The translations under genes were made by a program, and so were the position numbers. Below, piece by piece: positions 1-64,000 of a stretch of 64,000 nt of DNA. Within the stretch, counting starts at the first letter, position 1, and each line of letters begins with the position of its first letter. The notes under the pieces are model-generated. The model was not told the DNA's origin, did not search any database, and worked only from the letters and a program-made list of their open reading frames with translations. The DNA is from Caldisericum exile AZM16c01 (GTDB taxonomy: Bacteria > Caldisericota > Caldisericia > Caldisericales > Caldisericaceae). Location of the stretch: assembly GCF_000284335.1 (NCBI RefSeq), contig NC_017096.1:1364001-1428000 (forward strand). Direction: 5' to 3'.

Positions 1-4
1 ACTG

Positions 5-33
5 TTGCAAATCATTTTAAAATTTGTTAAAAT
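5..33 (+). promoter_or_regulatory. promoter of nucleoside operon (leaderless)
   Basis: TTGCAA at 5-10, a 17-bp spacer and TAAAAT at 28-33. The -10 box ends 6 nt before the ATG at 40, and no Shine-Dalgarno lies between, so the mRNA is predicted to start at or next to the start codon. Confidence 0.6.
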
Positions 34-39
34 TCATTT

Positions 40-942
40 ATGGATAATGCCAAAATTTTTGTACTTGGAAGTATTAATGTTGACCTTGTCGTTTATGCAG
101 AGCGTTTTCCTGAAGCAGGTGAAACGATTGTTGGTAAAGAATTTCTAATAAATCAAGGTGGAAAAGGAGCAAATCAGGCTGTCGCAGCAAAGAAGGCTTC
201 GGGTAATGTCACCTTCATAGGCCGTGTTGGAAGTGATATATTCTCAACAATAGCCATTAATTCACTCCGAAAATTCAATGTAGAAAATCACCTCATTATT
301 GATGAACATACAGAAACAGGCATTGCAGTAATTAATGTGGATGATAAAGGAGAAAATAGGATTACAATTATAGAAGGCGCAAATGGAAAGGTGGGCAGCG
401 AAGAATTAAAATATCTCAAAAGTAATATAAAAGTTGGAGATTTTTTACTTCTTCAAGGAGAAATTCATGTGGATGTGCTTGTTGAGGCATCACAAATTGC
501 AAAATCATCAAATGCAACAGTGATTTTTGACCCTGCGCCTGTAAAAAATGAACTCACAAAGGTAATACCTTTTGCAGATTTTATTACGCCAAACGAAAAT
601 GAATTAAGGAAACTCACAAATTCAAACGATCCATACGAACTTTTGAAACTTGGAGCAAAAAATATTGTTTTTAAAATGGGAGAAAGAGGCGTTAGATTCA
701 TTAACGAAAGCGAAGACTTTGTTGTTCCTGCTTTTAAAGTAGATGTGGTAGATACCACTGGAGCAGGAGATACATTTAACGGAAGTTTTGTAGCAGCCCT
801 TTCCAAAGGAATGAGCATTAAAGATGCTTTGAGATTTGGCAATGCAGCTGCTGCAATATCAGTAACAAGAAAAGGGGCTGCTATCTCGTCGCCAACATAC
901 GATGAGATTGTCAAATTTTTGGAGGTGCATTGTGAATTATAA
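40..942 (+). CDS. rbsK: ribokinase, PfkB family
   Basis: Phosphorylates ribose (or a similar pentose) with ATP in the cytosol. The 300-aa length is typical. The N-terminal PfkB signature GGKGANQA lies at residues 40-47, and the C-terminal DTTGAGD motif at 238-244 ends in the catalytic Asp244. It opens an operon with two nucleoside hydrolases and a nucleoside-type ABC importer, so it likely converts the ribose released by those hydrolases to ribose 5-phosphate. The ATG at 40 has no Shine-Dalgarno but sits 6 nt behind a -10 box. Its end overlaps the next start by 11 nt. Another PfkB sugar or nucleoside kinase is possible, but the sequence looks like true ribokinase. Confidence 0.9.
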   Translation: MDNAKIFVLGSINVDLVVYAERFPEAGETIVGKEFLINQGGKGANQAVAAKKASGNVTFIGRVGSDIFSTIAINSLRKFNVENHLIIDEHTETGIAVINVDDKGENRITIIEGANGKVGSEELKYLKSNIKVGDFLLLQGEIHVDVLVEASQIAKSSNATVIFDPAPVKNELTKVIPFADFITPNENELRKLTNSNDPYELLKLGAKNIVFKMGERGVRFINESEDFVVPAFKVDVVDTTGAGDTFNGSFVAALSKGMSIKDALRFGNAAAAISVTRKGAAISSPTYDEIVKFLEVHCEL

Positions 943-1828
943 GATGATCATTGATACAGATTGCGGTATTGATGATGCAGTAACAATTATGAGTGCGATA
1001 AAATACGGGATCGATATTGTGGGAATTACAACCGTTTCGGGAAATGTATATGTGGATCAGGTAACTGATAATGTGCTACGAATTCTTAACTTTATGGGAA
1101 GAAACGATATTAAGGTTTTTAAAGGTGCACACAAACCTTTAATTTCTGAAAAAACAACACCTGCAAAGATCCACGGAGAAAATGGTCTTGGCAATGTGGA
1201 ACTTGAAAAGTCGGAAAAAATCGCCGAAGAGATTCCCGCACCATTTGCAATTTATAAACTAGCAAAAGAAAACCCAGGAATAATCCTTCTAACGCTTGGG
1301 CCCCTTACAAATATTGCAATGGCCTTTAATCTTTATCCAGAACTTAAAAATTATGTGTCTAAAATTGTTTCAATGGGTGGTGCAGTAAATGTTGGAAATG
1401 TTACCAGATTTGCCGAATTCAATTTCTTTTACGATCCAGAGGCTGCGGAATTCGTTTTAAGGCTTGGAATCCCAATCCACTTGGTCCCATGGGATCCAGT
1501 GGTTTCAACACCAATCTTCGAAGATGAACTAAAAGAAACTTTTAAAGGCAAAGAAGGCGCCCTTATACTTCAGATGGAAAAAGCCGTAATGGATTTTGTA
1601 GAAAAATCTCGCGGTGTAAGGGGCGTATTTCTCCCTGATCCCATGGCGCTTGTAACATTCCTTAGTCCAAACATTATTAAATCCAAAATCAATACATCAA
1701 TGCATATGGAATTATCCCATGGCTCCCTTATGAGAGGAGCATCATTTATAGGTGAAGGACACGGGACAGAAATCATAATGGAAGTAGATAAGAGAAATTT
1801 CCTGGATTTTTTCAAAAACATATTTTAA
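932..1828 (+). CDS. nucleoside hydrolase (IunH family), first copy
   Basis: Hydrolyses the N-glycosidic bond of ribonucleosides to base plus ribose. The N-terminal calcium-binding signature DTDCGIDDA is at about residues 8-16 (Asp8, Asp10, Asp14, Asp15), with Cys replacing the usual Pro. Family motifs TLGPLTNIA, SMGGA and EFNFFYDPEAA follow. I chose GTG at 932 because GGAGG lies at 921-925; an ATG at 902 would add ten unconserved residues. It is a paralogue of the last gene of the operon. The sequence alone does not settle purine versus pyrimidine preference. Confidence 0.88.
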   Translation: MNYKMIIDTDCGIDDAVTIMSAIKYGIDIVGITTVSGNVYVDQVTDNVLRILNFMGRNDIKVFKGAHKPLISEKTTPAKIHGENGLGNVELEKSEKIAEEIPAPFAIYKLAKENPGIILLTLGPLTNIAMAFNLYPELKNYVSKIVSMGGAVNVGNVTRFAEFNFFYDPEAAEFVLRLGIPIHLVPWDPVVSTPIFEDELKETFKGKEGALILQMEKAVMDFVEKSRGVRGVFLPDPMALVTFLSPNIIKSKINTSMHMELSHGSLMRGASFIGEGHGTEIIMEVDKRNFLDFFKNIF

Positions 1829-1839
1829 GGAGGTAATGC

Positions 1840-2904
1840 ATGAAAAAGGCACTATTAGTGCTACTTGCAGTAGTCTTATTAGTAAGCGTTGCAGTTGCAC
1901 CAGGTTGTAAAAAGACAACTACAACCGAAACTCAGAAAAAGGTTAAAGTCACTCTTTACATTAACGGAACTCTTGGTGACAAATCTTTCTTTGACTCAGC
2001 AAACAGAGGTCTTGAGATGGCAGTTAAAGACCTTGGTGTTGATGGAAAAGTTATTGAGGGAGGTTATGATCCAGCAAAGTGGCAGCCAGACCTTGAGCAA
2101 CTTGCACAGGGAGATTCTGAAATAATCATTATCGGAACTTGGCAAATGGTTGATGCAGTTACAGCGGTTGCACCAAATCATCCAGACAAAAAATTCATTA
2201 TTTTCGACACTTCTGTTGACTATTCAAAGGGGAACCTTGGGAATGTCTATTCAATTCTTTACAAGCAGAATGAAGCATCCTTCCTTGTAGGAGCGCTTGC
2301 CGCAATGATTACCACATCCAATATGCCACTTGCAAACAAAGATAAAGTTATTGGTTTCCTCGGTGGAATGGATATCCCAGTAATTAACGACTTCAAGGTC
2401 GGCTACATTCAAGGCGCACACTACATCAATCCAGATGTAAAAGTTCTTGTTTCTTACGCAGCATCCTTTAATGACCCTGCAAAAGGTAAAGAGCTGGTGC
2501 TCGCCCAGTATGACCAAGGAGCAGATATTGCATTCAACGTTGCAGGTGAAACTGGTCTTGGACTGATTGATGCAGCGAAAGAGAAAAATAAATATGCAAT
2601 TGGCGTTGACTCAGACCAGTATATCATGCTAAAAGACAAAGACCCAGAAGCGGCATCTCATATAGTTACTTCAATGATGAAGAATGTCGATAAGTCAATT
2701 TATAGAGCGCTTAAACTTTATCTTGAAGGCAAACTTGAATTCGGTAAGGCAGAATCTCTGGGACTTGCAGAAGATGGTGTTGGTGTAGCAGATAACGAAA
2801 ACTATCAAAAATTAGTGCCACAAGAATTTAGGGACAAGGTAAATGAACTTGCACAAAAGATCATTAAGGGAGAAATAAAGGTAGATACAGCATTCGGAAG
2901 TTAA
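1840..2904 (+). CDS. nucleoside-binding lipoprotein, BMP/PnrA family
   Basis: Extracytoplasmic substrate-binding lipoprotein of an ABC importer. Residues 1-22 form a lipoprotein signal ending in VAPGC, with Cys23 as the lipidated residue, followed by a Lys/Thr-rich tether. The rest (LYINGTLGDKSFFDSANRG, GVDSDQ and others) matches the BMP/Med/PnrA family, whose characterised members bind purine nucleosides. AAGGAGG overlaps the upstream stop codon and gives a strong start. A hairpin terminator directly behind the gene probably lets it be made in excess over the membrane and ATPase components. Neighbouring nucleoside hydrolases support a nucleoside ligand. Confidence 0.88.
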   Translation: MKKALLVLLAVVLLVSVAVAPGCKKTTTTETQKKVKVTLYINGTLGDKSFFDSANRGLEMAVKDLGVDGKVIEGGYDPAKWQPDLEQLAQGDSEIIIIGTWQMVDAVTAVAPNHPDKKFIIFDTSVDYSKGNLGNVYSILYKQNEASFLVGALAAMITTSNMPLANKDKVIGFLGGMDIPVINDFKVGYIQGAHYINPDVKVLVSYAASFNDPAKGKELVLAQYDQGADIAFNVAGETGLGLIDAAKEKNKYAIGVDSDQYIMLKDKDPEAASHIVTSMMKNVDKSIYRALKLYLEGKLEFGKAESLGLAEDGVGVADNENYQKLVPQEFRDKVNELAQKIIKGEIKVDTAFGS

Positions 2905-2920
2905 GAAAATTAGTCTTCAC

Positions 2921-2948
2921 GGGAAGGCATAAATGCCTTCCCTTTTTT
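2921..2948 (+). terminator. partial (intra-operon) terminator
   Basis: Inverted repeat GGGAAGGC (2921-2928) / GCCTTCCC (2935-2942) with a six-base loop, followed by TTTTTT at 2943-2948. It lies between the binding-protein gene and the ATPase gene. No new promoter is obvious before 2964, so partial read-through is the likely design. Confidence 0.75.
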
Positions 2949-2963
2949 CGTTTGGAGGTACAT

Positions 2964-4487
2964 ATGGCAATTGCAATATCCTTGAGAGACATAGTAAAGG
3001 TTTATCCAAATGGAGTTGTAGCAAATAAGAAAGTTAATCTTGATATAGAAAGTAAAACAATCCATGCAATCGTAGGGGAAAATGGTGCAGGAAAATCAAC
3101 TCTAATGAAGATCATCTTTGGCATGGAAGAGCCCGAAGAAGGAAAAATTTATGTAAAAGGAAAAATGGTCCATTTCAAAACACCAATGGATGCAATCAAG
3201 CAAGGTATTGGAATGGTGCATCAACACCTCATGCTTGCAGAGGACTTAACTGTTGTAGAAAACCTCACATTGGGAATCGAACCAAGGAAATTTATGATAT
3301 TTCTTGATAAAAAAGAGATGCGTAATCTCGTACAAAGCTATATAGAAAAATATAAAATAGAAGTTCCATTGGACAAAAAGGTAAAAGAACTTCCTATAGG
3401 AGTGAAGCAGAGAGTTGAAATTCTTAAGGCACTTTTAAGGAATGTAGACATTCTCATCTTAGATGAACCAACAGCAGTTCTCACTCCTCAGGAAACAGAT
3501 GTATTATTCAAATCACTGAAAGAACTAAAGGAGCAAGGGCAAACAATCATTTTTATCTCTCACAAACTTAAAGAAGTAAAGGAAATTGCAGATAAAGTAA
3601 CCGTAATGCGTGATGGCAAAGTAATTGCAACTGACGATGCATCGCATCTATCTGAACACGACATTGCAAGACTAATGGTAGGACGAGAGGTTTCATTTGA
3701 AAGAATAGAGGAAAGCAAACATATTGGAAACATTGCCCTAAAAGTTGAAAATCTAAATTACATAAATAGAGAGAAAATTCATGTTTTAAAAAATATCAAT
3801 TTTGAGGTAAGGTCGGGGGAAATTGTTGGGATTGCAGGTGTTGAAGGAAATGGGCAAACCGAACTTGTTGAAATCCTTACAGGTCTTAGAAAGGCAACAA
3901 GCAGTGCAGTTTATGTGCTTGGACAAAATATAGTTGATCGGTCTGTTCGAGAAATCCGTGAAATAGGCGTTGCACATATACCAGAAGACAGAATGAAAAA
4001 CGGTGTTGCAGAAAAAGCAAAGATAAAGGAAAACCTCATCTCTGATAGGTACTATAAGGGTAATTTCTCTAAAAGAGGTATACTAAATTATCAATTTATT
4101 GATAACTACGCAAACGAACTTGTGAAACAATTCAATATCCTTACCCCATCAATTGACTCAACAGTAAATGCACTTTCTGGTGGTAATATACAAAAAGTAG
4201 TTGTCGCAAGAGAATTATCAAGCAATCCAAAAGTTATCATCGCTTCACAACCTGTAAGAGGTATCGATGTTGGAAGTGAAGAGTTAGTACATAATTTCAT
4301 CAAAAATGCAAGAGATTCAGGGTGTGCAGTTTTGCTTGTTTCTGCAGACCTTGATGAGATACTGAAACTTTCCTCACGAATACTTGTGATCTATAATGGT
4401 GAAATCGTAAAGTCCTTTGACAAAGTTGTGGGGCTTAACGGTGTTGACTTAGGCCCATATATGCTTGGCTTGAAGAAAGGTGAGTGA
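2964..4487 (+). CDS. nucleoside/simple-sugar ABC transporter ATPase (YufO/NupO type)
   Basis: Double-length ATPase (about 507 aa) that powers the importer on the inner face of the membrane. The first domain has Walker A GENGAGKST, the signature-like LPIGVKQRVEIL and Walker B ILILDEPTAVLT. The second domain has a degenerate Walker A (GVEGNGQTE) and signature LSGGNIQKVVVAREL, as in the RbsA/MglA class. The ATG at 2964 is chosen over an in-frame TTG at 2952 because GGAGG lies at 2954-2958. Two matching permeases follow directly. Confidence 0.9.
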   Translation: MAIAISLRDIVKVYPNGVVANKKVNLDIESKTIHAIVGENGAGKSTLMKIIFGMEEPEEGKIYVKGKMVHFKTPMDAIKQGIGMVHQHLMLAEDLTVVENLTLGIEPRKFMIFLDKKEMRNLVQSYIEKYKIEVPLDKKVKELPIGVKQRVEILKALLRNVDILILDEPTAVLTPQETDVLFKSLKELKEQGQTIIFISHKLKEVKEIADKVTVMRDGKVIATDDASHLSEHDIARLMVGREVSFERIEESKHIGNIALKVENLNYINREKIHVLKNINFEVRSGEIVGIAGVEGNGQTELVEILTGLRKATSSAVYVLGQNIVDRSVREIREIGVAHIPEDRMKNGVAEKAKIKENLISDRYYKGNFSKRGILNYQFIDNYANELVKQFNILTPSIDSTVNALSGGNIQKVVVARELSSNPKVIIASQPVRGIDVGSEELVHNFIKNARDSGCAVLLVSADLDEILKLSSRILVIYNGEIVKSFDKVVGLNGVDLGPYMLGLKKGE

Positions 4488-4490
4488 TGT

Positions 4491-5576
4491 ATGGAAAAAT
4501 TCATTCTTAAATATTTTAACCTCTTAAGGACAATTATTGCAATTCTTATTGGTTTTGTTATTAGCATCTCTATAATTCTTCTTGTTTCGAAAAATTCTAT
4601 CGCTTCTTTAGGATACCTTTTCCTTGGGCCGTTTGGTTCTATAAGCAGAATTGGAAACATTATCGAACTTGCTACACCTATTATCTTTTGCGGTATCGCA
4701 ATTGCAATACCGTTCCAAGCACAACAATTTAACGTAGGTGCAGAAGGCACATTTTTTATAAGTGCAGCACTTGGCACAGCCTTCGCCTTAATTATACAGA
4801 AACTTAATCTTCCTGGATTTGTTTACATCATTGTAGTTCTTACATTTGCAGGCCTTATGGGTGCTTTGTGGGGATTTATTCCTGGGTATCTTAAAGCAAA
4901 ATTTAGAGCAAACATGGTTGTCCTTACGCTTATGCTTAACTATATCGCCTACTTTATTTCCATATATCTTATCAATTACCACTTTAGAGATAAATCTGCA
5001 GGATACCTTACATCTTACAGACTTCCCGATACCGTATATTTGAAGCAGTTCATTCCCAATACAAGAATACACATAGGCTTCTTAATTGCTATTGCATCGG
5101 TTTTTATTGCTTACTATTTCCTGTACCATACGACACTTGGCTATGAAATTAGAATGGTTGGATTCAACTTTCATTTTGCAAAGTATAGCGGTATAAATGT
5201 ATTCAAAGTTATAGTATTGTCATCGATAATTGGTGGCATTTTTGCAGGCATTGGCGGAATGTCAGAGGTAATGGGAATTCACAGGCGATTCCTGTGGCAA
5301 TCGCTTCCAGGATATGGTTGGGATGGAGTGGTTGTTTCAATTATTGGACGAAATAATCCAATACTCATAATGTTTGCGGCATTTTTCCTTGCTTATTTAA
5401 GAATTGGGGGACAGGTTTTAAACCTTCTTTCAGATGTTCCCTATGAGTTAATAAGTGTAATTGAAGCAATCATTATCCTTCTTATTACAGCAGAGGCATT
5501 CCTTGAAAACGTTAAATACAGAATTACCGTTCAAGTTGCAGAAAAGGAGGTGCTCGAAAATGAATCCCCTTCTTAA
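4491..5576 (+). CDS. nucleoside ABC transporter permease (YufP/NupP type)
   Basis: Polytopic membrane protein of 361 aa in the BPD_transp_2 family (RbsC/YufP). It has many hydrophobic helices and family signatures such as NVGAEGTFFISA and GYEIRMVGFN near the cytoplasmic loop that contacts the ATPase. It begins 3 nt after the ATPase stop, with AAAGGTGAG as ribosome site, and overlaps the next permease by 17 nt. It probably forms a heterodimeric channel with that protein. Confidence 0.88.
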   Translation: MEKFILKYFNLLRTIIAILIGFVISISIILLVSKNSIASLGYLFLGPFGSISRIGNIIELATPIIFCGIAIAIPFQAQQFNVGAEGTFFISAALGTAFALIIQKLNLPGFVYIIVVLTFAGLMGALWGFIPGYLKAKFRANMVVLTLMLNYIAYFISIYLINYHFRDKSAGYLTSYRLPDTVYLKQFIPNTRIHIGFLIAIASVFIAYYFLYHTTLGYEIRMVGFNFHFAKYSGINVFKVIVLSSIIGGIFAGIGGMSEVMGIHRRFLWQSLPGYGWDGVVVSIIGRNNPILIMFAAFFLAYLRIGGQVLNLLSDVPYELISVIEAIIILLITAEAFLENVKYRITVQVAEKEVLENESPS

Positions 5577-6483
5577 AAGCATACTTTCAACAACGTTTCT
5601 TTTTTCGGTTTTAAGAGTTGCAACACCTATTATTTTCCCTGCACTTGGAGTTGCAATCTCGTCTCTTTCTGGTTCAACAAACATTGCCCTTGAAGGAATC
5701 ATGCTCGTCTCAGCATTTGCAGGAGTAGTTGTTTCTGCATTTACTCAGAATTTATGGTTATCACTTATTGCAGGAATTTCCGCAGGTGTTCTTATAGCCT
5801 TGATACTTGGTTACTTCAGCCTGAAATTAAAGGCAGATATTATCCTTGCAGCAATTGCCTTGAATTTGTTTGCATCAGGTATAACAGTATTCCTACTTTA
5901 CATATTTGCGCATGATAAAGGGGTTTCAAGCTCGCTCAAAAGTCTTGTATTTCCAATAATAAAATTAGATTTTCTCTCTGAAATTCCAATTTTAGGCGGA
6001 ATCTTAAATAATCAAAATATTCTTGTTTATATTGCGTTTCTGTCGGTTGCAATCTACTATGTAATTGTTTTTCACACACCATTAGGGCTTAAAATAAGGG
6101 CCGTAGGGCAAAATCCAGATGCAGCAAGTTCAGTGGGTATAAATGTTGTAAGAATAAAACTATATGCGCTTATAATTTCAGGAGTTTTCGGTGCGTTAGG
6201 TGGTCTTTATCTTTCAATGGGGTATGTCTCATGGTTTGGACGTGATATGACAGCAGGGCGTGGTTTCATTGCAATAGCGGCATCCTCAATCGGTGGAAAT
6301 ATGCCCTTAGGAACACTTTTAGGGTCGCTTCTTTTTGGTATTGTTTACGCACTTGCAAACTTCCTTGCGCCTATCAATATCCCATCAGAGATAATTCAGG
6401 TTATCCCATATATTGTGACAGTTTTGGTATTAACAATTTATTCTGCAAGAACTGCAAAAGAAAAAGAGGTAGGTGAAGAATGA
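5560..6483 (+). CDS. nucleoside ABC transporter permease (YufQ/NupQ type)
   Basis: Second permease, 307 aa, with hydrophobic helices throughout and the family motifs NIALEGIML and LGLKIRAVGQNPDAA. The start is ATG 5560, preceded by AAAAGGAGG inside the end of the previous gene. An upstream in-frame start at 5461 would add a non-hydrophobic extension encoded across the other permease. The end overlaps the next gene by ATGA, so the two are translationally coupled. Confidence 0.88.
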   Translation: MNPLLKSILSTTFLFSVLRVATPIIFPALGVAISSLSGSTNIALEGIMLVSAFAGVVVSAFTQNLWLSLIAGISAGVLIALILGYFSLKLKADIILAAIALNLFASGITVFLLYIFAHDKGVSSSLKSLVFPIIKLDFLSEIPILGGILNNQNILVYIAFLSVAIYYVIVFHTPLGLKIRAVGQNPDAASSVGINVVRIKLYALIISGVFGALGGLYLSMGYVSWFGRDMTAGRGFIAIAASSIGGNMPLGTLLGSLLFGIVYALANFLAPINIPSEIIQVIPYIVTVLVLTIYSARTAKEKEVGEE

Positions 6484-7421
6484 AAAAAATCATACTTGAT
6501 TGTGATCCAGGACATGATGATATGCTTGCAATAATTCTTGCACTTTCAAGCAAGGAACTTGAAGTTTTAGGAATTACAACTGTTGCAGGCAATCAAACAG
6601 GTGAGAAGACCTATATAAACGCTTTAAGAGTATTGAATCTCATTGGAAGAACTGATGTCAAAGTTTCAAGGGGATTTGATAAACCAATTCTAAGAGATCT
6701 TGTTACAGCACCTCAAATACATGGAGTTTCAGGACTTGATGGCGCAAATCTTCCTGAACCAAAAGGAAATGCGACTAACAAACACGCAGTTGACTTTATT
6801 ATTGAAACAGTAATGAATTCAGATGAGAAAATTCATCTTGTACCAACAGGACCTTTGACAAACATTGCGGTTTCACTCCTAAAAGAGCCAAAAATTAAAG
6901 ACAAAATTGAGAAAATCGTTCTCATGGGGGGTGCCTTCCATGATTCAAACTTTACGCCGGGTGCTGAATTCAATATTTATGTTGATCCAGAGGCTGCAAA
7001 GATTGTCTTTGAAAGCGGAATTCCTATAGTGATGGTTGGGCTTGATGTCACAAACAGAGCACTTTTAACTTTTGAAGATATCGATTATATTGAAAGTCTT
7101 AACGGTCATGTGTCACGTGTAATTGCACCACTTTTAAGATTTTTCGGAAAGGCAAATAACGAATTTTTCGGTTTTGATGGAGCACCAATCCACGATGCAC
7201 TCGCCGTATCATATCTTATTGACCCAACGATTCTTACACTTAAACACCTACACGTAGATATTGAGACAAAGGGTGAATTCACAAGGGGGCAAACAGTCGT
7301 TGATTTCTATAACGTCTTAAAAAAGGAGCCCAACGCCTATGTTGCACTTGATCTTAATCTTCCTAAATTCAAAACGCTCATGATTGAAGCAATAAAGTAT
7401 TTTGATGAGAAATGGACATAA
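6480..7421 (+). CDS. nucleoside hydrolase (IunH family), second copy
   Basis: 313-aa enzyme with the canonical N-terminal DCDPGHDD signature (Asp7, Asp9, Asp13, Asp14), then PTGPLTNIA, LMGGAF and EFNIYVDPEAAKIV, ending with the conserved HDALAV motif near residue 240. It cleaves nucleosides to base and ribose. It is clearly diverged from the copy at 932, so the pair may divide purine and pyrimidine substrates; that is inference. The ATGA overlap with the permease and the terminator at 7461 make it the last gene of the operon. Confidence 0.9.
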   Translation: MKKIILDCDPGHDDMLAIILALSSKELEVLGITTVAGNQTGEKTYINALRVLNLIGRTDVKVSRGFDKPILRDLVTAPQIHGVSGLDGANLPEPKGNATNKHAVDFIIETVMNSDEKIHLVPTGPLTNIAVSLLKEPKIKDKIEKIVLMGGAFHDSNFTPGAEFNIYVDPEAAKIVFESGIPIVMVGLDVTNRALLTFEDIDYIESLNGHVSRVIAPLLRFFGKANNEFFGFDGAPIHDALAVSYLIDPTILTLKHLHVDIETKGEFTRGQTVVDFYNVLKKEPNAYVALDLNLPKFKTLMIEAIKYFDEKWT

Positions 7422-7460
7422 ATTGATACAAAACTTAATATTATTTTCTACAAATCATGC

Positions 7461-7490
7461 CCCGCCTATGGCGGGGTGTATTATTTTTTA
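7461..7490 (+). terminator. terminator of nucleoside operon
   Basis: CCCCGCC (7461-7467), three-base loop TAT, GGCGGGG (7471-7477), then a T-rich stretch reaching 7490. It closes the operon 40 nt after the last stop codon. Confidence 0.8.
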
Positions 7491-7610
7491 AATAGAAGAG
7501 CCCATAGTCCATATTACCTTCATTAATAAAAAATTTTAAACTGTTGTTAGAGTTGTTGAGAGCAAAGTCTGAGGTAAGAAGATAAAGCAAAGAACCTCCT
7601 ATTTTTAATG

Positions 7611-7906
7611 TAGGGGATAAACTTCACTCCCCTATGACCCCCCCTGAAAGGCGGAGATTTCTCACTGCGTTCGAAATGACACATACATAGTCATTCCGAA
7701 GCCGAAGGCGAGGAATCTCCTCTTTTAGTTAGAGGGGGATTACCAATTCTCCCCCTCTAACTCCCCCTAAATGTCGAAGACTCCTCGTCATTTCATTCCT
7801 CGGAGTGCCAATTAAAAGTCATTCCGAAGGCTTTAGCCTGAGGAATCTCCTCCTTTAATTTGACTTAGGAGCATCCTTAAATCTCTCTTAAAGGTGTGGA
7901 CACCTT
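7611..7906. repeat. cluster of palindromic intergenic repeats
   Basis: This lies in a 640-base gene-free stretch (7422-8061). Three related units share a GTCATTYCGAA...GAGRAATCTCC pattern: 7690-7720 and 7818-7850 on the plus strand and 7653-7680 on the minus strand. A further degenerate piece lies around 7787-7806. Between them is a perfect 13-bp inverted repeat (7727-7739 / 7750-7762), plus shorter hairpins at 7611-7634 and 7891-7906. Similar 'tcattccgagcgaagcgaggaatct' units are, from memory, scattered in many unrelated bacterial genomes and behave like REP or MITE elements. No gene was found here. Confidence 0.65.
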
Positions 7907-8050
7907 GCAAAATCTACTTTGATAGACTAACAACAGAAGAAGGTGAATCCCCATTCTAATTACCTTTAAAAAGTAAAAATAATTCCTTATGTTTTCTGGG
8001 TAGGTGTATGATAAGGAATAGACCTCACTCCTTCATTAGTAAATTTGTTG

Positions 8051-8056
8051 TATAAT
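8051..8056 (+). promoter_or_regulatory. -10 box, leaderless
   Basis: TATAAT ends 5 nt before the GTG at 8062, and no Shine-Dalgarno is present. No convincing -35 box is seen. Confidence 0.5.
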
Positions 8057-8061
8057 CTACT

Positions 8062-9231
8062 GTGGAAAAGTTTGATGTGATAGTTATTGGCGGTGGGCCA
8101 ATTGGATGCAATGTTGCAAATAATCTTGCAAAGGAAGGAATCTCGGTTGCAGTATTAGAGGCAAAAACGAAAATTGGATTCCCAAACCACTGCTCAGGGC
8201 TTGTCCCAATGGAATTTATCGAACTTACAAACTTAGACAATTCTCTCATTTTGAATTATATAAAAGGTGCGGAAGTTTTCTCCTATAAAGAAAGCAATTT
8301 TCAATTTAAAAGAGACACTCCCTATGCTGCAGTTATTGACAGAAGCAACTTCGACATCCTTATGGAAAGAAGGGCAAAGGAAAGCGGAGCAAAATTCTTT
8401 TATAATGCTCACATTGAAAGTATCGAAATAAAAAATGGGGAATCCAACATTACCCTTACAAATGGAAAAATTTTCAGTACAAAAGTCATTGTAGTTGCAA
8501 CAGGCTCAACATCTGCAATTCAAAAGATGTTAAATATTGAAATTAATGGAAGCACAATCTACACAGTGCAAATTGATGTAGAAATTCCATTAAAAGACAC
8601 TGAAATCGCTTTCATATATATGAATAACCAAGTTGCGCACAATTGGTTTGCATGGGCTATACCAACAAACCAAAACAATGCTCGTGTTGGATTTGGTGAA
8701 GACATTGGAAGAAATCTTCTCGATAAATTAGACTTTCTTTTTAAAACATGGGGAGTGCTTTCAAGTGCAAAAATTACAGGGAAACCAGTTGTATGGAGCA
8801 TCCCAATCGGCATACCAAAGAAAACCGCTTTTAAAAATATTCTTTTTGTAGGCGATGCTGCAAGACAAGTTAAGCCATTCTCGGGTGGTGGACTTCTGAC
8901 AGGCTTTATAGCAGGAAATATTCTTAGTGAAACAGTAATCGCAGCATTTAAAGATAGCGCAAATTTTTATAAGATTCTTGAAACTTATGATAACCGATGG
9001 AAAAAAGTATTATCAAACGAATTCAAAAAAGAAATTTTTTTAAGAGACGTATATACCTCCTTAACCGATAGTGATAAAGATGAAATAATCAAAAATCTAA
9101 ACAGAAAAAAAATTTCTGAAATTTTGCTACAATACGGATTTATGGACAATCCTGCCATAACTGGCTTAAAATTGCTACTACATACCCCAAAGATACCATT
9201 AATTTATATTAGAAGAAAATTGTTAGGATAA
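8062..9231 (+). CDS. geranylgeranyl reductase family FAD-dependent oxidoreductase
   Basis: 389-aa flavoprotein. It has an N-terminal FAD-binding GGGPIGCNVA motif, the family PNHCSGLVP segment at about residues 47-55, and the C-terminal FAD motif VGDAARQVKPFSGGGL. Members reduce isoprenoid chains (geranylgeranyl groups, polyprenyl lipids or quinone side chains), but the family also includes other flavin hydroxylases and reductases, so the substrate is unknown. The GTG start follows a -10 box directly. It stands alone, and its 3' end overlaps the convergent gene by 9 nt. Confidence 0.72.
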   Translation: MEKFDVIVIGGGPIGCNVANNLAKEGISVAVLEAKTKIGFPNHCSGLVPMEFIELTNLDNSLILNYIKGAEVFSYKESNFQFKRDTPYAAVIDRSNFDILMERRAKESGAKFFYNAHIESIEIKNGESNITLTNGKIFSTKVIVVATGSTSAIQKMLNIEINGSTIYTVQIDVEIPLKDTEIAFIYMNNQVAHNWFAWAIPTNQNNARVGFGEDIGRNLLDKLDFLFKTWGVLSSAKITGKPVVWSIPIGIPKKTAFKNILFVGDAARQVKPFSGGGLLTGFIAGNILSETVIAAFKDSANFYKILETYDNRWKKVLSNEFKKEIFLRDVYTSLTDSDKDEIIKNLNRKKISEILLQYGFMDNPAITGLKLLLHTPKIPLIYIRRKLLG

Positions 9232-11274
9232 AAATTTTTCTTTTTTGGTTAAAGTTGGCGAACCAACAAGTATTACTTTACTTCTTGCCCTTGTTATAGC
9301 ATAGGCAAGATTAAATTTGTCTTCAAAAATCTTTGGAAGAGTTTCTAAATCAACAAAATTTATTATCACAATTGGAGATTGAATTGCTTCATCTACAAGA
9401 GAGACTTTTACACCTTCAATTTGATTATTTTTCAATTGCTCTATAATATAGGCCTTTTGTCTTTCGTATGGAACGATTACCTCAATTGATGAGCGCTCTA
9501 CACCGCCTTTTAGGAATTGCTTTATAAGAGTTATGGTAAAATTCGCTTCATTTCTATTGAGTTTGTTTTTTTCAAATTCAACGCTGCCCTTAACACCCAC
9601 AAACTGCACAACTTTTTCTGGATTAACAAGAGGAATAAATTCACTTTCGATATTTTCTTTGTTAAGAATTTTAAATTCTGAAATATCTAAAGTGGCCTCT
9701 GAACGCAAGGGATAAAATTTTGAAACAAATCTATGAATACACTTATCAAAGCCAACTGCTTTTGCGAGTGTAAAGATTCTCTGGTCGTCTAAAAGATTTT
9801 CGAATGGAACCGCGCTATCATAGGTAAATACAATGATATTATTTGTAAATGGTGCAAAATTTAATATAGTTATTTTATCGATATTTCTATCAAAGTAGAA
9901 AATGTAATCGTATGTTCCTTCAAGGTTTTCTACTCGTTTTTCTACAAAATTTCCAAAAATTTCTCTGAGTGGCTTGTAAAAACTTTTAGAGAATATGAGA
10001 CTTCTTGTTTCTGGGTGCTTTCGCAAGAATTCTCCGATAATAAATTTTTTGCCTGTTCCAAAATCACCTTTGATAATCGCAAATGTTGGAGCACTTTCAA
10101 TTAACTCAACGGCATTTCCGAAAAGTTTATCCACGTGGGGTAAAAATCTTCCGTTTATAAGAAAATCCCTCAAAGTGTCTGATGCTCTTTTTATGTTAAC
10201 AATTCCTTTAACTTCTTTTCTAATTGTTTTAAGGGGTGCAATAAATTCAGGCGACACGGTTTTGTAATCAACTGCACCTGAAATTGAATTAAAGTCAACT
10301 GACTTAACTATGCCAAAAATTCTCATATTAAGAGGTGGCCTTTCAAAAAGCATACAAGGAGTACCCCTATCAAGGTTTAATTCGTTATCCTTGATGAGAG
10401 CCTTAAATGTAAAATCATCGCCTTCGGCATTGTAAAGTCTCGTTGTCTTAATGTTTTCAAGCGTCCCTTCAAGAAGTTTTTTAATGTGTTTGCGTGCATC
10501 TCTAAATTCTTTAAGAAAATCATTGATTGGTTCTTCAAATATCTCTTTATGGTCGAGGATATATGCATAATCAACCATATTGGGATTGTTTTTGTTAACA
10601 TTGCTTTCAAGCACCTTAAAGAATGAATAAACAAGGTTTGCAAAGTTGTTTCTCTTTGATATCACCTGTTTCTTATCGATAAGAGAAATTTTTCTCTCTT
10701 CAAAGGTAGCGACACTGCTCATAACTAAATACTCTTCAAATTTTGAGGAAAGCGCTTGAACTACACCTTTAGTAAGATTCCCTTCAAATACAACGGGAAA
10801 CCTTCCAAAGAAAAGTGCATCCTTAATAAAAAACCCAAAGGTCGTATCAAAAATATAAGGATAAAAACTGAACTTTGCCTTGATGTCTTTTGGAAATCTT
10901 TCAATTAAGGATTTAAAACGCTCGCTTTCCTTTATGCCTCTAACTGCATAAAAGATTTCGCTTTCGAAAGATTCCTTAAGGGGAGCGCCACTAAAAATCT
11001 TAAAGAGTGTTGAGAAACTGTCTTCCTCAATTTCTTCTGGCTGGACAAGAAAGCCTGGGTAAAATGACACAAAAGAGTCATCTCTAAACAAAAATGTTCT
11101 GTGAAAGCCTCCACCTACTTCTTTAAGGTTTACAAGACTCAATTTTTTAACATTTGATAACTCAACAGGTTTTTCAAAAACAATATTGAATACACCGTCA
11201 TCAGTTGAAAGTGTAATACCTTTTTTCCCAGAGCTTTCAAACTCCTTTATTACAACCCCTTTTAAATTTGTCAT
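9223..11274 (-). CDS. degenerate superfamily 1 helicase-like protein
   Basis: 683-aa protein of unknown function. The N-terminal ~390 residues match nothing I recognise. From about residue 400 it resembles UPF1/DNA2-type SF1 helicases: Walker A-like GDFGTGKKF, then near the C terminus VIVPYERQKAYIIEQL (like the helicase ITPY-Q motif) and NLAYAITRARSKVILVG (motif VI). The Walker B region reads YDYIFYFDRN with no DE pair, and the motif V glutamine/glycine region is eroded. It may bind nucleic acid or nucleotides without being an active helicase. The ATG at 11274 is 8 nt from a TATAAT box. Confidence 0.6.
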   Translation of the reverse strand: MTNLKGVVIKEFESSGKKGITLSTDDGVFNIVFEKPVELSNVKKLSLVNLKEVGGGFHRTFLFRDDSFVSFYPGFLVQPEEIEEDSFSTLFKIFSGAPLKESFESEIFYAVRGIKESERFKSLIERFPKDIKAKFSFYPYIFDTTFGFFIKDALFFGRFPVVFEGNLTKGVVQALSSKFEEYLVMSSVATFEERKISLIDKKQVISKRNNFANLVYSFFKVLESNVNKNNPNMVDYAYILDHKEIFEEPINDFLKEFRDARKHIKKLLEGTLENIKTTRLYNAEGDDFTFKALIKDNELNLDRGTPCMLFERPPLNMRIFGIVKSVDFNSISGAVDYKTVSPEFIAPLKTIRKEVKGIVNIKRASDTLRDFLINGRFLPHVDKLFGNAVELIESAPTFAIIKGDFGTGKKFIIGEFLRKHPETRSLIFSKSFYKPLREIFGNFVEKRVENLEGTYDYIFYFDRNIDKITILNFAPFTNNIIVFTYDSAVPFENLLDDQRIFTLAKAVGFDKCIHRFVSKFYPLRSEATLDISEFKILNKENIESEFIPLVNPEKVVQFVGVKGSVEFEKNKLNRNEANFTITLIKQFLKGGVERSSIEVIVPYERQKAYIIEQLKNNQIEGVKVSLVDEAIQSPIVIINFVDLETLPKIFEDKFNLAYAITRARSKVILVGSPTLTKKEKFLS

Positions 11275-11282
11275 CTTACAAA

Positions 11283-11310
11283 ATTATACAATTTCTGTCA
11301 ATAAATCAAA
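11283..11310 (-). promoter_or_regulatory. promoter of helicase-like gene (leaderless)
   Basis: On the minus strand, TTTGAT (11310-11305), 16-bp spacer, TATAAT (11288-11283), then 8 nt to the ATG at 11274 without a ribosome-binding site. Confidence 0.5.
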
Positions 11311-11337
11311 AACAATTTTCAAAAATTAATAGAGTTT

Positions 11338-11715
11338 TTGAAGATTAGAAGTCCAAGAAGTGAAATTAACGTCAAGAACAAATACTACTTTTATGATACA
11401 GGGATAAGAAACGGTATAATAAACAATTTCAACAAGTTAGATTCAAGAGATGATGTTGGTGCTCTTTTCGAAAATTTTGTAATAGCCGAGAGATTAAAAA
11501 AACATAAATACTTGAGGACTTTTACAAATTTGTACTTTTGGAGAACGTATAGCAATGGTGAGATAGACCTAATAGAAGAATCTCAAGGAGAAATACTCTC
11601 TTTTGAAATAAAGTGGAATAAAATCGTTAAACCGCCCAAGTTATTCTTCGAGACTTATAAAAACTCGACTTTCGAAGTGATTACAAAAGAGAACTACCTT
11701 GATTTTGTAATATAA
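11338..11715 (+). pseudogene. C-terminal remnant of a DUF4143-type AAA ATPase
   Basis: The open frame of 125 codons begins at a TTG with no ribosome site. NKYYFYDTGIRNGIINNFN, then VGALFENFVIAERL and GEIDLIEE match the C-terminal DUF4143 domain of a roughly 380-aa ATPase family that is frequent in anaerobes. The whole N-terminal ATPase half, including Walker A and B, is missing, and no upstream piece is found before the divergent gene. I read it as a decayed gene rather than a functional small protein. Confidence 0.7.
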
Positions 11716-11758
11716 AATTCACCAATTACCAAAATCTCTAAATAATTATTACCGCAAC

Positions 11759-11787
11759 TTGCAAAAAATGGATTTAAAATTTATAAT
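11759..11787 (+). promoter_or_regulatory. promoter of SCIFF locus
   Basis: TTGCAA (11759-11764), a 17-bp spacer and TATAAT (11782-11787), predicting a transcript start near 11794, just before the AAGGAGG at 11795-11801. Confidence 0.7.
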
Positions 11788-11810
11788 ATGTTGTAAGGAG
11801 GCTTGATAAG

Positions 11811-11984
11811 ATGAATACAGTAAAGCATGTAAAAATTGTAGCAAAAAAGCCATTCTGGAATATCGATAAGGCACATGACTGCAGGGCATGTCAAACGCCT
11901 TGTAAGTCCGCATGCAAGACAAGTGTAACTGTTGGAAACCAAGTTTGTGAAATAAAGAAACCTGTTAAAAGGTGGATCTGGTAG
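11811..11984 (+). CDS. SCIFF-type ranthipeptide precursor (five cysteines)
   Basis: 57-aa peptide, missed by length filters. It starts with ATG 11811, 9 nt after AAGGAGG. It matches the 'six cysteines in forty-five residues' precursor family: a His-Val-Lys-Ile leader near residue 6, then the core CRACQTPCKSACKTS and TVGNQVCE. Cysteines are at 24, 27, 31, 35 and 46. The position of the sixth family cysteine, between the SACKTS segment and Thr40, is Val39. Cys35 and Thr40 keep the i/i+5 spacing cross-linked as a thioether in the characterised Clostridium peptide CteA. The C terminus carries an extra basic/aromatic tail ending RWIW. The gene for its radical SAM maturase follows after 5 nt. The function of the mature peptide is unknown. 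Confidence 0.9.
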   Translation: MNTVKHVKIVAKKPFWNIDKAHDCRACQTPCKSACKTSVTVGNQVCEIKKPVKRWIW

Positions 11985-11989
11985 TCTGA

Positions 11990-13387
11990 ATGTTTGACGA
12001 ATCTTTGGTGCATCTCTTCCCCTTTAACGGGGAATTTTTTGCTGTTGACGTAAATTCGGGAAGCCTCTTAAACTTGGATGAGATAACGTATTTTTATTTG
12101 AAAAGCCTTCAAGAAACAGATTCAAAAGAAAAAGCCTTTAACATAACAAAGGAAAAGTTTGGGGAGGTTGCATTCGAAATACAAGAAGAAGTCGATGAAC
12201 TCATTAGAGATGGCATTCTTTTTTCAAAACCTCCAAAATATTTTGAGTCCAATCTCATATTAAAATCAATGTGCCTTAATGTTGCACACTCCTGCAACTT
12301 TGGATGTCTTTATTGCTTTGCAAAAAAGGGCAATTATGGCGGATCTGATGCCTTGATGAGTTTTGATGTAGCAAAGGCTGCGATTGATTTTCTTGCAAAA
12401 AATTCATCAGGACGCGTTACTCTTGAAGTTGATTTCTTTGGAGGGGAGCCCCTCCTCAATTTTGAGGTTGTAAAGAAAACGATAGAGTATGCAAAAGAAA
12501 CTTATAAGAATAAAAAATGGCGATTCACAATAACAACAAACGGAAGCATTCTAACAGATGAGATTGAAAAGTTTCTCTATGATAACGATGTGAGTATCGT
12601 ATTAAGCCTCGATGGTGATAAGCATGTAAATGACAAATATAGAGTACTGAGAAGTGGTCTTGGCACTTTTGATTTGGTATTTCCGAAAATAAAGAAGGTG
12701 ACAGAGCACAGAGCCGAATCTGGTGGATACTACGTAAGGGGCACCTATACACACAATACGCTTGAAATATCAAAAACCGTTATGGATCTACATAACTTTG
12801 GCTTTAAATATATTTCTCTTGAACCTGTCGTAACAAAAGAAGAAGATATTGGAATTAAAAAAGAGGATTTGCAAATTCTTAAAAAGGAGTATGAGCACCT
12901 TGCAATAGAATACGTAAATTCACAAAAAGAAAGCACTTGGAACTTCTTCCACTTTAATCTCGACTTAGAGGCAGGCCCATGTATTCAAAAGCGTATTCAT
13001 GGATGTGGTGCAGGTGTTGAATATATTGCAGTATCACCCGATGGCTCAATATATCCATGTCATCAATTTGATGGCATAAAAGAAACAAAGTTGGGAGATG
13101 TATTTTCAGGCATTACAAACAAAGAATTGCAAGAAAAATTCAGAAAAGCAAATTTTCTCTTTAATAAAAAAGAATGTGCAACATGTTGGGCAAGGTTCTA
13201 TTGCTCTGGCGGTTGCCTTGCAAATAACTATACTATGAACGGCGATATCTTCAAGCCTTATGAAATTGGCTGCGATATCCAAAAAATGCGCATTGAAGCA
13301 GCACTTTATGTTGCATACAAATTAAGAGAACTCGATATAGAAGTCCCAACAACACAACTTTCTGAAAAAAGAGATTCTGTAAGGTAA
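11990..13387 (+). CDS. SCIFF peptide maturase, radical SAM thioether synthase
   Basis: 465-aa cytosolic radical SAM/SPASM enzyme that forms thioether bonds in the adjacent precursor. Residues 1-85 form a RiPP-recognition-like region. The SAM [4Fe-4S] motif CNFGCLYC is at 102-109 (Cys102, 106, 109), preceded by Cys95 as in the family. The C-terminal SPASM/twitch cluster region includes CGAGVEYIAVSPDG, CHQFDG and CATCWARFYCSGGC. It begins 5 nt after the precursor stop without its own clear ribosome site, so it is likely translationally coupled. Adjacency to the precursor makes the assignment firm even though the precursor lacks one cysteine. Confidence 0.93.
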   Translation: MFDESLVHLFPFNGEFFAVDVNSGSLLNLDEITYFYLKSLQETDSKEKAFNITKEKFGEVAFEIQEEVDELIRDGILFSKPPKYFESNLILKSMCLNVAHSCNFGCLYCFAKKGNYGGSDALMSFDVAKAAIDFLAKNSSGRVTLEVDFFGGEPLLNFEVVKKTIEYAKETYKNKKWRFTITTNGSILTDEIEKFLYDNDVSIVLSLDGDKHVNDKYRVLRSGLGTFDLVFPKIKKVTEHRAESGGYYVRGTYTHNTLEISKTVMDLHNFGFKYISLEPVVTKEEDIGIKKEDLQILKKEYEHLAIEYVNSQKESTWNFFHFNLDLEAGPCIQKRIHGCGAGVEYIAVSPDGSIYPCHQFDGIKETKLGDVFSGITNKELQEKFRKANFLFNKKECATCWARFYCSGGCLANNYTMNGDIFKPYEIGCDIQKMRIEAALYVAYKLRELDIEVPTTQLSEKRDSVR

Positions 13388-13393
13388 TCTAAA

Positions 13394-13879
13394 TTACGCC
13401 TTGTTAAATTCCTCTTTCAATTTCTTATAGGTTTCTTCAATTGTTTCGGGAATTACCCTTGTTTCCCCAAATACGGACATAAAATTTGTATCCCCACCCC
13501 ATCGAGGGACTACATGGAAATGAAGATGCTCTTCGCCTGCACCTGCTGCACGGCCAATATTAACGCCAATATTAAAGCCTTCTGGGTGATAAACGTTTTC
13601 AAGCATCTTAACTGCAAGTCCTAAAAACTGCATGATTTCTTTTTGCTCATCTTCATTGAGTTCGTAAGGAAACTTAATGTGTCTTTTGGGACAAATCATC
13701 ACATGCCCTGAATTATATGGATATCGATTGAGTATTATAATTGCAAAATTTCCCCTTTTCACAACAAGGCTCTCCTCATCATTTAAGGAATTTGCTGCAA
13801 CACAAATAAAGCAATCCCTATCTTTTTTATGCGCATTTTGAATATATGTTTTTCGCCATGGCGCAAATAAGTTTCTCAT
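13394..13879 (-). CDS. HIT family hydrolase/phosphorylase
   Basis: 161-aa histidine-triad protein. The catalytic triad is HLHFHVV at residues 118-124 (His118, 120, 122). An N-terminal APWR segment and Cys23/Cys26 (CFIC) resemble the zinc-binding, Ap4A-phosphorylase-like branch of bacterial HIT proteins. It likely acts on dinucleoside polyphosphates or nucleotide phosphoramidates in the cytosol. It is convergent with the SCIFF maturase, 6 nt apart. The ATG at 13879 is 8 nt from a -10 box with no ribosome site. Confidence 0.85.
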   Translation of the reverse strand: MRNLFAPWRKTYIQNAHKKDRDCFICVAANSLNDEESLVVKRGNFAIIILNRYPYNSGHVMICPKRHIKFPYELNEDEQKEIMQFLGLAVKMLENVYHPEGFNIGVNIGRAAGAGEEHLHFHVVPRWGGDTNFMSVFGETRVIPETIEETYKKLKEEFNKA

Positions 13880-13887
13880 GTTGCCCT

Positions 13888-13915
13888 ATTATAACAAAAA
13901 GTACACTTGACTCAA
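13888..13915 (-). promoter_or_regulatory. promoter of HIT gene (leaderless)
   Basis: Minus strand: TTGAGT (13915-13910), 16-bp spacer, TATAAT (13893-13888), 8 nt to the start codon. Confidence 0.55.
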
Positions 13916-13989
13916 TATCTGTGGTTAGATAAAGTTATAAGAAAACTCCCATAATATAATGTTGGGAAAAATCATATAGGGATTTTCCT

Positions 13990-14016
13990 TTGACTCAGAA
14001 CAATTTCGTATATAAT
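13990..14016 (+). promoter_or_regulatory. probable promoter of ClC gene
   Basis: TTGACT (13990-13995), a 15-bp spacer and TATAAT (14011-14016). This would give a leader of roughly 105 nt before ATG 14128. A second TATAAT lies near 14033, so the exact start is uncertain. Confidence 0.4.
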
Positions 14017-14127
14017 TCAAATAGGTAATAATATAATAGTATCTCGTAGAATCTGCTAAAAAAGATTACAAAGGATTAAGAAAATTGCACAAGGCAACAT
14101 ATTTGTAGTGGATAATGAAATAAACTG

Positions 14128-15441
14128 ATGAAACCTGTAATTAGATTAAGAGCAAAAAGTGTTAGGCTCAAAGGCAAATTTATTTTAAAATTTCTCTTAA
14201 TAAATGCAATTGTAGGAATACTCACAGGAATTGCGGTATTCATATTCTATTCAGTGATTAAGGGAATAAACTTTTTTGTATTGGAAAAAGTCCTTTGCAT
14301 TAAAGAGTTTCCAATTACATTAGATGTAAGACAAAAAATGCTTTTAATCACCGTTCTAACACTTGCAGGTTTGTTAAGCGGGTTTATACAACACAAACTC
14401 TTGAAAGATAAAGAATATTACGGCACAGAAAGGATTATTGATGCTATTTATACCGACTCTGAAATCACAGGCAAAGAGTTTGCAAGCGAATTTGCGATTT
14501 CATCAGTAATACTTGGAGCCGGTGGAAGTGCAGGTTACGAAGGGCCATCAGGAGGAATTGGTGGTGCAGTTGGATACTTCCTTGGAAACATTTTTAGAAT
14601 AAGCACTCCTGCAAGAAAAATTCTTTTAGCCTCTTCCATTGGTGCAGGAATTGGTGCAATTTTTATGTCTCCTATAGGGGGTGGAATCTTAGGTGCAGAA
14701 ATTATTCAAAAGAAATTATTAAATGCAAAGGTTTTGCCTTATTCATTAGTGTCTTCCATTGTAAGTTTTGAAGTATTTTCAAGGTTGGCAAAAATACATT
14801 CAAGGCTAATACCATTTGGAATAACCGAAAAATTTAGCATAAAACTACTCATTTTAGTAGTCTTGTTGGGAATTTTTATCGGAATCTTTGAAGTAGTATT
14901 TTTAAGAATTATAAGGCTTATGTTAAAAGGAAAAAAGTTGCTTAGAAAAACAATGATAATCAAGATTATCTATCCTGCAATTGGCCTTTTCATCGTAGGG
15001 ATCATAATTTCATTCTTCCCAAAAACTTTGGGAGGGAGTTTGGAATGGATTAACTATATTAAAGACAATCCTTCAATACTCTCAAGTAAAGAACTTATAT
15101 TTCTTCCATTCGTTAAAATGATTGCAAGCGCTATCACAGTAATTATAGGAAAAGGTGGTGGACTTTTTGTGCCGAGCATTTTTATTGGAGAGATTTCAAG
15201 TATTGCTTTTGGAAAACTTATTGCATACATATTCCCGAATCTTCTTACTCTAAATGAGATAGTATTTTTAGGAATAGTAGGTGCATTTGGATTAATTGGT
15301 GGAATTGGTAATATTCCTTTTGCAATGGCAGTTATTGGTGTTGAAACTACGGGAAATTTATCCCTAATTCCTTATATTTTGCTTGTCTCTCTAATTTCTA
15401 TATTTATCGAAAGTGAGTCACTATATGTAACTCAAAGATAG
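14128..15441 (+). CDS. ClC family chloride channel/transporter
   Basis: 437-aa polytopic membrane protein. GAGGSAGYEGPSGG at about residues 130-143 corresponds to the ClC GREGP filter loop and keeps the gating glutamate (Glu138). GKGGGLFVPSIFIGE matches the GGxFxP filter segment. The first filter motif, GSGIP in well-studied ClCs, is replaced by YGTER around residue 100, as in a ClC branch with GxGT(D/E). No C-terminal CBS domains are present. It probably moves chloride or another anion, with channel versus exchanger unresolved. The ATG has only a weak ribosome site, and no co-transcribed partner is seen. Confidence 0.82.
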   Translation: MKPVIRLRAKSVRLKGKFILKFLLINAIVGILTGIAVFIFYSVIKGINFFVLEKVLCIKEFPITLDVRQKMLLITVLTLAGLLSGFIQHKLLKDKEYYGTERIIDAIYTDSEITGKEFASEFAISSVILGAGGSAGYEGPSGGIGGAVGYFLGNIFRISTPARKILLASSIGAGIGAIFMSPIGGGILGAEIIQKKLLNAKVLPYSLVSSIVSFEVFSRLAKIHSRLIPFGITEKFSIKLLILVVLLGIFIGIFEVVFLRIIRLMLKGKKLLRKTMIIKIIYPAIGLFIVGIIISFFPKTLGGSLEWINYIKDNPSILSSKELIFLPFVKMIASAITVIIGKGGGLFVPSIFIGEISSIAFGKLIAYIFPNLLTLNEIVFLGIVGAFGLIGGIGNIPFAMAVIGVETTGNLSLIPYILLVSLISIFIESESLYVTQR

Positions 15442-15443
15442 AT

Positions 15444-15836
15444 TTAATCCTCTGTAATGATTTCTCCGTGCCTTCTTCCATCGTTTTTAATGACTTGTCT
15501 TACATAATCAATAAATTTTCTTACTTCTTCAAGGTCTTCGTCATCTACATCTTGAATCTTTTTGTTCTTTCCTTTGAAACTTAGAAGTTTTAGCAAGGAC
15601 AATCTCCGCAAAGCAGTATTCATATCAATTCTTCCATCAGCCCAATCGTCCCAAATTGCATGTGCGATCCCATAGAATTCAGAAATTGAATCAAGCCCGG
15701 GTTCGTTAAAATCTAATACCTCTTTTCCAAGATACTTATAACGCTCTTCTCGTTCATCTTGCGAAAGTGGTTTCGATTTCTCTTTTAGGTAATCGTTTTT
15801 TTTATAGCGTCTTCCTTTTTTTAAAAACTTTAACCT
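15444..15836 (-). CDS. conserved-looking ORF without a recognisable start codon
   Basis: An open frame of about 130 codons on the minus strand fills an otherwise empty 390-base gap. The product is hydrophilic and looks coding: GLDSISEFYGIAHAIWDDWA, then MNTALRRLSLLKLL, and a C terminus ending GEIITED. No ATG, GTG or TTG occurs in any frame between the stop of the upstream gene (15830-15832) and codon ~60 of the ORF. The 5' part has T7 and T8 runs on the plus strand (15816-15822, 15796-15803), where an indel could sit. An AAGGAAG motif precedes residue Tyr-Lys-Lys-Asn. It is either a 5'-truncated gene, a sequence error or a non-canonical start. I recognise no family. Confidence 0.55.
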   Translation of the reverse strand, partial: RLKFLKKGRRYKKNDYLKEKSKPLSQDEREERYKYLGKEVLDFNEPGLDSISEFYGIAHAIWDDWADGRIDMNTALRRLSLLKLLSFKGKNKKIQDVDDEDLEEVRKFIDYVRQVIKNDGRRHGEIITED

Positions 15837-16306
15837 TTAAGTTTATTTTCGATACTTTGAAGCATTGATTTTATCTGTTGGATTTCTTTTTTGAGCGATT
15901 CGATATCTTGCCTCAATTCCTTGATATCTTCATCTTCATAATTACTTTCTTCAAACTCCTCCAAGTCCTCGTCATATTCCTCAAAATCTCCTTCGATAAC
16001 ATCATCAATAACATCGTCGACAGTTCCTTCTGCACCTACGACTACATCAATACCAGCATCATCAAAAGCAGACATCATGTGTTCTCCCATGTTTCCTGCA
16101 ACAACCATTTCAACACCTTTTTCTTTAAGAAAATTTGCAACATCATCATGTGCATGAGCACCTGCAAAGGGATTGTTAATTGACTCAACATTCTTTACTT
16201 CATCGCCCTCAACCTCAACAATTACAAAGTAAGGAGCATGACCAAAGTGCTCCGAGATTAAACTTTCAAGGCCATTTGCCTCATCTGTTACAAATGCAAT
16301 TTTCAT
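15830..16306 (-). CDS. NifX/NifB-like (dinitrogenase cofactor family) protein with coiled-coil tail
   Basis: 158 aa. Residues 1-105 match the Nitro_FeMo-Co family (MKIAFVTDE..., SEHFGHAPYFVIVE, VVAGNMGEHMMSAFDDAGI), small domains that bind or carry iron-sulfur/metal clusters. They are widespread in anaerobes without nitrogen fixation. An acidic stretch (about 105-125) leads to a heptad-like coiled coil (126-158), unusual for this short family. It overlaps the PadR regulator by ATGA, so the two are co-translated. The function is likely metallocluster-related but not established. Confidence 0.78.
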   Translation of the reverse strand: MKIAFVTDEANGLESLISEHFGHAPYFVIVEVEGDEVKNVESINNPFAGAHAHDDVANFLKEKGVEMVVAGNMGEHMMSAFDDAGIDVVVGAEGTVDDVIDDVIEGDFEEYDEDLEEFEESNYEDEDIKELRQDIESLKKEIQQIKSMLQSIENKLKG

Positions 16307-16695
16307 CTACTTGCCTCCTTAATCATATTTATTAGTTTTTCTATTATTGACTTTGAAAATTGGAGTTTCTTTTCAAGGTCTTTAAGTTCCTCTATGCCTT
16401 TCTCTGTTATCGTATATACACGCTTTGCAGGACCGCTAACACTTATCTCCCACGAAGATGTTACAAGGCCTTCCATTTCAAACATTCTCATTATCTTATA
16501 AAAGGCACCCATCTCACTTGGGCCAAAGTCTTCTGCTAAATTCTTAAAAGTCTCAATAAATCCAGAGATAATATCATAACCATGCTTTGGACCGTTCAAT
16601 TTTAGATACGACAAAATCCACGCTCTCAAGACTATATTCTGAGAAACACCAATGTCTGTAAAATTTGCACAACCTCTTCCACATTTTCGTTTCAT
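16303..16695 (-). CDS. PadR family transcriptional regulator
   Basis: 130 aa with a PadR winged helix (LRAWILSYLKLNGPKHGYDI, then PSEMGAFYKIMRMFEMEG and GPAKRVYTITEKG) and a short C-terminal dimerisation helix. The N terminus has CGRGC at residues 5-9, which could bind a metal or sense redox. It is the first gene of a two-gene unit with a NifX-like protein and is divergent from the glycosyltransferase gene across 62 bp, so it may regulate both. The ATG is 5 nt behind TATAAT. Confidence 0.85.
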   Translation of the reverse strand: MKRKCGRGCANFTDIGVSQNIVLRAWILSYLKLNGPKHGYDIISGFIETFKNLAEDFGPSEMGAFYKIMRMFEMEGLVTSSWEISVSGPAKRVYTITEKGIEELKDLEKKLQFSKSIIEKLINMIKEASR

Positions 16696-16700
16696 ATATT

Positions 16701-16756
16701 ATTATATCATATAAGTAACAAAAATCATTTTCACTTGTAGGTAACTATGCTATAAT
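16701..16756. promoter_or_regulatory. divergent leaderless promoters (PadR operon / glycosyltransferase)
   Basis: The minus-strand TATAAT at 16706-16701 is 5 nt from ATG 16695. On the plus strand TTTTCA (16728-16733), 17-bp spacer and TATAAT (16751-16756) stand 4 nt before ATG 16761. Both transcripts would lack a 5' leader. The interval is the natural place for a PadR operator, but I see no clean palindrome. Confidence 0.5.
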
Positions 16757-16760
16757 TTTG

Positions 16761-17837
16761 ATGATGATAATGAAAATACTAATATTGCTAGCAATTTTAG
16801 GGATTTTTAGTGGAATTTTTGCATTTTATAGAGGGAGGTTTCTTGAAAAAGTTGACTCCATTGATACACCATTAGTATCGGTTATAATTCCTGCAAGAAA
16901 TGAAGAGAACAATCTCAAGAAGATACTTACAAGCCTTAAGAATTGCACTTATCCAAACCTTGAGGTTATTGTCGTAGATGATAATTCAACTGATAGAACC
17001 TTTGAGGTCGCACAATCCTTTGGAGCAAAAGTCGTGCGTATAATTGAGCGTGAGAATGGCTTTCTTGGAAAACCATACGCATGTCTTAAAGGCTTTAAAA
17101 ATTCACAAGGAGATATCCTAATATTTGTTGATGCAGATGTAGAATTTGAATCTAATGCAATTAAAAGTATTGTTTCGGAAGTGTTAAGAACAAAAGGAGT
17201 TGTATCAGTGTGGCCAAAACATATTGTAAAAAAGCCTTACGAAAATCTATCAATGATTTTTGCCATCATATCTGCCATGGCATCAAAAAGCTTTACCATC
17301 ATTGAAAACACAAAGCCAATCGGCATTTATGGTCCTTTGATTGCCGTATCAAGGGAAAATTATATCAAAGTAGGGACCCATTACGTTGTCAAAAATGAGG
17401 TTGTTGAAGATTTTAAACTTGGGCAGGCATTTTTAAAGGCAAATATACCTATCACGAATTTCCTTGGTTCCGACCTTGTCAAATTCAGGATGTATCCGGA
17501 AGGGTTTAATTCACTTTTCAAAGGTTGGTCAAAAAACTCCGCACTGGGAAGTGCAATTGTAGATTTTTCGATTGTTTTGCCGATTATGCTTTTCCTTTTC
17601 GGCTCTCTTATTCCACCTTTATACTATCGCATATACCCGTTTTTCTATCTTTACTTTGCATATGTATTTTTGATTTACATTTTTGCAAGAAGAGTTGGTG
17701 AATTTTCGGTAATTGCTTCAATATTTTATCCAGCAGTTGTTTTCTTCACCCTTTATGTTATTTCATATTCTTTTTATGCAACTTTCATAAGAGGCTTTGT
17801 AGAGTGGAAAGATGTAAAAATATTTACAAGAAGGTAG
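16761..17837 (+). CDS. family 2 glycosyltransferase, membrane-associated
   Basis: About 358 aa. It has an N-terminal membrane helix, then a GT-A domain: VSVIIPARNEENNL, VIVVDDNSTDRT, the DVDADVEFE-like metal motif ILIFVDADVEFE and an acceptor-side VVEDFKLGQAF. Two to three hydrophobic helices lie at the C terminus. The layout resembles CrtQ/lipid glycosyltransferases that use membrane lipid acceptors. The downstream gene is a PlsY-like acyltransferase 10 nt away, suggesting a joint role in glycolipid formation (inference). ATG 16761 is preferred because it follows the -10 box; ATG 16764 and 16770 are alternatives. Confidence 0.8.
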   Translation: MMIMKILILLAILGIFSGIFAFYRGRFLEKVDSIDTPLVSVIIPARNEENNLKKILTSLKNCTYPNLEVIVVDDNSTDRTFEVAQSFGAKVVRIIERENGFLGKPYACLKGFKNSQGDILIFVDADVEFESNAIKSIVSEVLRTKGVVSVWPKHIVKKPYENLSMIFAIISAMASKSFTIIENTKPIGIYGPLIAVSRENYIKVGTHYVVKNEVVEDFKLGQAFLKANIPITNFLGSDLVKFRMYPEGFNSLFKGWSKNSALGSAIVDFSIVLPIMLFLFGSLIPPLYYRIYPFFYLYFAYVFLIYIFARRVGEFSVIASIFYPAVVFFTLYVISYSFYATFIRGFVEWKDVKIFTRR

Positions 17838-17847
17838 GTGAAATAAA

Positions 17848-18465
17848 GTGGAACAAATAAGATTGTTTGCGCTTTACTTCTTAATTGAATTTTTAGCAGG
17901 TTCTATCATGTTTTCCTACCTTATAGGTCTTATACTCCACAAAGACATAAGAAGATATGGAGATGGAAATCCTGGTGGGTTCAATTTGTGGCACGCAGCA
18001 GGACGTGTTGCAGGTATCATAGGAAGCCTCCTTGATTTTGCTAAAGGGGCATTGCCTTTGTATTTTATCGCTAAAAATAACATTTTCGGGAGTGTTCCAT
18101 TGAGTATACTTGCCATTGCACCACTTTTGGGGCATATGTTTTCACCACTTCTAAAAGGAAGAGGTGGAAAAGGAGTTGCAACAACATTTGGGATTTGGGT
18201 TGCGTTAACGAACTTCCAAATCGCAATACTCTTTGCGATTGCTTTGATTTTATATCCTCTCGTATTTCACAAAGGTTATGAGGAATCGCCTGAATACAAT
18301 GCTCTTAGGGTAGTAGGTTCATTCCTATTCATTGGCGTTTTTGTTTATATTTTATATCGAGAGTTTCTTCTTGCTTGGTTCTTGAATGCATTGCTTCTTA
18401 TCTACTCCCATAGAAGAGAACTGAGCGATATCCCAATAAGACTTAAAGAAAGGTTTTTAGGGTAA
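17848..18465 (+). CDS. PlsY-like glycerol-3-phosphate acyltransferase, divergent copy
   Basis: 205-aa integral membrane protein of the PlsY family. Hydrophobic helices flank GDGNPGGFN (the GSGNxGATN loop, altered), FAKGALPLYF and KGRGGKGVAT (motif 2, intact). Motif 3, normally HRENIxRL, is reduced to SHRRELSDIPIRL. PlsY uses acyl phosphate to make lysophosphatidic acid, but the changed motifs suggest a different acceptor. It starts with GTG and sits directly behind a glycosyltransferase. A second, also divergent, PlsY lies at 33440. Confidence 0.75.
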   Translation: MEQIRLFALYFLIEFLAGSIMFSYLIGLILHKDIRRYGDGNPGGFNLWHAAGRVAGIIGSLLDFAKGALPLYFIAKNNIFGSVPLSILAIAPLLGHMFSPLLKGRGGKGVATTFGIWVALTNFQIAILFAIALILYPLVFHKGYEESPEYNALRVVGSFLFIGVFVYILYREFLLAWFLNALLLIYSHRRELSDIPIRLKERFLG

Positions 18466-18519
18466 ATTATTTAGGCATACGACAACTTAAAGGTATACAC
18501 CCCTAAAAGCAATTCCCTT

Positions 18520-20022
18520 TTACGGCTTATTCTTTGGACAGCACGTATGACAATCGCCGCACATAAAACATTCTTTGCAATCAATTTCATAATGGTCAAC
18601 TTTCTCAATTGTTGCATTTGCAGGACAGTTTCTAACACAATTCTTGCATAAGATACAAGAATTTGAAATTTTACCGTTTACAAGATGTAATTTACTACCA
18701 ATAAAGGCAACTACTCCAAGATAAGCACCAAATGGGCAAATATATCTGCACCATGGTCTGTAAATGAATACCGAAGAGATAAGCGTTAAAATAACTATTA
18801 TAAGAGCAATCCCTGTAAGAGATATGCTGTATATGGATTTGAAAGGCTCAAATTTACATAGGATACCAACACCATTTACAATTGCAAAAGCAATAACTAA
18901 AATTAGCACCAAATATTTAATATATTTTAGCTTTCTATCCAAACTTGGACTTATTTTTAAAGCAATTTTCTTTTGAAAAAGAAATTCTTGCAATGCACCA
19001 TGAGGACAAACCCAACCACAGAAAATCCTACCTTTAAAAAGAGTTATAGGCGTAATTATTCCAATCATAACAATTCCTAATATAAATACCTTTGAACCAA
19101 CAGCACTTATGAATATCTTCTCTATATACCCCATAATACAAGGACATCCACCAAAATAAAATCCAAGCACCGCAACTGAGAACAAAAGCAATAAATACCG
19201 TAATTTAAACTTCTTGAGGATGTAAAGAAGAAGCGCAAGGAACAATAGCAATAGGTATAGGATATTTTGAGTAGTAAAAATATCTTGAAGCGTTATGTTT
19301 GAGGTGCTTGTATTCGAAGTCTTTTCTTGGGTGTTAACTTCGTTAGTATTTGTTTGAGAATTTGAGGGATTCTCTATGTGCTCTTCCGAAGAAGTTGTTT
19401 TAGAGTTATCTGTTTGTGTTTGAGAACTTGAAGTACTTTCAGAACTATTGGATGAAGAAACAGAGCTACTATTCGAGGAAGGAGTGCTCGAAGAAGTATT
19501 AGGGGTGACGGTGCTTGAGGAAGCATTATTCACATTTGTATTATTTGATGCTCCCGTGTTCGATGTTGCAGTCGTGTTTGAAGATGTCCCACTTGAAGAC
19601 GAGTCCTGAGTTGAGGAAACCGTTGTAGTACTGTTCGTATCACTACCATTAACGACTTTTATTGTTGCAGTCCAAACCATTAACCCACCCTTAGGACAAT
19701 CTCTTGTAACTTTAATAACCGCATCGGAAACTGTAGTAAATTTTACTTCGATAGTTTTTTTGTCAGGCGTGCCTGTGATCCACGGATACTCTTTTACAAT
19801 TTCTCCCCCCACTACTTCAATTTTCGTCTCATCAAGGGGAAGAACGCAGGTTTTATGGGTTTTAGTTCTCAGTATATCAATTGAAATCGTCTCTTCAACT
19901 TCCACCTCAGTCTTTGAAGGAACGATACTCACGGTGCATCCAAAAATATTTGGAACATATAAAAATATAAGCAAAAGTACCGCAATTGCGGATATTAAAA
20001 CCTTTTTCTTAATTTGTTTCAT
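18520..20022 (-). CDS. membrane polyferredoxin with exported domain and Ser/Thr/Asn linker
   Basis: 500 aa. Residues 1-28 form a signal/anchor helix. Residues 29-125 form a predicted beta-rich extracytoplasmic domain with cysteines at 29, 58 and near 109. Residues ~126-245 are a linker made almost entirely of Ser, Thr, Asn and Gln. Then come NapH/NosR-like membrane helices with CGWVCPHGALQEF and CRYICPFGAYLG, and two C-terminal 4Fe-4S ferredoxin clusters (CILCKNCVRNCP, CKECFMCGDCHTCCP). It probably transfers electrons across or at the membrane. AGGAGG precedes the ATG. No partner oxidoreductase is adjacent. Confidence 0.8.
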   Translation of the reverse strand: MKQIKKKVLISAIAVLLLIFLYVPNIFGCTVSIVPSKTEVEVEETISIDILRTKTHKTCVLPLDETKIEVVGGEIVKEYPWITGTPDKKTIEVKFTTVSDAVIKVTRDCPKGGLMVWTATIKVVNGSDTNSTTTVSSTQDSSSSGTSSNTTATSNTGASNNTNVNNASSSTVTPNTSSSTPSSNSSSVSSSNSSESTSSSQTQTDNSKTTSSEEHIENPSNSQTNTNEVNTQEKTSNTSTSNITLQDIFTTQNILYLLLLFLALLLYILKKFKLRYLLLLFSVAVLGFYFGGCPCIMGYIEKIFISAVGSKVFILGIVMIGIITPITLFKGRIFCGWVCPHGALQEFLFQKKIALKISPSLDRKLKYIKYLVLILVIAFAIVNGVGILCKFEPFKSIYSISLTGIALIIVILTLISSVFIYRPWCRYICPFGAYLGVVAFIGSKLHLVNGKISNSCILCKNCVRNCPANATIEKVDHYEIDCKECFMCGDCHTCCPKNKP

Positions 20023-20130
20023 TACAACCTCCTAAAATTTAATGTTATTACTTGTTTTATAATATCTGGAAATTGTGAAGACAATTTGAATAATTTTTCA
20101 CAATATGGCTTTTTAAAGACAAAAGTTTCT

Positions 20131-20157
20131 TTGCAAAAGAAAAAATGGGGCTATAAT
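20131..20157 (+). promoter_or_regulatory. promoter of ferritin-like gene
   Basis: TTGCAA (20131-20136), 15-bp spacer, TATAAT (20152-20157). The transcript would start just ahead of GGAGG (20165-20169) and ATG 20177. Confidence 0.55.
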
Positions 20158-20176
20158 ATTTTTATGGAGGTGCAAT

Positions 20177-20464
20177 ATGGCAGGCAATATGTATGAAGAC
20201 CCAAAGGTAATTGGTGAAAGGGCAATGGATTTACATAGGGCAATTGCCTCACTCATGGAAGAACTTGAAGCAATTGACTATTATAACCAAAGAGTTGAGG
20301 CAACATCTGACCCAGAACTTAAGAAAATTCTCATCCACAACAGAGATGAAGAGAAAGAACATGCTGCAATGCTTATCGAGTATTTGAGACGAGTTGATCC
20401 TAAATTTGAGCACGAGTTGAAGGACTATCTCTTTACAACAAAAGACTTTGGAGAAATGGGTTAA
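20177..20464 (+). CDS. encapsulated-ferritin-like (EncFtn) protein
   Basis: 95-aa two-helix ferritin-like protein. ASLMEELEAIDYYNQR and HNRDEEKEHAAMLIEYLRR match the encapsulated ferritin family, in which two half-ferritin chains share a di-iron ferroxidase site. Glu29, Glu59 and His62 line up with that site, and Tyr36 with the nearby conserved Tyr. It would oxidise Fe(II) for storage or detoxification. The C terminus (KDFGEMG) shows no clear encapsulin-targeting peptide, and no encapsulin shell gene is nearby. It has GGAGG before ATG and lies 9 nt ahead of an ATP-grasp ligase gene. Confidence 0.82.
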   Translation: MAGNMYEDPKVIGERAMDLHRAIASLMEELEAIDYYNQRVEATSDPELKKILIHNRDEEKEHAAMLIEYLRRVDPKFEHELKDYLFTTKDFGEMG

Positions 20465-20473
20465 TAAAGTTAT

Positions 20474-21484
20474 ATGAAAGTTGGAATTACCTTTAACCTA
20501 AAAAGAAGCGAAACCGAGTTAGACGAGTTTGATAGACCTGTAACAATTGAGGCAATAAAGCGTGCACTTGAGGCAAGGGGGCACAAGGTTAAACTGTATG
20601 AAGCAACTTCCCCCTTGCTCTTTTATTCACTTACAATTGATAGGCCTCAGTTTGTCTTCAATATCGCAGAGGGAAAATACGGAGCATACAGGGAAGCATT
20701 TGTGCCAGCGCTTTTAGATGAACTTAGAATTCCGTATACTGGATCATCTGTCTTATCTTTGGCTATATCAATGGATAAAGTGATGACAAAAGAAGTACTT
20801 TTATACCATGGTATCCCGACGCCAAAGTTTAAGGTTTTAAAGGTAATCGATCCTATTGAAATTGGAGATCTTAACTATCCTGTTATAGTAAAACCAATTT
20901 TTGAAGGCTCAAGTATTGGCATTACTTCAAAATCGATTTGCGAAAACGATATTGAATTAAAAGAGGCCGCTGAAAAAGCTTTTAGGAAATTTAAACGACC
21001 TATCATGGTTGAGGAGTTCATAGGCGGAATGGAAGTAACAGTTGGGGTAATGGGAAATTTTCCCCCACAGGTTTTGCCACCCATGGAAATTGATTTCTCA
21101 ACGCTCTCAAAAAGAGAATTGAAGGCATCCCCCTACATACAAACTTACAAGTTCAAAACTGATTATTCAGACAAAGCCAATTATTACCTACCTGCAAGGC
21201 TTCCAGTGGAAGTGCTTCAAAAGATAACGGAGATTGTAAAAAATGCCTTTATTGCCCTAAGAAATAGAGATGTTGCAAGGTTTGACCTACGTGTCGACAA
21301 GAATTACAATCCATACATTCTTGAGGTTAATCCCCTCCCGGGGCTTGATCCAGAGCACTCAGATTTGCCACGTATATACAAACTCATGGGAAAAACTTAT
21401 GGAGACCTTATAAACGACATACTTCAAGTAGCAGTAGAAAGATACCGACTTGAAACAAAAATCTCCTACAACCACGAAGAGTAA
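20474..21484 (+). CDS. D-alanine-D-alanine ligase family ATP-grasp enzyme
   Basis: 336 aa. N-terminal fold MKVGITFNLKR; central MDKVMTKEVLLYHGIPTP; ATP-grasp segments YPVIVKPIFEGSSIGI and MVEEFIGGMEVTVGV; metal-binding RFDLRVDKN and ILEVNPLPGLDP. The final motif differs from the usual NTxPGxTxxS of true Ddl (here NPLPGLDPEHSDLP), so it belongs to a Ddl-like subgroup whose amino-acid substrates may not be D-alanine. It is co-directional with the ferritin-like gene and probably co-transcribed, though no functional link is known to me. Confidence 0.75.
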   Translation: MKVGITFNLKRSETELDEFDRPVTIEAIKRALEARGHKVKLYEATSPLLFYSLTIDRPQFVFNIAEGKYGAYREAFVPALLDELRIPYTGSSVLSLAISMDKVMTKEVLLYHGIPTPKFKVLKVIDPIEIGDLNYPVIVKPIFEGSSIGITSKSICENDIELKEAAEKAFRKFKRPIMVEEFIGGMEVTVGVMGNFPPQVLPPMEIDFSTLSKRELKASPYIQTYKFKTDYSDKANYYLPARLPVEVLQKITEIVKNAFIALRNRDVARFDLRVDKNYNPYILEVNPLPGLDPEHSDLPRIYKLMGKTYGDLINDILQVAVERYRLETKISYNHEE

Positions 21485-21545
21485 GTCCTTGCAAAAAATT
21501 AAGAGTGATTTTTAGTAAATAGACAATTTTAATACAATACTATAT

Positions 21546-21869
21546 ATGGGAGTAAGAGAGTACTTTGTTGAAAGACTAAAAGAAGCACTTAAAGAGAAAG
21601 ATTTGACTCAAAGCGAACTTGCAAGAAGAACGGGCATCTCCATCGCATACATATCGCAACTCATACAGGGAAAAAAGACACCAACGATAAAGGTTGTTGC
21701 AAAAATTGCTGAGGCACTTGATTTACCTCCTTCTTACTTCATAGAAAAGACGGATATAAAAATCCTCTTTCACCTTGATAAAGATCTCACCGAAGAGGAT
21801 ATAAGGGCAATTGAAGCGTTTGTTGACTATCTTAAAAAAAGGAAAAGTGGAAACAAAGAAACTAATTGA
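21546..21869 (+). CDS. XRE family transcriptional regulator
   Basis: 107 aa. A Cro/C1-type helix-turn-helix occupies residues ~8-63 (LTQSELARRTGISIAYISQL, then GKKTPTIKVVAKIAEALDLPP). The C-terminal tail is short. It overlaps the next gene, an ImmA-like metallopeptidase relative, by 23 nt, recalling regulator/anti-repressor pairs. ATG 21546 follows TACAAT (21533-21538) by 7 nt with no Shine-Dalgarno, so it is another probable leaderless start. Confidence 0.85.
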   Translation: MGVREYFVERLKEALKEKDLTQSELARRTGISIAYISQLIQGKKTPTIKVVAKIAEALDLPPSYFIEKTDIKILFHLDKDLTEEDIRAIEAFVDYLKKRKSGNKETN

Positions 21870-22335
21870 GACATTTCCAAAAGGAAATCCTGCAAGACAA
21901 ATAGACATTTTCAAGGCAATTGATTACTACATTGGTTTGGAAAATGTTTATGAAATTGAAAGTAGTATAAATTTTACATTAATATCCGAAGAAAAAACTT
22001 GCATATTTATAAATAAAAATCTACCATTTAAGGTTAAGCACTTCATTTTGGCACATGAATTTGTAGAATATTTAATGCAAAAACAAAAACCTTTTGCAAA
22101 CTTCCCATATTATATCTATAAAGGGAGGGACAAAAAATTCCAGTGGAAAGTAAATAAAATTGCATCTGAACTCTTAGTGCCAGAGGTAGTCTTAAAGAAA
22201 ATAATAAGTGAAGCGCTCCTCTACACTGATAGGATAAAATCACCGCTTGTAAATGAACTCTCTAATTATTTCGAAGTTTCAATTAATGTTATTAAAATAA
22301 GACTTAAATCTTTCGGATACGAGGTGGTTTTATGA
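21847..22335 (+). CDS. ImmA/IrrE-like protein with altered zinc motif
   Basis: 162 aa. The segment HFILAHEFVEYLM and the C-terminal KVNKIASELLVPEVVLKK match ImmA/IrrE (DUF955) metallopeptidases, which cleave partner XRE repressors. The family zinc motif HExxH reads HEFVE here, so the second zinc histidine is missing. It may be catalytically dead or use Glu as a ligand. GTG 21847 is chosen because AAGGA precedes it; a TTG at 21811 would overlap the regulator by 59 nt. It ends in an ATGA overlap with pyrG, which places a housekeeping gene behind a regulatory pair. Confidence 0.68.
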   Translation: METKKLIETFPKGNPARQIDIFKAIDYYIGLENVYEIESSINFTLISEEKTCIFINKNLPFKVKHFILAHEFVEYLMQKQKPFANFPYYIYKGRDKKFQWKVNKIASELLVPEVVLKKIISEALLYTDRIKSPLVNELSNYFEVSINVIKIRLKSFGYEVVL

Positions 22336-23936
22336 AGGTTGTTTTCATTACGGGTGGTGTAATTTCTTCCCTTGGAAAAGGACTTGTTGCATCCTCATTG
22401 GGAATGCTTCTTGAAAGTAGAGGATACAGTGTTAATATTGTAAAAATTGACCCATACTTACAGATAGACGCAGGAACAATGTCTCCATACGAACACGGTG
22501 AAGTATTTGTTACAGATGACGGCGGTGAAACAGATCTTGATGTGGGAAACTATGAGAGATTTTTAAATAAAAACCTTACAAAGGATAACAGCATCACAAC
22601 AGGAAAAATCTACTATTCAGTGCTAACAAAAGAACGAGTTGGTTATTATCTGGGAAAGACGGTGCAAGTTATACCTCACATTACAAATGAGATCAAAGAT
22701 AATCTCAAAAAACTTGGAGAGCAATATGATATTCTTATCGTTGAGATCGGAGGCACTGTTGGAGACATTGAATCACAACCTTTTTTGGAAGCAGCTCGAC
22801 AAATGAAAATTGACTTAGGCAAGGAAAATGTTTCCTATATCCATGTTTCTCTTCTTCCATATCTTAGGACAACACAGGAAGTAAAAACAAAACCAACACA
22901 ACACAGTGTTAAGGAACTTCGAAGCATTGGTATTCAGCCAGATTTACTTGTGGTAAGAAGTGAGGTGCCAATCCAAAGATCCATAAAAGAAAAATTGTCT
23001 CTTTTTACGGATGTAAAAGTTGAGAACGTCCTTGAAGCAGTTGATACTGATAACATCTATAAAATCCCAATTCTCCTTGAAAGTCAGGAGTTTTCTAAAA
23101 GAGTATTAGAGGTTTTAGGACTTCAGGAACGAAAATTAAATATTGATAAGTATCTTGATTTCTTGGAAAGAATGGAGCACCCCAAAAGAACTGTCAGAAT
23201 TGGCATAATTGGAAAATATGTTGAACTAAAAGACGCATACAAAAGTCTCATCGAAGCGCTAAAGCATGGCGCAACAGAAAACAGGGCAAAACTTGAAATT
23301 ATATGGATCAATTCAGAAACTCTTGAAAATGAAAATTATAAAAATGTTCTAAAAGAGGCAAATGTTGATGGTATCCTTGTTCCTGGAGGATTTGGCATAA
23401 GAGGTATTGAAGGGATGATAAATGCAATTCACTTTGCAAGAGTAAATAAGGTTCCATTTTTGGGAATTTGCCTTGGAATGCAACTTATGACGATTGAGTT
23501 TGCTCGGAATGTTTGCGGGCTTAAGAAAGCAAACTCAACAGAATTTGACCCAAAAACACCATATCCTGTAATTGACATCATGGAAAGTCAAAAGGATATC
23601 AAAGCACTTGGCGGCACAATGAGACTTGGCGCACAAAAGGCAATTCTTAAAGAAGGAAGCCTTGCGCACAAGATCTACGGGATAACTGAAATTTTAGAAA
23701 GGCACAGACACCGTTATGAAGTTAACAATGAATTTTTACCAATACTAACAAGCCACGGCTTTGTTGTATCGGGCACTTCGCCTAACGGTAAACTCGTTGA
23801 ATTTGGAGAGATTATAGACCACCCGTTTTTTATTGGGACACAGGCACATCCTGAATTTAAATCGAGACCTTTAAACCCACATCCCTTATTTGTAAAATTT
23901 ATCGAGGCTTCGATTACAAGCCATAGTACATCTTAA
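22332..23936 (+). CDS. pyrG: CTP synthase
   Basis: 534 aa, the normal length. It makes CTP from UTP, ATP and glutamine. The N-terminal amidoligase domain starts with FITGGVISSLGKGLVASSLG and includes EIGGTVGDIES. The C-terminal class I glutamine amidotransferase has the nucleophile in GICLGMQLM (near residue 380) and the HPE of the Cys-His-Glu triad in AHPEFKSRP. It overlaps the preceding ImmA-like gene by ATGA and, at its 3' end, the convergent SDR gene by 23 nt. Confidence 0.96.
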   Translation: MKVVFITGGVISSLGKGLVASSLGMLLESRGYSVNIVKIDPYLQIDAGTMSPYEHGEVFVTDDGGETDLDVGNYERFLNKNLTKDNSITTGKIYYSVLTKERVGYYLGKTVQVIPHITNEIKDNLKKLGEQYDILIVEIGGTVGDIESQPFLEAARQMKIDLGKENVSYIHVSLLPYLRTTQEVKTKPTQHSVKELRSIGIQPDLLVVRSEVPIQRSIKEKLSLFTDVKVENVLEAVDTDNIYKIPILLESQEFSKRVLEVLGLQERKLNIDKYLDFLERMEHPKRTVRIGIIGKYVELKDAYKSLIEALKHGATENRAKLEIIWINSETLENENYKNVLKEANVDGILVPGGFGIRGIEGMINAIHFARVNKVPFLGICLGMQLMTIEFARNVCGLKKANSTEFDPKTPYPVIDIMESQKDIKALGGTMRLGAQKAILKEGSLAHKIYGITEILERHRHRYEVNNEFLPILTSHGFVVSGTSPNGKLVEFGEIIDHPFFIGTQAHPEFKSRPLNPHPLFVKFIEASITSHSTS

Positions 23937-24708
23937 AAATTGTTTGAATTAAACTTTCAGGAAGAATTTTCTTTAAAATAACAAATAGTTTCTCAAAAAA
24001 TGGGCCAACAACATACTTGTTCTGTGGATTTTTGCTTGTAATAATTTTATATATTAGTTCTGCAACAATTTTTGGATCGCTTCCTTCGGTTTCGTCCTTT
24101 TCCATTCGTGAAATTGCTTTAAAGAATTTTTCATAATATGGCGAATTCTCTTTGGTGTATTTTTCTCTTCTCCCTGTAAAGCCTGTTTTAAAATCGCCTG
24201 GTTCAACAACAACAACATGAATCCCAAACTGCTCAACTTCCATTCGGAGTGCCTGAGAAAATCCCTCAATTGCAAACTTAGAAGAAGAGTAAAATGCCTG
24301 ATACGGGAGACCAATAAGCCCTGCAATGGAACTGAAATTGATAATTAAGCCTGAGTGCTTTTCTCTCATGTACGGTAATACCGCTTTTACAAGATTAACC
24401 GCACCTATGAAATTTACTTCTATTTGCCTTTTTATTGCTTCGATTGGTGTATCTTCAACTGCACCAGAAATACCAAAACCAGCAACATTTACAAGTGCAT
24501 CAATATGCCCTTCAATTTGGACGATTTGTTTAACAACCTCTTTTGCCTTATCGAAGTCTGTTACGTCAAGCGTAAAAGTGCGATCTTGAATAGAATCTTT
24601 AAGTGTGCGTGATACACCATAGGCATGGATTCCCTTTGAATTGAGGTAATTGAATATCTCAAGTCCAAAACCAGATGAGGCACCAGTAACTAATATTATT
24701 TTATTCAT
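23914..24708 (-). CDS. short-chain dehydrogenase/reductase
   Basis: 264-aa classical SDR with a Rossmann motif TGASSGFGLEIF at about residues 7-18, NVAGFGI, catalytic Ser in NFSSIAG and YSSSK containing the YxxxK pair. It reduces or oxidises an alcohol/ketone with NAD(P). It is the last gene of the glycerol operon, overlapping the DUF1667 gene by 8 nt, so a role in glycerol- or dihydroxyacetone-linked redox is possible. A C-terminal hydrophobic segment may associate with membrane. Its substrate cannot be read from sequence. Confidence 0.82.
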   Translation of the reverse strand: MNKIILVTGASSGFGLEIFNYLNSKGIHAYGVSRTLKDSIQDRTFTLDVTDFDKAKEVVKQIVQIEGHIDALVNVAGFGISGAVEDTPIEAIKRQIEVNFIGAVNLVKAVLPYMREKHSGLIINFSSIAGLIGLPYQAFYSSSKFAIEGFSQALRMEVEQFGIHVVVVEPGDFKTGFTGRREKYTKENSPYYEKFFKAISRMEKDETEGSDPKIVAELIYKIITSKNPQNKYVVGPFFEKLFVILKKILPESLIQTIFKMYYGL

Positions 24709-25069
24709 TTTTCCTTATGCTCCTGCTTGCCCTTATGTTAACTCCCGTTCCAAGGGCATTCTCAAGAATTATATCATCCATCTTTACGGGTGCATCAACT
24801 TCTATTTTTCTTAGTTCGTCCATAAGCTTGAATATGAGATTTTTTGGAAATGGAGCATCTGTATAAACAGGTAGAAGCGGATGAACACCATTTTTAATTT
24901 TAACAGTTGTTGCAACCTTGCGCCTTGGGTCTTTGACTTCCTGCTTTGCAAAGTCAATTCCTATATTGCACTGATTTCCTTCAACCTTTTCGACTTCTCC
25001 ATTTTCGATATACACTGTAAGAGAGCACCCAACAGGACAACCTAGACAGGTGAATTTCCTTGTTTCCAT
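24701..25069 (-). CDS. DUF1667 cysteine-rich protein of glycerol-3-phosphate oxidation
   Basis: 122 aa. The N-terminal CLGCPVGCSL cluster with further Cys near residue 34 (GNQCNIG) suggests an iron-sulfur or zinc site. DUF1667 proteins sit next to glpK, a GlpA-like flavoprotein and an FAD/NAD oxidoreductase in Thermotogales and Clostridia, as here, and probably form an electron-transfer subunit of that dehydrogenase (inference). ATG 25069 with GGAGG just upstream is preferred over an in-frame start at 25093 inside the previous gene. It begins 1 nt after the oxidoreductase stop. Confidence 0.82.
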   Translation of the reverse strand: METRKFTCLGCPVGCSLTVYIENGEVEKVEGNQCNIGIDFAKQEVKDPRRKVATTVKIKNGVHPLLPVYTDAPFPKNLIFKLMDELRKIEVDAPVKMDDIILENALGTGVNIRASRSIRKNE

Positions 25070-25070
25070 A

Positions 25071-26345
25071 CTAACCTCCAAACCTTTCAACACTTACGAT
25101 AAGTTCTTTTGTCTTTCTTACATCATCGTAAGCCTTTTGAGGAATGGTAAGTGTTACCATTTCGGCAGGTCTCACATAACGCTCAAGTTTTCTTGTAATA
25201 AGATTTTGTCCATCACTTACTTCTACCCAAACCTTCTCCTCTATTGGCTTTACGACCCTCATCATGAGTTTTACAGGACCATTTATAAGAGCATCTCTTT
25301 TAATGTATTGAGGCACAATGTGATGAATGTTGTTTCCTGGAACAAGTTTTACAAAATCACCCTTTTCTTTAACAACTTTTACGTATCTTGCCGCACCTTT
25401 CCCGGCTGTAATTCCTGCATCCGTCACCCAATCGACGAGGTCAAAAATATGAACGACATTACCTGCAGCAAAGATCCCTGGAACTGAAGTCTGCATCTCC
25501 TCGTCAACAAAGGGGCCCTGAATTAAAGGATCTATCTTAACACCAACTTTCTTTGAAAGTTCGTTTTCAGGAATAAGCCCAACAGACAAAAGCAATGTGT
25601 CTGCGGGGATAATTTCTTCTGTTCCTTTAATGGGATTAAAGTGCTCATCAACCTGAACTGATTCAATTGCTTCAACTCTATTTTTCCCTAAAATACGATT
25701 CACAGTATGACTTAATTGAAGCGGTATATTAAAATCTTGAAGGCACTGCACATAATTTCTTGTAAGACCGGTAAGATGTGGCATTATTTCAAGCACTCTT
25801 TCTACTTTTGCTCCTTCGAGTGTAAGCCTTCGAGCCATAATCATTCCGATGTCGCCTGAACCAAGAATAACAAATCTCTTCCCTGGCATAAAACCTTCAA
25901 TATTTACAAAGCGCTGCGCTGTTCCTGCGGTATAAACGCCTACAGGTCTAAAACCTGGTATTCTAATCTGGGCACGAGTTCTTTCTCTTGCACCCATTGC
26001 AAGTATGATAGAGGTTGCTTCAATTTCTTTAAAACCGAACCACTTGCTTGTGACATAAACTTTCTTTGATGGCGTTATATCAAGAACCATTGAGTCAAGC
26101 AAAAATTCTACACCTACCGATTCTGCCTCGTTAATAAACCTTTCAGCATATGCTGGACCTGGTAAATCTTCCTTGAATATTTCAACACCAAAACCATTAT
26201 GAATGCACTGATTTAAAATACCTCCAGGTTCTTTATCTCTATCTATGATGAGAACTGATTCAGCGCCTTCTTTTTTTGCAGAGATCGCCGCAGCAAGCCC
26301 ACCAGGACCAGCACCTATAACAACAACATCGTATCTCTCCTTCAT
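25071..26345 (-). CDS. FAD/NAD-dependent oxidoreductase of glycerol-3-phosphate operon
   Basis: 424 aa. N-terminal FAD motif VVIGAGPGGLAAAISAKKEG, second dinucleotide motif ILGSGDIGMIMARRL at about residues 155-170, and a C-terminal FAD motif VPGIFAAGNVVHIFDLVD. It has the pyridine-nucleotide-disulfide-oxidoreductase fold without a redox-active CxxxxC pair. Between the GlpA-like protein and DUF1667, it likely hands electrons from G3P oxidation to NAD or ferredoxin. The order matches the conserved Thermotoga-type cluster I know. Confidence 0.85.
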   Translation of the reverse strand: MKERYDVVVIGAGPGGLAAAISAKKEGAESVLIIDRDKEPGGILNQCIHNGFGVEIFKEDLPGPAYAERFINEAESVGVEFLLDSMVLDITPSKKVYVTSKWFGFKEIEATSIILAMGARERTRAQIRIPGFRPVGVYTAGTAQRFVNIEGFMPGKRFVILGSGDIGMIMARRLTLEGAKVERVLEIMPHLTGLTRNYVQCLQDFNIPLQLSHTVNRILGKNRVEAIESVQVDEHFNPIKGTEEIIPADTLLLSVGLIPENELSKKVGVKIDPLIQGPFVDEEMQTSVPGIFAAGNVVHIFDLVDWVTDAGITAGKGAARYVKVVKEKGDFVKLVPGNNIHHIVPQYIKRDALINGPVKLMMRVVKPIEEKVWVEVSDGQNLITRKLERYVRPAEMVTLTIPQKAYDDVRKTKELIVSVERFGG

Positions 26346-26346
26346 C

Positions 26347-27825
26347 TTACACCTCTTTGGTCTTTCTTAGAAGAAAATAAGAATCATCACCTTTTTTAGT
26401 AACTTCAAGAGGCGAAATACCAAGTTCTTTAGAAAGAATTTCAACAACCCTTGGGGTATCAAATGCGCCTTGGCATCTACCTGTACCAAGCCACGTCCTG
26501 CGCTTAATTGCATCATATGTCCTTGCAGGGACTGGCGCATGGATTTCATCAAGAATTTCTCCCTCGGTAACATATTCGCAACGGCAAATAATTCTTCCGT
26601 AGGAAGGATTTTTACTAACGAGTTTTGCTCTCTCCTCATTACTCATATCTTTAAAACGGGGTCTTGGTGATCTAATGGGATTAAAGTCCTTTTTCTCCTT
26701 TAATTTAAGCCCGGAATCCTTCAAAAGCTCAATAACTCTTTCCGCAATAGCAGGAGAAGATGCAAGACCAGGCGATTCAATACCTGCAACATTAACAAGC
26801 CCTATATCTTTATTAACTTCTATAAGGAAATCATGGTGGTAATCGATATTTGGGTTCGGAGTCCTTGCGTTTCCTGTTGCTCGCAAACCTGCAAAGATTG
26901 CAATAACGTGCTTCATGCTATTTGCAATTTGCGGAACAAGTTTTGATGCTCCTTTAAAGACCTCATCAAGTCCTTCAACCGTGTTTGAGGTGTCTTCTTT
27001 ATCAGGAACTTCATGCGAATTTGGACCTATTATTGTATTTCCATGAACGGTTGTCGTAACCATTATGCCTTTGCTTATTTCAGTTGGCACTGGGAAGAGG
27101 ACCTCTGAAATAGCAAATTCATTTCTATCAAAAATATAATACTCACCTTTTCTTGGTGTAATCTTGAATTCTGGATGCAAATTTGCCTTGTGCATAACGG
27201 TATCTGCATAGAGACCAGCTGCATTAATTACCCAAGAACAAAGAAAATCCCCTTTGTTTGTTTTGATACCAACAATACGCTTCCCATCAAAAATAAAATC
27301 CTCAAAAGAAGTTTCAAGGAAAAGTTTAACACCATTAACGACTGCATTTTCCATTGGCGCAAGCGCTGCTTGAAAGGGATCAATAATACCTCCAGTTGAT
27401 GCAAACATTGCACCACCTACATCCTTATTAATGTAGGGAAGTCTTGACAAAACCTCATCTCTACCCAATATTTCAAGGCCTATAACACCGTTTAGCTTTC
27501 CTCTATTATAAAGTTCCTCAAGTTTGTTAAATTCATTGCTATCTATTGCAACAACATAATCACCAGTTCTTTTAAAAGGGATACCAAGCTCAAAAGCAAG
27601 TTGATCCCAGAGTTTATTACCCCTTACGTTTAATTCTGCTTTTAGGGTCCCAGGCAGAGGATCATATCCTGCATGAATAATGGCAGTGTTTGCAGCAGTT
27701 GTTCCCATACACACATCTGACTCTTTTTCAATCACCGCAACATTCAATTCATACCTTGAAAGTGTCCTTGCAATCATTGCACCGACAACACCTGCGCCAA
27801 TTACAATAACATCAAACTTTTCCAT
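26347..27825 (-). CDS. FAD-dependent glycerol-3-phosphate dehydrogenase (GlpA-like) with BFD-type domain
   Basis: 492 aa. Residues 1-360 form a DAO-fold oxidoreductase (VIVIGAGVVGAMIARTLSRY, NTAIIHAGYDP, NAAGLYAD). The C terminus from about 405 carries a BFD-like [2Fe-2S] domain with ICRCE and GRCQGAFD. It oxidises sn-glycerol 3-phosphate to dihydroxyacetone phosphate. ATG 27825 with GGAGG upstream is chosen over a start at 27846 overlapping glpK. The gene follows glpK by 17 nt, which fixes its pathway. Confidence 0.88.
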   Translation of the reverse strand: MEKFDVIVIGAGVVGAMIARTLSRYELNVAVIEKESDVCMGTTAANTAIIHAGYDPLPGTLKAELNVRGNKLWDQLAFELGIPFKRTGDYVVAIDSNEFNKLEELYNRGKLNGVIGLEILGRDEVLSRLPYINKDVGGAMFASTGGIIDPFQAALAPMENAVVNGVKLFLETSFEDFIFDGKRIVGIKTNKGDFLCSWVINAAGLYADTVMHKANLHPEFKITPRKGEYYIFDRNEFAISEVLFPVPTEISKGIMVTTTVHGNTIIGPNSHEVPDKEDTSNTVEGLDEVFKGASKLVPQIANSMKHVIAIFAGLRATGNARTPNPNIDYHHDFLIEVNKDIGLVNVAGIESPGLASSPAIAERVIELLKDSGLKLKEKKDFNPIRSPRPRFKDMSNEERAKLVSKNPSYGRIICRCEYVTEGEILDEIHAPVPARTYDAIKRRTWLGTGRCQGAFDTPRVVEILSKELGISPLEVTKKGDDSYFLLRKTKEV

Positions 27826-27842
27826 GATACCTCCACAATAAC

Positions 27843-29357
27843 TCATTCGTCTGCAAGATTTAAAGATTTTTCAATTGCCCTAAGCCATCTTTTGTATAAA
27901 TTATTTCTTGTATTTTCATCCATATTAGGTGTCCAAATCTTATCAACTGCCCAATTCTTTCTGAGTTCTTCCTCTGAAGTAAAGAGTTTTACGGCAAGCC
28001 CTGCTACATAGGAAGCACCAAGTGCAGTTGTTTCAATCACCTTTGGTCTTACAACAGGCACGCTAAGGATATCCGACTGGAATTGCATAAGAAGTTCATT
28101 TACAACCATTCCACCATCAACTTTTAACACCTCAAGTTTTATATTTGAGTCATGTTCCATTGCATCTATTACATCTTTTGTTTGAAAGGCAGTTGCTTCA
28201 AGTGCAGCACGTGCAATATGCCCACGGTTTGCATACCTTGTTAAACCTATTATAACGCCCCTTGCATCTGTTCTCCAGTAAGGCGCAAAAAGGCCAGAAA
28301 ATGCTGGCACAAAATAAACACCACCGTTATCAGGCACACTTCTTGCAAGTTCCTCGATGTCGCTTGATTTATTTATAATTTTGAGATTATCTCTCAGCCA
28401 TTGAACGAGCGCTCCAGTAATTGCAATCGAACCTTCAAGTGCATAGTAAGGTGGATTTTTTCCAAATTTGTATGCAACAGTTGTAAGAAGACCACTTCTA
28501 CTTCTAACAAGATTACTTCCCGTATTTAAAAGCAAAAAACAACCTGTTCCGTAGGTATTTTTTGCCTCACCTACAGCAAAACACGTTTGCCCAACAAGTG
28601 CAGCCTGTTGATCGCCAAGCGCCCCACCAATTGGAATTTCGCAGTTTAAAAAATCAAGTTTTGTAAAGCCGTAGAGATTGGGGTCAGATGATGGACGAAT
28701 TTCAGGAAGCATACCTAAAGGAATATCAAGAATTTTTAAAATTTCTTCATCCCATTCAAGTTTTTCGATATTTAATAGCATCGTCCTTGAAGCATTTGTG
28801 ACATCAGTTATATGTTTTCCGCCGTTTGGTCCGCCTGTAAGGAGCCATATAAGATACGTATCAATGGTGCCAAAAAGTGCGTTTCCTTTGTTTGCTTCTT
28901 CTTTTACGAAAGAAACATTTTCCAAAATCCACTTCAACTTCAAAGCCGAAAAATATGTTGAAATTGGAAGTCCGGTCTTTATTCTAAACCAATCATCAAA
29001 ACCATCTTTTATGAGTTTTTCAACACCATCCTTGGTGCGTGTATCCTGCCATACAATTGCATTGTAAAAAGGTTTTCCGGTGTTTTTATCCCAAACTATC
29101 GTTGTTTCTCTTTGGTTTGTTATCCCGATAGATGCAATTTCACAAGGGGAAATGCCCTTGCGCTCTATTACATCACGAATAACAAACTTTGTATTCTCCC
29201 AGATTTCAACTGGGTCGTGTTCAACCCAACCAGGTTTTGGAAAAATCTGTTTGTGCTCAATCTGGCTTTTTTCAACAGGATTTCCAAACCTATCAAAAAT
29301 TATGAAACGTGTGCTTGTAGTTCCCTGATCAATTGCTCCAACAAACTTCTTTTCCAT
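27843..29357 (-). CDS. glpK: glycerol kinase
   Basis: 504 aa, full length. FGGY kinase with N-terminal [15 protein letters not shown], the substrate loop GITNQRETT and a C-terminal [17 protein letters not shown]. It phosphorylates glycerol to sn-glycerol 3-phosphate with ATP in the cytosol. It lies 8 nt after an ABC-transporter ATPase gene and before the G3P dehydrogenase genes, so import, phosphorylation and oxidation are encoded in series. No glycerol facilitator gene is seen. Confidence 0.96.
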
Positions 29358-29365
29358 GTATCACC

Positions 29366-30433
29366 TCATGCACTTAGAATAAGCAAGTCTTCTTTTGAGA
29401 AATATATCTTTATTTTATCTCCAATCTCTGGAAGTTCCAAGCTGGGATTGTTAAAGGTATCGCAAGAAACAACTGAATCTCCCAATTTGACCTTTATTCT
29501 CACTATTGCACCCATAAACGTGACCTTTGAAACAGTTCCTTCAAGTGAATTTGTTGAATTTTCGTCAGGAATTATTTTAAAGCGCTCTGGGCGAATTGCA
29601 ACAGTTATAATTTCATGCGCAAATTCTGAAAGAGGACGCCCAATGTCAAACTTTTGACCTGCAACTTCAAGGATGCCTTTATTTTTATCTACAACCTTTG
29701 TGTTAATAAAGTTTAGCGTTCCAACAAATGATGCCACAAAATGAGTTTTAGGGTTATTGTAAATTTCCTGAGGCGTTCCAACTTGCTCAATCATTCCTTT
29801 ATTCATTACAACAACCCTATCTGACATGGTAAGTGCTTCCTCTTGGTCATGGGTAACGTAAATGGTTGTAATATTAAGTTTTTGTTGAATGGCACGAATT
29901 TCACTTCGCAACTCTACCCTAATTTTTGCATCAAGTGCAGATAAAGGCTCATCTAAAAGAAGCACTTCTGGGTATACTGCAAGAGCTCTTGCAAGGGCAA
30001 CCCTCTGCTGTTGTCCACCTGAAAGTTGGTGAGGATAGCGCATTGCAAATTCCTGCATGTGTATGAGGTTAAGCATTTCTTCGACTCGTTTTTTAATTTC
30101 AGTTTCGCTTTTTTTCTTTACCCTGAGCCCAAAGGCAATGTTCTCAAAAACATTCATGTTGGGAAAAAGTGCGTATGATTGGAAAACCATACCAACGTTT
30201 CTTTTATTTGGTGGAAGGTATGTCACATCAACCCCATCTATGAGGATTTTCCCCATAGTTACAGTTTCAAAACCTGCAATCATTCGAAGGGTTGTTGTTT
30301 TTCCGCAGCCAGAAGGCCCAAGTAGAGTTACAAATTCACCTTTTTCAACGCTTAAATTAAAGTCAATAACAGCAGGAATAGGATTTTCTCTTCCATAATA
30401 CTTTTTGACGTTTATAAGGTCAACAAATCCCAT
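29366..30433 (-). CDS. ABC transporter ATPase (UgpC/PotA type)
   Basis: 355 aa. Walker A GPSGCGKTTT, signature LSGGQQQRVALARAL, Walker B VLLLDEPLSALD, then a C-terminal TOBE-type regulatory domain (about 240-355). Energises the importer whose binding protein and permeases lie upstream in the same operon. In the family this class serves polyamines, Fe(III), sugars or glycerol phosphates. Linkage to glpK suggests glycerol or a glycerol derivative as cargo (inference). Confidence 0.88.
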   Translation of the reverse strand: MGFVDLINVKKYYGRENPIPAVIDFNLSVEKGEFVTLLGPSGCGKTTTLRMIAGFETVTMGKILIDGVDVTYLPPNKRNVGMVFQSYALFPNMNVFENIAFGLRVKKKSETEIKKRVEEMLNLIHMQEFAMRYPHQLSGGQQQRVALARALAVYPEVLLLDEPLSALDAKIRVELRSEIRAIQQKLNITTIYVTHDQEEALTMSDRVVVMNKGMIEQVGTPQEIYNNPKTHFVASFVGTLNFINTKVVDKNKGILEVAGQKFDIGRPLSEFAHEIITVAIRPERFKIIPDENSTNSLEGTVSKVTFMGAIVRIKVKLGDSVVSCDTFNNPSLELPEIGDKIKIYFSKEDLLILSA

Positions 30434-30445
30434 ATTTTTCCTCCA

Positions 30446-31240
30446 TTAGTGTATTCCTCCAATTTGCTCTTGTTTAACAAATGAAGTTCTTCCAACCCAC
30501 TGAATTATTCCCATTGCAGCCCAAGTAAGTGCAAATGACATAATAGCAAGTGCAGCAGGTTCGTATGCTCTATTTTGTCCCAAAAGTGCCATATATGGCC
30601 CAAAGGCAGGCCATGCAAGCATCGATGCCATCGTAAGTTCACCAATAACAATTGCGAATGTCAAAAAGGTACCACTTATTAAGGCACTCTTTAGATTTGG
30701 CAATATTACTTTGATAAGAATCGTAGTCCATCCTGCACCAAGGCTTTCTGCAGCTTCAGTGAGGCGTTCAACATCCATTGCCATAAGTCCATTATCAACA
30801 GAACGGTAAATATATGGAAGCGCTAACACAACATAACCCATAACAAGGAGAAGCGGAGTTGTTGTAAGTTGAATTGGCGGCTTGCTATAAAGCCTTATAA
30901 GACCAAACACAAGGACAATTGGAGGAACAACAAAAGGCAATTGCGTGATAAACTCAATAACAGGACGCAGATGCTTAAGCCTTAGATGCACAAAGAACGC
31001 TGTTGGAACAATTATTAAAAGCCCAAAGATAATCGTCAAAACTGACATTTCAAGAGAAAATGTAAAGGTTTTGTAAAACTGCGGATCTTTCAGTACGGAC
31101 TGATACGCTGCAAAACTCAAAACCCCTTTTTTCATCTTCAAAGAAAACAAGAACGTCGAAAAAAGAGGAAGAAGGAAATAAAGTGCACCTATAAATATCC
31201 AAAACCATCCCCAAAACCTACTTTTCTTCATTTTAACCAC
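30446..31240 (-). CDS. ABC transporter permease (PotC-like)
   Basis: 264-aa integral membrane protein with about six helices and the BPD_transp_1 EAA-type loop TEAAESLGAGWTTILIKVILP at about residues 158-178. It partners the permease encoded upstream (13-nt gene overlap) to form the translocation channel. The ATPase gene starts 12 nt after its stop. Confidence 0.88.
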   Translation of the reverse strand: MVKMKKSRFWGWFWIFIGALYFLLPLFSTFLFSLKMKKGVLSFAAYQSVLKDPQFYKTFTFSLEMSVLTIIFGLLIIVPTAFFVHLRLKHLRPVIEFITQLPFVVPPIVLVFGLIRLYSKPPIQLTTTPLLLVMGYVVLALPYIYRSVDNGLMAMDVERLTEAAESLGAGWTTILIKVILPNLKSALISGTFLTFAIVIGELTMASMLAWPAFGPYMALLGQNRAYEPAALAIMSFALTWAAMGIIQWVGRTSFVKQEQIGGIH

Positions 31241-32124
31241 CTTGCAGTTTTACTCTGCAAATAGTTATAACTTAGAATTGTGACACCCATAATGACAATC
31301 ATACCTAAGGCAAGTGCGTATCCAAGTCCAACATTATGCAAAATATCACCTCGAATTTCTGCACCAATGATAATCGGCACAAGATTCAAAAACCCTCCCG
31401 TCAATGCATAAGCAGTTGCATAGGCACCAAAAGCATTTCCAAAAAGAAGCACCGTATTCGCTAAAATTGTAGGAAGAAGAATTGGAAGTCCTATGTGAAA
31501 CCAGTATTGGATATTTGTTGCACCTAAATTTTCTGCACCTTCTCTCCATTCCTTCTTCATTCCTTCAAGAGCAGGTGTCATAAGAAGAACCATTAGAGGT
31601 ATTTGAAAGTAGATATATGTAAGACATAAACCCCAAAAACTATAAAGATTAAATCCAAAATCATAAATACTGATATGAAAAATTTGTTGTATTAATGTTG
31701 TGATAAGACCAACTCTTCCAAGCGTTGAGATAAAAGCAAAGGCAAGCGGCACCCCTGCAAAATTTGAAGCAACACCACTAAACGTATTTAAATATGATTT
31801 AACCCAAGAAGGAAGATTTCCAAAAGTGGAAGCGTAGGCAAGCATAAAACCGATAAATGCACCAATAATTGCCGTAAAAAGGCTAACCCTAATGCTTAAA
31901 AGGTATGCACCCATTATGTATGGCGTAAAAAGATCTTTAATGTTTTGCAAGGTAAATTTACCTGCCGAGTCCTGAAAAGCAGAGATAAATATGGAAATTG
32001 TCGGAAGTATTAAAAATGCAACAACAAAAATAATAAAAGGAAGAAGAAAGAGAAAACTACTAATTAATGGAAATGAAGGACGGGGCTTTTCCCCGCCCTC
32101 TTTTGTATGTTCCTGTTGCACCAT
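31228..32124 (-). CDS. ABC transporter permease (PotB-like)
   Basis: 298 aa. A charged N-terminal tail (~20 residues) is followed by about six membrane helices and the EAA loop WREGAENLGATNIQYWFHIG near residue 193. It starts 1 nt after the binding-protein stop and is the first of two permeases in the importer. Confidence 0.88.
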   Translation of the reverse strand: MVQQEHTKEGGEKPRPSFPLISSFLFLLPFIIFVVAFLILPTISIFISAFQDSAGKFTLQNIKDLFTPYIMGAYLLSIRVSLFTAIIGAFIGFMLAYASTFGNLPSWVKSYLNTFSGVASNFAGVPLAFAFISTLGRVGLITTLIQQIFHISIYDFGFNLYSFWGLCLTYIYFQIPLMVLLMTPALEGMKKEWREGAENLGATNIQYWFHIGLPILLPTILANTVLLFGNAFGAYATAYALTGGFLNLVPIIIGAEIRGDILHNVGLGYALALGMIVIMGVTILSYNYLQSKTARWLK

Positions 32125-32125
32125 T

Positions 32126-33268
32126 TCACTTTACATTGACATTTACAACTTTATCCCAGTTGTTTGCAATGTCCTGCTTTGCTTTAGTGATTTGGTCAAT
32201 TGTTGGGAAGATTGCCTTTGCGTAAAGTTCTGCTGGTGGTAATTTCTTTGCAAGATCTTCAGGAATTACATTCCTCTTTGCAAGGTCATTATATCTAATT
32301 GGGTGCACATAGCCTTTAAGATAAAGGAGTTGTCCTTCATCTGAGTAGAGGAACTCCATCCAGAGCTTCGCTGCGTTTGGATGTGGTGCATAAGCACTTA
32401 TTGCCTGAACATAAACGCCTGCAACAACAGAACTCTTTGGTATTACAACTGATATTTCAGGGTTACCATTAAAATTGTCCCTATCAGTAAGTGCAAGGTA
32501 ATCCCACATCATTGCAATCGGTGTTTCCCCACTTGCAATTGTTCCAGGCTTTGCAATAACCGGCACAAAATTGCCAAGTTTGTTTAGTTGAGCAAAATAT
32601 TGAAGTCCAGGCATGACATTGTCAAATGAGCCGCCGTTTGATAATGCTGCTGCAGCAACTGCCATTGCAGCCATTGCCGAAGTTCTTGGATCCCCACCGA
32701 GTGCAACCTTGCCCTTATACTCTGGTTTCAAGAGATCTGACCAGTCCTGAGGAATATCTTTAATAACACTTGAATTCACTTCAAATGCCAAAACCCCATA
32801 GTAATCTCCATACCAGTATCCATCAGGGTCTTTTACATCGTTTGGTATTGTATCCCATGTTTGCACTTTGTATGGCTGAATAAGACCTTGATCTTTCGCA
32901 GTAGGCCCCCATGCTAAGCCAACATCTATTACATCAGGTGCCTGAGGTCCTGTGCTACCTTTATTTGCCTTAATTGCCTCAATTTCATCGCCAGAGCCCG
33001 CATTTGGATCAAGTTCATTAACCTTTATTCCATACTTTTTAGAGAATGTTGAAATAATTTCCCCATAGTTTGCCCAGTCATGTGGAAGAGCAATAACTGT
33101 AAGTTCGCCTTCTTTCTGTGCCGCTTTAATGAGATTGTCAAGATACGCATTGCCAGTTCCTGTTTGCACCATTGTAGTTTTCTTTGCACAACCAGTTAAC
33201 CCAAAGGACGCAAAGAATACAATAAGAAGCATTACTACAGCAAACTTTGACATAAGCGTCTTCTTCAT
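32126..33268 (-). CDS. ABC transporter substrate-binding lipoprotein (PotD/AfuA-like)
   Basis: 380 aa. The lipoprotein signal ends in LTGC (Cys27), followed by a Lys/Thr tether and a family-1-type solute-binding fold. Typical segments are ELTVIALPHDWANYGEII near the N terminus and a late SDEGQLLYLKGYVHPIR. It captures substrate outside the membrane for the PotB/PotC-like permeases. The family covers spermidine, iron, thiamine, phosphonates and glycerol phosphates. glpK downstream favours glycerol-type ligands but does not prove it. It is the first gene of a nine-gene minus-strand operon, with AAAGGAG before ATG. Confidence 0.85.
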   Translation of the reverse strand: MKKTLMSKFAVVMLLIVFFASFGLTGCAKKTTMVQTGTGNAYLDNLIKAAQKEGELTVIALPHDWANYGEIISTFSKKYGIKVNELDPNAGSGDEIEAIKANKGSTGPQAPDVIDVGLAWGPTAKDQGLIQPYKVQTWDTIPNDVKDPDGYWYGDYYGVLAFEVNSSVIKDIPQDWSDLLKPEYKGKVALGGDPRTSAMAAMAVAAAALSNGGSFDNVMPGLQYFAQLNKLGNFVPVIAKPGTIASGETPIAMMWDYLALTDRDNFNGNPEISVVIPKSSVVAGVYVQAISAYAPHPNAAKLWMEFLYSDEGQLLYLKGYVHPIRYNDLAKRNVIPEDLAKKLPPAELYAKAIFPTIDQITKAKQDIANNWDKVVNVNVK

Positions 33269-33439
33269 ACCTACTCTCCTTTCTGAGTTTTTTGAACTCT
33301 CTACATTTTACCCAAAACAGAGCGTAATAAAAATACAAAAATAGAAATATCTTTAAAATTTAATAATTCAACATTTAATGATTCAAACACACGCATACAA
33401 ATAGAATAATTTCTGCGTGCAATTGTTAACATATAATCT

Positions 33440-34063
33440 CTACCATTTGAGCGGGGTTTCAGGTTCTTTATTTTTTATGAGTCTATCTATATTCTCGCGC
33501 ATTGCAACAAGCATAAATAGAGCACCAATGAGTGCAAAAACTGCATAACTTATAGGAAATGCATTTGGTTTAATTATCGTTGAAAAAAGAAATACAGCAA
33601 TTGTCAAAAGCCAAGAGAAAATGATATTTGAAAGACTCATCCTTCGTGTTATAAGAAGGATAATGGGGAGTGCAGGAAAGAACAGGATGAAATAGTGCAG
33701 TCCTATAAGTCCTGAAATTGCTCCGTAATAGGCTGAGGCACCCTTGCCACCTCTAAAGTGGAGGAAAATGGGGAACACCTGCCCAACCATCGGAAGAAGT
33801 GCAACAAGTATAACAAGCCATTCGTTTGAAAGTGTAACTCTTGCAAGATATGCAGGTAGAAGCCCTTTCGAAAAATCAAGTAATGCCGATACTGTTGCCC
33901 AGCGCCAACCTAGTGCTCGCGACACATTCGTTGAAGATGCGGAGTGAGAGCCAATTTGGAGCACATCAACCTTATTAATTTTCCCAATGATATAGCCAAA
34001 AGGAATTGAACCCAGAAGGTATGCAAATATTGTAAGCAAAATAAATTTAAGCGTTTCGCTCAT
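33440..34063 (-). CDS. plsY: PlsY-like glycerol-3-phosphate acyltransferase
   Basis: 207-aa membrane protein. GSIPFGYIIGKI in the first helix, GSHSASSTNVSR in place of the GSGNxGATN loop, FSKGLLPAYLA, HFRGGKGASAYYG (motif 2) and RENIDRLIKNKEPE (motif 3, canonical). It transfers an acyl group from acyl phosphate to glycerol 3-phosphate. Motifs 2 and 3 are better kept than in the copy at 17848, so this is the likelier housekeeping PlsY despite the odd loop. It overlaps the upstream gene by 17 nt. Confidence 0.82.
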   Translation of the reverse strand: MSETLKFILLTIFAYLLGSIPFGYIIGKINKVDVLQIGSHSASSTNVSRALGWRWATVSALLDFSKGLLPAYLARVTLSNEWLVILVALLPMVGQVFPIFLHFRGGKGASAYYGAISGLIGLHYFILFFPALPIILLITRRMSLSNIIFSWLLTIAVFLFSTIIKPNAFPISYAVFALIGALFMLVAMRENIDRLIKNKEPETPLKW

Positions 34064-35033
34064 ATTTTATCCTCCTTAAAACCCTCTCATTTACGGGGGT
34101 TTCAATGTTAAGTTCTTTTGCTAACTTCACAACTGCACCTGTATAATAATCAATTTCATCAATATTTCCTTTCTCTTTTGTGCCTCTCAATTTTAGCACA
34201 ATGTTTGCAATGTAATTTCTAAACGGCAAGAGAAAAGTATCTGGTATATACTCAATAACTCCTGCAAAAAATGTCACTGGATAATGCGGAAAATTCAAAA
34301 ATCTGTGCCCACTTGCCTTAACAACACGTATATATTCCTTTAAGGAAAGCATCTCCTCGGTGAATGAATCCTTGTTGCGCAAGCCCTCGTATAAGTCAAA
34401 ACCCAGTGAATACGACGGAATTCCAATGAGGTTCGTAAATAATTTTGAAAACTCCATATTTTTTATTTCATTATCGGGGACTTTTGTGTACTCAATACTT
34501 GCAGAACTAAAGATATCTTCTAATTCTGTTGTATCAGAAACTCCATAAAAAACTCCAAATGCAACTCTTACAGGACGCTTATAAGAAATAACTACGGAGT
34601 CTTTATCACGACTTTCTTTTACTGCATTAAACAGAACGAGACGAATGATTCTCAAAGAGTGCGGAACGGATCCATAAACTTCTTCAACAGTTTTAAGAGC
34701 ATCCTCTCCTGCACTAAATCCATTCTGAGACAGGATAAGGTATCTCAAGTTAGATATTTTATGAAGATAGTCCTTTAAGATTGGTGAAACAGGGTTTTTG
34801 GTTGTAAGAAAAAGCACATCAACATCACCTATTTGAGAAATTTCATGAGGCTCAATAAGATTAACTTCGAATTTTGCTATATTCCCATTAATCTCAACAA
34901 AGACTTTCCCATCTTTAATGAGAGGTAGCGTTGTTTTTCCTGCAACACCATAAACATTACTTACCCTTTTTAACTCCTCTGCGAAGAGTGTCCCAGTGCG
35001 CCCACCTGCACCAACAACCAAAATATTTCTCAT
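34047..35033 (-). CDS. ketopantoate-reductase-like NAD(P)-binding protein
   Basis: About 328 aa. N-terminal Rossmann motif ILVVGAGGRTGTLFAEEL, an internal segment DVLFLTTKNPVSPILKDYL and a C-terminal helical domain with GIPSYSLGFDLYEGLRNKD. The layout resembles 2-dehydropantoate 2-reductase (ApbA/PanE), but the motifs are loose and the substrate is unknown. ATG 35033 is preferred over an upstream in-frame start (35051) because TATAAT ends 7 nt before it. It is co-transcribed with plsY. Confidence 0.6.
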   Translation of the reverse strand: MRNILVVGAGGRTGTLFAEELKRVSNVYGVAGKTTLPLIKDGKVFVEINGNIAKFEVNLIEPHEISQIGDVDVLFLTTKNPVSPILKDYLHKISNLRYLILSQNGFSAGEDALKTVEEVYGSVPHSLRIIRLVLFNAVKESRDKDSVVISYKRPVRVAFGVFYGVSDTTELEDIFSSASIEYTKVPDNEIKNMEFSKLFTNLIGIPSYSLGFDLYEGLRNKDSFTEEMLSLKEYIRVVKASGHRFLNFPHYPVTFFAGVIEYIPDTFLLPFRNYIANIVLKLRGTKEKGNIDEIDYYTGAVVKLAKELNIETPVNERVLRRIKYERNA

Positions 35034-35040
35034 TAGATAC

Positions 35041-35046
35041 ATTATA
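35041..35046 (-). promoter_or_regulatory. -10 box, leaderless
   Basis: TATAAT on the minus strand at 35046-35041, 7 nt before ATG 35033, with no Shine-Dalgarno sequence between. Confidence 0.5.
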
Positions 35047-35065
35047 GGCAAAATTAAGATAAATT

Positions 35066-35086
35066 AAAAAAGCCCCCAAAAGGGGG
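35066..35086 (-). terminator. terminator of PTS operon
   Basis: Read on the minus strand: CCCCC (35086-35082), loop TTTT, GGGGG (35077-35073), then C and TTTTTT (35071-35066). It lies 27 nt behind the ptsI stop. Confidence 0.8.
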
Positions 35087-35112
35087 AAAGGAGGCTTAAG
35101 AAAAGAGAAAAT

Positions 35113-36732
35113 TTACATAGACCGAATAATCTTTTTTGCCTCAGGAATTTTTGATGGACTCATGCTTAACTCATCAACGCCTAAATTTACAAGTATGGGT
35201 ATTGCCTGAGGGTCTCCTGCAAGTTCGCCACAAACACCGGTCCACTTGCCTTTTGTATGTGATGCATCAACAGTAAGTTTGATGAGTTTTAAAATAGGTT
35301 TATCAAGTGGTCTATAAAGATATGAGAGATTTTCGTTTGTTCGATCCGATGCAAACGTGTATTGCGTTAAATCATTTGTTCCAATGCTAAAAAAGTCCAC
35401 ATAATCAACGAGTTCTTCTGCGTTGAGTGCAGCAGATGGAATTTCAACCATAATACCCACTTTTATGTTTTCATCAAAGGGGATATTTTTTCCTCTCAAT
35501 TCTTCCTTTACTTCACTTAGTATTTTGTTTACCTCAATTATTTCGTCTTTAATCGCAATCATTGGATACATAATGAGGATATTGCCATATACACTTGCTC
35601 TTAAAATTGCCCTTAGTTGCGTTTTGAAGAGTTCAATTTCCTTGAGGCATAGCCTTATTGCCCTAACCCCCAAGAATGGATTTAGTTCATGCTCAAAATT
35701 CAAATACGGTATCTGTTTGTCACCTCCAATATCAAGGGTTCGAATAATTACAGGATGAGGTTTAAAGCGCTCTGCAACAATTTTGTATGCCTCAAATTGC
35801 TCTTCCTCCGTTGGAGGAGTATCTCTATCAAGAAAGAGGAATTCAGTTCTGTATAGTCCAACACCCTCTGCCCCCATAACAAGGGCATTATCAACGTCCT
35901 TTGGAGAGCCGATATTTGCGACAACCTCAATGCGCTTTCCGCTCTTTGTATAGGCAAATTCTTTTGCCTTTTCTTTTAATAACTTTTCCTCTTCTTCTTT
36001 TTCCTTCTTAAGATTTATGTAGTGATTTTTAGTTTCATCTGTAGGGTTGACGAGCACAAATCCTAATGTCCCATCAATTATGAGTTCATCCCCATCTGAA
36101 ATGTTTTCAAAAAGTTCTTTAACACCGACAACAGCGGGTATTCCCAATGCTTCAGCAAGGATTGCAGTGTGCGATGTGGGGCCTCCTTTTTCTGTTACAA
36201 AACCTAAAACATTTTTTCTATCAAGAGATGCAGTATCAGAGGGAGTTAAGTCTTCCGCAACAACAATTGACTGGGAGGGAAGATTCGAAAGATCAATCCT
36301 TGGAATATTTAGGATATTACGAAGAAGAGAATCTAAGATACCATACAAGTCTTGTGCTCTTTCCTTCATATATTCGCTTTGAAGGTTTTTTAAGGCCTCT
36401 ATGAATTCATCAAAGGCGGATTTCACGGCATACGGAAGGTTATAGCCAGATTTTAGGTATCCATCGATTTTCTCTTTAAGTGCTGGGTCTTCAAGAATTA
36501 GAAGATGTGCTTCAAAAATCTCTGCTTCTTTTGGGTTAGATTTCTTGAGGTTCTCATAGGTCAACTCAATTTCTTCTTTTGTTTTTTTAAGCGCTTTCTC
36601 TAAAACTTCTCTCTTTTCATCAAAGGGGATAGAGTCTTTTAAATCATTCACTTCAATTTTTCTTTTTATGTATAACCTTGCAAAACCTATCGAAATGCCC
36701 TTTGAAACAGGAATTCCCAATAGATTTTTCAT
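35113..36732 (-). CDS. ptsI: PTS enzyme I (phosphoenolpyruvate-protein phosphotransferase)
   Basis: 539 aa, slightly shorter than the 570-575 aa of enteric EI. The phosphohistidine domain has GGPTSHTAILAEALGIPAVVG with His188. The C-terminal PEP-binding TIM barrel has MGAEGVGLYRTEFLF and FSIGTNDLTQYT. It takes phosphate from PEP and passes it to HPr, encoded just upstream with an ATGA overlap. General and sugar-specific PTS genes lie in one cluster, which suggests this cell may run few PTS sugars. Confidence 0.95.
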   Translation of the reverse strand: MKNLLGIPVSKGISIGFARLYIKRKIEVNDLKDSIPFDEKREVLEKALKKTKEEIELTYENLKKSNPKEAEIFEAHLLILEDPALKEKIDGYLKSGYNLPYAVKSAFDEFIEALKNLQSEYMKERAQDLYGILDSLLRNILNIPRIDLSNLPSQSIVVAEDLTPSDTASLDRKNVLGFVTEKGGPTSHTAILAEALGIPAVVGVKELFENISDGDELIIDGTLGFVLVNPTDETKNHYINLKKEKEEEEKLLKEKAKEFAYTKSGKRIEVVANIGSPKDVDNALVMGAEGVGLYRTEFLFLDRDTPPTEEEQFEAYKIVAERFKPHPVIIRTLDIGGDKQIPYLNFEHELNPFLGVRAIRLCLKEIELFKTQLRAILRASVYGNILIMYPMIAIKDEIIEVNKILSEVKEELRGKNIPFDENIKVGIMVEIPSAALNAEELVDYVDFFSIGTNDLTQYTFASDRTNENLSYLYRPLDKPILKLIKLTVDASHTKGKWTGVCGELAGDPQAIPILVNLGVDELSMSPSKIPEAKKIIRSM

Positions 36733-36998
36733 TCTGGATCTCCAAAGTTATTGTTTACCAATTCTTCTATTGTTTTTAAAGCATCAACTTCGTCAACACC
36801 ATCAACAGTTACAATAATCGTGCTTCCTTTTTCTGCGCCAAGCGAAAGGACACCAAGAATACTTTTTGCAGAAACAACACGTCCATCTTTTTCAATCTTT
36901 ATATCACTTTTAAACTTACTTGCAGTTTGCACCAAAACTGCTGCAGGTCGTGCATGCAGCCCAACTTTGTTTTTGACAGTAAAAGTTTTCGTTAACAT
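36729..36998 (-). CDS. ptsH: PTS phosphocarrier HPr
   Basis: 89 aa. The active site GLHARPAA has His15, and the regulatory site AKSILGVLSLGA has Ser46, both at the classical positions. It carries phosphate from EI to the EIIA of the ascorbate-type PTS encoded upstream. The Ser46 segment is the form recognised by HPr kinase in Firmicutes; no HPr kinase gene is in the window. Confidence 0.95.
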   Translation of the reverse strand: MLTKTFTVKNKVGLHARPAAVLVQTASKFKSDIKIEKDGRVVSAKSILGVLSLGAEKGSTIIVTVDGVDEVDALKTIEELVNNNFGDPE

Positions 36999-37023
36999 AA
37001 CGTCACCTCAATAAAAAAAGTTT

Positions 37024-38154
37024 TCATATATTCACAAACTCTCCATTATTTTCTATAGATTTATAAATACCCTCTATTACTATTTGATCTTTATACGCCT
37101 CTTCAAATGTTGGGGTTCCTATAGGTGCTACACCTTGGACTAAACTTTTGAAAAACCAAACAAGGCCTGTATAATGAAGATCCACCATCGCACCCATCGA
37201 AAGTTTAGAATCCGGATATATCTTTTTAACTTCGTTAAGGAAGATGTCTTCCTTAAGTATTTTCTCATCCAAATAAATCCTTTTTCCATTATTATCAAAA
37301 ACTTCTGCTTTTTTGGGATTTTCTAAATTAACCTTTATTGAGCCTTCGCTACAATAAATAACAAAATCTGTTTTATCATTTCCAACAGCGACTCTTGACA
37401 CCTCTATAACTCCTTTAGCATCATTTTCCGTTTCAACCATTATGTATCCCCAATCGTCCACATCTACCTCTTTTAATTCAAAGGAGTTCTCCAATTTTCT
37501 TCTTTTCACGGTAGTTCCTGCAAGTGCGCTTGCTCTTACAATCTCTCCAATGATAAATCTTACAAGGTCAATAAGATGAATTCCTAAGTCTACTATTACA
37601 CCACCACTGCTTTTGTCTTTCTCCAATCTCCAAGAAATAGGCCTCAATGGGTTGAGGTAGCCTGAATGAAGCATTTCAAAGTGAAAAGAATTGGGTTCAC
37701 CAATAATACCACTTTTAATTATTGCACGGGCCTCAGAAACAGCCGGCATTAATCTCAAAACAAGCGCAACCTGGTTTTTTAAAGAAGTCTTTTGGGCTAA
37801 ATCTACCAATTCCTTCGCCTCGACTACACTCATAGTCAAAGGTTTTTCACAGTAGACATTTTTCATATACTTTATACTTGCCAAAGCCTCTTCAAAATGC
37901 AAATAGTTAGGAGTGCAAATATCCACAGCATCAATATTTGGATCACTTACAACATATTCAAGGTCATCAACCACATTTTCAAAACCTATCAGTTTACCTA
38001 AGGATCCCTTTTCGTCCTTATGGGTTGTATAAAGAGTTTTAAGATTAACATCAAAATCTACATCCTTGCAAATTACGGGAATGCTCTTTATCGCAGTTAA
38101 ATGGGTTTTAACAATTGTCCCTAACCCAACCAGCGCATAGTTTATGTTTTTCAT
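37024..38154 (-). CDS. Gfo/Idh/MocA family oxidoreductase
   Basis: 376 aa. N-terminal Rossmann fold (YALVGLGTIVKTHL), then AVDICTPNYLHFEEALASI, the family EKP motif in VYCEKPLTMSV and a C-terminal sugar-binding domain with LGIHLIDLVRFI. It oxidises or reduces sugars or inositol derivatives with NAD(P). Placed between the EIIC and HPr genes of a PTS operon, it probably acts on the imported sugar or its phosphate (inference). Confidence 0.85.
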   Translation of the reverse strand: MKNINYALVGLGTIVKTHLTAIKSIPVICKDVDFDVNLKTLYTTHKDEKGSLGKLIGFENVVDDLEYVVSDPNIDAVDICTPNYLHFEEALASIKYMKNVYCEKPLTMSVVEAKELVDLAQKTSLKNQVALVLRLMPAVSEARAIIKSGIIGEPNSFHFEMLHSGYLNPLRPISWRLEKDKSSGGVIVDLGIHLIDLVRFIIGEIVRASALAGTTVKRRKLENSFELKEVDVDDWGYIMVETENDAKGVIEVSRVAVGNDKTDFVIYCSEGSIKVNLENPKKAEVFDNNGKRIYLDEKILKEDIFLNEVKKIYPDSKLSMGAMVDLHYTGLVWFFKSLVQGVAPIGTPTFEEAYKDQIVIEGIYKSIENNGEFVNI

Positions 38155-38220
38155 ATTATTTTAAAGTCGTTTATTTTATATTACAGCTTAAATAATTTTA
38201 GACAAGTAATTTAGAATACT

Positions 38221-38251
38221 TAAAATAAATCACGGGAGGGAAGACCCTCCC
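38221..38251 (-). terminator. terminator behind PTS EIIC gene
   Basis: Read on the minus strand: GGGAGGG (38251-38245), loop TCTT, CCCTCCC (38240-38234), then an A/T-rich tail with short T runs down to 38221. The tail is weak, so partial read-through into the Gfo/Idh gene is possible. Confidence 0.6.
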
Positions 38252-38271
38252 CTCATCTTTAATATTAATTT

Positions 38272-39624
38272 TTATTTACTCTGGTTTAGCTTAATTGTTA
38301 CGTAACTTGCAAGTCCTAACAAAATCACAGCAAAAATTATAGTTCCAATATAAGCTCCTGCAACACCCATTTTAGAAATTAGACCACCAATAATACCAGA
38401 CCAGCAAAAATCAGTGTCTCCAAATGTTGTGTTCGCAAGTCCCAGGGTACCCATATATGCAAGGAGCAAAGCAGGTAATATTGTTATGAGTAAACCGTTT
38501 ACAAAAGCGCCAAGAACTGCACCTCTTCTACCTCCAGTTGCGTTTCCGTAAACTCCAGCAGTTCCACCGTCAAAGAAATGAGGAATCATGCCTGGAATAA
38601 TTAGAGCAAGGCCCAGTGGTCCCATTAAAAACATTCCAATTATTCCACCAACTACGCTTGATAGAAATCCAACTATTACAGCGGTAGGAGCATAAGGAAA
38701 CACTGTAGGACAATCCAATGCAGGTATTGCATTAGGTATAATTTTCAAAGCAATTCCTTGGAAAGCTGGGACAATTTCGCCGAGAATCATTCTCACGCCG
38801 TAGATAATGATAGCAATAGAAGCACCAAATGTGAGTCCTTCCATTAGTGCATACATTATATAATTACCTCCACTAGAATACTTATTAAGAACACTTGGCC
38901 CGGCAAGTATAGCCAATAAAACGTAAATTATTATCATAACAGTACTTGTCGTGACTATCGGCTCTTTTAAGAAATTCCACTTCTCAGAAATTTCAATCTC
39001 TTCAGTTGATTTACTTCCTTTCCCAATCCATTTTCCAACTAAAGCAGAAGTAATATATCCTAGTGTATTTAGATGTCCAAGGGCAAAACCAGCGTCATTT
39101 GTAACTCTTTTCGTAAATGGATGAACAAGTGCAGGCATAACTGTAGCAATCGTACCTAACATTACTGCTCCAATTATTATTTGGTTAGCACCTTTTATTC
39201 CAGCAGTTCCTATAACTACAGCAAGTACTGTTGCAAGATAAAGAAGGTGATGACCTGTTAGAAACACATATTTCGCTGGCGTAATCCAAGCAAAGACAAG
39301 GTTAAATACAAAACCTAAAGCCATTATGGCTGCAACCTGTTTTCCAAAAGACTGTAATGCAAGAGCAACTATTGCTTCATTTGTTGGAACTACACCATGT
39401 AATTTGAACACTGCCTGAATAAGATCACCCAAAGGAGACAAAGTCCCTATAACAAGGTTGGCACCCGCAATTAAAATAAGAAATCCAATAATGGTTTTTA
39501 GTGTTCCTGAAAGAACTTCACTGAAGGACTTTTTCAAAGCAATCAAACCAATCAGAGCCATTAAGCCTACAAGCAATGCAGGCTTACTCAAAATTTCATT
39601 TACTATAAAATTTATAACAGACAT
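38272..39624 (-). CDS. PTS ascorbate-type EIIC (UlaA/SgaT family)
   Basis: 450-aa polytopic membrane protein of the L-ascorbate family. LIAGANLVIGTLSPLGDLI near residue 52, an ITPAKYVFLTGHHLLYLAT segment and the repeated GGxxG-rich loops (FFDGGTAGVYGNATGGRRGA) are typical. It moves the sugar while IIB phosphorylates it. True substrate could be ascorbate or another acidic or unusual sugar; no ulaG-type lactonase gene accompanies it, and a Gfo/Idh dehydrogenase does instead. Confidence 0.9.
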   Translation of the reverse strand: MSVINFIVNEILSKPALLVGLMALIGLIALKKSFSEVLSGTLKTIIGFLILIAGANLVIGTLSPLGDLIQAVFKLHGVVPTNEAIVALALQSFGKQVAAIMALGFVFNLVFAWITPAKYVFLTGHHLLYLATVLAVVIGTAGIKGANQIIIGAVMLGTIATVMPALVHPFTKRVTNDAGFALGHLNTLGYITSALVGKWIGKGSKSTEEIEISEKWNFLKEPIVTTSTVMIIIYVLLAILAGPSVLNKYSSGGNYIMYALMEGLTFGASIAIIIYGVRMILGEIVPAFQGIALKIIPNAIPALDCPTVFPYAPTAVIVGFLSSVVGGIIGMFLMGPLGLALIIPGMIPHFFDGGTAGVYGNATGGRRGAVLGAFVNGLLITILPALLLAYMGTLGLANTTFGDTDFCWSGIIGGLISKMGVAGAYIGTIIFAVILLGLASYVTIKLNQSK

Positions 39625-39701
39625 ACGCCACCTCCTTATTTAAAATTTTTGCAACACTTTTCGAATGAATTAGACCTATTTATCACCTCCTTTATAAAAT
39701 A

Positions 39702-39998
39702 CTAAGATTCCTTAAGCGCTTCTTGTAGTTTTTCCTTCATCTCGTTAACATTGGTATAGTTCTTGATGGTTATCACTTTTATACCCTTTTGGAAAAATGA
39801 ATTTGCAAATTCATACGATGTAACAACAAGATCAGTAGCCATAGTAGTAGCGGAAGCAACATCTGCTACTTCTACAGATGCATTAATTCCCATTTCTTTA
39901 ATTGCTTTTTCTAAAGTCATCTTTAAAACGAGGCCAGAGCCTAAACCCATCCCGCACACTGCGAGTATTTTCAGTTTCTTTGAAGACTTTTGTTCCAT
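39702..39998 (-). CDS. PTS ascorbate-type EIIB (UlaB-like)
   Basis: 98 aa. The P-loop-like active site VCGMGLGSGLVLKM places the phosphorylated cysteine at Cys15. It accepts phosphate from the IIA protein encoded 8 nt upstream and phosphorylates the incoming sugar at IIC. Confidence 0.9.
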   Translation of the reverse strand: MEQKSSKKLKILAVCGMGLGSGLVLKMTLEKAIKEMGINASVEVADVASATTMATDLVVTSYEFANSFFQKGIKVITIKNYTNVNEMKEKLQEALKES

Positions 39999-40006
39999 AT
40001 TTCCTC

Positions 40007-40492
40007 CTACTTCCTTTTAGTTAATAAATTTAGAACTTCCTTTAAGGTCCCTTTTTCTAAAATATCCCAACTCTCTTCGTCCATAAGTATCTCACTCAAT
40101 TCGGCCATTGTCCCAATATGACTCTTGTCGTCAGGTGTAGCAAGCGTAATGATTAGATCGACAGGATCATTATCTGGATGCCCAAAATAAACAGGTTTTG
40201 ATAATCTTAAAAAGCTAATAGCAACCTTTTTAACACAATTTCCTTCGTTTCTTGCATGTGATAATGCAAAATGCGGCGCTATAACAAAATAAGGACCATT
40301 TTTATGAAAGGAATTTATTATAAGTTCACAATATTCTTTAGTTACAGCACCGGTTTTTACTAATATTTCGCATCCTAAATTAAGAGCCTCTTCCGCATCC
40401 CTTGCTTCTATATCTAGTAATACACATTCTTCAGAGATCAATCCCGGTAAGTTATTCCTCCCTATATTTCCTAAAGTCTCTTCCATTTCCAT
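40007..40492 (-). CDS. PTS ascorbate-type EIIA (UlaC-like)
   Basis: About 161 aa, EIIA_2 (fructose/mannitol/ascorbate) fold. APHFALSHARNEG contains the phosphorylatable His (His79) of the usual PHAR motif, here SHAR. ATG 40492 is chosen because GAGGAG lies 7 nt upstream; the in-frame TTG at 40504 overlaps that site. It is the first gene of the IIA-IIB-IIC series, with a good promoter in front. Confidence 0.88.
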   Translation of the reverse strand: MEMEETLGNIGRNNLPGLISEECVLLDIEARDAEEALNLGCEILVKTGAVTKEYCELIINSFHKNGPYFVIAPHFALSHARNEGNCVKKVAISFLRLSKPVYFGHPDNDPVDLIITLATPDDKSHIGTMAELSEILMDEESWDILEKGTLKEVLNLLTKRK

Positions 40493-40509
40493 GTTTCTCC
40501 TCAATGTAA

Positions 40510-40538
40510 AATTTAAAATATTCCCTAAATCCTGTCAA
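40510..40538 (-). promoter_or_regulatory. promoter of PTS operon
   Basis: Minus strand: TTGACA (40538-40533), a 17-bp spacer and TAAATT (40515-40510). The leader is short. The 60-bp A/T-rich region upstream to 40600 is a plausible target for the PRD regulator encoded next to it. Confidence 0.6.
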
Positions 40539-40600
40539 CAAAACTTTTATGATAATAGGGGAAATAATAGTGATATAATGTTAACTTATCTTAATAATTG

Positions 40601-42589
40601 TTAGTCTTCTGCTAGCAATTTGCTGATTTTTTCAGGTTGGCTTAACTTTAAGATTGATTTTGCAATTTCTAGGTTATTTAATTTCTCAATCACTTTGTAT
40701 AGCAATATCCCATCTTCTTCATTATTTGATATGGCAGGCAAAATCACAATAGGAACTAAAATTGATTTATTTTTATCACTTGCAAGGTTAAAAGAAATAG
40801 GCTTTTTAAGTAAAATTATTGCAATTACGCTCTTTTGCGTGTATTCACTTTCCGCATGGGGGATTGCAAAAGGAATTGGGCTTTCAATACCTGTTGGAAA
40901 TTTCTTTTCCCTTTTTAAAACCGCTTCAACAAATCCACTCTTTACATAACCCTCCTCAATAAGTCTTTGCCCAATTTCAAAGATAAGTTCTTCCTTGTTT
41001 CTAAAAGAATCCTCGATATACACAAGTAGTTTGTTAGAAAAATCCCTTTGAGGTTTTGAAGTTTTTGATTGTAAAATTTCCTTTAGTTTTTCTTTTATAA
41101 CTTTTACATCATCCTTACTTAGAAGCGGAGATACAACAATCGTTGGAAAAGGAGAGAAATTTATATGCGTTGTTGATATGATAAGGTCAACTTCTTGAGG
41201 CAATTTTCCATCTATCGCATCCTTAAAAGAGAAGGTCTCCAAAATGTCAAGATTAGGAAATTCCTGTAGAAGCCTATAATAAAGAATTTTAGAAGTTGCA
41301 ATTCCCATAGGACAAATGACAACTGCCTTAACCTTTTTCGGGACTTTTGAAGATTCAACAAGTGCCATAATATAAGTTGCAATGTACCCAATTTCCTCTT
41401 CCGGAATTTCAATTTTGAAACTTTTACTTAAGCCTTCGGAAACTTTTTTCGCAATATCAAATGCAAAAGTATACTCACGCTTTATTGTTCTAAGGATCGG
41501 GTTTTCGATTTTTACTCCTAATTTGATTTTCTCAATTGCACCTTTTAGGTGCAATGCAAACATCCTTACAACTTCAGGATCTTCTTCAACTTTAAAACCG
41601 AGATATTCCTCTGCAAATCTAACGATGTCTTCAACTTTTTTAAAATAGACATCAGGAATTGCAATTGATGAATATGTCTCAATTGGTTCTGCTCTAAGTC
41701 CAAGAAACCTTTTTGTAAGAAAGGCAATTTCAGAATCGCTAAAGTTGATTTTCAAACTATTCTCTAAGATCTTCACATTATTTTTTATCGCACTATATTC
41801 TCCCATCTTTGACAACTGTAAAAGAGTTTTCTCGTCATAAGAAAGTTTAAATCCTCTTATATTACGTTCTACCGAAACATAAACATCCAAAGCAAAACTA
41901 AAAGTGTCTTGTGGACTTAAAACTCTCTTAAGATCCTGCAACAAACGATCTATAAACTCTTTAATTTCAAACAAGTAGGCTGTCTTTAAAACTTTAACTC
42001 CAAGTAACTTTTGATCTGATGCTTTAAACCTATCTAAATTTCCAAATTTTATTGCGATACTGTCAAAACTGTATGAAAAGAAATTTTTAATCGATACCTT
42101 TATTGCATATCTTATATCTTCTTCGCTCCCCTCAATCACATAACCTCTTCCAGGTTCACCAATAAGAGTAATATTGAAATCCTTAAGCCATTCCTTTATC
42201 TTCTTAATATCTGAAGAAACTGCGGGCCTTGACCTTTCAAGAATATCAGAAAGATCTTCGATTGTAGGAGTTTTTCTGCTTGAAAGAAGTAAAAAACAGG
42301 CATACCATGTTTTACTTTCACTATTACTGAGTATCTCTTCTGCAATTTTCAATTCTTCACTAAGTGCAATCTTTTTCTCCGGAGTTCCTTCAATTTTCAA
42401 GCCTACATTTGGCTTAGCAACCACATTTAGACCAAACTCTTTTACAAAATCAGCAACGGACTTCATATCCTTTCTCAAAGTATTAATATTTATGTTAGTA
42501 TCTTCTGAAATTTTCTTTAAAGATACAGCATAATCACGTTCAAGAAGGTATAGAATAACCCTCGCAGTTCTTCCTTTAACATTAATCAT
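40601..42589 (-). CDS. PRD-containing transcriptional regulator (MtlR/LicR type) with EIIB-like and EIIA domains
   Basis: 662 aa. An N-terminal HTH (TARVILYLLERDYAVSLKKI) and a second HTH near 100-150 are followed by two PTS-regulation domains (about 190-295 and 300-405), an EIIB-like domain (KVKAVVICPMGIATSKILY around 415-500) and a C-terminal EIIA domain with PFAIPHAESEY. Such regulators activate their PTS operon when phosphorylated by HPr and dephosphorylated by IIB. It adjoins the IIA gene and very likely controls the operon. It follows the DUF4388 gene by 3 nt. Confidence 0.9.
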   Translation of the reverse strand: MINVKGRTARVILYLLERDYAVSLKKISEDTNININTLRKDMKSVADFVKEFGLNVVAKPNVGLKIEGTPEKKIALSEELKIAEEILSNSESKTWYACFLLLSSRKTPTIEDLSDILERSRPAVSSDIKKIKEWLKDFNITLIGEPGRGYVIEGSEEDIRYAIKVSIKNFFSYSFDSIAIKFGNLDRFKASDQKLLGVKVLKTAYLFEIKEFIDRLLQDLKRVLSPQDTFSFALDVYVSVERNIRGFKLSYDEKTLLQLSKMGEYSAIKNNVKILENSLKINFSDSEIAFLTKRFLGLRAEPIETYSSIAIPDVYFKKVEDIVRFAEEYLGFKVEEDPEVVRMFALHLKGAIEKIKLGVKIENPILRTIKREYTFAFDIAKKVSEGLSKSFKIEIPEEEIGYIATYIMALVESSKVPKKVKAVVICPMGIATSKILYYRLLQEFPNLDILETFSFKDAIDGKLPQEVDLIISTTHINFSPFPTIVVSPLLSKDDVKVIKEKLKEILQSKTSKPQRDFSNKLLVYIEDSFRNKEELIFEIGQRLIEEGYVKSGFVEAVLKREKKFPTGIESPIPFAIPHAESEYTQKSVIAIILLKKPISFNLASDKNKSILVPIVILPAISNNEEDGILLYKVIEKLNNLEIAKSILKLSQPEKISKLLAED

Positions 42590-42592
42590 ACG

Positions 42593-43276
42593 CTACCTTA
42601 CGGCTTCTCTTATTTCTCTTAAAACCTTATTTGCAATATCTGGATGGTTTCGTTTAAGTTCAGTTTCGAATCTTCTTAAATCACCTTTCGACTGCTCGAA
42701 AATAGTTGCAATATCCGGATAATTATCAACAAGGTATTCATAAATTTTTGGATTATTTACGTTATACGAATAAAGCACGGATTTTTTAACCAGTTCATCA
42801 AGCATTCTTAATACTTCAATTGAAGGTTTGTGAAGTCTATCGATAATTTTTTTAACTCTGGTGGGTTTAAATTCAAGTACTGAGAGAAACTTCAATTCCT
42901 CCTTTGTAAGAGATATATTTTCACTTCCCTCCGTGAAATTAACAAATTCATTTAGAAGATGCGAAAAATTTGGGAATTCATTTTCTACACTTTCTACAAT
43001 AGCAATTGCATTTGGTGTCTGTTTCTCGAAATCTGATTTAAAATAGACACTCTCATGTTTAACGAAATCAAATTTCTCAGAAGTTATAGCAATTTCTTGA
43101 AGTGCATCCATATCATAATAGTCGTTGTACTCAGCATAAACTATACGCCCCTCTTTAAAGAGAACATGATTTTCTTCTATATCGCCAATATAGAGAAACC
43201 CAGAATATCCATTAGAAAAAATGAGTTTTAGCACTTCTGAAAGGCGCATATCTTTCCACAAAATCCCCTGAAGCAT
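42593..43276 (-). CDS. DUF4388 (PATAN) domain protein
   Basis: 227 aa. Residues 1-90 match DUF4388/PATAN (LSEVLKLIFSNGYSGFLYIG, VLFKEGRIVYAEYND), a domain found in response-regulator and gliding/chemotaxis-like systems. The C-terminal half is helical with a winged-helix-like part (KPTRVKKIIDRLHKPSIEVL). It is the promoter-proximal gene of a two-gene unit with the PRD regulator, which is unusual for this domain. The ATG is 5 nt behind TATAAT. Confidence 0.72.
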   Translation of the reverse strand: MLQGILWKDMRLSEVLKLIFSNGYSGFLYIGDIEENHVLFKEGRIVYAEYNDYYDMDALQEIAITSEKFDFVKHESVYFKSDFEKQTPNAIAIVESVENEFPNFSHLLNEFVNFTEGSENISLTKEELKFLSVLEFKPTRVKKIIDRLHKPSIEVLRMLDELVKKSVLYSYNVNNPKIYEYLVDNYPDIATIFEQSKGDLRRFETELKRNHPDIANKVLREIREAVR

Positions 43277-43281
43277 ATTCC

Positions 43282-43350
43282 ATTATAAGGAAAAATAAAG
43301 GATATACAAAATAGACAACATATTGCAAAATTTTCCAAAAAATATAAAAT
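43282..43350. promoter_or_regulatory. divergent leaderless promoters (DUF4388 / glycosyltransferase)
   Basis: Minus strand: TTGTAT (43309-43304), 16 bp, TATAAT (43287-43282), 5 nt to ATG 43276. Plus strand: TTGCAA (43323-43328), 16 bp, TAAAAT (43345-43350), 5 nt to ATG 43356. Neither start has a Shine-Dalgarno. Confidence 0.6.
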
Positions 43351-43355
43351 ATTAA

Positions 43356-44450
43356 ATGATGGAAAATATAAAAATTTATTTTGGTATTTTTGGATATTTA
43401 TTTATAGGAGTTATACTATTTTTGATTCTTCTTGGGAAATCGTCAAAAAAGATTCCCCTAAAGAAGAGATACACAGTTAACAAATTTATTGCAATTATCC
43501 CCGCACACAACGAAGAAAATGTCATTTCAAATTCAATTCTTTCTGCAAAGAAGGCAGGCTTTCACAGAGTTATTGTTATTCTTGATAACTGCACCGATGA
43601 TACTCCTATAATTGCACAAGGACTTGGTGCTGAGACTATATTTGTAAATTTTAGGTCTAAAGGACGCTCTCTTGCGTATGCAATACCAAAGATCGTTCAA
43701 AAATATGGCGAATATTCATTCTACATGATCTTTGATGCAGATAATGTAATTGATGAAAATTACATAGAACACATAAAGCCATATGTTGAATCATACCCTG
43801 TGATTCAAACAAACTTATACAACCTTAATGTTGACGGCGTTATTCCAAGAATGTATATATTCATGGATGCAATTTATCTTAGAATTCAAAAAGCACTTAC
43901 ACTTCTTGGGCTTTCATCAATTATATCAGGTTACGGGTGGGGCGCATACGGTTGGGTTTTCAATAAGCATAAATTCGATTGCAACTCCGTCCTTGAAGAT
44001 TTCGAGTATACGGTAAAACTTCCTTTAAAGGTAACGTTTGTGGAGGATGCAACAGTATATGATGAAAAGCCAGTAGAATTTGCTCCGTCATTCAAGCAGA
44101 GACTCCGTTGGTATAGAGGATACTTCTACACAGTTTTTAAAGAAAATGGTATTGTAAAAAATCTATACACAATTCCTTTAATCGTGGGTGCTGCAACTCA
44201 CATTTTAAGTTTTCTTTTATCACTACCAGATCCACTTTATGTTTCAATTCCTGTTGTTGTATTTGCCTTGCATACGCTTATATTTTTACTTCCACTAAAT
44301 GAAAGAGAGTTAAAAGATGTAAAGTGGTACGACATATTTCTTATGTTTTTCTTCAATACGACAAACCTTGCTGCGATCTTAACTGCGATGTTTACATATA
44401 ACAAGACTGACTGGGTAAGAACACCACACGCATACAAAATAAACGTTTAG
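43356..44450 (+). CDS. family 2 glycosyltransferase, membrane-bound
   Basis: 364 aa. An N-terminal membrane helix (residues 8-26), a GT-A catalytic domain with AIIPAHNEENVIS, ILDNCTDDT, MIFDADNVID and SVLEDFEYTVKL, the QRLRWYRGY motif of processive-type GT2 enzymes, and three C-terminal helices. It likely builds an extracellular polysaccharide or glycolipid from nucleotide sugars. It stands alone between a divergent regulator unit and a convergent gene. ATG 43356 or 43359 could be the start. Confidence 0.82.
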   Translation: MMENIKIYFGIFGYLFIGVILFLILLGKSSKKIPLKKRYTVNKFIAIIPAHNEENVISNSILSAKKAGFHRVIVILDNCTDDTPIIAQGLGAETIFVNFRSKGRSLAYAIPKIVQKYGEYSFYMIFDADNVIDENYIEHIKPYVESYPVIQTNLYNLNVDGVIPRMYIFMDAIYLRIQKALTLLGLSSIISGYGWGAYGWVFNKHKFDCNSVLEDFEYTVKLPLKVTFVEDATVYDEKPVEFAPSFKQRLRWYRGYFYTVFKENGIVKNLYTIPLIVGAATHILSFLLSLPDPLYVSIPVVVFALHTLIFLLPLNERELKDVKWYDIFLMFFFNTTNLAAILTAMFTYNKTDWVRTPHAYKINV

Positions 44451-44472
44451 GCTCCACACGGGAGCCTTATTA
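44450..44472 (+). terminator. terminator of glycosyltransferase gene
   Basis: GGCTCC (44450-44455), loop ACACG, GGAGCC (44461-44466), followed by TTATTA. It begins at the stop codon. Confidence 0.6.
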
Positions 44473-44521
44473 AATTACACTTGTCTAATTTTTATACTGT
44501 TAATTGCAAATTAAATGTCTA

Positions 44522-45010
44522 TTAGAACTTATATCCGAATTTTCTCAGGATTTCTTTTCTTTCTTTTATATGTTCAACTCCCTCAAAACCTTTTGGTTTT
44601 ACGCCATCTACAACACCTAAAACAGCTCTTCCAAGATCTGTTTCCGCAACGATTACTTGCATTGGGTTTGCAGAGGCGGCGTAGATGTTACAAACCTCTT
44701 GCACACTTTTTATTGCATTGAGGACGTTTATTGGGAATGCCCCTTTAATGAAAATAATAAAGAAATGTCCTGCACCAACTTCATACGCATTTTTCTTTGC
44801 AAGTTCAACAAGTTCAGGATCGTTTCCGGCAAAACGCACAAGTGCAACACCTGAGGCTTCGTTAAAGGCAAGGCCAAATTTTACGCCTGGCACACTTCCT
44901 GCAATGACTTCGCTTAAATCTTCCACAGTTTTAATAAAGTGCGATTGTCCAAGGATGCAATTCATATCTTCGGGCTTTTCTATTGGTATCACTTTAATTT
45001 CAAAATTCAT
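44522..45010 (-). CDS. adenosine-specific kinase family protein (PF04008)
   Basis: 162 aa and full length. [76 protein letters not shown] and [12 protein letters not shown] match the small archaeal/thermophile 'adenosine-specific kinase' family nearly end to end. Structural work assigned adenosine binding to a member, but the reaction is not firmly established. It is divergent from the DcuC-type carrier across a 66-bp region, with AAAGGAGG before ATG. Confidence 0.85.
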
Positions 45011-45037
45011 CTTCAGTACCTCCTTTCACCTTTTTAA

Positions 45038-45045
45038 ATTATAAT
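45038..45045. promoter_or_regulatory. overlapping bidirectional -10 element
   Basis: ATTATAAT contains TATAAT on both strands: plus 45040-45045, minus 45043-45038. It serves the divergent genes at 45077 (+) and 45010 (-), each with its own ribosome site just downstream. Confidence 0.55.
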
Positions 45046-45076
45046 GTGAAAAGAAGATTTATAAAAGGAGGTAGCC

Positions 45077-46474
45077 TTGGAAGAAAGGACTTTTAAAATC
45101 AGTAAAAAAGCATTCTTAAATACACTTATTATTCTTTTTATCCTAATGGTTGTTGCACTAATTCTAACCTATGTAATCCCATCTGGCTCCTACAAAAGAG
45201 TTATTTCAAATGGCATTGAAACAATCGACCCAAATTCATTTACATTTGTTCCTAAGGAATACTATCCCATTCATAGGCTTTTTACGGCACCTATTGAAGT
45301 GCTCATTTCAAAAGATGCACCACTTGTTATTACGATAATGCTTTTTATCCTTTTTGTTTCGGGAAGCTTTTCGATACTTTCAAAAGCAAATATCGTTAAA
45401 GCAATAATCTTATCAATTACTAAAAGATTTGAGAAAAGAAAATACCTACTCATTGCAATTGTCATTTTCATTTTTATGTCGCTTGGCGCAATTCTTGGGC
45501 TATTTGAAGAGACGATACCATTGGTGCCTCTTGTTGTTTCACTTGCGATATCTATGGGCTTTGATGAACTTACTGGGCTTGGAATGAGTTTGCTTGCAGT
45601 AGGTTTTGGTTTTAGCGCTGCAATTTCAAATCCATTTAGCATTGGTGTTGCACAAAAAATTGCAGGACTTCCGTTATTCTCAGGAGCATATTTAAGGATT
45701 GTGTTTTTCATTATAACGTATATAACAACTACACTTTTTATTATTACCCACGCAAGAGCAGTTGAAAAGGAGAATAAATCAACAAATCTAAAAGAATACA
45801 TCGCAAATCCGAAGGAGGCTCGTGCAATTGGCTTTTTTGTTTTTTCGCTTATTCTTATGCTTTTTGTTGTTATATTCACTCCATTTAACGCAACGTTATC
45901 CACATTTTCTCTTCCCTTAATAACCCTCATATTCTTAATTGCTGGTTTTGGTTCAGGCATAATTGCAGGGCTAAGCTTCAAAGAGACCTTCAAAACATTT
46001 CTTGAAGGGATTTTAAATGTGGCACCATCAATCATTTTAATCCTTATGGCTGTAAGCGTTAAGCATATCATTGAACAGGGAAATGTTATTGATACGATCC
46101 TCCATTTCGCCCAAGCATACATTTTGAAAACAAACCAATACTTAGGAGGATTTCTTATGTATGTTACAACCCTATTTTTAAATTTCTTTATTGGCTCTGC
46201 TTCTGCGAAGGCATTTCTTGTTATGCCTATACTTGCCCCACTTTCGGACCTTGTGGGCCTCACAAGGCAAGTTGCTGTAACTTCCTATTGCTTTGGAGAT
46301 GGATTTTCAAACCTTCTTTATCCTACAAATGCAGTATTAATTATTGGTTTAAGCCTTGTAGACATGCCATATCCAAAGTGGATAAAATGGACCATAAAGA
46401 TACAGGCGATAATATTTGTAATTTCGATTCTCTTTCTCATGTTTGCAATTAAAATCCATTATGGTCCGTTTTAG
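45077..46474 (+). CDS. DcuC/YfcC family carrier
   Basis: 465-aa membrane protein of the C4-dicarboxylate anaerobic carrier/YfcC family. The N-terminal helix is followed by VIPSGSYKRV, an intramembrane GLFEETIPLVPLVVSLA, VGFGFSAAISNPFSIGVAQ and a late FIGSASAKAFLVMPILAPL with CFGDGFSNLLYPT. Members move dicarboxylates or amino acids by exchange. The peptidase-like gene 21 nt downstream suggests an amino acid or peptide substrate (inference). It starts with TTG, supported by AAAAGGAGG at 45063-45070. Confidence 0.85.
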   Translation: MEERTFKISKKAFLNTLIILFILMVVALILTYVIPSGSYKRVISNGIETIDPNSFTFVPKEYYPIHRLFTAPIEVLISKDAPLVITIMLFILFVSGSFSILSKANIVKAIILSITKRFEKRKYLLIAIVIFIFMSLGAILGLFEETIPLVPLVVSLAISMGFDELTGLGMSLLAVGFGFSAAISNPFSIGVAQKIAGLPLFSGAYLRIVFFIITYITTTLFIITHARAVEKENKSTNLKEYIANPKEARAIGFFVFSLILMLFVVIFTPFNATLSTFSLPLITLIFLIAGFGSGIIAGLSFKETFKTFLEGILNVAPSIILILMAVSVKHIIEQGNVIDTILHFAQAYILKTNQYLGGFLMYVTTLFLNFFIGSASAKAFLVMPILAPLSDLVGLTRQVAVTSYCFGDGFSNLLYPTNAVLIIGLSLVDMPYPKWIKWTIKIQAIIFVISILFLMFAIKIHYGPF

Positions 46475-46495
46475 TTAAACCCTTAGGAGGCACAG

Positions 46496-47605
46496 ATGAA
46501 AGAAAAAGTACTTATTGATTACGAAAGCGCCCAAAAACGATTTAGAGAACACGTTGAAACAATGAAACAAAAATTTTCAGATGTATTCTTCGAGTCAATT
46601 GTAATTGATACGGAAGACAATTTATATATTGACGTAGTAAAAATATCCAAGGATAAACCCAACACTTTAGTTTTTACCATTGGAGAGCACGGTGTTGAAG
46701 GAATTTTTGGCTCATACATAATGGAAGTATTTATCGAGGAAATTCTTCCAATACTTAACCTTAAAGATACTTCAGTAATACTTGTTCACCCAATAAATCC
46801 CTACGGAATGAAATACCTCGAAAGGACAAATAAGAACAATGTTGACCTCAACAGGAATTTTCTCAACTCATGGGACAACATCTTTAGAAATGATGCGTAT
46901 TTGGCTTTGAAGGATTTTTTTGAAAGAAGCGAAGGCGTTCAAAGTCTATCAATTGAAAGAATTAGATACTATAAAGATGTATTAAAGATTCTTTTAAAAG
47001 GCTTGGCAAAGCAGGTAAAAAATGCGCTTCTTGTGGGACAATACGAAAGTCCCAAAGGCCTATACTACGGAGGACGAGGCTACGAAAAGGAGACGATATT
47101 CATGATGAGACTTTTTGAAGAAGCATTAAAATCTTCAAAACATGTTGTTCACATTGATATTCATACAGGCTACGGACCAAAAGACACAATGTCAGTTGTT
47201 AATTCCAATTTATTTGAAGAAGACTCAAAAACATTTGAAAGAGAAATCGATTATTCGCCTGTTGTAAAAAGCGAAAATAACGAGTTTTATGCAATGAGTG
47301 GTGATATGATAAACTACCTTTACACATTAAAAAATGAAAAATATAAGGAGACAAAACTTTACTCTGCAAGTTTTGAATTTGGAATCCTTGGCAATTCAAC
47401 ATTGAACGAAGCAGAAGCCCTTTTTCGGGCGGTGGTCAACAATAGATTGAGATTCTATGGAAGTAAAAACGAGAAAATTAGGAAATCAGTGAAAAAATTG
47501 TACTTGGAGGCTTTTTGCCCAACAAGTGAGATATCAGTACAAAAAATGCAAACACAATTCAAAAAAGCAATTTTTGGAATATTCAAAAGAGAAGGACTTA
47601 TTTAA
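46496..47605 (+). CDS. DUF2817/M14-like zinc carboxypeptidase
   Basis: 369 aa. Zinc-site motifs of the M14 fold are visible: GEHGVEG (His and Glu ligands), an NPYGMKYLERTNKNNVDLNR stretch and IDIHTGYG (His ligand). It lacks a signal peptide, so it works in the cytosol, probably trimming peptides or amidated amino acids. It follows the DcuC/YfcC carrier with AGGAGG before ATG and is likely co-transcribed. Confidence 0.8.
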   Translation: MKEKVLIDYESAQKRFREHVETMKQKFSDVFFESIVIDTEDNLYIDVVKISKDKPNTLVFTIGEHGVEGIFGSYIMEVFIEEILPILNLKDTSVILVHPINPYGMKYLERTNKNNVDLNRNFLNSWDNIFRNDAYLALKDFFERSEGVQSLSIERIRYYKDVLKILLKGLAKQVKNALLVGQYESPKGLYYGGRGYEKETIFMMRLFEEALKSSKHVVHIDIHTGYGPKDTMSVVNSNLFEEDSKTFEREIDYSPVVKSENNEFYAMSGDMINYLYTLKNEKYKETKLYSASFEFGILGNSTLNEAEALFRAVVNNRLRFYGSKNEKIRKSVKKLYLEAFCPTSEISVQKMQTQFKKAIFGIFKREGLI

Positions 47606-47638
47606 AACAAAGTACGAAATTTTTAAAAATCATTCAGC

Positions 47639-47666
47639 TTGACAAATAAAATTTTAGGTATATAAT
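47639..47666 (+). promoter_or_regulatory. promoter of regulator/radical SAM operon
   Basis: TTGACA (47639-47644), a 16-bp spacer and TATAAT (47661-47666), the best consensus match in the window. It leaves a leader of about 50 nt before ATG 47722. Confidence 0.75.
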
Positions 47667-47721
47667 ATAGCAAGAAAAACCAAAAAATTGTTGCAGATTA
47701 AAGTTAAGAAGAGGGATTAAA

Positions 47722-48417
47722 ATGATAAGCGCAAAAATTACAAGGAGACAATTGCAGTTCCTTGAAGCAGTTGTAAAATTATACAAAGAAACGGGACTTC
47801 CTGTTTCATACAAGGATATTGCTTCCAGATTAGGTGTAAGTAGATGGACGTCCTACGATATTTTGCAGGAACTATATAAGAAGGGTTTTCTTTCAGTTAA
47901 GTATCGCCCAGTTGGTGGGCCTGGAAGATCAGAAATTCTCTATGAGCCAACAGAAGATGCAATAGAAAGGGTAGAAAGTGCAAACCTTTTTGCACCTATC
48001 ACTACAATGGGAAAGTGGTTTGTAGAAATACAAAAAAAGATTGAAAAACTAAGTGTGGATTCGGCAATAAACTTCGTATATGACCACATAAAAAATGAGC
48101 AAAACTCACTTATTGTTTTGCTTTATACACTCGCCTTAACAATAATTCTTACAAAGGTATTTAATGTTGAATTGAGAGAAATGGTAAATTTGAAGGCAAT
48201 CTTCAATTCAAATACCTATGCGCCTGCTGTCCTTATGTTCTTTGTTGAATCAATTTATGGAATCCTTGAAAAAAATAAAGATTCAGAAAAAATAAAACTT
48301 GATTTAAGCGAATTTAATAAATTAGAGGAAATCGTTAGAAAATTTAGAGATAGTTCATCTCAAGTTTCACCTTCCTTTCAAGATAGGATTTTAAAGCTTT
48401 TAAGTGCATTAATATAG
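47722..48417 (+). CDS. winged-helix transcriptional regulator
   Basis: 231 aa. An N-terminal wHTH (RQLQFLEAVVKLYKETGLPV, then SYKDIASRLGVSRWTSYDIL and GGPGRSEILYEPTEDAI) occupies about residues 5-85. The rest is helical without a recognised ligand domain. It is the first gene of an operon with a radical SAM enzyme and a flippase-like membrane protein and probably regulates it. I cannot place it in a named family with confidence. Confidence 0.72.
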   Translation: MISAKITRRQLQFLEAVVKLYKETGLPVSYKDIASRLGVSRWTSYDILQELYKKGFLSVKYRPVGGPGRSEILYEPTEDAIERVESANLFAPITTMGKWFVEIQKKIEKLSVDSAINFVYDHIKNEQNSLIVLLYTLALTIILTKVFNVELREMVNLKAIFNSNTYAPAVLMFFVESIYGILEKNKDSEKIKLDLSEFNKLEEIVRKFRDSSSQVSPSFQDRILKLLSALI

Positions 48418-48433
48418 AGGAGGTGAAAATTTT

Positions 48434-49897
48434 ATGGGTGCAGGGCAAACAATTAAGAAAGTTGCCCTCACGAAAACTGTTGAATGGGCAATTGGGTATC
48501 TCGAAAAGGACCCGGAGAGGAACCTAAAGAAAGTCGTAGATGTCCTTTACAATGCTTCGAACACATTCAACCTTCCACCTGTTTTTAAGGACCAACTAAA
48601 AGGAGTTAAAAATCTTGTTGATAATAAAAGACCTGGTGCGCAGCTTGTCATAAATCTACTTAAAGATACAAACCCCAATATTGCAAAGAAGCTCGCAGTT
48701 AACTTTATTGTGAATGCAGCATGGTGGGGTGTACCAATACAAAGAGAGATAACAAAGAAAGATGGTTTTAATGTCCCCTGGTTTATGCTTGTTGATCCAA
48801 CAGAAAAGTGTAACTATAACTGTATTGGTTGTTGGGCTGGATCTTATGATAGAGCACATGAATTATCTTTTGAAAGATTTGATAGATTAATGGAAGAAGC
48901 AAAAGAACTTGGTATTTACTTCATTGTTGTATCGGGCGGTGAGCCAACAATATACCCACATCTTCTTGACATCTTCAAAAAGCATAACGACATGGCATTC
49001 ATGTTCTATACAAATGGTTCGCTTATAAGCGAAAAGTATGCAGAGCGTCTTGCAGAAGTTGGCAATGCAGTGCCATGTATAAGTGTTGAAGGCTTTAAAG
49101 AAAAGACTGATTGGAGAAGAGGACCTGGTGCCTGGGATAGGGTTGTAAAGGCAATGGATAATCTAAAAAAGGCAGGAGTCCCATTTGGATACTCTGTAAC
49201 TGAAACAAGCAAAAATATTGAAGAAGTTCTTTCAGATGAATTTGTTGACTTCATGATTGATAAAGGTGCAAAGATTGCATGGTACTTCCAATACATACCA
49301 ACAGGAAAAGACCCTGATATAACTCTCATGCTTACACCTGAACAAAGGCTTTACTCATATAGAAGAATTCATGAGATTAGGGCAAATAAGCCTCTCTTTG
49401 CTGCAGACTTCTGGAATGATGGCCCTTATACAGGAGGATGCCTTGCAGGTGGAAGAAGATATCTTCACATTACAGCAGATGGTGGTATCGAGCCATGCGC
49501 ATTCATACACCTTGCCCAGGGAAACATCAATGAGATAAGTTTAAAGGAAGCACTCCAACTTCCATTCTTTAAAGAAATCCAGAAACTTCAACCTTATTCT
49601 GACAATTTATTACGCCCTTGTATGATTGTTGATAATCCTGATGTATTTAGAAAGATAGGGTCACTTCCTGGTGTTCGCTCAACAGATGGCACATTAGAGA
49701 ATATGTATAAAGAAGTTGGAAAACATCTTGATGAACTTTCAAAGAAATGGGAAGAAATTTCTCGTCCTGTCTTTGAAAGAGATTATCCTGAGGTTGCAAG
49801 AAAAACAAAAGAGTACAAGAAGAAAAAAGAAGAAATTCTTACAAAAGCAAACGGAAACATAGAACAATTCTACGTTTCAGATGAGATAGAAAAGTAA
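48434..49897 (+). CDS. radical SAM/SPASM-type enzyme of unknown substrate
   Basis: 487 aa. The ~120-residue N-terminal domain contains a hydrophobic AAWWGVP segment. The SAM cluster motif CNYNCIGC has Cys126, 130 and 133, with GGEPTIYP after it, and CLAGGRRYLHITADGGIEPC as a second cysteine pair near residue 345. Homologues of this architecture are common in Clostridia and thermophiles. The next gene is a lipid-flippase-like membrane protein 1 nt away, so a membrane lipid or membrane-linked substrate is plausible (inference). AGGAGGTG precedes ATG. Confidence 0.8.
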   Translation: MGAGQTIKKVALTKTVEWAIGYLEKDPERNLKKVVDVLYNASNTFNLPPVFKDQLKGVKNLVDNKRPGAQLVINLLKDTNPNIAKKLAVNFIVNAAWWGVPIQREITKKDGFNVPWFMLVDPTEKCNYNCIGCWAGSYDRAHELSFERFDRLMEEAKELGIYFIVVSGGEPTIYPHLLDIFKKHNDMAFMFYTNGSLISEKYAERLAEVGNAVPCISVEGFKEKTDWRRGPGAWDRVVKAMDNLKKAGVPFGYSVTETSKNIEEVLSDEFVDFMIDKGAKIAWYFQYIPTGKDPDITLMLTPEQRLYSYRRIHEIRANKPLFAADFWNDGPYTGGCLAGGRRYLHITADGGIEPCAFIHLAQGNINEISLKEALQLPFFKEIQKLQPYSDNLLRPCMIVDNPDVFRKIGSLPGVRSTDGTLENMYKEVGKHLDELSKKWEEISRPVFERDYPEVARKTKEYKKKKEEILTKANGNIEQFYVSDEIEK

Positions 49898-49898
49898 G

Positions 49899-50903
49899 AT
49901 GGAAGGAAGGGGCACAAGAAGTATAGAAAAAACATTGAGACGGGTGCTCCTTCTTTCCATTATAACATTTGGAGTTCTAATATATCTAATATTTCGAAAT
50001 ATTTCCCTAAAGGAACTCGTTAATTCATTAAAGCCTGCATGGTTTTTGCTACTTTTTATGAATACAGGTGTTGTTGTCCTCATGAATGGCGTTAAATTTA
50101 AGGCACTTGTAAAATCACTTAAAAGCGATATCTCTTATATTGATTCCTTGAAAATCGTCCTCTCATCAGTTTTTGCCTCCAATATCACGCCTTATTATTC
50201 TGGTGGTATTGCAACACAGATGTACCTACTAAAAAAGATAAAAAACGATTTCAATGCCTCAACGCTTGTATCGATTTCATACACAATTCTTACAGTTATT
50301 GTATCTCTCATTTTTGCGATTATTTTCTTTATACTTCCGCACCCGTTTTTAAAAGGTATTAGAGGAAGCTTCCTAATAAGTGTAATTGCTCTTGCATTTG
50401 CGCTTTCGGGACTTGCACTATTTTTTATGGCAAACCCAGAAAAAACAAAAAACTTTATAAAATTCATTATAAGAAAATTTAACCTAAAATTCGACGAGAT
50501 ACAAATTTTGCTTGAGGTAGATGCGTTTTCAGAAGGTCTCAAATTCATGCTTAAAAATCCTTTAAACTTAATGAAACTCGTCCTTATAAGTTTCATAAGT
50601 CAACTTCTCTATGAAATGATTGGGCTAACAAGCCTTAAAGCAATAGGCATTAACTTTGATTTTTACGAAGCATTCCTAACTCAAATTGCTTCAAACTTCA
50701 TTGCAACAGTTGGAATAACACCAGGTGGTATGGGCATTGTTGAGGGAAGTTATCTTTTACTTTTTGTTCCAATTTCACATCATTTTGCACCACTTCAAAC
50801 GTTTCTATTCAGGATGTTTTCATACTATATACCATCTCTTATTGGTGCCTTTGTCTTTTATAGAACTTTAGGCACTTTTGATAGTGAAGTATTATACAAA
50901 TAA
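49899..50903 (+). CDS. LPG_synthase_TM/flippase-like membrane protein (UPF0104)
   Basis: 334-aa protein with about eight hydrophobic helices and the family's TPGGMGIVEGSYLLLF segment near residue 270. This matches the lysylphosphatidylglycerol synthase transmembrane region without its soluble aminoacyl-transferase domain. Such proteins are thought to move lipids or lipid-linked molecules across the membrane. It starts 1 nt after the radical SAM gene, using GGAAGGAAG-type sequence, so the two are co-translated. Confidence 0.82.
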   Translation: MEGRGTRSIEKTLRRVLLLSIITFGVLIYLIFRNISLKELVNSLKPAWFLLLFMNTGVVVLMNGVKFKALVKSLKSDISYIDSLKIVLSSVFASNITPYYSGGIATQMYLLKKIKNDFNASTLVSISYTILTVIVSLIFAIIFFILPHPFLKGIRGSFLISVIALAFALSGLALFFMANPEKTKNFIKFIIRKFNLKFDEIQILLEVDAFSEGLKFMLKNPLNLMKLVLISFISQLLYEMIGLTSLKAIGINFDFYEAFLTQIASNFIATVGITPGGMGIVEGSYLLLFVPISHHFAPLQTFLFRMFSYYIPSLIGAFVFYRTLGTFDSEVLYK

Positions 50904-50928
50904 AATTTGTTTAAAAATTATTTTTTGA

Positions 50929-50934
50929 TATAAT
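50929..50934 (+). promoter_or_regulatory. -10 box of gdhA
   Basis: TATAAT 55 nt before ATG 50989, with a weak TTGTTT around 50908-50913. The leader includes a small CCGGAAAAATCCGG inverted repeat at 50945-50958. Confidence 0.5.
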
Positions 50935-50985
50935 AAATCGGAAACCGGAAAAATCCGGGAAAAGGCATAAATGAGAAGGAGGTAA

Positions 50986-52347
<1,362 letters not shown>

Positions 52348-52370
52348 GGTTAACTTAGATATTTATCAAA

Positions 52371-52402
52371 GCCCCGCTTGCGCGGGGCATTACTCTTTTT
52401 TA
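52371..52402. terminator. terminator shared by gdhA and feo operon
   Basis: GCCCCGC (52371-52377), loop TTGC, GCGGGGC (52382-52388), then a T-rich tail to 52402 on the plus strand. Read from the minus strand the tail is TTTGAT, weaker, so it serves gdhA best and the convergent feo operon less well. Confidence 0.75.
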
Positions 52403-52416
52403 TTTCAAGACATCTT

Positions 52417-52797
52417 TTATTTCTCTTCCAAGTTTTTTAAGAACTCTTTTAACTTTTCGATGGTATCTTGAGAGACAGAATGCTCAATAAGGCAAGCCTC
52501 TTTAAAAGCAGTATCATCGTCAACTTTAAGATAATCTTTGAGAAACTCATAGAGGGCTTTGTGCTTTTGCCAAACATTTCTGCCAACGTTTTCTCCAATT
52601 TCTGTGAGTTTTATTTCTCCGTAAGGCGTGTGTTCGATAAGGCCACTTTCCTGCATTTTTTTAATGATTTCTGTTACAGATGGAAGTTTTACATTTAATA
52701 AATCGGCTATATCTTTAACACGTACGTAACCTTTTTGCTCACGGACAACAAAAATTGCTTCAAGGTAATCTTCTATACTTTTTGTGTATTGCATCAC
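52417..52797 (-). CDS. DtxR/MntR family metal-dependent regulator
   Basis: 126 aa. An N-terminal winged helix (SIEDYLEAIFVVREQKGYVR, then VKDIADLLNVKLPSVTEII) and a dimerisation/metal domain with EACLIEHSVSQDTIEKL. There is no SH3-like third domain. It is the last gene of feoA-feoB-regulator, joined by ATGA, so it probably senses Fe(II) or Mn(II) and represses the operon through the palindrome at 55003. Confidence 0.87.
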   Translation of the reverse strand: MMQYTKSIEDYLEAIFVVREQKGYVRVKDIADLLNVKLPSVTEIIKKMQESGLIEHTPYGEIKLTEIGENVGRNVWQKHKALYEFLKDYLKVDDDTAFKEACLIEHSVSQDTIEKLKEFLKNLEEK

Positions 52798-54746
52798 ACA
52801 AGCCTTAAAATTAGATTTAAGACGCCACCTAAAATCATTGAAAGCACAAATTCAAAAAGAGTTATAAGGGTTGCAATCTTCGTGCCAAATTCTCTTTTAA
52901 GCATAGCAATTGTTGCAACACAAGGAATGTAGATCATCGTTACAAAGCCATACACAAAGATTTGCACTGGTGTTAAAACCAAAGAAAAATTCGACGTCTT
53001 ATAGAATGTTGCAAGCATTATAAGGGTTAATTCCTTTCTTAAAGCACCAAAAATAAGCGTTAAAGTCGCAAGTGAGGGCAACCCTAAAATGTAGGCAAAA
53101 GGTTTTACGCCTATTTCGAGATACGGAAGAAGATTTAAAAGAATTAGACCTTCCATCACCGCATTTGAAACCACAATGATAGGTGTTGCGAATGTGAAAA
53201 AATCTTTGAGTCTTACCCACGTTTGCTTCAAAATTACACGTATTACTGGTGTCCTATATCGTGGCATCTCCATTATAAGACCTGTAGGTGCACCTTTCAC
53301 GTATCTATTAAGAAGAAGCCCAACAATAAAAATAAATAAAAAATCAAGTACATAAATAAGGATTGCGTAGATCGGTCCTAAAAATGCTGCAACGAGGCCA
53401 AAAACGATTACAGAGCGCGCAGAGCATGGGACCAGAGTTGCAAGGATAGAAACAATAATTCTATCTCTTCTTCGCTCTAAAACCCTTGTGCCCATTATTG
53501 CTGGGACATTACATCCAAAACTTTCGATAAGTGGAATGAATGCCTTTCCGTGAATGCCAAGTTTGTGCATAAATGCATCAGTTAAAAATGCAATACGAGC
53601 AAGATAACCTGAATCTTCCAAAAAGGAGAGTAACAAATAAAATGGCGCAATATAAGGAAGGACTATGCCAAATGCTGCAACAAGACCATCAATAACACCA
53701 TCCCATAGAAAAGTTTTCAAAGATTCATTTATTTTTAGCGACATAAAATATGGCTTTAAACGATCAAAAAGACCTCCTAAATAATCCGAAAGAAAACTTC
53801 CAAATTTAAACACAACAAAAAACATAAAAAGTAGGATTAGTGTTAAAAAGAAAAACCCAAAAACAGGGTGAAGGAGGATATCATCAATCTTATTTGAAAA
53901 ATCAAGGGATTTTTTTGCCTTCTTCCTTAATGCCTCAGCAGTAATGCGTGAAGCAAGAGCATAACGCTCCTGAATTATAATTGTTTTTATGGGTTCACCA
54001 TGGATTTCTTCAAGCTCACTTGCTAACTTATCTCTTAATTCAAGAATTTCTTTTTGAACAAGTTTCTCAAATTCGTCATCGTGCTCTAAAAGCTTTATGG
54101 AAACAAACCTCTTCGAAACATCAAAATCGTATGGAGAAAGTATCTCTTCAAGTTTTCTTACACGCTCTTCAACTTCTTTTCCGTACTTCGGAAATTTTGG
54201 AATATATGGCATTGAAACGGCATGAAGCGTTCTTTCAAAGAGTTCTTTCAGGCCAATATTTTTTGTTGCAATAGTCTTTACAACAGGTATGTTTAAAAGT
54301 TCTGAAAGTTTTTGAACATCAATCTCAAAACCATCTTTTTCGAGCATGTCATATTGATTCAGCGCAACGATTGTTTTCACACCCATCTCAAGGATCTGTA
54401 AGAGGAAAAATAGGTTTCTGTAAAGAGCCGATGCATCAACAACAACAATCACAGCATTGGGCTTCTCTTTTATTATGAATTCTCTTGTTACAACTTCCTC
54501 CTCTGAATATGCGGAAAGAGAATAAATACCTGGGAGGTCAACAACTCTTATTTTCGTTCCATTCTTTTCGATGTAGCCTTCTTGAATCTCAACAGTTTTT
54601 CCAGGCCAGTTTCCTATAATCTGATTTCCGCCTGTAAGTTGATTAAATATTACAGATTTACCAACATTTGCATTGCCTGCAAGGGCAATTGTTATAGACT
54701 TTCCACTCTTAGAAGAAAAAGCATAGTTTGTCTTTTGGTTATTCAT
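52794..54746 (-). CDS. feoB: ferrous iron transporter FeoB
   Basis: 650 aa. N-terminal G domain: G1 GNANVGKS, the conserved WPGKTVE switch, G3 DLPGIYSLS and G4 NQYD. A helical spacer (about 170-280) leads to a membrane domain with two gate-type repeats (SFGCNVPAIMGTRVLE, LVPCSARSVIVFG). It imports Fe(II) across the inner membrane. It is coupled to feoA upstream and the DtxR-type regulator downstream by 4-nt overlaps. Confidence 0.95.
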   Translation of the reverse strand: MNNQKTNYAFSSKSGKSITIALAGNANVGKSVIFNQLTGGNQIIGNWPGKTVEIQEGYIEKNGTKIRVVDLPGIYSLSAYSEEEVVTREFIIKEKPNAVIVVVDASALYRNLFFLLQILEMGVKTIVALNQYDMLEKDGFEIDVQKLSELLNIPVVKTIATKNIGLKELFERTLHAVSMPYIPKFPKYGKEVEERVRKLEEILSPYDFDVSKRFVSIKLLEHDDEFEKLVQKEILELRDKLASELEEIHGEPIKTIIIQERYALASRITAEALRKKAKKSLDFSNKIDDILLHPVFGFFFLTLILLFMFFVVFKFGSFLSDYLGGLFDRLKPYFMSLKINESLKTFLWDGVIDGLVAAFGIVLPYIAPFYLLLSFLEDSGYLARIAFLTDAFMHKLGIHGKAFIPLIESFGCNVPAIMGTRVLERRRDRIIVSILATLVPCSARSVIVFGLVAAFLGPIYAILIYVLDFLFIFIVGLLLNRYVKGAPTGLIMEMPRYRTPVIRVILKQTWVRLKDFFTFATPIIVVSNAVMEGLILLNLLPYLEIGVKPFAYILGLPSLATLTLIFGALRKELTLIMLATFYKTSNFSLVLTPVQIFVYGFVTMIYIPCVATIAMLKREFGTKIATLITLFEFVLSMILGGVLNLILRLV

Positions 54747-54988
54747 ATTTCCTCAACGATAATTTTTGAAGCGATACCTCTTCCAATCGCTAAATTTGTG
54801 CCTTTAACATTTACTTCAACAGGACCAACGAAAGTATTTCTATTTACCTTTATTACATCTCCTTTTAAAATTCCCATTTCTTGGAGGCGAATTATATACT
54901 GTGGCACATGAGATCGGTGTCCAGTAGTTACAAAATCAACAACCTTAACAATTTTATTTCCGTCAACTTCCGCAAGTGTCTTTCGCAT
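54743..54988 (-). CDS. feoA: FeoA domain protein
   Basis: 81 aa SH3-like FeoA: VVDFVTTGHRSHVPQYIIRL, EMGILKGDVIKVNRNTFVG, ending VKGTNLAIGRGIASKIIVEE. It is the small cytosolic partner needed for FeoB activity. ATG 54988 with GGGAGG is preferred over the in-frame start at 55000. It is the first gene of the operon. Confidence 0.9.
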   Translation of the reverse strand: MRKTLAEVDGNKIVKVVDFVTTGHRSHVPQYIIRLQEMGILKGDVIKVNRNTFVGPVEVNVKGTNLAIGRGIASKIIVEEI

Positions 54989-55002
54989 AGTTCCTCCCAA
55001 AA

Positions 55003-55016
55003 TTAGGATAACCTAA
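55003..55016. promoter_or_regulatory. DtxR/MntR-type operator of feo operon
   Basis: TTAGG-ATAA-CCTAA inverted repeat. It sits just downstream of the predicted transcription start and upstream of feoA. The half-sites match the classic DtxR/IdeR consensus (TTAGGTTAGCCTAACCTAA, from memory). Confidence 0.6.
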
Positions 55017-55026
55017 CTTCAATTAA

Positions 55027-55054
55027 ATTATAGTAGAAACTTGTTATTTTGCAA
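55027..55054 (-). promoter_or_regulatory. promoter of feo operon
   Basis: Minus strand: TTGCAA (55054-55049), a 16-bp spacer and TATAAT (55032-55027). Predicted start near 55020, abutting the operator. Confidence 0.65.
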
Positions 55055-55099
55055 ACATTTGAAATTTTTGAGGATTCCTATAAAATTTATTAAAAATAC

Positions 55100-55127
55100 T
55101 TGCATTTTGTTTAAAATGTATTAAAAT
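55100..55127 (+). promoter_or_regulatory. promoter of pilin gene
   Basis: TTGCAT (55100-55105), 16-bp spacer, TAAAAT (55122-55127). The transcript would begin at or beside the AAGGAGG that precedes ATG 55146. Confidence 0.5.
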
Positions 55128-55145
55128 TTCTCTAAGGAGGCGAAT

Positions 55146-55586
55146 ATGAGAAAAAGAAGAGGTTTTACATTAGTCGAGTTAGCAATTGTCATTGCAATCC
55201 TTGGTATTCTTGCAATGTATGCAATTCCAAAGTACCAGGGAATGGTTGAAGAAGCAAGAACTGCACAGGCGAAGGCACAACTTGGCACGGTTAGGTCTGC
55301 TCTTGCAATTTACTATGCAAAATATAGTGGAAAATTTCCATCATCTCTTGATGGAACCATCTTTGCAGAAGGTCGAGTTCCAACAGTTGAAGCAACAAAA
55401 GCAGATGGAACGATTGTTGAATCAAATGGTGTTGTTAATATAAGTGGTAACGGTACTGTTGATGCTACCGAAATTACCGATGTAGGTGGTTGGGTTTATG
55501 ATGTAACTGCCGATTTAACTCAAGCCGATGTAAGAATTAACGCAAAAGGCACAAGTTCAGAAGGAAAATACTGGTACGAATACTAA
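55146..55586 (+). CDS. type IV pilin-like protein
   Basis: 146 aa. A short basic leader RKRRG is cut before Phe by prepilin peptidase (G^FTLVELAIVIAILGIL), with the conserved Glu at +5 and a long hydrophobic helix. The globular part has KAQLGTVRSALAIYYAKY and a Gly/Asn/Thr-rich C terminus ending YWYEY without a disulfide pair. It could be a major pilin or a pseudopilin. No pilD or other pilins are adjacent; pilB and pilT lie 6-8 kb downstream. It has its own terminator. Confidence 0.88.
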   Translation: MRKRRGFTLVELAIVIAILGILAMYAIPKYQGMVEEARTAQAKAQLGTVRSALAIYYAKYSGKFPSSLDGTIFAEGRVPTVEATKADGTIVESNGVVNISGNGTVDATEITDVGGWVYDVTADLTQADVRINAKGTSSEGKYWYEY

Positions 55587-55607
55587 TCATACCAAAGTAA
55601 TTCCTTC

Positions 55608-55629
55608 GGGGGCTTTGCCCCCGTTTTTT
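55608..55629 (+). terminator. terminator of pilin gene
   Basis: CGGGGGCTTTGCCCCG hairpin (55608-55623) followed by TTTTTTT. Confidence 0.8.
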
Positions 55630-55788
55630 TCTTTGAACTTCTATTTGTAATATTTAAAAATTTTTTATACTTATTTAGGCATTTGGAAGGTTTGTAATGA
55701 TTTTGACTATGAAGTTTCGGGTGCAAGAAGAAGATATGCCTCTTGTTTTAACATCTTTAATCGTGGTATTTAAGGAGGGAAAGAAATA

Positions 55789-56559
55789 ATGAAAATGATT
55801 ATTTTCTTTCGTAAAATTGCAATTTTACTTTTTGTATTTCTCTTTTTATTTTTTCAGATTTCAAATACATTTTCAATTACTCCAATTTATAAAAAAGTTT
55901 TTTCTAATGTAATTTTAGTTCCTGCATACTTTGGTGAGAGTAGTACTGAATTTAACAAATTAATCACCTATAAATCAACTAATTCAACTATTTTTGCAAT
56001 AATTAACGTCGATAATGGACCAGGATCGGAAAAATTGGATTTCTATTCATTAACAGTAAGACGTTTATCCTTGTCCTCAAAGAAAGTTGTAGGCTATGTT
56101 TACACAAGTTATGGAAAAAGAAATATAAATCTTGTTAAACAAGATATCGATAAATGGTACTCTTTTTACAAAAACATAAAGGGTATCTTCCTTGATGAAA
56201 CATTGGATACAACTGAAGCATTAGAATATTATAAAACGCTTTACCAATACATAAAGTCAAAATATCGTGGAACTGTTATCATAAATCCCGGAACCAATTT
56301 TACACCCTCTTTGATTAATTACTGTGATTATGCAGTTGTATTCGAAGGAAGTCCAGATGAACTTGCCAATTTCACAATTGATAACTCCCTCAATAAGTAT
56401 ATCTCTAAACTCATAGCACTTGTGTATGGAGCAGATCAAAATAAACTCGAAAATATCAAAACCCTTTTAGCAAATATTGGTCTCAAAAATTACTATATAA
56501 CCTGTGACACATTGCCAAATCCTTGGGATACATTTTCTAACTGCATGCCTCAGGAATAA
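55789..56559 (+). CDS. secreted spherulation-specific family 4-like protein
   Basis: 256 aa. A signal peptide or anchor covers residues 4-28. The body VPAYFGESSTEFNKL, IFAIINVDNGPG, VVGYVYTSYGKRN, GIFLDET and VIINPGTN matches the spherulin-4 family, TIM-barrel proteins related to glycoside hydrolases. It probably acts on extracellular or envelope polysaccharide. AAGGAGGG precedes ATG. The amidohydrolase gene follows after 3 nt, though no shared function is evident. Confidence 0.78.
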   Translation: MKMIIFFRKIAILLFVFLFLFFQISNTFSITPIYKKVFSNVILVPAYFGESSTEFNKLITYKSTNSTIFAIINVDNGPGSEKLDFYSLTVRRLSLSSKKVVGYVYTSYGKRNINLVKQDIDKWYSFYKNIKGIFLDETLDTTEALEYYKTLYQYIKSKYRGTVIINPGTNFTPSLINYCDYAVVFEGSPDELANFTIDNSLNKYISKLIALVYGADQNKLENIKTLLANIGLKNYYITCDTLPNPWDTFSNCMPQE

Positions 56560-56562
56560 AAA

Positions 56563-57855
56563 ATGCTAATCAAGAACATAACGATATTAGATTTTGAAAA
56601 TTTAAGCACTCAGGAAAATCTTGATATTAAAATCGAACAAAATAAAATCGTAAAAGTTGGTGTTATTAATGATTCTGATTCTGAAGTAATTGATGGCTCT
56701 TCACTTTATGTTATACCAGGACTTATAAATACACATGCACACACCGCAATGGTATTTTTAAGGGGAAGTGCAGAAGATGTAACATCCTCAGATTGGTTTA
56801 ATAACCACATATGGATTTACGAAAAAAATATTCAAAAGGGAGACGTTTATCTTGGAACACTTCTTGGTGCTATCGAAATGATCTCATCTGGCATTACAAC
56901 AGTTTTTGACCATTACTTCAACATGGAAGAGGCACTAAGCGCCTACAAAGATTTGGGAATGCGTGCAGATCTATCCTACACGATGTTTGGTGCAGGCGAA
57001 AACGCTCAAGAAAATTTTAAAAATGCAATGAATTTTATTGAAAAATACAACGGTGTAAACGAACTTTTTACAATAAGTCTTGGACCGCACTCTCCGTATG
57101 TGTGTCCTAAGGAGTTCCTCGAAGATATTTCAAGGATTAGAATAGATTTAGGTTTAAAAGTTCATTTGCACATCTCTGAAGAGCCATGGCAAGTTGAAAA
57201 ATCTATCAAAGAATACGGAATGACCCCAATTGAGTTTATTGACTCTATCGGCCTTTTAGACGAAAATACCATCTTAGCACACGCATATTACTCGACAGAT
57301 TCGGATCTCGACCTTATTAAGAAGAGGAATAGCAATATTGCACATGCGCCAAAAACATATCTAAAATTTGCCTGGGTGAATAACTTTCTTAATAGAGCAA
57401 TCGAAAAAGATGTAAATGTATCATTTGCAACAGATGGAGCAGCATCAAACTCAAATTACTCGATTTTTGAAGTTTCGAGACTTTCTGCATTCCTTGGAAA
57501 AGTTGCAAGTGGAAATCCTACATCTACAAAAATTGGCGATGTTTTAAGACTTTTTGCAAAAGGCGAAAAGTTTTTAAAGAAACCGATTTCAAAAATAAAA
57601 GTAGGATATCTTGCAGACCTTGTATTTTTGGATAAGTATTCCCCAAGGCTAAATCCTACAATAAATATATTTGCAAATATTCTGTATTCTATAAGCGAAG
57701 CGGATATACGAATGGTTATGATTAACGGAAAAATTGTGTACAAGGACGGAGAAATCTTTGGCTATAAAAAGGAAAGAATAATTGAAAGCATAAACAAAGT
57801 CGGGAAAAGGCTTGTAAGAAAAAATACCGATAAACCAATGCAAATGTTTGGCTAA
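56563..57855 (+). CDS. amidohydrolase, MTA/SAH deaminase type
   Basis: 430 aa, metal-dependent TIM barrel. The metal site NTHAHTAMVFLRG matches the HxH of the family, followed by GPHSPYVCPKE, HLHISEEPWQ, ILAHAYYS and the catalytic-site ATDGAASNSNYS. The motifs fit 5-methylthioadenosine/S-adenosylhomocysteine deaminase, making the inosyl products for salvage. Related guanine, chlorohydrolase-type or other adenosine-type deaminases cannot be ruled out. No Shine-Dalgarno is clear, so it likely depends on coupling to the previous gene. Confidence 0.78.
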   Translation: MLIKNITILDFENLSTQENLDIKIEQNKIVKVGVINDSDSEVIDGSSLYVIPGLINTHAHTAMVFLRGSAEDVTSSDWFNNHIWIYEKNIQKGDVYLGTLLGAIEMISSGITTVFDHYFNMEEALSAYKDLGMRADLSYTMFGAGENAQENFKNAMNFIEKYNGVNELFTISLGPHSPYVCPKEFLEDISRIRIDLGLKVHLHISEEPWQVEKSIKEYGMTPIEFIDSIGLLDENTILAHAYYSTDSDLDLIKKRNSNIAHAPKTYLKFAWVNNFLNRAIEKDVNVSFATDGAASNSNYSIFEVSRLSAFLGKVASGNPTSTKIGDVLRLFAKGEKFLKKPISKIKVGYLADLVFLDKYSPRLNPTINIFANILYSISEADIRMVMINGKIVYKDGEIFGYKKERIIESINKVGKRLVRKNTDKPMQMFG

Positions 57856-58141
57856 ATTATTACACCTCACAAATAAAGTATTTAAGCGGATAAAAAATAC
57901 GCTTTTATTTCGTTTTAGACGAACAAAATTTTGTTAAATGGGTAAAAATTCATTTAATGTAAAAATACCCCTTAAAAATCGCCTTAAAATGCACGATTAT
58001 AATCAAGTATTTGTGAGGGTTTTTACGGTAAAATGCCATTTTCTTAAAGTTAGTTAAATAAACGCTAAAAAATTACAAATTAGATTTTGCCGCAGTTAAA
58101 ACAATTCCAAAAACTAATTTTTTCTTTAATTGAAACGAGTG
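57856..58141. other. gene-free A/T-rich stretch
   Basis: About 286 bases with no credible open frame, RNA gene or clear terminator. It contains several T-rich and A-rich runs. I see nothing more in it. Confidence 0.5.
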
Positions 58142-58147
58142 TATAAT
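58142..58147 (+). promoter_or_regulatory. -10 box of FAH-family gene
   Basis: TATAAT 29 nt before ATG 58177, which is preceded by AAGGAGG. No good -35 box is visible. Confidence 0.45.
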
Positions 58148-58176
58148 TAAACATCAAAATTACTAAGGAGGCATTT

Positions 58177-59061
58177 ATGAAGCTATTTGTCTTTGAAAAA
58201 GATTCCTTTTTGAACGTAGGTATTGAGGATGACGGACATAAAGTTGATGTAAACAAACTCTCTGAGGCAATGGAGCATATTGGCGAAAGAGAAGCACCTT
58301 ATATTGATTCTGTTTCATCTGCAATCGAAAATTTTGAGGACATAAAAAAGATGATTGCCTGGGGAAAAAAGACGTTTAAGGAACAGTTTTATGAACTCTT
58401 TAAAGTAAATGTAAAAAAATACTATCCACCAATAGACAAATCCTCAATGGTTATCTGTCTTGGCAAAAATTATTTAGAACATGCAAAGGAAACAGGAGGA
58501 GATATTCCAGAAGAGCCTATTCTTTTTGGAAAATTTGCAACACTTTCAATTACCGATTCTGACATCATTATGTACCCAAAATGGGCAACCCGTATTGACC
58601 CAGAGCCAGAATTAGCACTAGTAATAGGAAAGGAGTGTAAAGACATACACAAGAAAGACGCTTTTGATTGCGTATTTGGTTATACAATTGTAAATGATAT
58701 AACCGAAAGAGATATAGAATTCAAGGATATGAAAAAAGGTTTGCCGTGGTTCCGATCAAAGAATTTCGACACATCATTATCGATTGGTCCATATATCGTA
58801 ACAAAGGATGAGATTAAAGACCCGCACAACCTTGAAATTGAACTCTATATAAATGGCATTTTGAAGCAAAAGGGAAACACGAAGGATATGATTTTTAAAA
58901 TTGATGAAACAATTGCATACATCTCAAAATACTTTACCTTAAATCCGGGAGATGTTATTTCAACAGGCACAATACCGGGTATTTTACCATTACAAAAGGA
59001 AGACGAAGTAATTGTAAAAATCGAAAAAATTGGAGAGTTGAAAAATAAGGTTTCGAGATAG
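58177..59061 (+). CDS. fumarylacetoacetate hydrolase family protein
   Basis: 294 aa. The FAH fold is shown by MVICLGKNYLEHAKETGGDI, then PEPELALVIGKECK (metal ligands Glu), FGYTIVNDITERDIE, LPWFRSKNFDTSLSIGPYIV and PGDVISTGTIPGI. Members hydrolyse or decarboxylate 2-oxo acids such as acylpyruvates, ureidoglycine-type or catechol-degradation intermediates. Substrate is not deducible. Single gene ahead of a minus-strand tRNA. Confidence 0.85.
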   Translation: MKLFVFEKDSFLNVGIEDDGHKVDVNKLSEAMEHIGEREAPYIDSVSSAIENFEDIKKMIAWGKKTFKEQFYELFKVNVKKYYPPIDKSSMVICLGKNYLEHAKETGGDIPEEPILFGKFATLSITDSDIIMYPKWATRIDPEPELALVIGKECKDIHKKDAFDCVFGYTIVNDITERDIEFKDMKKGLPWFRSKNFDTSLSIGPYIVTKDEIKDPHNLEIELYINGILKQKGNTKDMIFKIDETIAYISKYFTLNPGDVISTGTIPGILPLQKEDEVIVKIEKIGELKNKVSR

Positions 59062-59072
59062 ATAATAAAAAT

Positions 59073-59147
59073 TGGTGGAGCAGAGGGGACTTGAACCCCC
59101 GGCCTCATCCGTGCGAGGGATGCGTTCTACCACTGAACTACTGCCCC
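59073..59147 (-). tRNA. tRNA-Ala (CGC anticodon)
   Basis: Complete cloverleaf on the minus strand. Acceptor GGGGCAG/CTGCTCC with the G3-U70 wobble pair that identifies tRNA-Ala. D arm GTTC/GAAC. Anticodon stem CATCC/GGATG around loop CTCGCAC, giving CGC. T arm GGGGG-TTCAAGT-CCCCT. The 3' CCA is encoded (59075-59073). Confidence 0.95.
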
Positions 59148-59156
59148 ACAGTATGA

Positions 59157-59162
59157 ATTATA
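59157..59162 (-). promoter_or_regulatory. -10 box of tRNA-Ala gene
   Basis: TATAAT on the minus strand, 9 nt ahead of the mature tRNA 5' end. Confidence 0.5.
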
Positions 59163-59218
59163 CCAAAATTTTCAAATTTTTTGGATTTTTTATATCTTGC
59201 ATTTGAATAAAATTAATC

Positions 59219-59224
59219 TATAAT
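59219..59224 (+). promoter_or_regulatory. -10 box of TPR/pil operon
   Basis: TATAAT at 59219-59224, 20 nt before ATG 59245, with TTGCAT 15 bp upstream at 59198-59203 and an AAAGGAAAGG ribosome site. Confidence 0.5.
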
Positions 59225-59244
59225 GTATAAAAAGGAAAGGCAAG

Positions 59245-61794
59245 ATGAGTGCATTATTTGGGAAGAAAGACTTTAGAAGAGAATTGTTGAACTTAATTAA
59301 AAAAGGGGACATAAAAGGAGCCTGTGATTACGCTATTAAAAATGCTTTAAACTACGAGGAATTAGGTAATTTCGATGAAGCAATCCTTGTTCTAAAAACC
59401 CTTGTTGAACTTTTAGAAGAAAATAGGATAGATAAAAAAGATTGCTTTGAACTTGCACTCGAAAAAATGACTTCTCTTTATATTGAAATCGATGAGGTTG
59501 ATAAAATAATTGAAAATTCCATAAAACTTGCAAAACTGAAAATTGAACTTGGCAAAACAACTGATGCAGTGCAACTCCTTAAAATAATTGACCTAAGATA
59601 CAAACTCAATACAAGTCAATTAAAGGAAATTGCAAATATATATATTTCAATAGGACACTATCCTAATGCACTTAGATTAATTGACAGGGTGCTTCAGAAG
59701 GAAAAAGATAAAGAACTCATTAAACTTGCAGGAGACATTTTATTCAATACTTCAGATTTCGAAAAGGCATTAGAATATTTTAAGGCTCTATCTGTCGTAG
59801 ATCCAGAAAACACATATGCAAAGAAGAAAATTGATGAAATAGAGCACGTACTAAAAGTTTTAAGTAAAAGTAACAAGAACATTGAATCACTTACCTTACC
59901 GAAAGAGGAATTAAAGAAAGAAGAGCCTTTAATTGAGGAAAAGCCTGAAGTAATGCCTACGAAAGAAACTTTAGAAAAAGTGGCTCCTTCTGAGGAACAA
60001 GCAAAAAAAGAAACAAGAGAAGAAAAAACAACACCTAATGAAACGGAAATTTTAGAAAACAGAATCAAAGAGAAAATAAGAGAAGAATCAACAATAGAGA
60101 AAATGGAAGTTGTTGAAGAAAACAAAGTTAAAACAACAAATATTGAAAGTGTAAGTCCCAAAACTATCGAAGAAAAAACAACAAAAACCTCAAAACCCCA
60201 AAGAATAAGTCTGGAAGATTTACCTGAATATATTAACGCACTTACGAATATTGAAAAGGGAGATGTTAAGGAAGGCGTTAAACTCCTTGAAACACTTGCA
60301 CTTGATTTTGAAGGAAAAGATATCGACACAGCAATTGAGATTTACGAAAAAATACTTCTCATTGATCCTGCAAATGTATCTATTGCAAGGAGAATTTCAA
60401 AAATACTCCTTGAACAAGGACGAACAAAAGAGGCAATATTTTACTTAAGAAGTGCCTCGAACAGTGCTGATCCAAAGACTCGCTTAGAGGCGCTCTTATC
60501 CCTCAAAGAACTCATAAAAGACGACAAAAATATATTAATGCGTATATTTGACACATACATCGAACTTGGACAAATTGAGGATGCGATAGATATAATAAAA
60601 CAATTTCCCGAGGAAGACCTTACACCTGTTTTGGAGAAACTATTTAACTTTGTTAAAGATAGTATAAATTTACTTTATAAAGTATCCAAATTAATGAATT
60701 CAAAGAAGATCGATGAATCGCTCAAATTTAAATACTTCTACAGGACTTATGAATTACTTAGTCAATCAAACGATAAGGTTGAAAGTATCAAGTGGCTTAT
60801 AAAAGCACACTCAGTCCGTAAACTTGCTCTTGAGGATTACCTTAAGGGAGCAGAGATTCTAAAATATCTAAAACTTCCGGAAGAAGCAGAGGTTATTGCA
60901 CGATCTATTTATGAATATATTGAACTTCAAAACGATCCTAAAAAGGCATATGAATTGTCAGAGGTAGTTATCAATCTTAATGTAAACAAGCCTTTGTATT
61001 ACGCAAAGCATCTTGATCTTGCAAAACGAACGGGGGAAAATGATATTGTGCTTGCAATGGTTGATAAACTAATTTCACACAATGCAGTGCAGTATGCGGA
61101 ACTTGTCTATGATAGCTTGAAAGACTTATTCAAAGACCTCGATACACAAAATCTTGTAAGACTTGCAAATTACTTTGAAGTTGCAGGTTTCTCTAATGCC
61201 GCATACGAAGTAAATCTTGAAATTCTCAAAAAAGACCCTTTAAATTCAAACGCCCTTGCAAAGACATTCATCTATGCAGTTGAAAAAGGAGACGAAAAAG
61301 AAGTCCTATCATTCCTTGATAAGTTTCCTCCAAGTTCATCTTATGCAAGCATAATTGAACCTGTCATTGAAAAATACAGCAACTTAAAAAGCAAAAATCC
61401 ATTTGACCCAACTTACCACTTTATTATTGGCTTCTTATACTTCTTTATCGAGCGATACGAAGAGGCAGTCGCATATTTCCAGTTTGTAATTCGATCGAAT
61501 AGAAGTAAACCTCTAATGAGACTAATGCTTAGCATATGTTTTGAAAAAATGCTTCTATATGATTTTGCCTTAAAGCAACTTGAATTGGGTATAACTGAGG
61601 ATGGAACTCCCGAAGTTAAAAAGGAGTTGCTCTATCGATATGCAGTTATGAAGAAGAATATTGGTGATGTTATATCTTCAAGAAAAGCACTCACAGAACT
61701 TCTGAAAATGGGTGACTATAAAGATGCGAAAGTATTGTTAGAGACATTACCTCAAGAAGGGAAAATTATAGACATAAGAGGTGAAGAAAAATGA
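59245..61794 (+). CDS. large TPR-repeat protein
   Basis: 849 aa, without signal peptide or membrane helix. Helical repeats of TPR type fill residues ~10-205 (for example HYPNALRLIDRVLQ, FEKALEYFKALSVVDPENTY) and ~335-840 (DIDTAIEIYEKILLIDPANV, YEEAVAYFQFVIRSNRSKP). A charged, low-complexity Glu/Lys/Thr-rich linker spans ~210-330. It overlaps pilB by ATGA and shares its operon with pilB and pilT, so it is probably a scaffold for the pilus machinery or its regulation (inference). Confidence 0.82.
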   Translation: MSALFGKKDFRRELLNLIKKGDIKGACDYAIKNALNYEELGNFDEAILVLKTLVELLEENRIDKKDCFELALEKMTSLYIEIDEVDKIIENSIKLAKLKIELGKTTDAVQLLKIIDLRYKLNTSQLKEIANIYISIGHYPNALRLIDRVLQKEKDKELIKLAGDILFNTSDFEKALEYFKALSVVDPENTYAKKKIDEIEHVLKVLSKSNKNIESLTLPKEELKKEEPLIEEKPEVMPTKETLEKVAPSEEQAKKETREEKTTPNETEILENRIKEKIREESTIEKMEVVEENKVKTTNIESVSPKTIEEKTTKTSKPQRISLEDLPEYINALTNIEKGDVKEGVKLLETLALDFEGKDIDTAIEIYEKILLIDPANVSIARRISKILLEQGRTKEAIFYLRSASNSADPKTRLEALLSLKELIKDDKNILMRIFDTYIELGQIEDAIDIIKQFPEEDLTPVLEKLFNFVKDSINLLYKVSKLMNSKKIDESLKFKYFYRTYELLSQSNDKVESIKWLIKAHSVRKLALEDYLKGAEILKYLKLPEEAEVIARSIYEYIELQNDPKKAYELSEVVINLNVNKPLYYAKHLDLAKRTGENDIVLAMVDKLISHNAVQYAELVYDSLKDLFKDLDTQNLVRLANYFEVAGFSNAAYEVNLEILKKDPLNSNALAKTFIYAVEKGDEKEVLSFLDKFPPSSSYASIIEPVIEKYSNLKSKNPFDPTYHFIIGFLYFFIERYEEAVAYFQFVIRSNRSKPLMRLMLSICFEKMLLYDFALKQLELGITEDGTPEVKKELLYRYAVMKKNIGDVISSRKALTELLKMGDYKDAKVLLETLPQEGKIIDIRGEEK

Positions 61795-63494
61795 TATCAC
61801 CAGGAACGGAAAAAATAGGCGAAATACTTGTAAAAAAGGGCCTCATAAGTCGTGAGACACTCGATAAATATCTTTCAGTTCAAAAGGTTACAAAAGAACC
61901 ACTCCTTAAAATATTAATGGATAATGGTGTAATTGATGAGGTGCAACAATCTCAACTTCTTGCAGAACAATGGGGATTTGATTTTGTTGACCTTGCAAAA
62001 TACCCAATTGAAAAAGAAATTCTAAGATACACAGATCCTGAAAAGGCAAAAATCTTTGGCTTTTTTGTGTTTAAGAAAGAAGGGCCTATCTACCATGTTG
62101 CAATCTCAGACCCCACCAATATCGACACAGTTGACTATGTAAGAGCAGTATATGGAATGAATGTGAAATTTTATGTAACACCAAAGAGTGCAATAATCCA
62201 AACAATCGAGAAATACTATGAACTCGAAAACGTAGTTAAAAAGGCGGAAGAGGAATTCACAGATGTTGAGGTAGTAGAAACAGTTGAAGAAAATGATCTT
62301 TCAAGATTAAGAATGCTTGGTGAAGATGCACCAGTTGTTAGGCTTGTTAACAGTATTATTTCGCAAGCAATTGTAGAAGGCGCATCTGATATTCATGTGG
62401 AACCAATGGAAGACTCGCTAAGAGTGCGCTATAGGATTGATGGTATCTTACATGAAAAGCAAAGATTACCAAAGAGAATCCAACCAGGAGTTATTGCAAG
62501 GCTAAAGATTATATCAAACATGGACATTGCAGAACGTAGACTTCCACAAGATGGACGTATTTCTTTAAAGTTTGAAGGGCGACCTGTCGATTTTCGTGTC
62601 TCATCGCTTCCTTCAATTTATGGTGAAAAAATCGTATTACGTATCCTTGATAAAACCTCATCAATTAAACCTTTGGAACAACTTGGATTTTCAGAAGAAA
62701 ACCTTAAAAAATTTGAAAAAATTATCACTCAGCCTTACGGAATGATTCTTATCTCAGGTCCAACGGGATCTGGTAAAACAACTACACTTTACTCAATTTT
62801 AAATAGATTGAACGCACCAACAAAAAATATAATAACTGTTGAGGACCCTGTAGAATACCAATTAAAAGGGATAAACCAGGTTCAGGTAAACGAAAAAGCA
62901 GGACTAACTTTTGCAAATGCACTCCGTTCAATTTTACGTCAAGACCCAAACATAATACTTATTGGGGAAATTCGAGATAGAGAAACAGCACAGATTGCAA
63001 TTGAGGCAGCGTTAACAGGACATTTGGTTTTATCAACAATCCATACTAATGATTCCGCATCAATTCCTACACGTCTCATTGATATGGGAATTGAGCCATT
63101 TTTAGTTGCATCATCTTTAATTGGCGCAACTGCGCAACGTCTTATAAGAAAAATTTGCCCCAAATGTAAAGAACCCCACACACCGTCAAAAGACGTCCTT
63201 GAACACCTTGGTTTTGAAGTTCATGAAGGAGTAAATTTTTACAAAGGGGCAGGTTGTGATTTTTGCAGTAACACTGGATACAAAGGGCGTGTTGCAATTT
63301 CAGAAATTTTACCTATTACACCCGAAATCCAACGACTCATTTTAAAACAAGCATCCTCAAAAGAAATCTTATCGGAAGCAAAAAGAATGGGTATGAAGAC
63401 ACTTCTCGACGATGCCTTAATGAAGGCAGCAGAAGGTATCACAACCCTTGAAGAAGTCATAAGAGTAGTCTCAACATTGGAGGTTGCAGAATGA
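61791..63494 (+). CDS. pilB: type IV pilus assembly/type II secretion ATPase PilB/GspE
   Basis: 567 aa. An N-terminal MshEN-like domain (residues 1-150: KIGEILVKKGLISRETLDKY, then LAEQWGFDFVDL), the AAA core with Walker A GPTGSGKTTTLYS, Asp box, Walker B LIGEIRDRETAQ, His box STIHTNDS, and a four-cysteine zinc site (CPKCKEPH, CDFCSNTGYKGR). It powers pilus extension or pseudopilus assembly at the inner membrane. Between a TPR gene and pilT, both overlapping by 4 nt. Confidence 0.94.
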   Translation: MISPGTEKIGEILVKKGLISRETLDKYLSVQKVTKEPLLKILMDNGVIDEVQQSQLLAEQWGFDFVDLAKYPIEKEILRYTDPEKAKIFGFFVFKKEGPIYHVAISDPTNIDTVDYVRAVYGMNVKFYVTPKSAIIQTIEKYYELENVVKKAEEEFTDVEVVETVEENDLSRLRMLGEDAPVVRLVNSIISQAIVEGASDIHVEPMEDSLRVRYRIDGILHEKQRLPKRIQPGVIARLKIISNMDIAERRLPQDGRISLKFEGRPVDFRVSSLPSIYGEKIVLRILDKTSSIKPLEQLGFSEENLKKFEKIITQPYGMILISGPTGSGKTTTLYSILNRLNAPTKNIITVEDPVEYQLKGINQVQVNEKAGLTFANALRSILRQDPNIILIGEIRDRETAQIAIEAALTGHLVLSTIHTNDSASIPTRLIDMGIEPFLVASSLIGATAQRLIRKICPKCKEPHTPSKDVLEHLGFEVHEGVNFYKGAGCDFCSNTGYKGRVAISEILPITPEIQRLILKQASSKEILSEAKRMGMKTLLDDALMKAAEGITTLEEVIRVVSTLEVAE

Positions 63495-64000
63495 TGAATA
63501 TTAATGAAATTCTAACACTTGCAGCTGACCATAAAGCATCTGATATACATTTAACGGTTGGACTTCCACCCGTTTTAAGGATAAACAAGGAACTTGTTTA
63601 TCTTGAAGCAGACCCCCTTACACCTGAAGATATTGCAGAAATGATGTATTCGATAATGACAGATAAACAAAAGGAACTCTTTAGGGAAAAACTTGAATAC
63701 GATTTTTCTTACGGCCTTAAAGGTCTTGCGCGTTTCAGAGTTAACGTATTCATGCAAAGAGGATCAGTTGCGGCAGCATTTAGAAGAATTCCTTTTGAAA
63801 TTCCGCCACTTGACTCACTTGGTGTCCCAAAGATTGCCCATAAAATAATTGAAGAAGAGCGAGGTTTCGTTCTTGTTACGGGTCCTACAGGGCATGGAAA
63901 ATCAACAACACTTGCGGCAATGATTGACGAAATAAATATGAAATTTTCAAAGCATATCGTGACCATTGAAGATCCAATTGAATACCTCTTTAGGCACAAG
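63491..64000 (+). CDS. pilT: type IV pilus retraction ATPase PilT (cut by window end)
   Basis: The first 170 codons only; the gene runs past the window. It begins with ATG in an ATGA overlap with pilB (a second ATG is at 63494). NINEILTLAADHKASDIHLT is the classic PilT start. Later are FRVNVFMQRGSVAAAFRRIP, Walker A GPTGHGKSTT and the Asp-box beginning VTIEDPIEYL. It drives pilus retraction. Its presence argues for true twitching-type pili rather than only type II secretion. Confidence 0.93.
   Translation, partial: MMNINEILTLAADHKASDIHLTVGLPPVLRINKELVYLEADPLTPEDIAEMMYSIMTDKQKELFREKLEYDFSYGLKGLARFRVNVFMQRGSVAAAFRRIPFEIPPLDSLGVPKIAHKIIEEERGFVLVTGPTGHGKSTTLAAMIDEINMKFSKHIVTIEDPIEYLFRHK

Follow-up and report, generated by a model that had tools for sequence, protein, structure and literature searches.

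A Five-Cysteine SCIFF Precursor beside Its Radical SAM Maturase in Caldisericum exile, One Natural Variant in a Recurrent Series

Introduction

The locus considered here raises the question of how a SCIFF peptide, of a family named for six cysteines, is to be understood when one of the six is replaced, and which residues of such a precursor matter for its modification. SCIFF is one of the widespread radical SAM peptide systems, a family whose role is unsettled and in which the position of the cross-link is disputed. The gene pair lies in a 64,000-nucleotide stretch of the Caldisericum exile AZM16c01 genome (hereafter the window, in whose coordinates all features are given). The initial annotation described a SCIFF precursor beside its maturase, with Val39 in place of the fifth family cysteine, and regarded the peptide as exceptional. 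In the following, the family cysteines are numbered Cys1 to Cys6, so that Cys35 of the Caldisericum peptide is Cys4 and Val39 stands at Cys5; the threonines two and five residues after Cys4 are denoted i+2 and i+5.

Results and Discussion

Identity of the precursor

The precursor gene (11811..11984, + strand) is preceded by a ribosome-binding site, AAGGAGG (11795..11801, + strand), 9 nt upstream of its ATG start, and its open reading frame translates into the 57-residue peptide MNTVKHVKIVAKKPFWNIDKAHDCRACQTPCKSACKTSVTVGNQVCEIKKPVKRWIW, all as read from the sequence. The ORF, its coordinates and its residues are thus as originally described. The peptide exceeds the curated cut-offs of both family models, with 56.6 bits against TIGR03973 (cut-off 50) and 56.6 bits against PF13165 (cut-off 27). 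Only 5 bp separate its stop codon from the ATG of the maturase gene, well within the distance of 500 bp from a SCIFF maturase that is used in practice according to PMC5300114, and the maturase likewise scores above the cut-off of its own model, TIGR03974. With a maturase next to it and a score above the curated threshold, the peptide is filed as SCIFF, and the proposed pairing of the two genes is confirmed: the locus is a genuine SCIFF gene beside its modifying enzyme. It is the only SCIFF copy in the host genome, a single contig of 1,558,103 bases. A search for solved structures related to the precursor peptide found none.

The core, CRACQTPCKSACKTSVTVGNQVC (11880..11948, + strand), was delimited from the sequence and from column statistics over relatives. 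The cysteines of the precursor are found at positions 24, 27, 31, 35 and 46, with the GTA codon of Val39 (11925..11927, + strand; read from the sequence) at the fifth-cysteine site, and both candidate threonines, Thr37 (i+2 of Cys35) and Thr40 (i+5), are present. The gene ends in a C-terminal aromatic tail, RWIW (11970..11981, + strand). With five of the six family cysteines, the peptide does not conform to a literal six-cysteine reading of the family name. This rule is, however, typical rather than defining, because many accepted members break it: all eight of the Cys5-less genomes tested against the family cut-off pass it, and Cys5 has changed at least 12 times, as described below.

The maturase and the surroundings of the locus

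The SCIFF maturase (11990..13387, + strand) is a radical SAM/SPASM protein of 465 aa with an N-terminal RRE region, which scores 505.3 bits against TIGR03974 (cut-off 425). It matches CteB (PDB 5wgg) over the full length with an E value of 3.6e-128 and, in the alignment, fills 12 of 12 family cysteine columns, including the CX3CX2C radical SAM motif (Cys102, Cys106 and Cys109) and the SPASM cysteines. The same 12 cysteines are present in every row of the maturase tree that covers them, including those of the Caldisericota family f4. The maturases were also inspected for residues that change along with Cys5, and a comparison limited to independent pairs left no convincing column. The f4 maturases differ at two positions that show 100% identity elsewhere, Phe110 being replaced by Ser and Ser276 by Ala; Phe110 directly follows the radical SAM motif, and its column is a gap in one alignment row. 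Three more near-invariant columns also differ in this family.

Throughout Caldisericota, precursor and maturase are either both present or both absent, and in the seven SCIFF-less genomes of the phylum the maturase search gave no hit near the family cut-off. As to a conserved neighbor such as an exporter or a peptidase, no gene family besides the maturase was seen near the pair in all of the Caldisericota families compared. Outside the window, at about 87-110 kb of the contig (G000:C1), several weaker matches to the SCIFF maturase model are clustered, which suggests that further radical SAM/SPASM genes are grouped there. Upstream of the precursor, a 125-aa ORF at 11338-11715 has a match to DUF4143 that covers just the C-terminal half of the domain (Pfam positions 72-160 of 160), and it appears to be what is left of a longer gene.

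The start of the maturase gene contains a terminator-like hairpin, TTCCCC-TTTAAC-GGGGAA (12017..12034, + strand), followed by TTTTTT, which represents a candidate attenuator acting between the two genes. Each of the five Caldisericum species has a hairpin of the same kind, and comparable ones occur in several sister families. In Caldisericota generally, precursor and maturase nearly touch and the hairpin falls within the maturase start, being strong in families f3 and f4; in Bacillota that retain Cys5, 26 of 40 loci have such a hairpin and T run in the intergenic space downstream of the precursor, vs 5% of control windows. As far as demand beyond the encoded protein is concerned, none of 200 synonymous-codon shuffles was as stable for f4, for the f6 sequence tested and for one of two f3 sequences. 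The Caldisericum hairpin is marginal (11 of 200 shuffles as stable), and no such excess is seen for the other f3 sequence (38 of 200) or for an uncultured group with Met at Cys5 and a KWTW tail (88 of 200). The hairpin likely acts as a partial terminator that would yield more precursor than enzyme. Promoter-like matches near the precursor gene are close to chance expectation (13 found vs 9.5 expected in the region), and an Rfam search of the 64-kb window returned one tRNA and nothing else.

Val39 within Caldisericota

SCIFF is carried by 47 of the 54 Caldisericota genomes, in one copy each, and all 47 loci were read. On the question raised earlier, whether Val39 is unique or clade-wide, these loci show that Val occupies the fifth-cysteine column in 15 of 15 SCIFF-bearing Caldisericaceae genomes, four of the 14 besides Caldisericum exile belonging to the same genus. 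The Val codons differ among these genomes (GTA in nine, GTT in five, GTG in one), and over the 26-codon core the mean dN of 0.030 and mean dS of 1.45, from the 36 pairs that gave finite values, correspond to a dN/dS of about 0.02. This synonymous turnover of the Val codon, together with the low dN/dS, indicates that Val39 is kept by selection. A sequencing error, which had been named as a possible refutation, and a pseudogene are both excluded as explanations for Val39, the residue being found in the 14 other genomes with different codons.

The other families of the phylum show further replacements: Met in f2 (four genomes), Ser in 14 of 15 f3 genomes with Cys in the remaining one, and Asn in f4 (five), while f5, f6 and f7 have Cys. 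The overall tally for the 47 loci is V15, S14, C9, N5 and M4. Uniqueness of Val39 is rejected, the residue being fixed across Caldisericaceae and Cys5 being replaced elsewhere as well. The RWIW ending fares similarly. It is present in all Caldisericaceae, sister families end in RFIW, KWIW, PWIL, YIF or FVF, and an aromatic C-terminus is found throughout class Caldisericia and is absent from Bacillota SCIFFs; the tail, initially considered atypical, is typical of its own clade, and the candidate of an unusual C-terminus was accordingly dropped.

Loss of Cys5 outside Caldisericota

The replacement of Cys5 is not confined to this phylum. One genome from each of 84,980 species was scanned for SCIFF cores whose fifth-cysteine codon has A, C or T as its middle base, and 81 stretches, those of Caldisericota included, were obtained, a lower bound since the pattern is blind to Gly, Arg, Trp and AGY-encoded Ser. 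Outside Caldisericota, the scan recovered Ile in Moorella, Thermanaeromonas, Vulcanibacillus and Tepidibacillus, Ile or Leu in Desulfotomaculum/Peptococcaceae relatives, Ala in Caloramator, Fervidicella, Sarcina and some Clostridium, and Val in Defluviitaleaceae; overall, the replacements outside Caldisericota are Ile, Leu, Ala, Val and Glu. Within the Moorella phylum (200 genomes), 12 of about 150 matches listed, counted by eye, are without Cys5 (seven Ile, five Leu). In three uncultured genomes that make up a small phylum-level group of their own (L115, L126 and L151), Cys5 is Met and the tail is an aromatic KWTW; the maturases of these three loci branch with Caldisericia.

The maturase tree of 101 rows requires at least 12 changes between Cys and non-Cys, or 17 if each residue is counted; it was built by a quick method, and gains and losses are not distinguishable on it. 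Thus, the claim that Cys5 is dispensable holds in sequence terms, given its clade-wide loss and these repeated changes. The claim that the peptide is exceptional does not survive, because many family members routinely lack Cys5, the very finding that had been named as its refutation. Comparison across these lineages shows Val39 to be a natural variant, one among many replacements that recur at this site in SCIFF and are fixed in their lineages. In class Clostridia, an even draw of 391 genomes gave 249 matches to a pattern unconstrained at Cys4 and Cys5. Both cysteines are kept in 248; the sole exception is the center genome, which had been picked for its missing Cys5. Such nearly complete retention implies that Cys5 has some value there.

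Variation at the cross-link acceptor and donor

As summarized in two reviews (PMC8326336, PMC8172795), the acceptor of the thioether in CteA and Tte1186a, with Cys4 as donor, is disputed between the i+5 Thr, assigned in vitro, and the Cγ of the i+2 Thr, assigned by co-expression. Natural variation bears directly on this point. Among 80 Clostridia genomes missed by a pattern requiring the i+5 Thr, 42 carry SCIFF, and in all 42 position i+5 is Gly, Ala or Ser and the i+2 Thr is intact. One Clostridia family includes 40 of 78 cores without the i+5 Thr, in a set whose search pattern required the i+2 Thr, and the maturases of such Clostridia are intact in the examples read. A large Clostridia group (L229-L258 and L262-L273) has the i+5 Thr replaced by Gly, rarely by Ala or Ser. 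Two loci, L271 and L272, contain a tandem double SCIFF, arranged leader-core-leader-core in one open frame of 95 aa upstream of a single maturase.

The donor varies as well. In the two genera of Caldisericota family f4, Cys4 is Ala and Cys5 is Asn in five of five SCIFFs (CRECQTPCKSAAKTANT); these loci (L043-L047, core e.g. L043:1627-1728) keep both threonines and an adjacent maturase. Since the precursors (45.3 and 39.8 bits for the two tested, cut-off 50) and the maturase (362.6 bits for the one tested, cut-off 425) score below their family cut-offs, f4 is treated as a SCIFF relative and not as a filed member. In one Clostridia family, Cys4 is Ser in seven and Val in one of 78 genomes, and here the Ser4 examples tested lie well above the cut-offs, with 75-79 bits for the SCIFF model and 761 bits for the maturase model. 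Loci and genomes with Ser or Val at Cys4 are L265, L276, G680, G716, G744, G667, G663, G740 and G677; the maturase of L276 is far above its cut-off, and in Clostridia SCIFFs with such replacements the i+5 Thr is always lost too. Since several lineages lack Cys4, a thioether from this residue cannot be made by every member of the family, and the biologically relevant product may be another.

Across the profile-found sets (47 Caldisericota, 42 Clostridia and four more, 93 parsed genomes), no variation is seen in Cys1, Cys2, Cys3 and Cys6, in a Ser-Ala pair, in the Lys-Thr after Cys4 that holds the i+2 Thr, or in the Asn-Gln that precedes Cys6, a result to be read with the bias that the finding profile was built on these same residues and that the pattern-found sets required Cys1 to Cys3 and the i+2 Thr. 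The core of L277, with one extra residue between Cys1 and Cys2, was left unparsed in this count.

Proposed mechanism and alternatives

Taking these comparisons into account, the locus is best read, with reasonable though not full confidence, as a two-gene SCIFF ranthipeptide system that forms one thioether between Cys35 and a threonine and does not need Cys5. By homology to CteB, the RRE region of the maturase would bind the leader of the precursor, after which the enzyme would most likely link Cys35, the fourth of the family cysteines, to a nearby threonine through a single non-alpha thioether. A thioether to a beta or gamma carbon is the mark of ranthipeptides. Thr37 (i+2) is the more probable acceptor than Thr40 (i+5), because in the natural variants the i+2 Thr is invariant and the i+5 Thr varies. 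Cys5 would not be needed for this bond, its site being held as Val throughout Caldisericaceae by purifying selection. That the peptide is modified in Caldisericum, through which donor and acceptor, and that Cys5 is dispensable in the chemistry itself, we infer from sequence comparison.

The invariant residues are open to a different interpretation. Here the i+2 Thr together with Cys1, Cys2, Cys3 and Cys6 would carry the conserved function, these cysteines forming, for instance, a four-thiolate metal site or serving as donors of other cross-links. Cys4, with the thioether known from CteA, Cys5 and the i+5 Thr, from which the published cross-link and in part the family name derive, would each be naturally dispensable. 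This possibility is consistent with the invariance over the 93 parsed genomes, with the Ala at Cys4 in all f4 SCIFFs and with the eight Ser or Val replacements in the Clostridia family; in addition, the first core cysteine (Cys21) in the CteB crystal could interact with the auxiliary cluster, which is open (PMC8326336). On the other hand, the search profile and patterns rest on those very residues, the insertion in L277 falls between two of the cysteines concerned, and the Cys4 linkage is the only one found when CteA and Tte1186a were studied in vitro. A core of this kind is considered rather unlikely, including in its metal-site or alternative-donor form; were it correct, f4, lacking Cys4 and Cys5 and with its maturase cluster cysteines intact, would represent a functioning SCIFF that lacks the known cross-link.

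Still less probable is that a Cys35-Thr40 thioether is essential and the remaining peptide secondary. The i+5 bond was assigned in vitro for both Tte1186a and CteA (PMC8326336, PMC8172795), and Cys35 and Thr40 are both retained in Caldisericaceae. The critical role given at the outset to the Cys35/Thr40 spacing is weakened by the Clostridia, in which all 42 recovered SCIFFs and about half of the family of 78 have lost the i+5 Thr, by the losses of Cys4, and by the co-expression work that places the linkage at i+2 (PMC8326336). A decayed or mis-assembled gene deserves practically no credence. The missing name-giving cysteine is all that speaks for it, and it is refuted by the agreement of 15 independent assemblies, by the retention of Val through synonymous change, by the dN/dS of about 0.02 and by the tight operon with an intact maturase.

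Overall, the initial observation is correct and its interpretation holds in part, but the locus is less exceptional than first claimed; what makes it useful is the series of natural variants to which it belongs. The variation in the i+5 Thr and Cys4 and the identity of the invariant residues bear more on the mechanism than Val39 does. The lineages that have repeatedly lost Cys5, the i+5 Thr or even Cys4 supply ready substrate-enzyme pairs with which the acceptor could be settled, and the same pairs can decide if the chemistry that SCIFF conserves is the known thioether. The Caldisericum locus is one clean member of this series, having Cys4 and both threonines with Cys5 replaced.

Comparison with known systems

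Like CteA from Clostridium thermocellum and Tte1186a from Caldanaerobacter subterraneus, the Caldisericum precursor belongs to the TIGR03973 model, is accompanied by its own adjacent maturase, and contains the same donor cysteine, the fourth, with threonines at i+2 and i+5 (PMC8326336). It differs from both in Val39 at the Cys5 site, in the RWIW-ending tail after Cys6, in a gap to the maturase of just 5 bp and in the terminator-like hairpin placed inside the maturase gene. The maturase matches CteB (PDB 5wgg and 5why) over its full length and shares all 12 conserved cysteines, but in the tree it belongs to a distinct branch of Caldisericia with strong support, and its score is lower (505 bits vs 761 for a Clostridia example). 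The closest parallels in cysteine content are the five-cysteine SCIFFs of Moorella, Caloramator, Sarcina, Desulfotomaculum/Peptococcaceae and Tepidibacillus, in which Cys5 is likewise lost and the other five cysteines are kept; unlike the Caldisericum peptide, these arose by independent replacements with other residues and do not have the aromatic tail.
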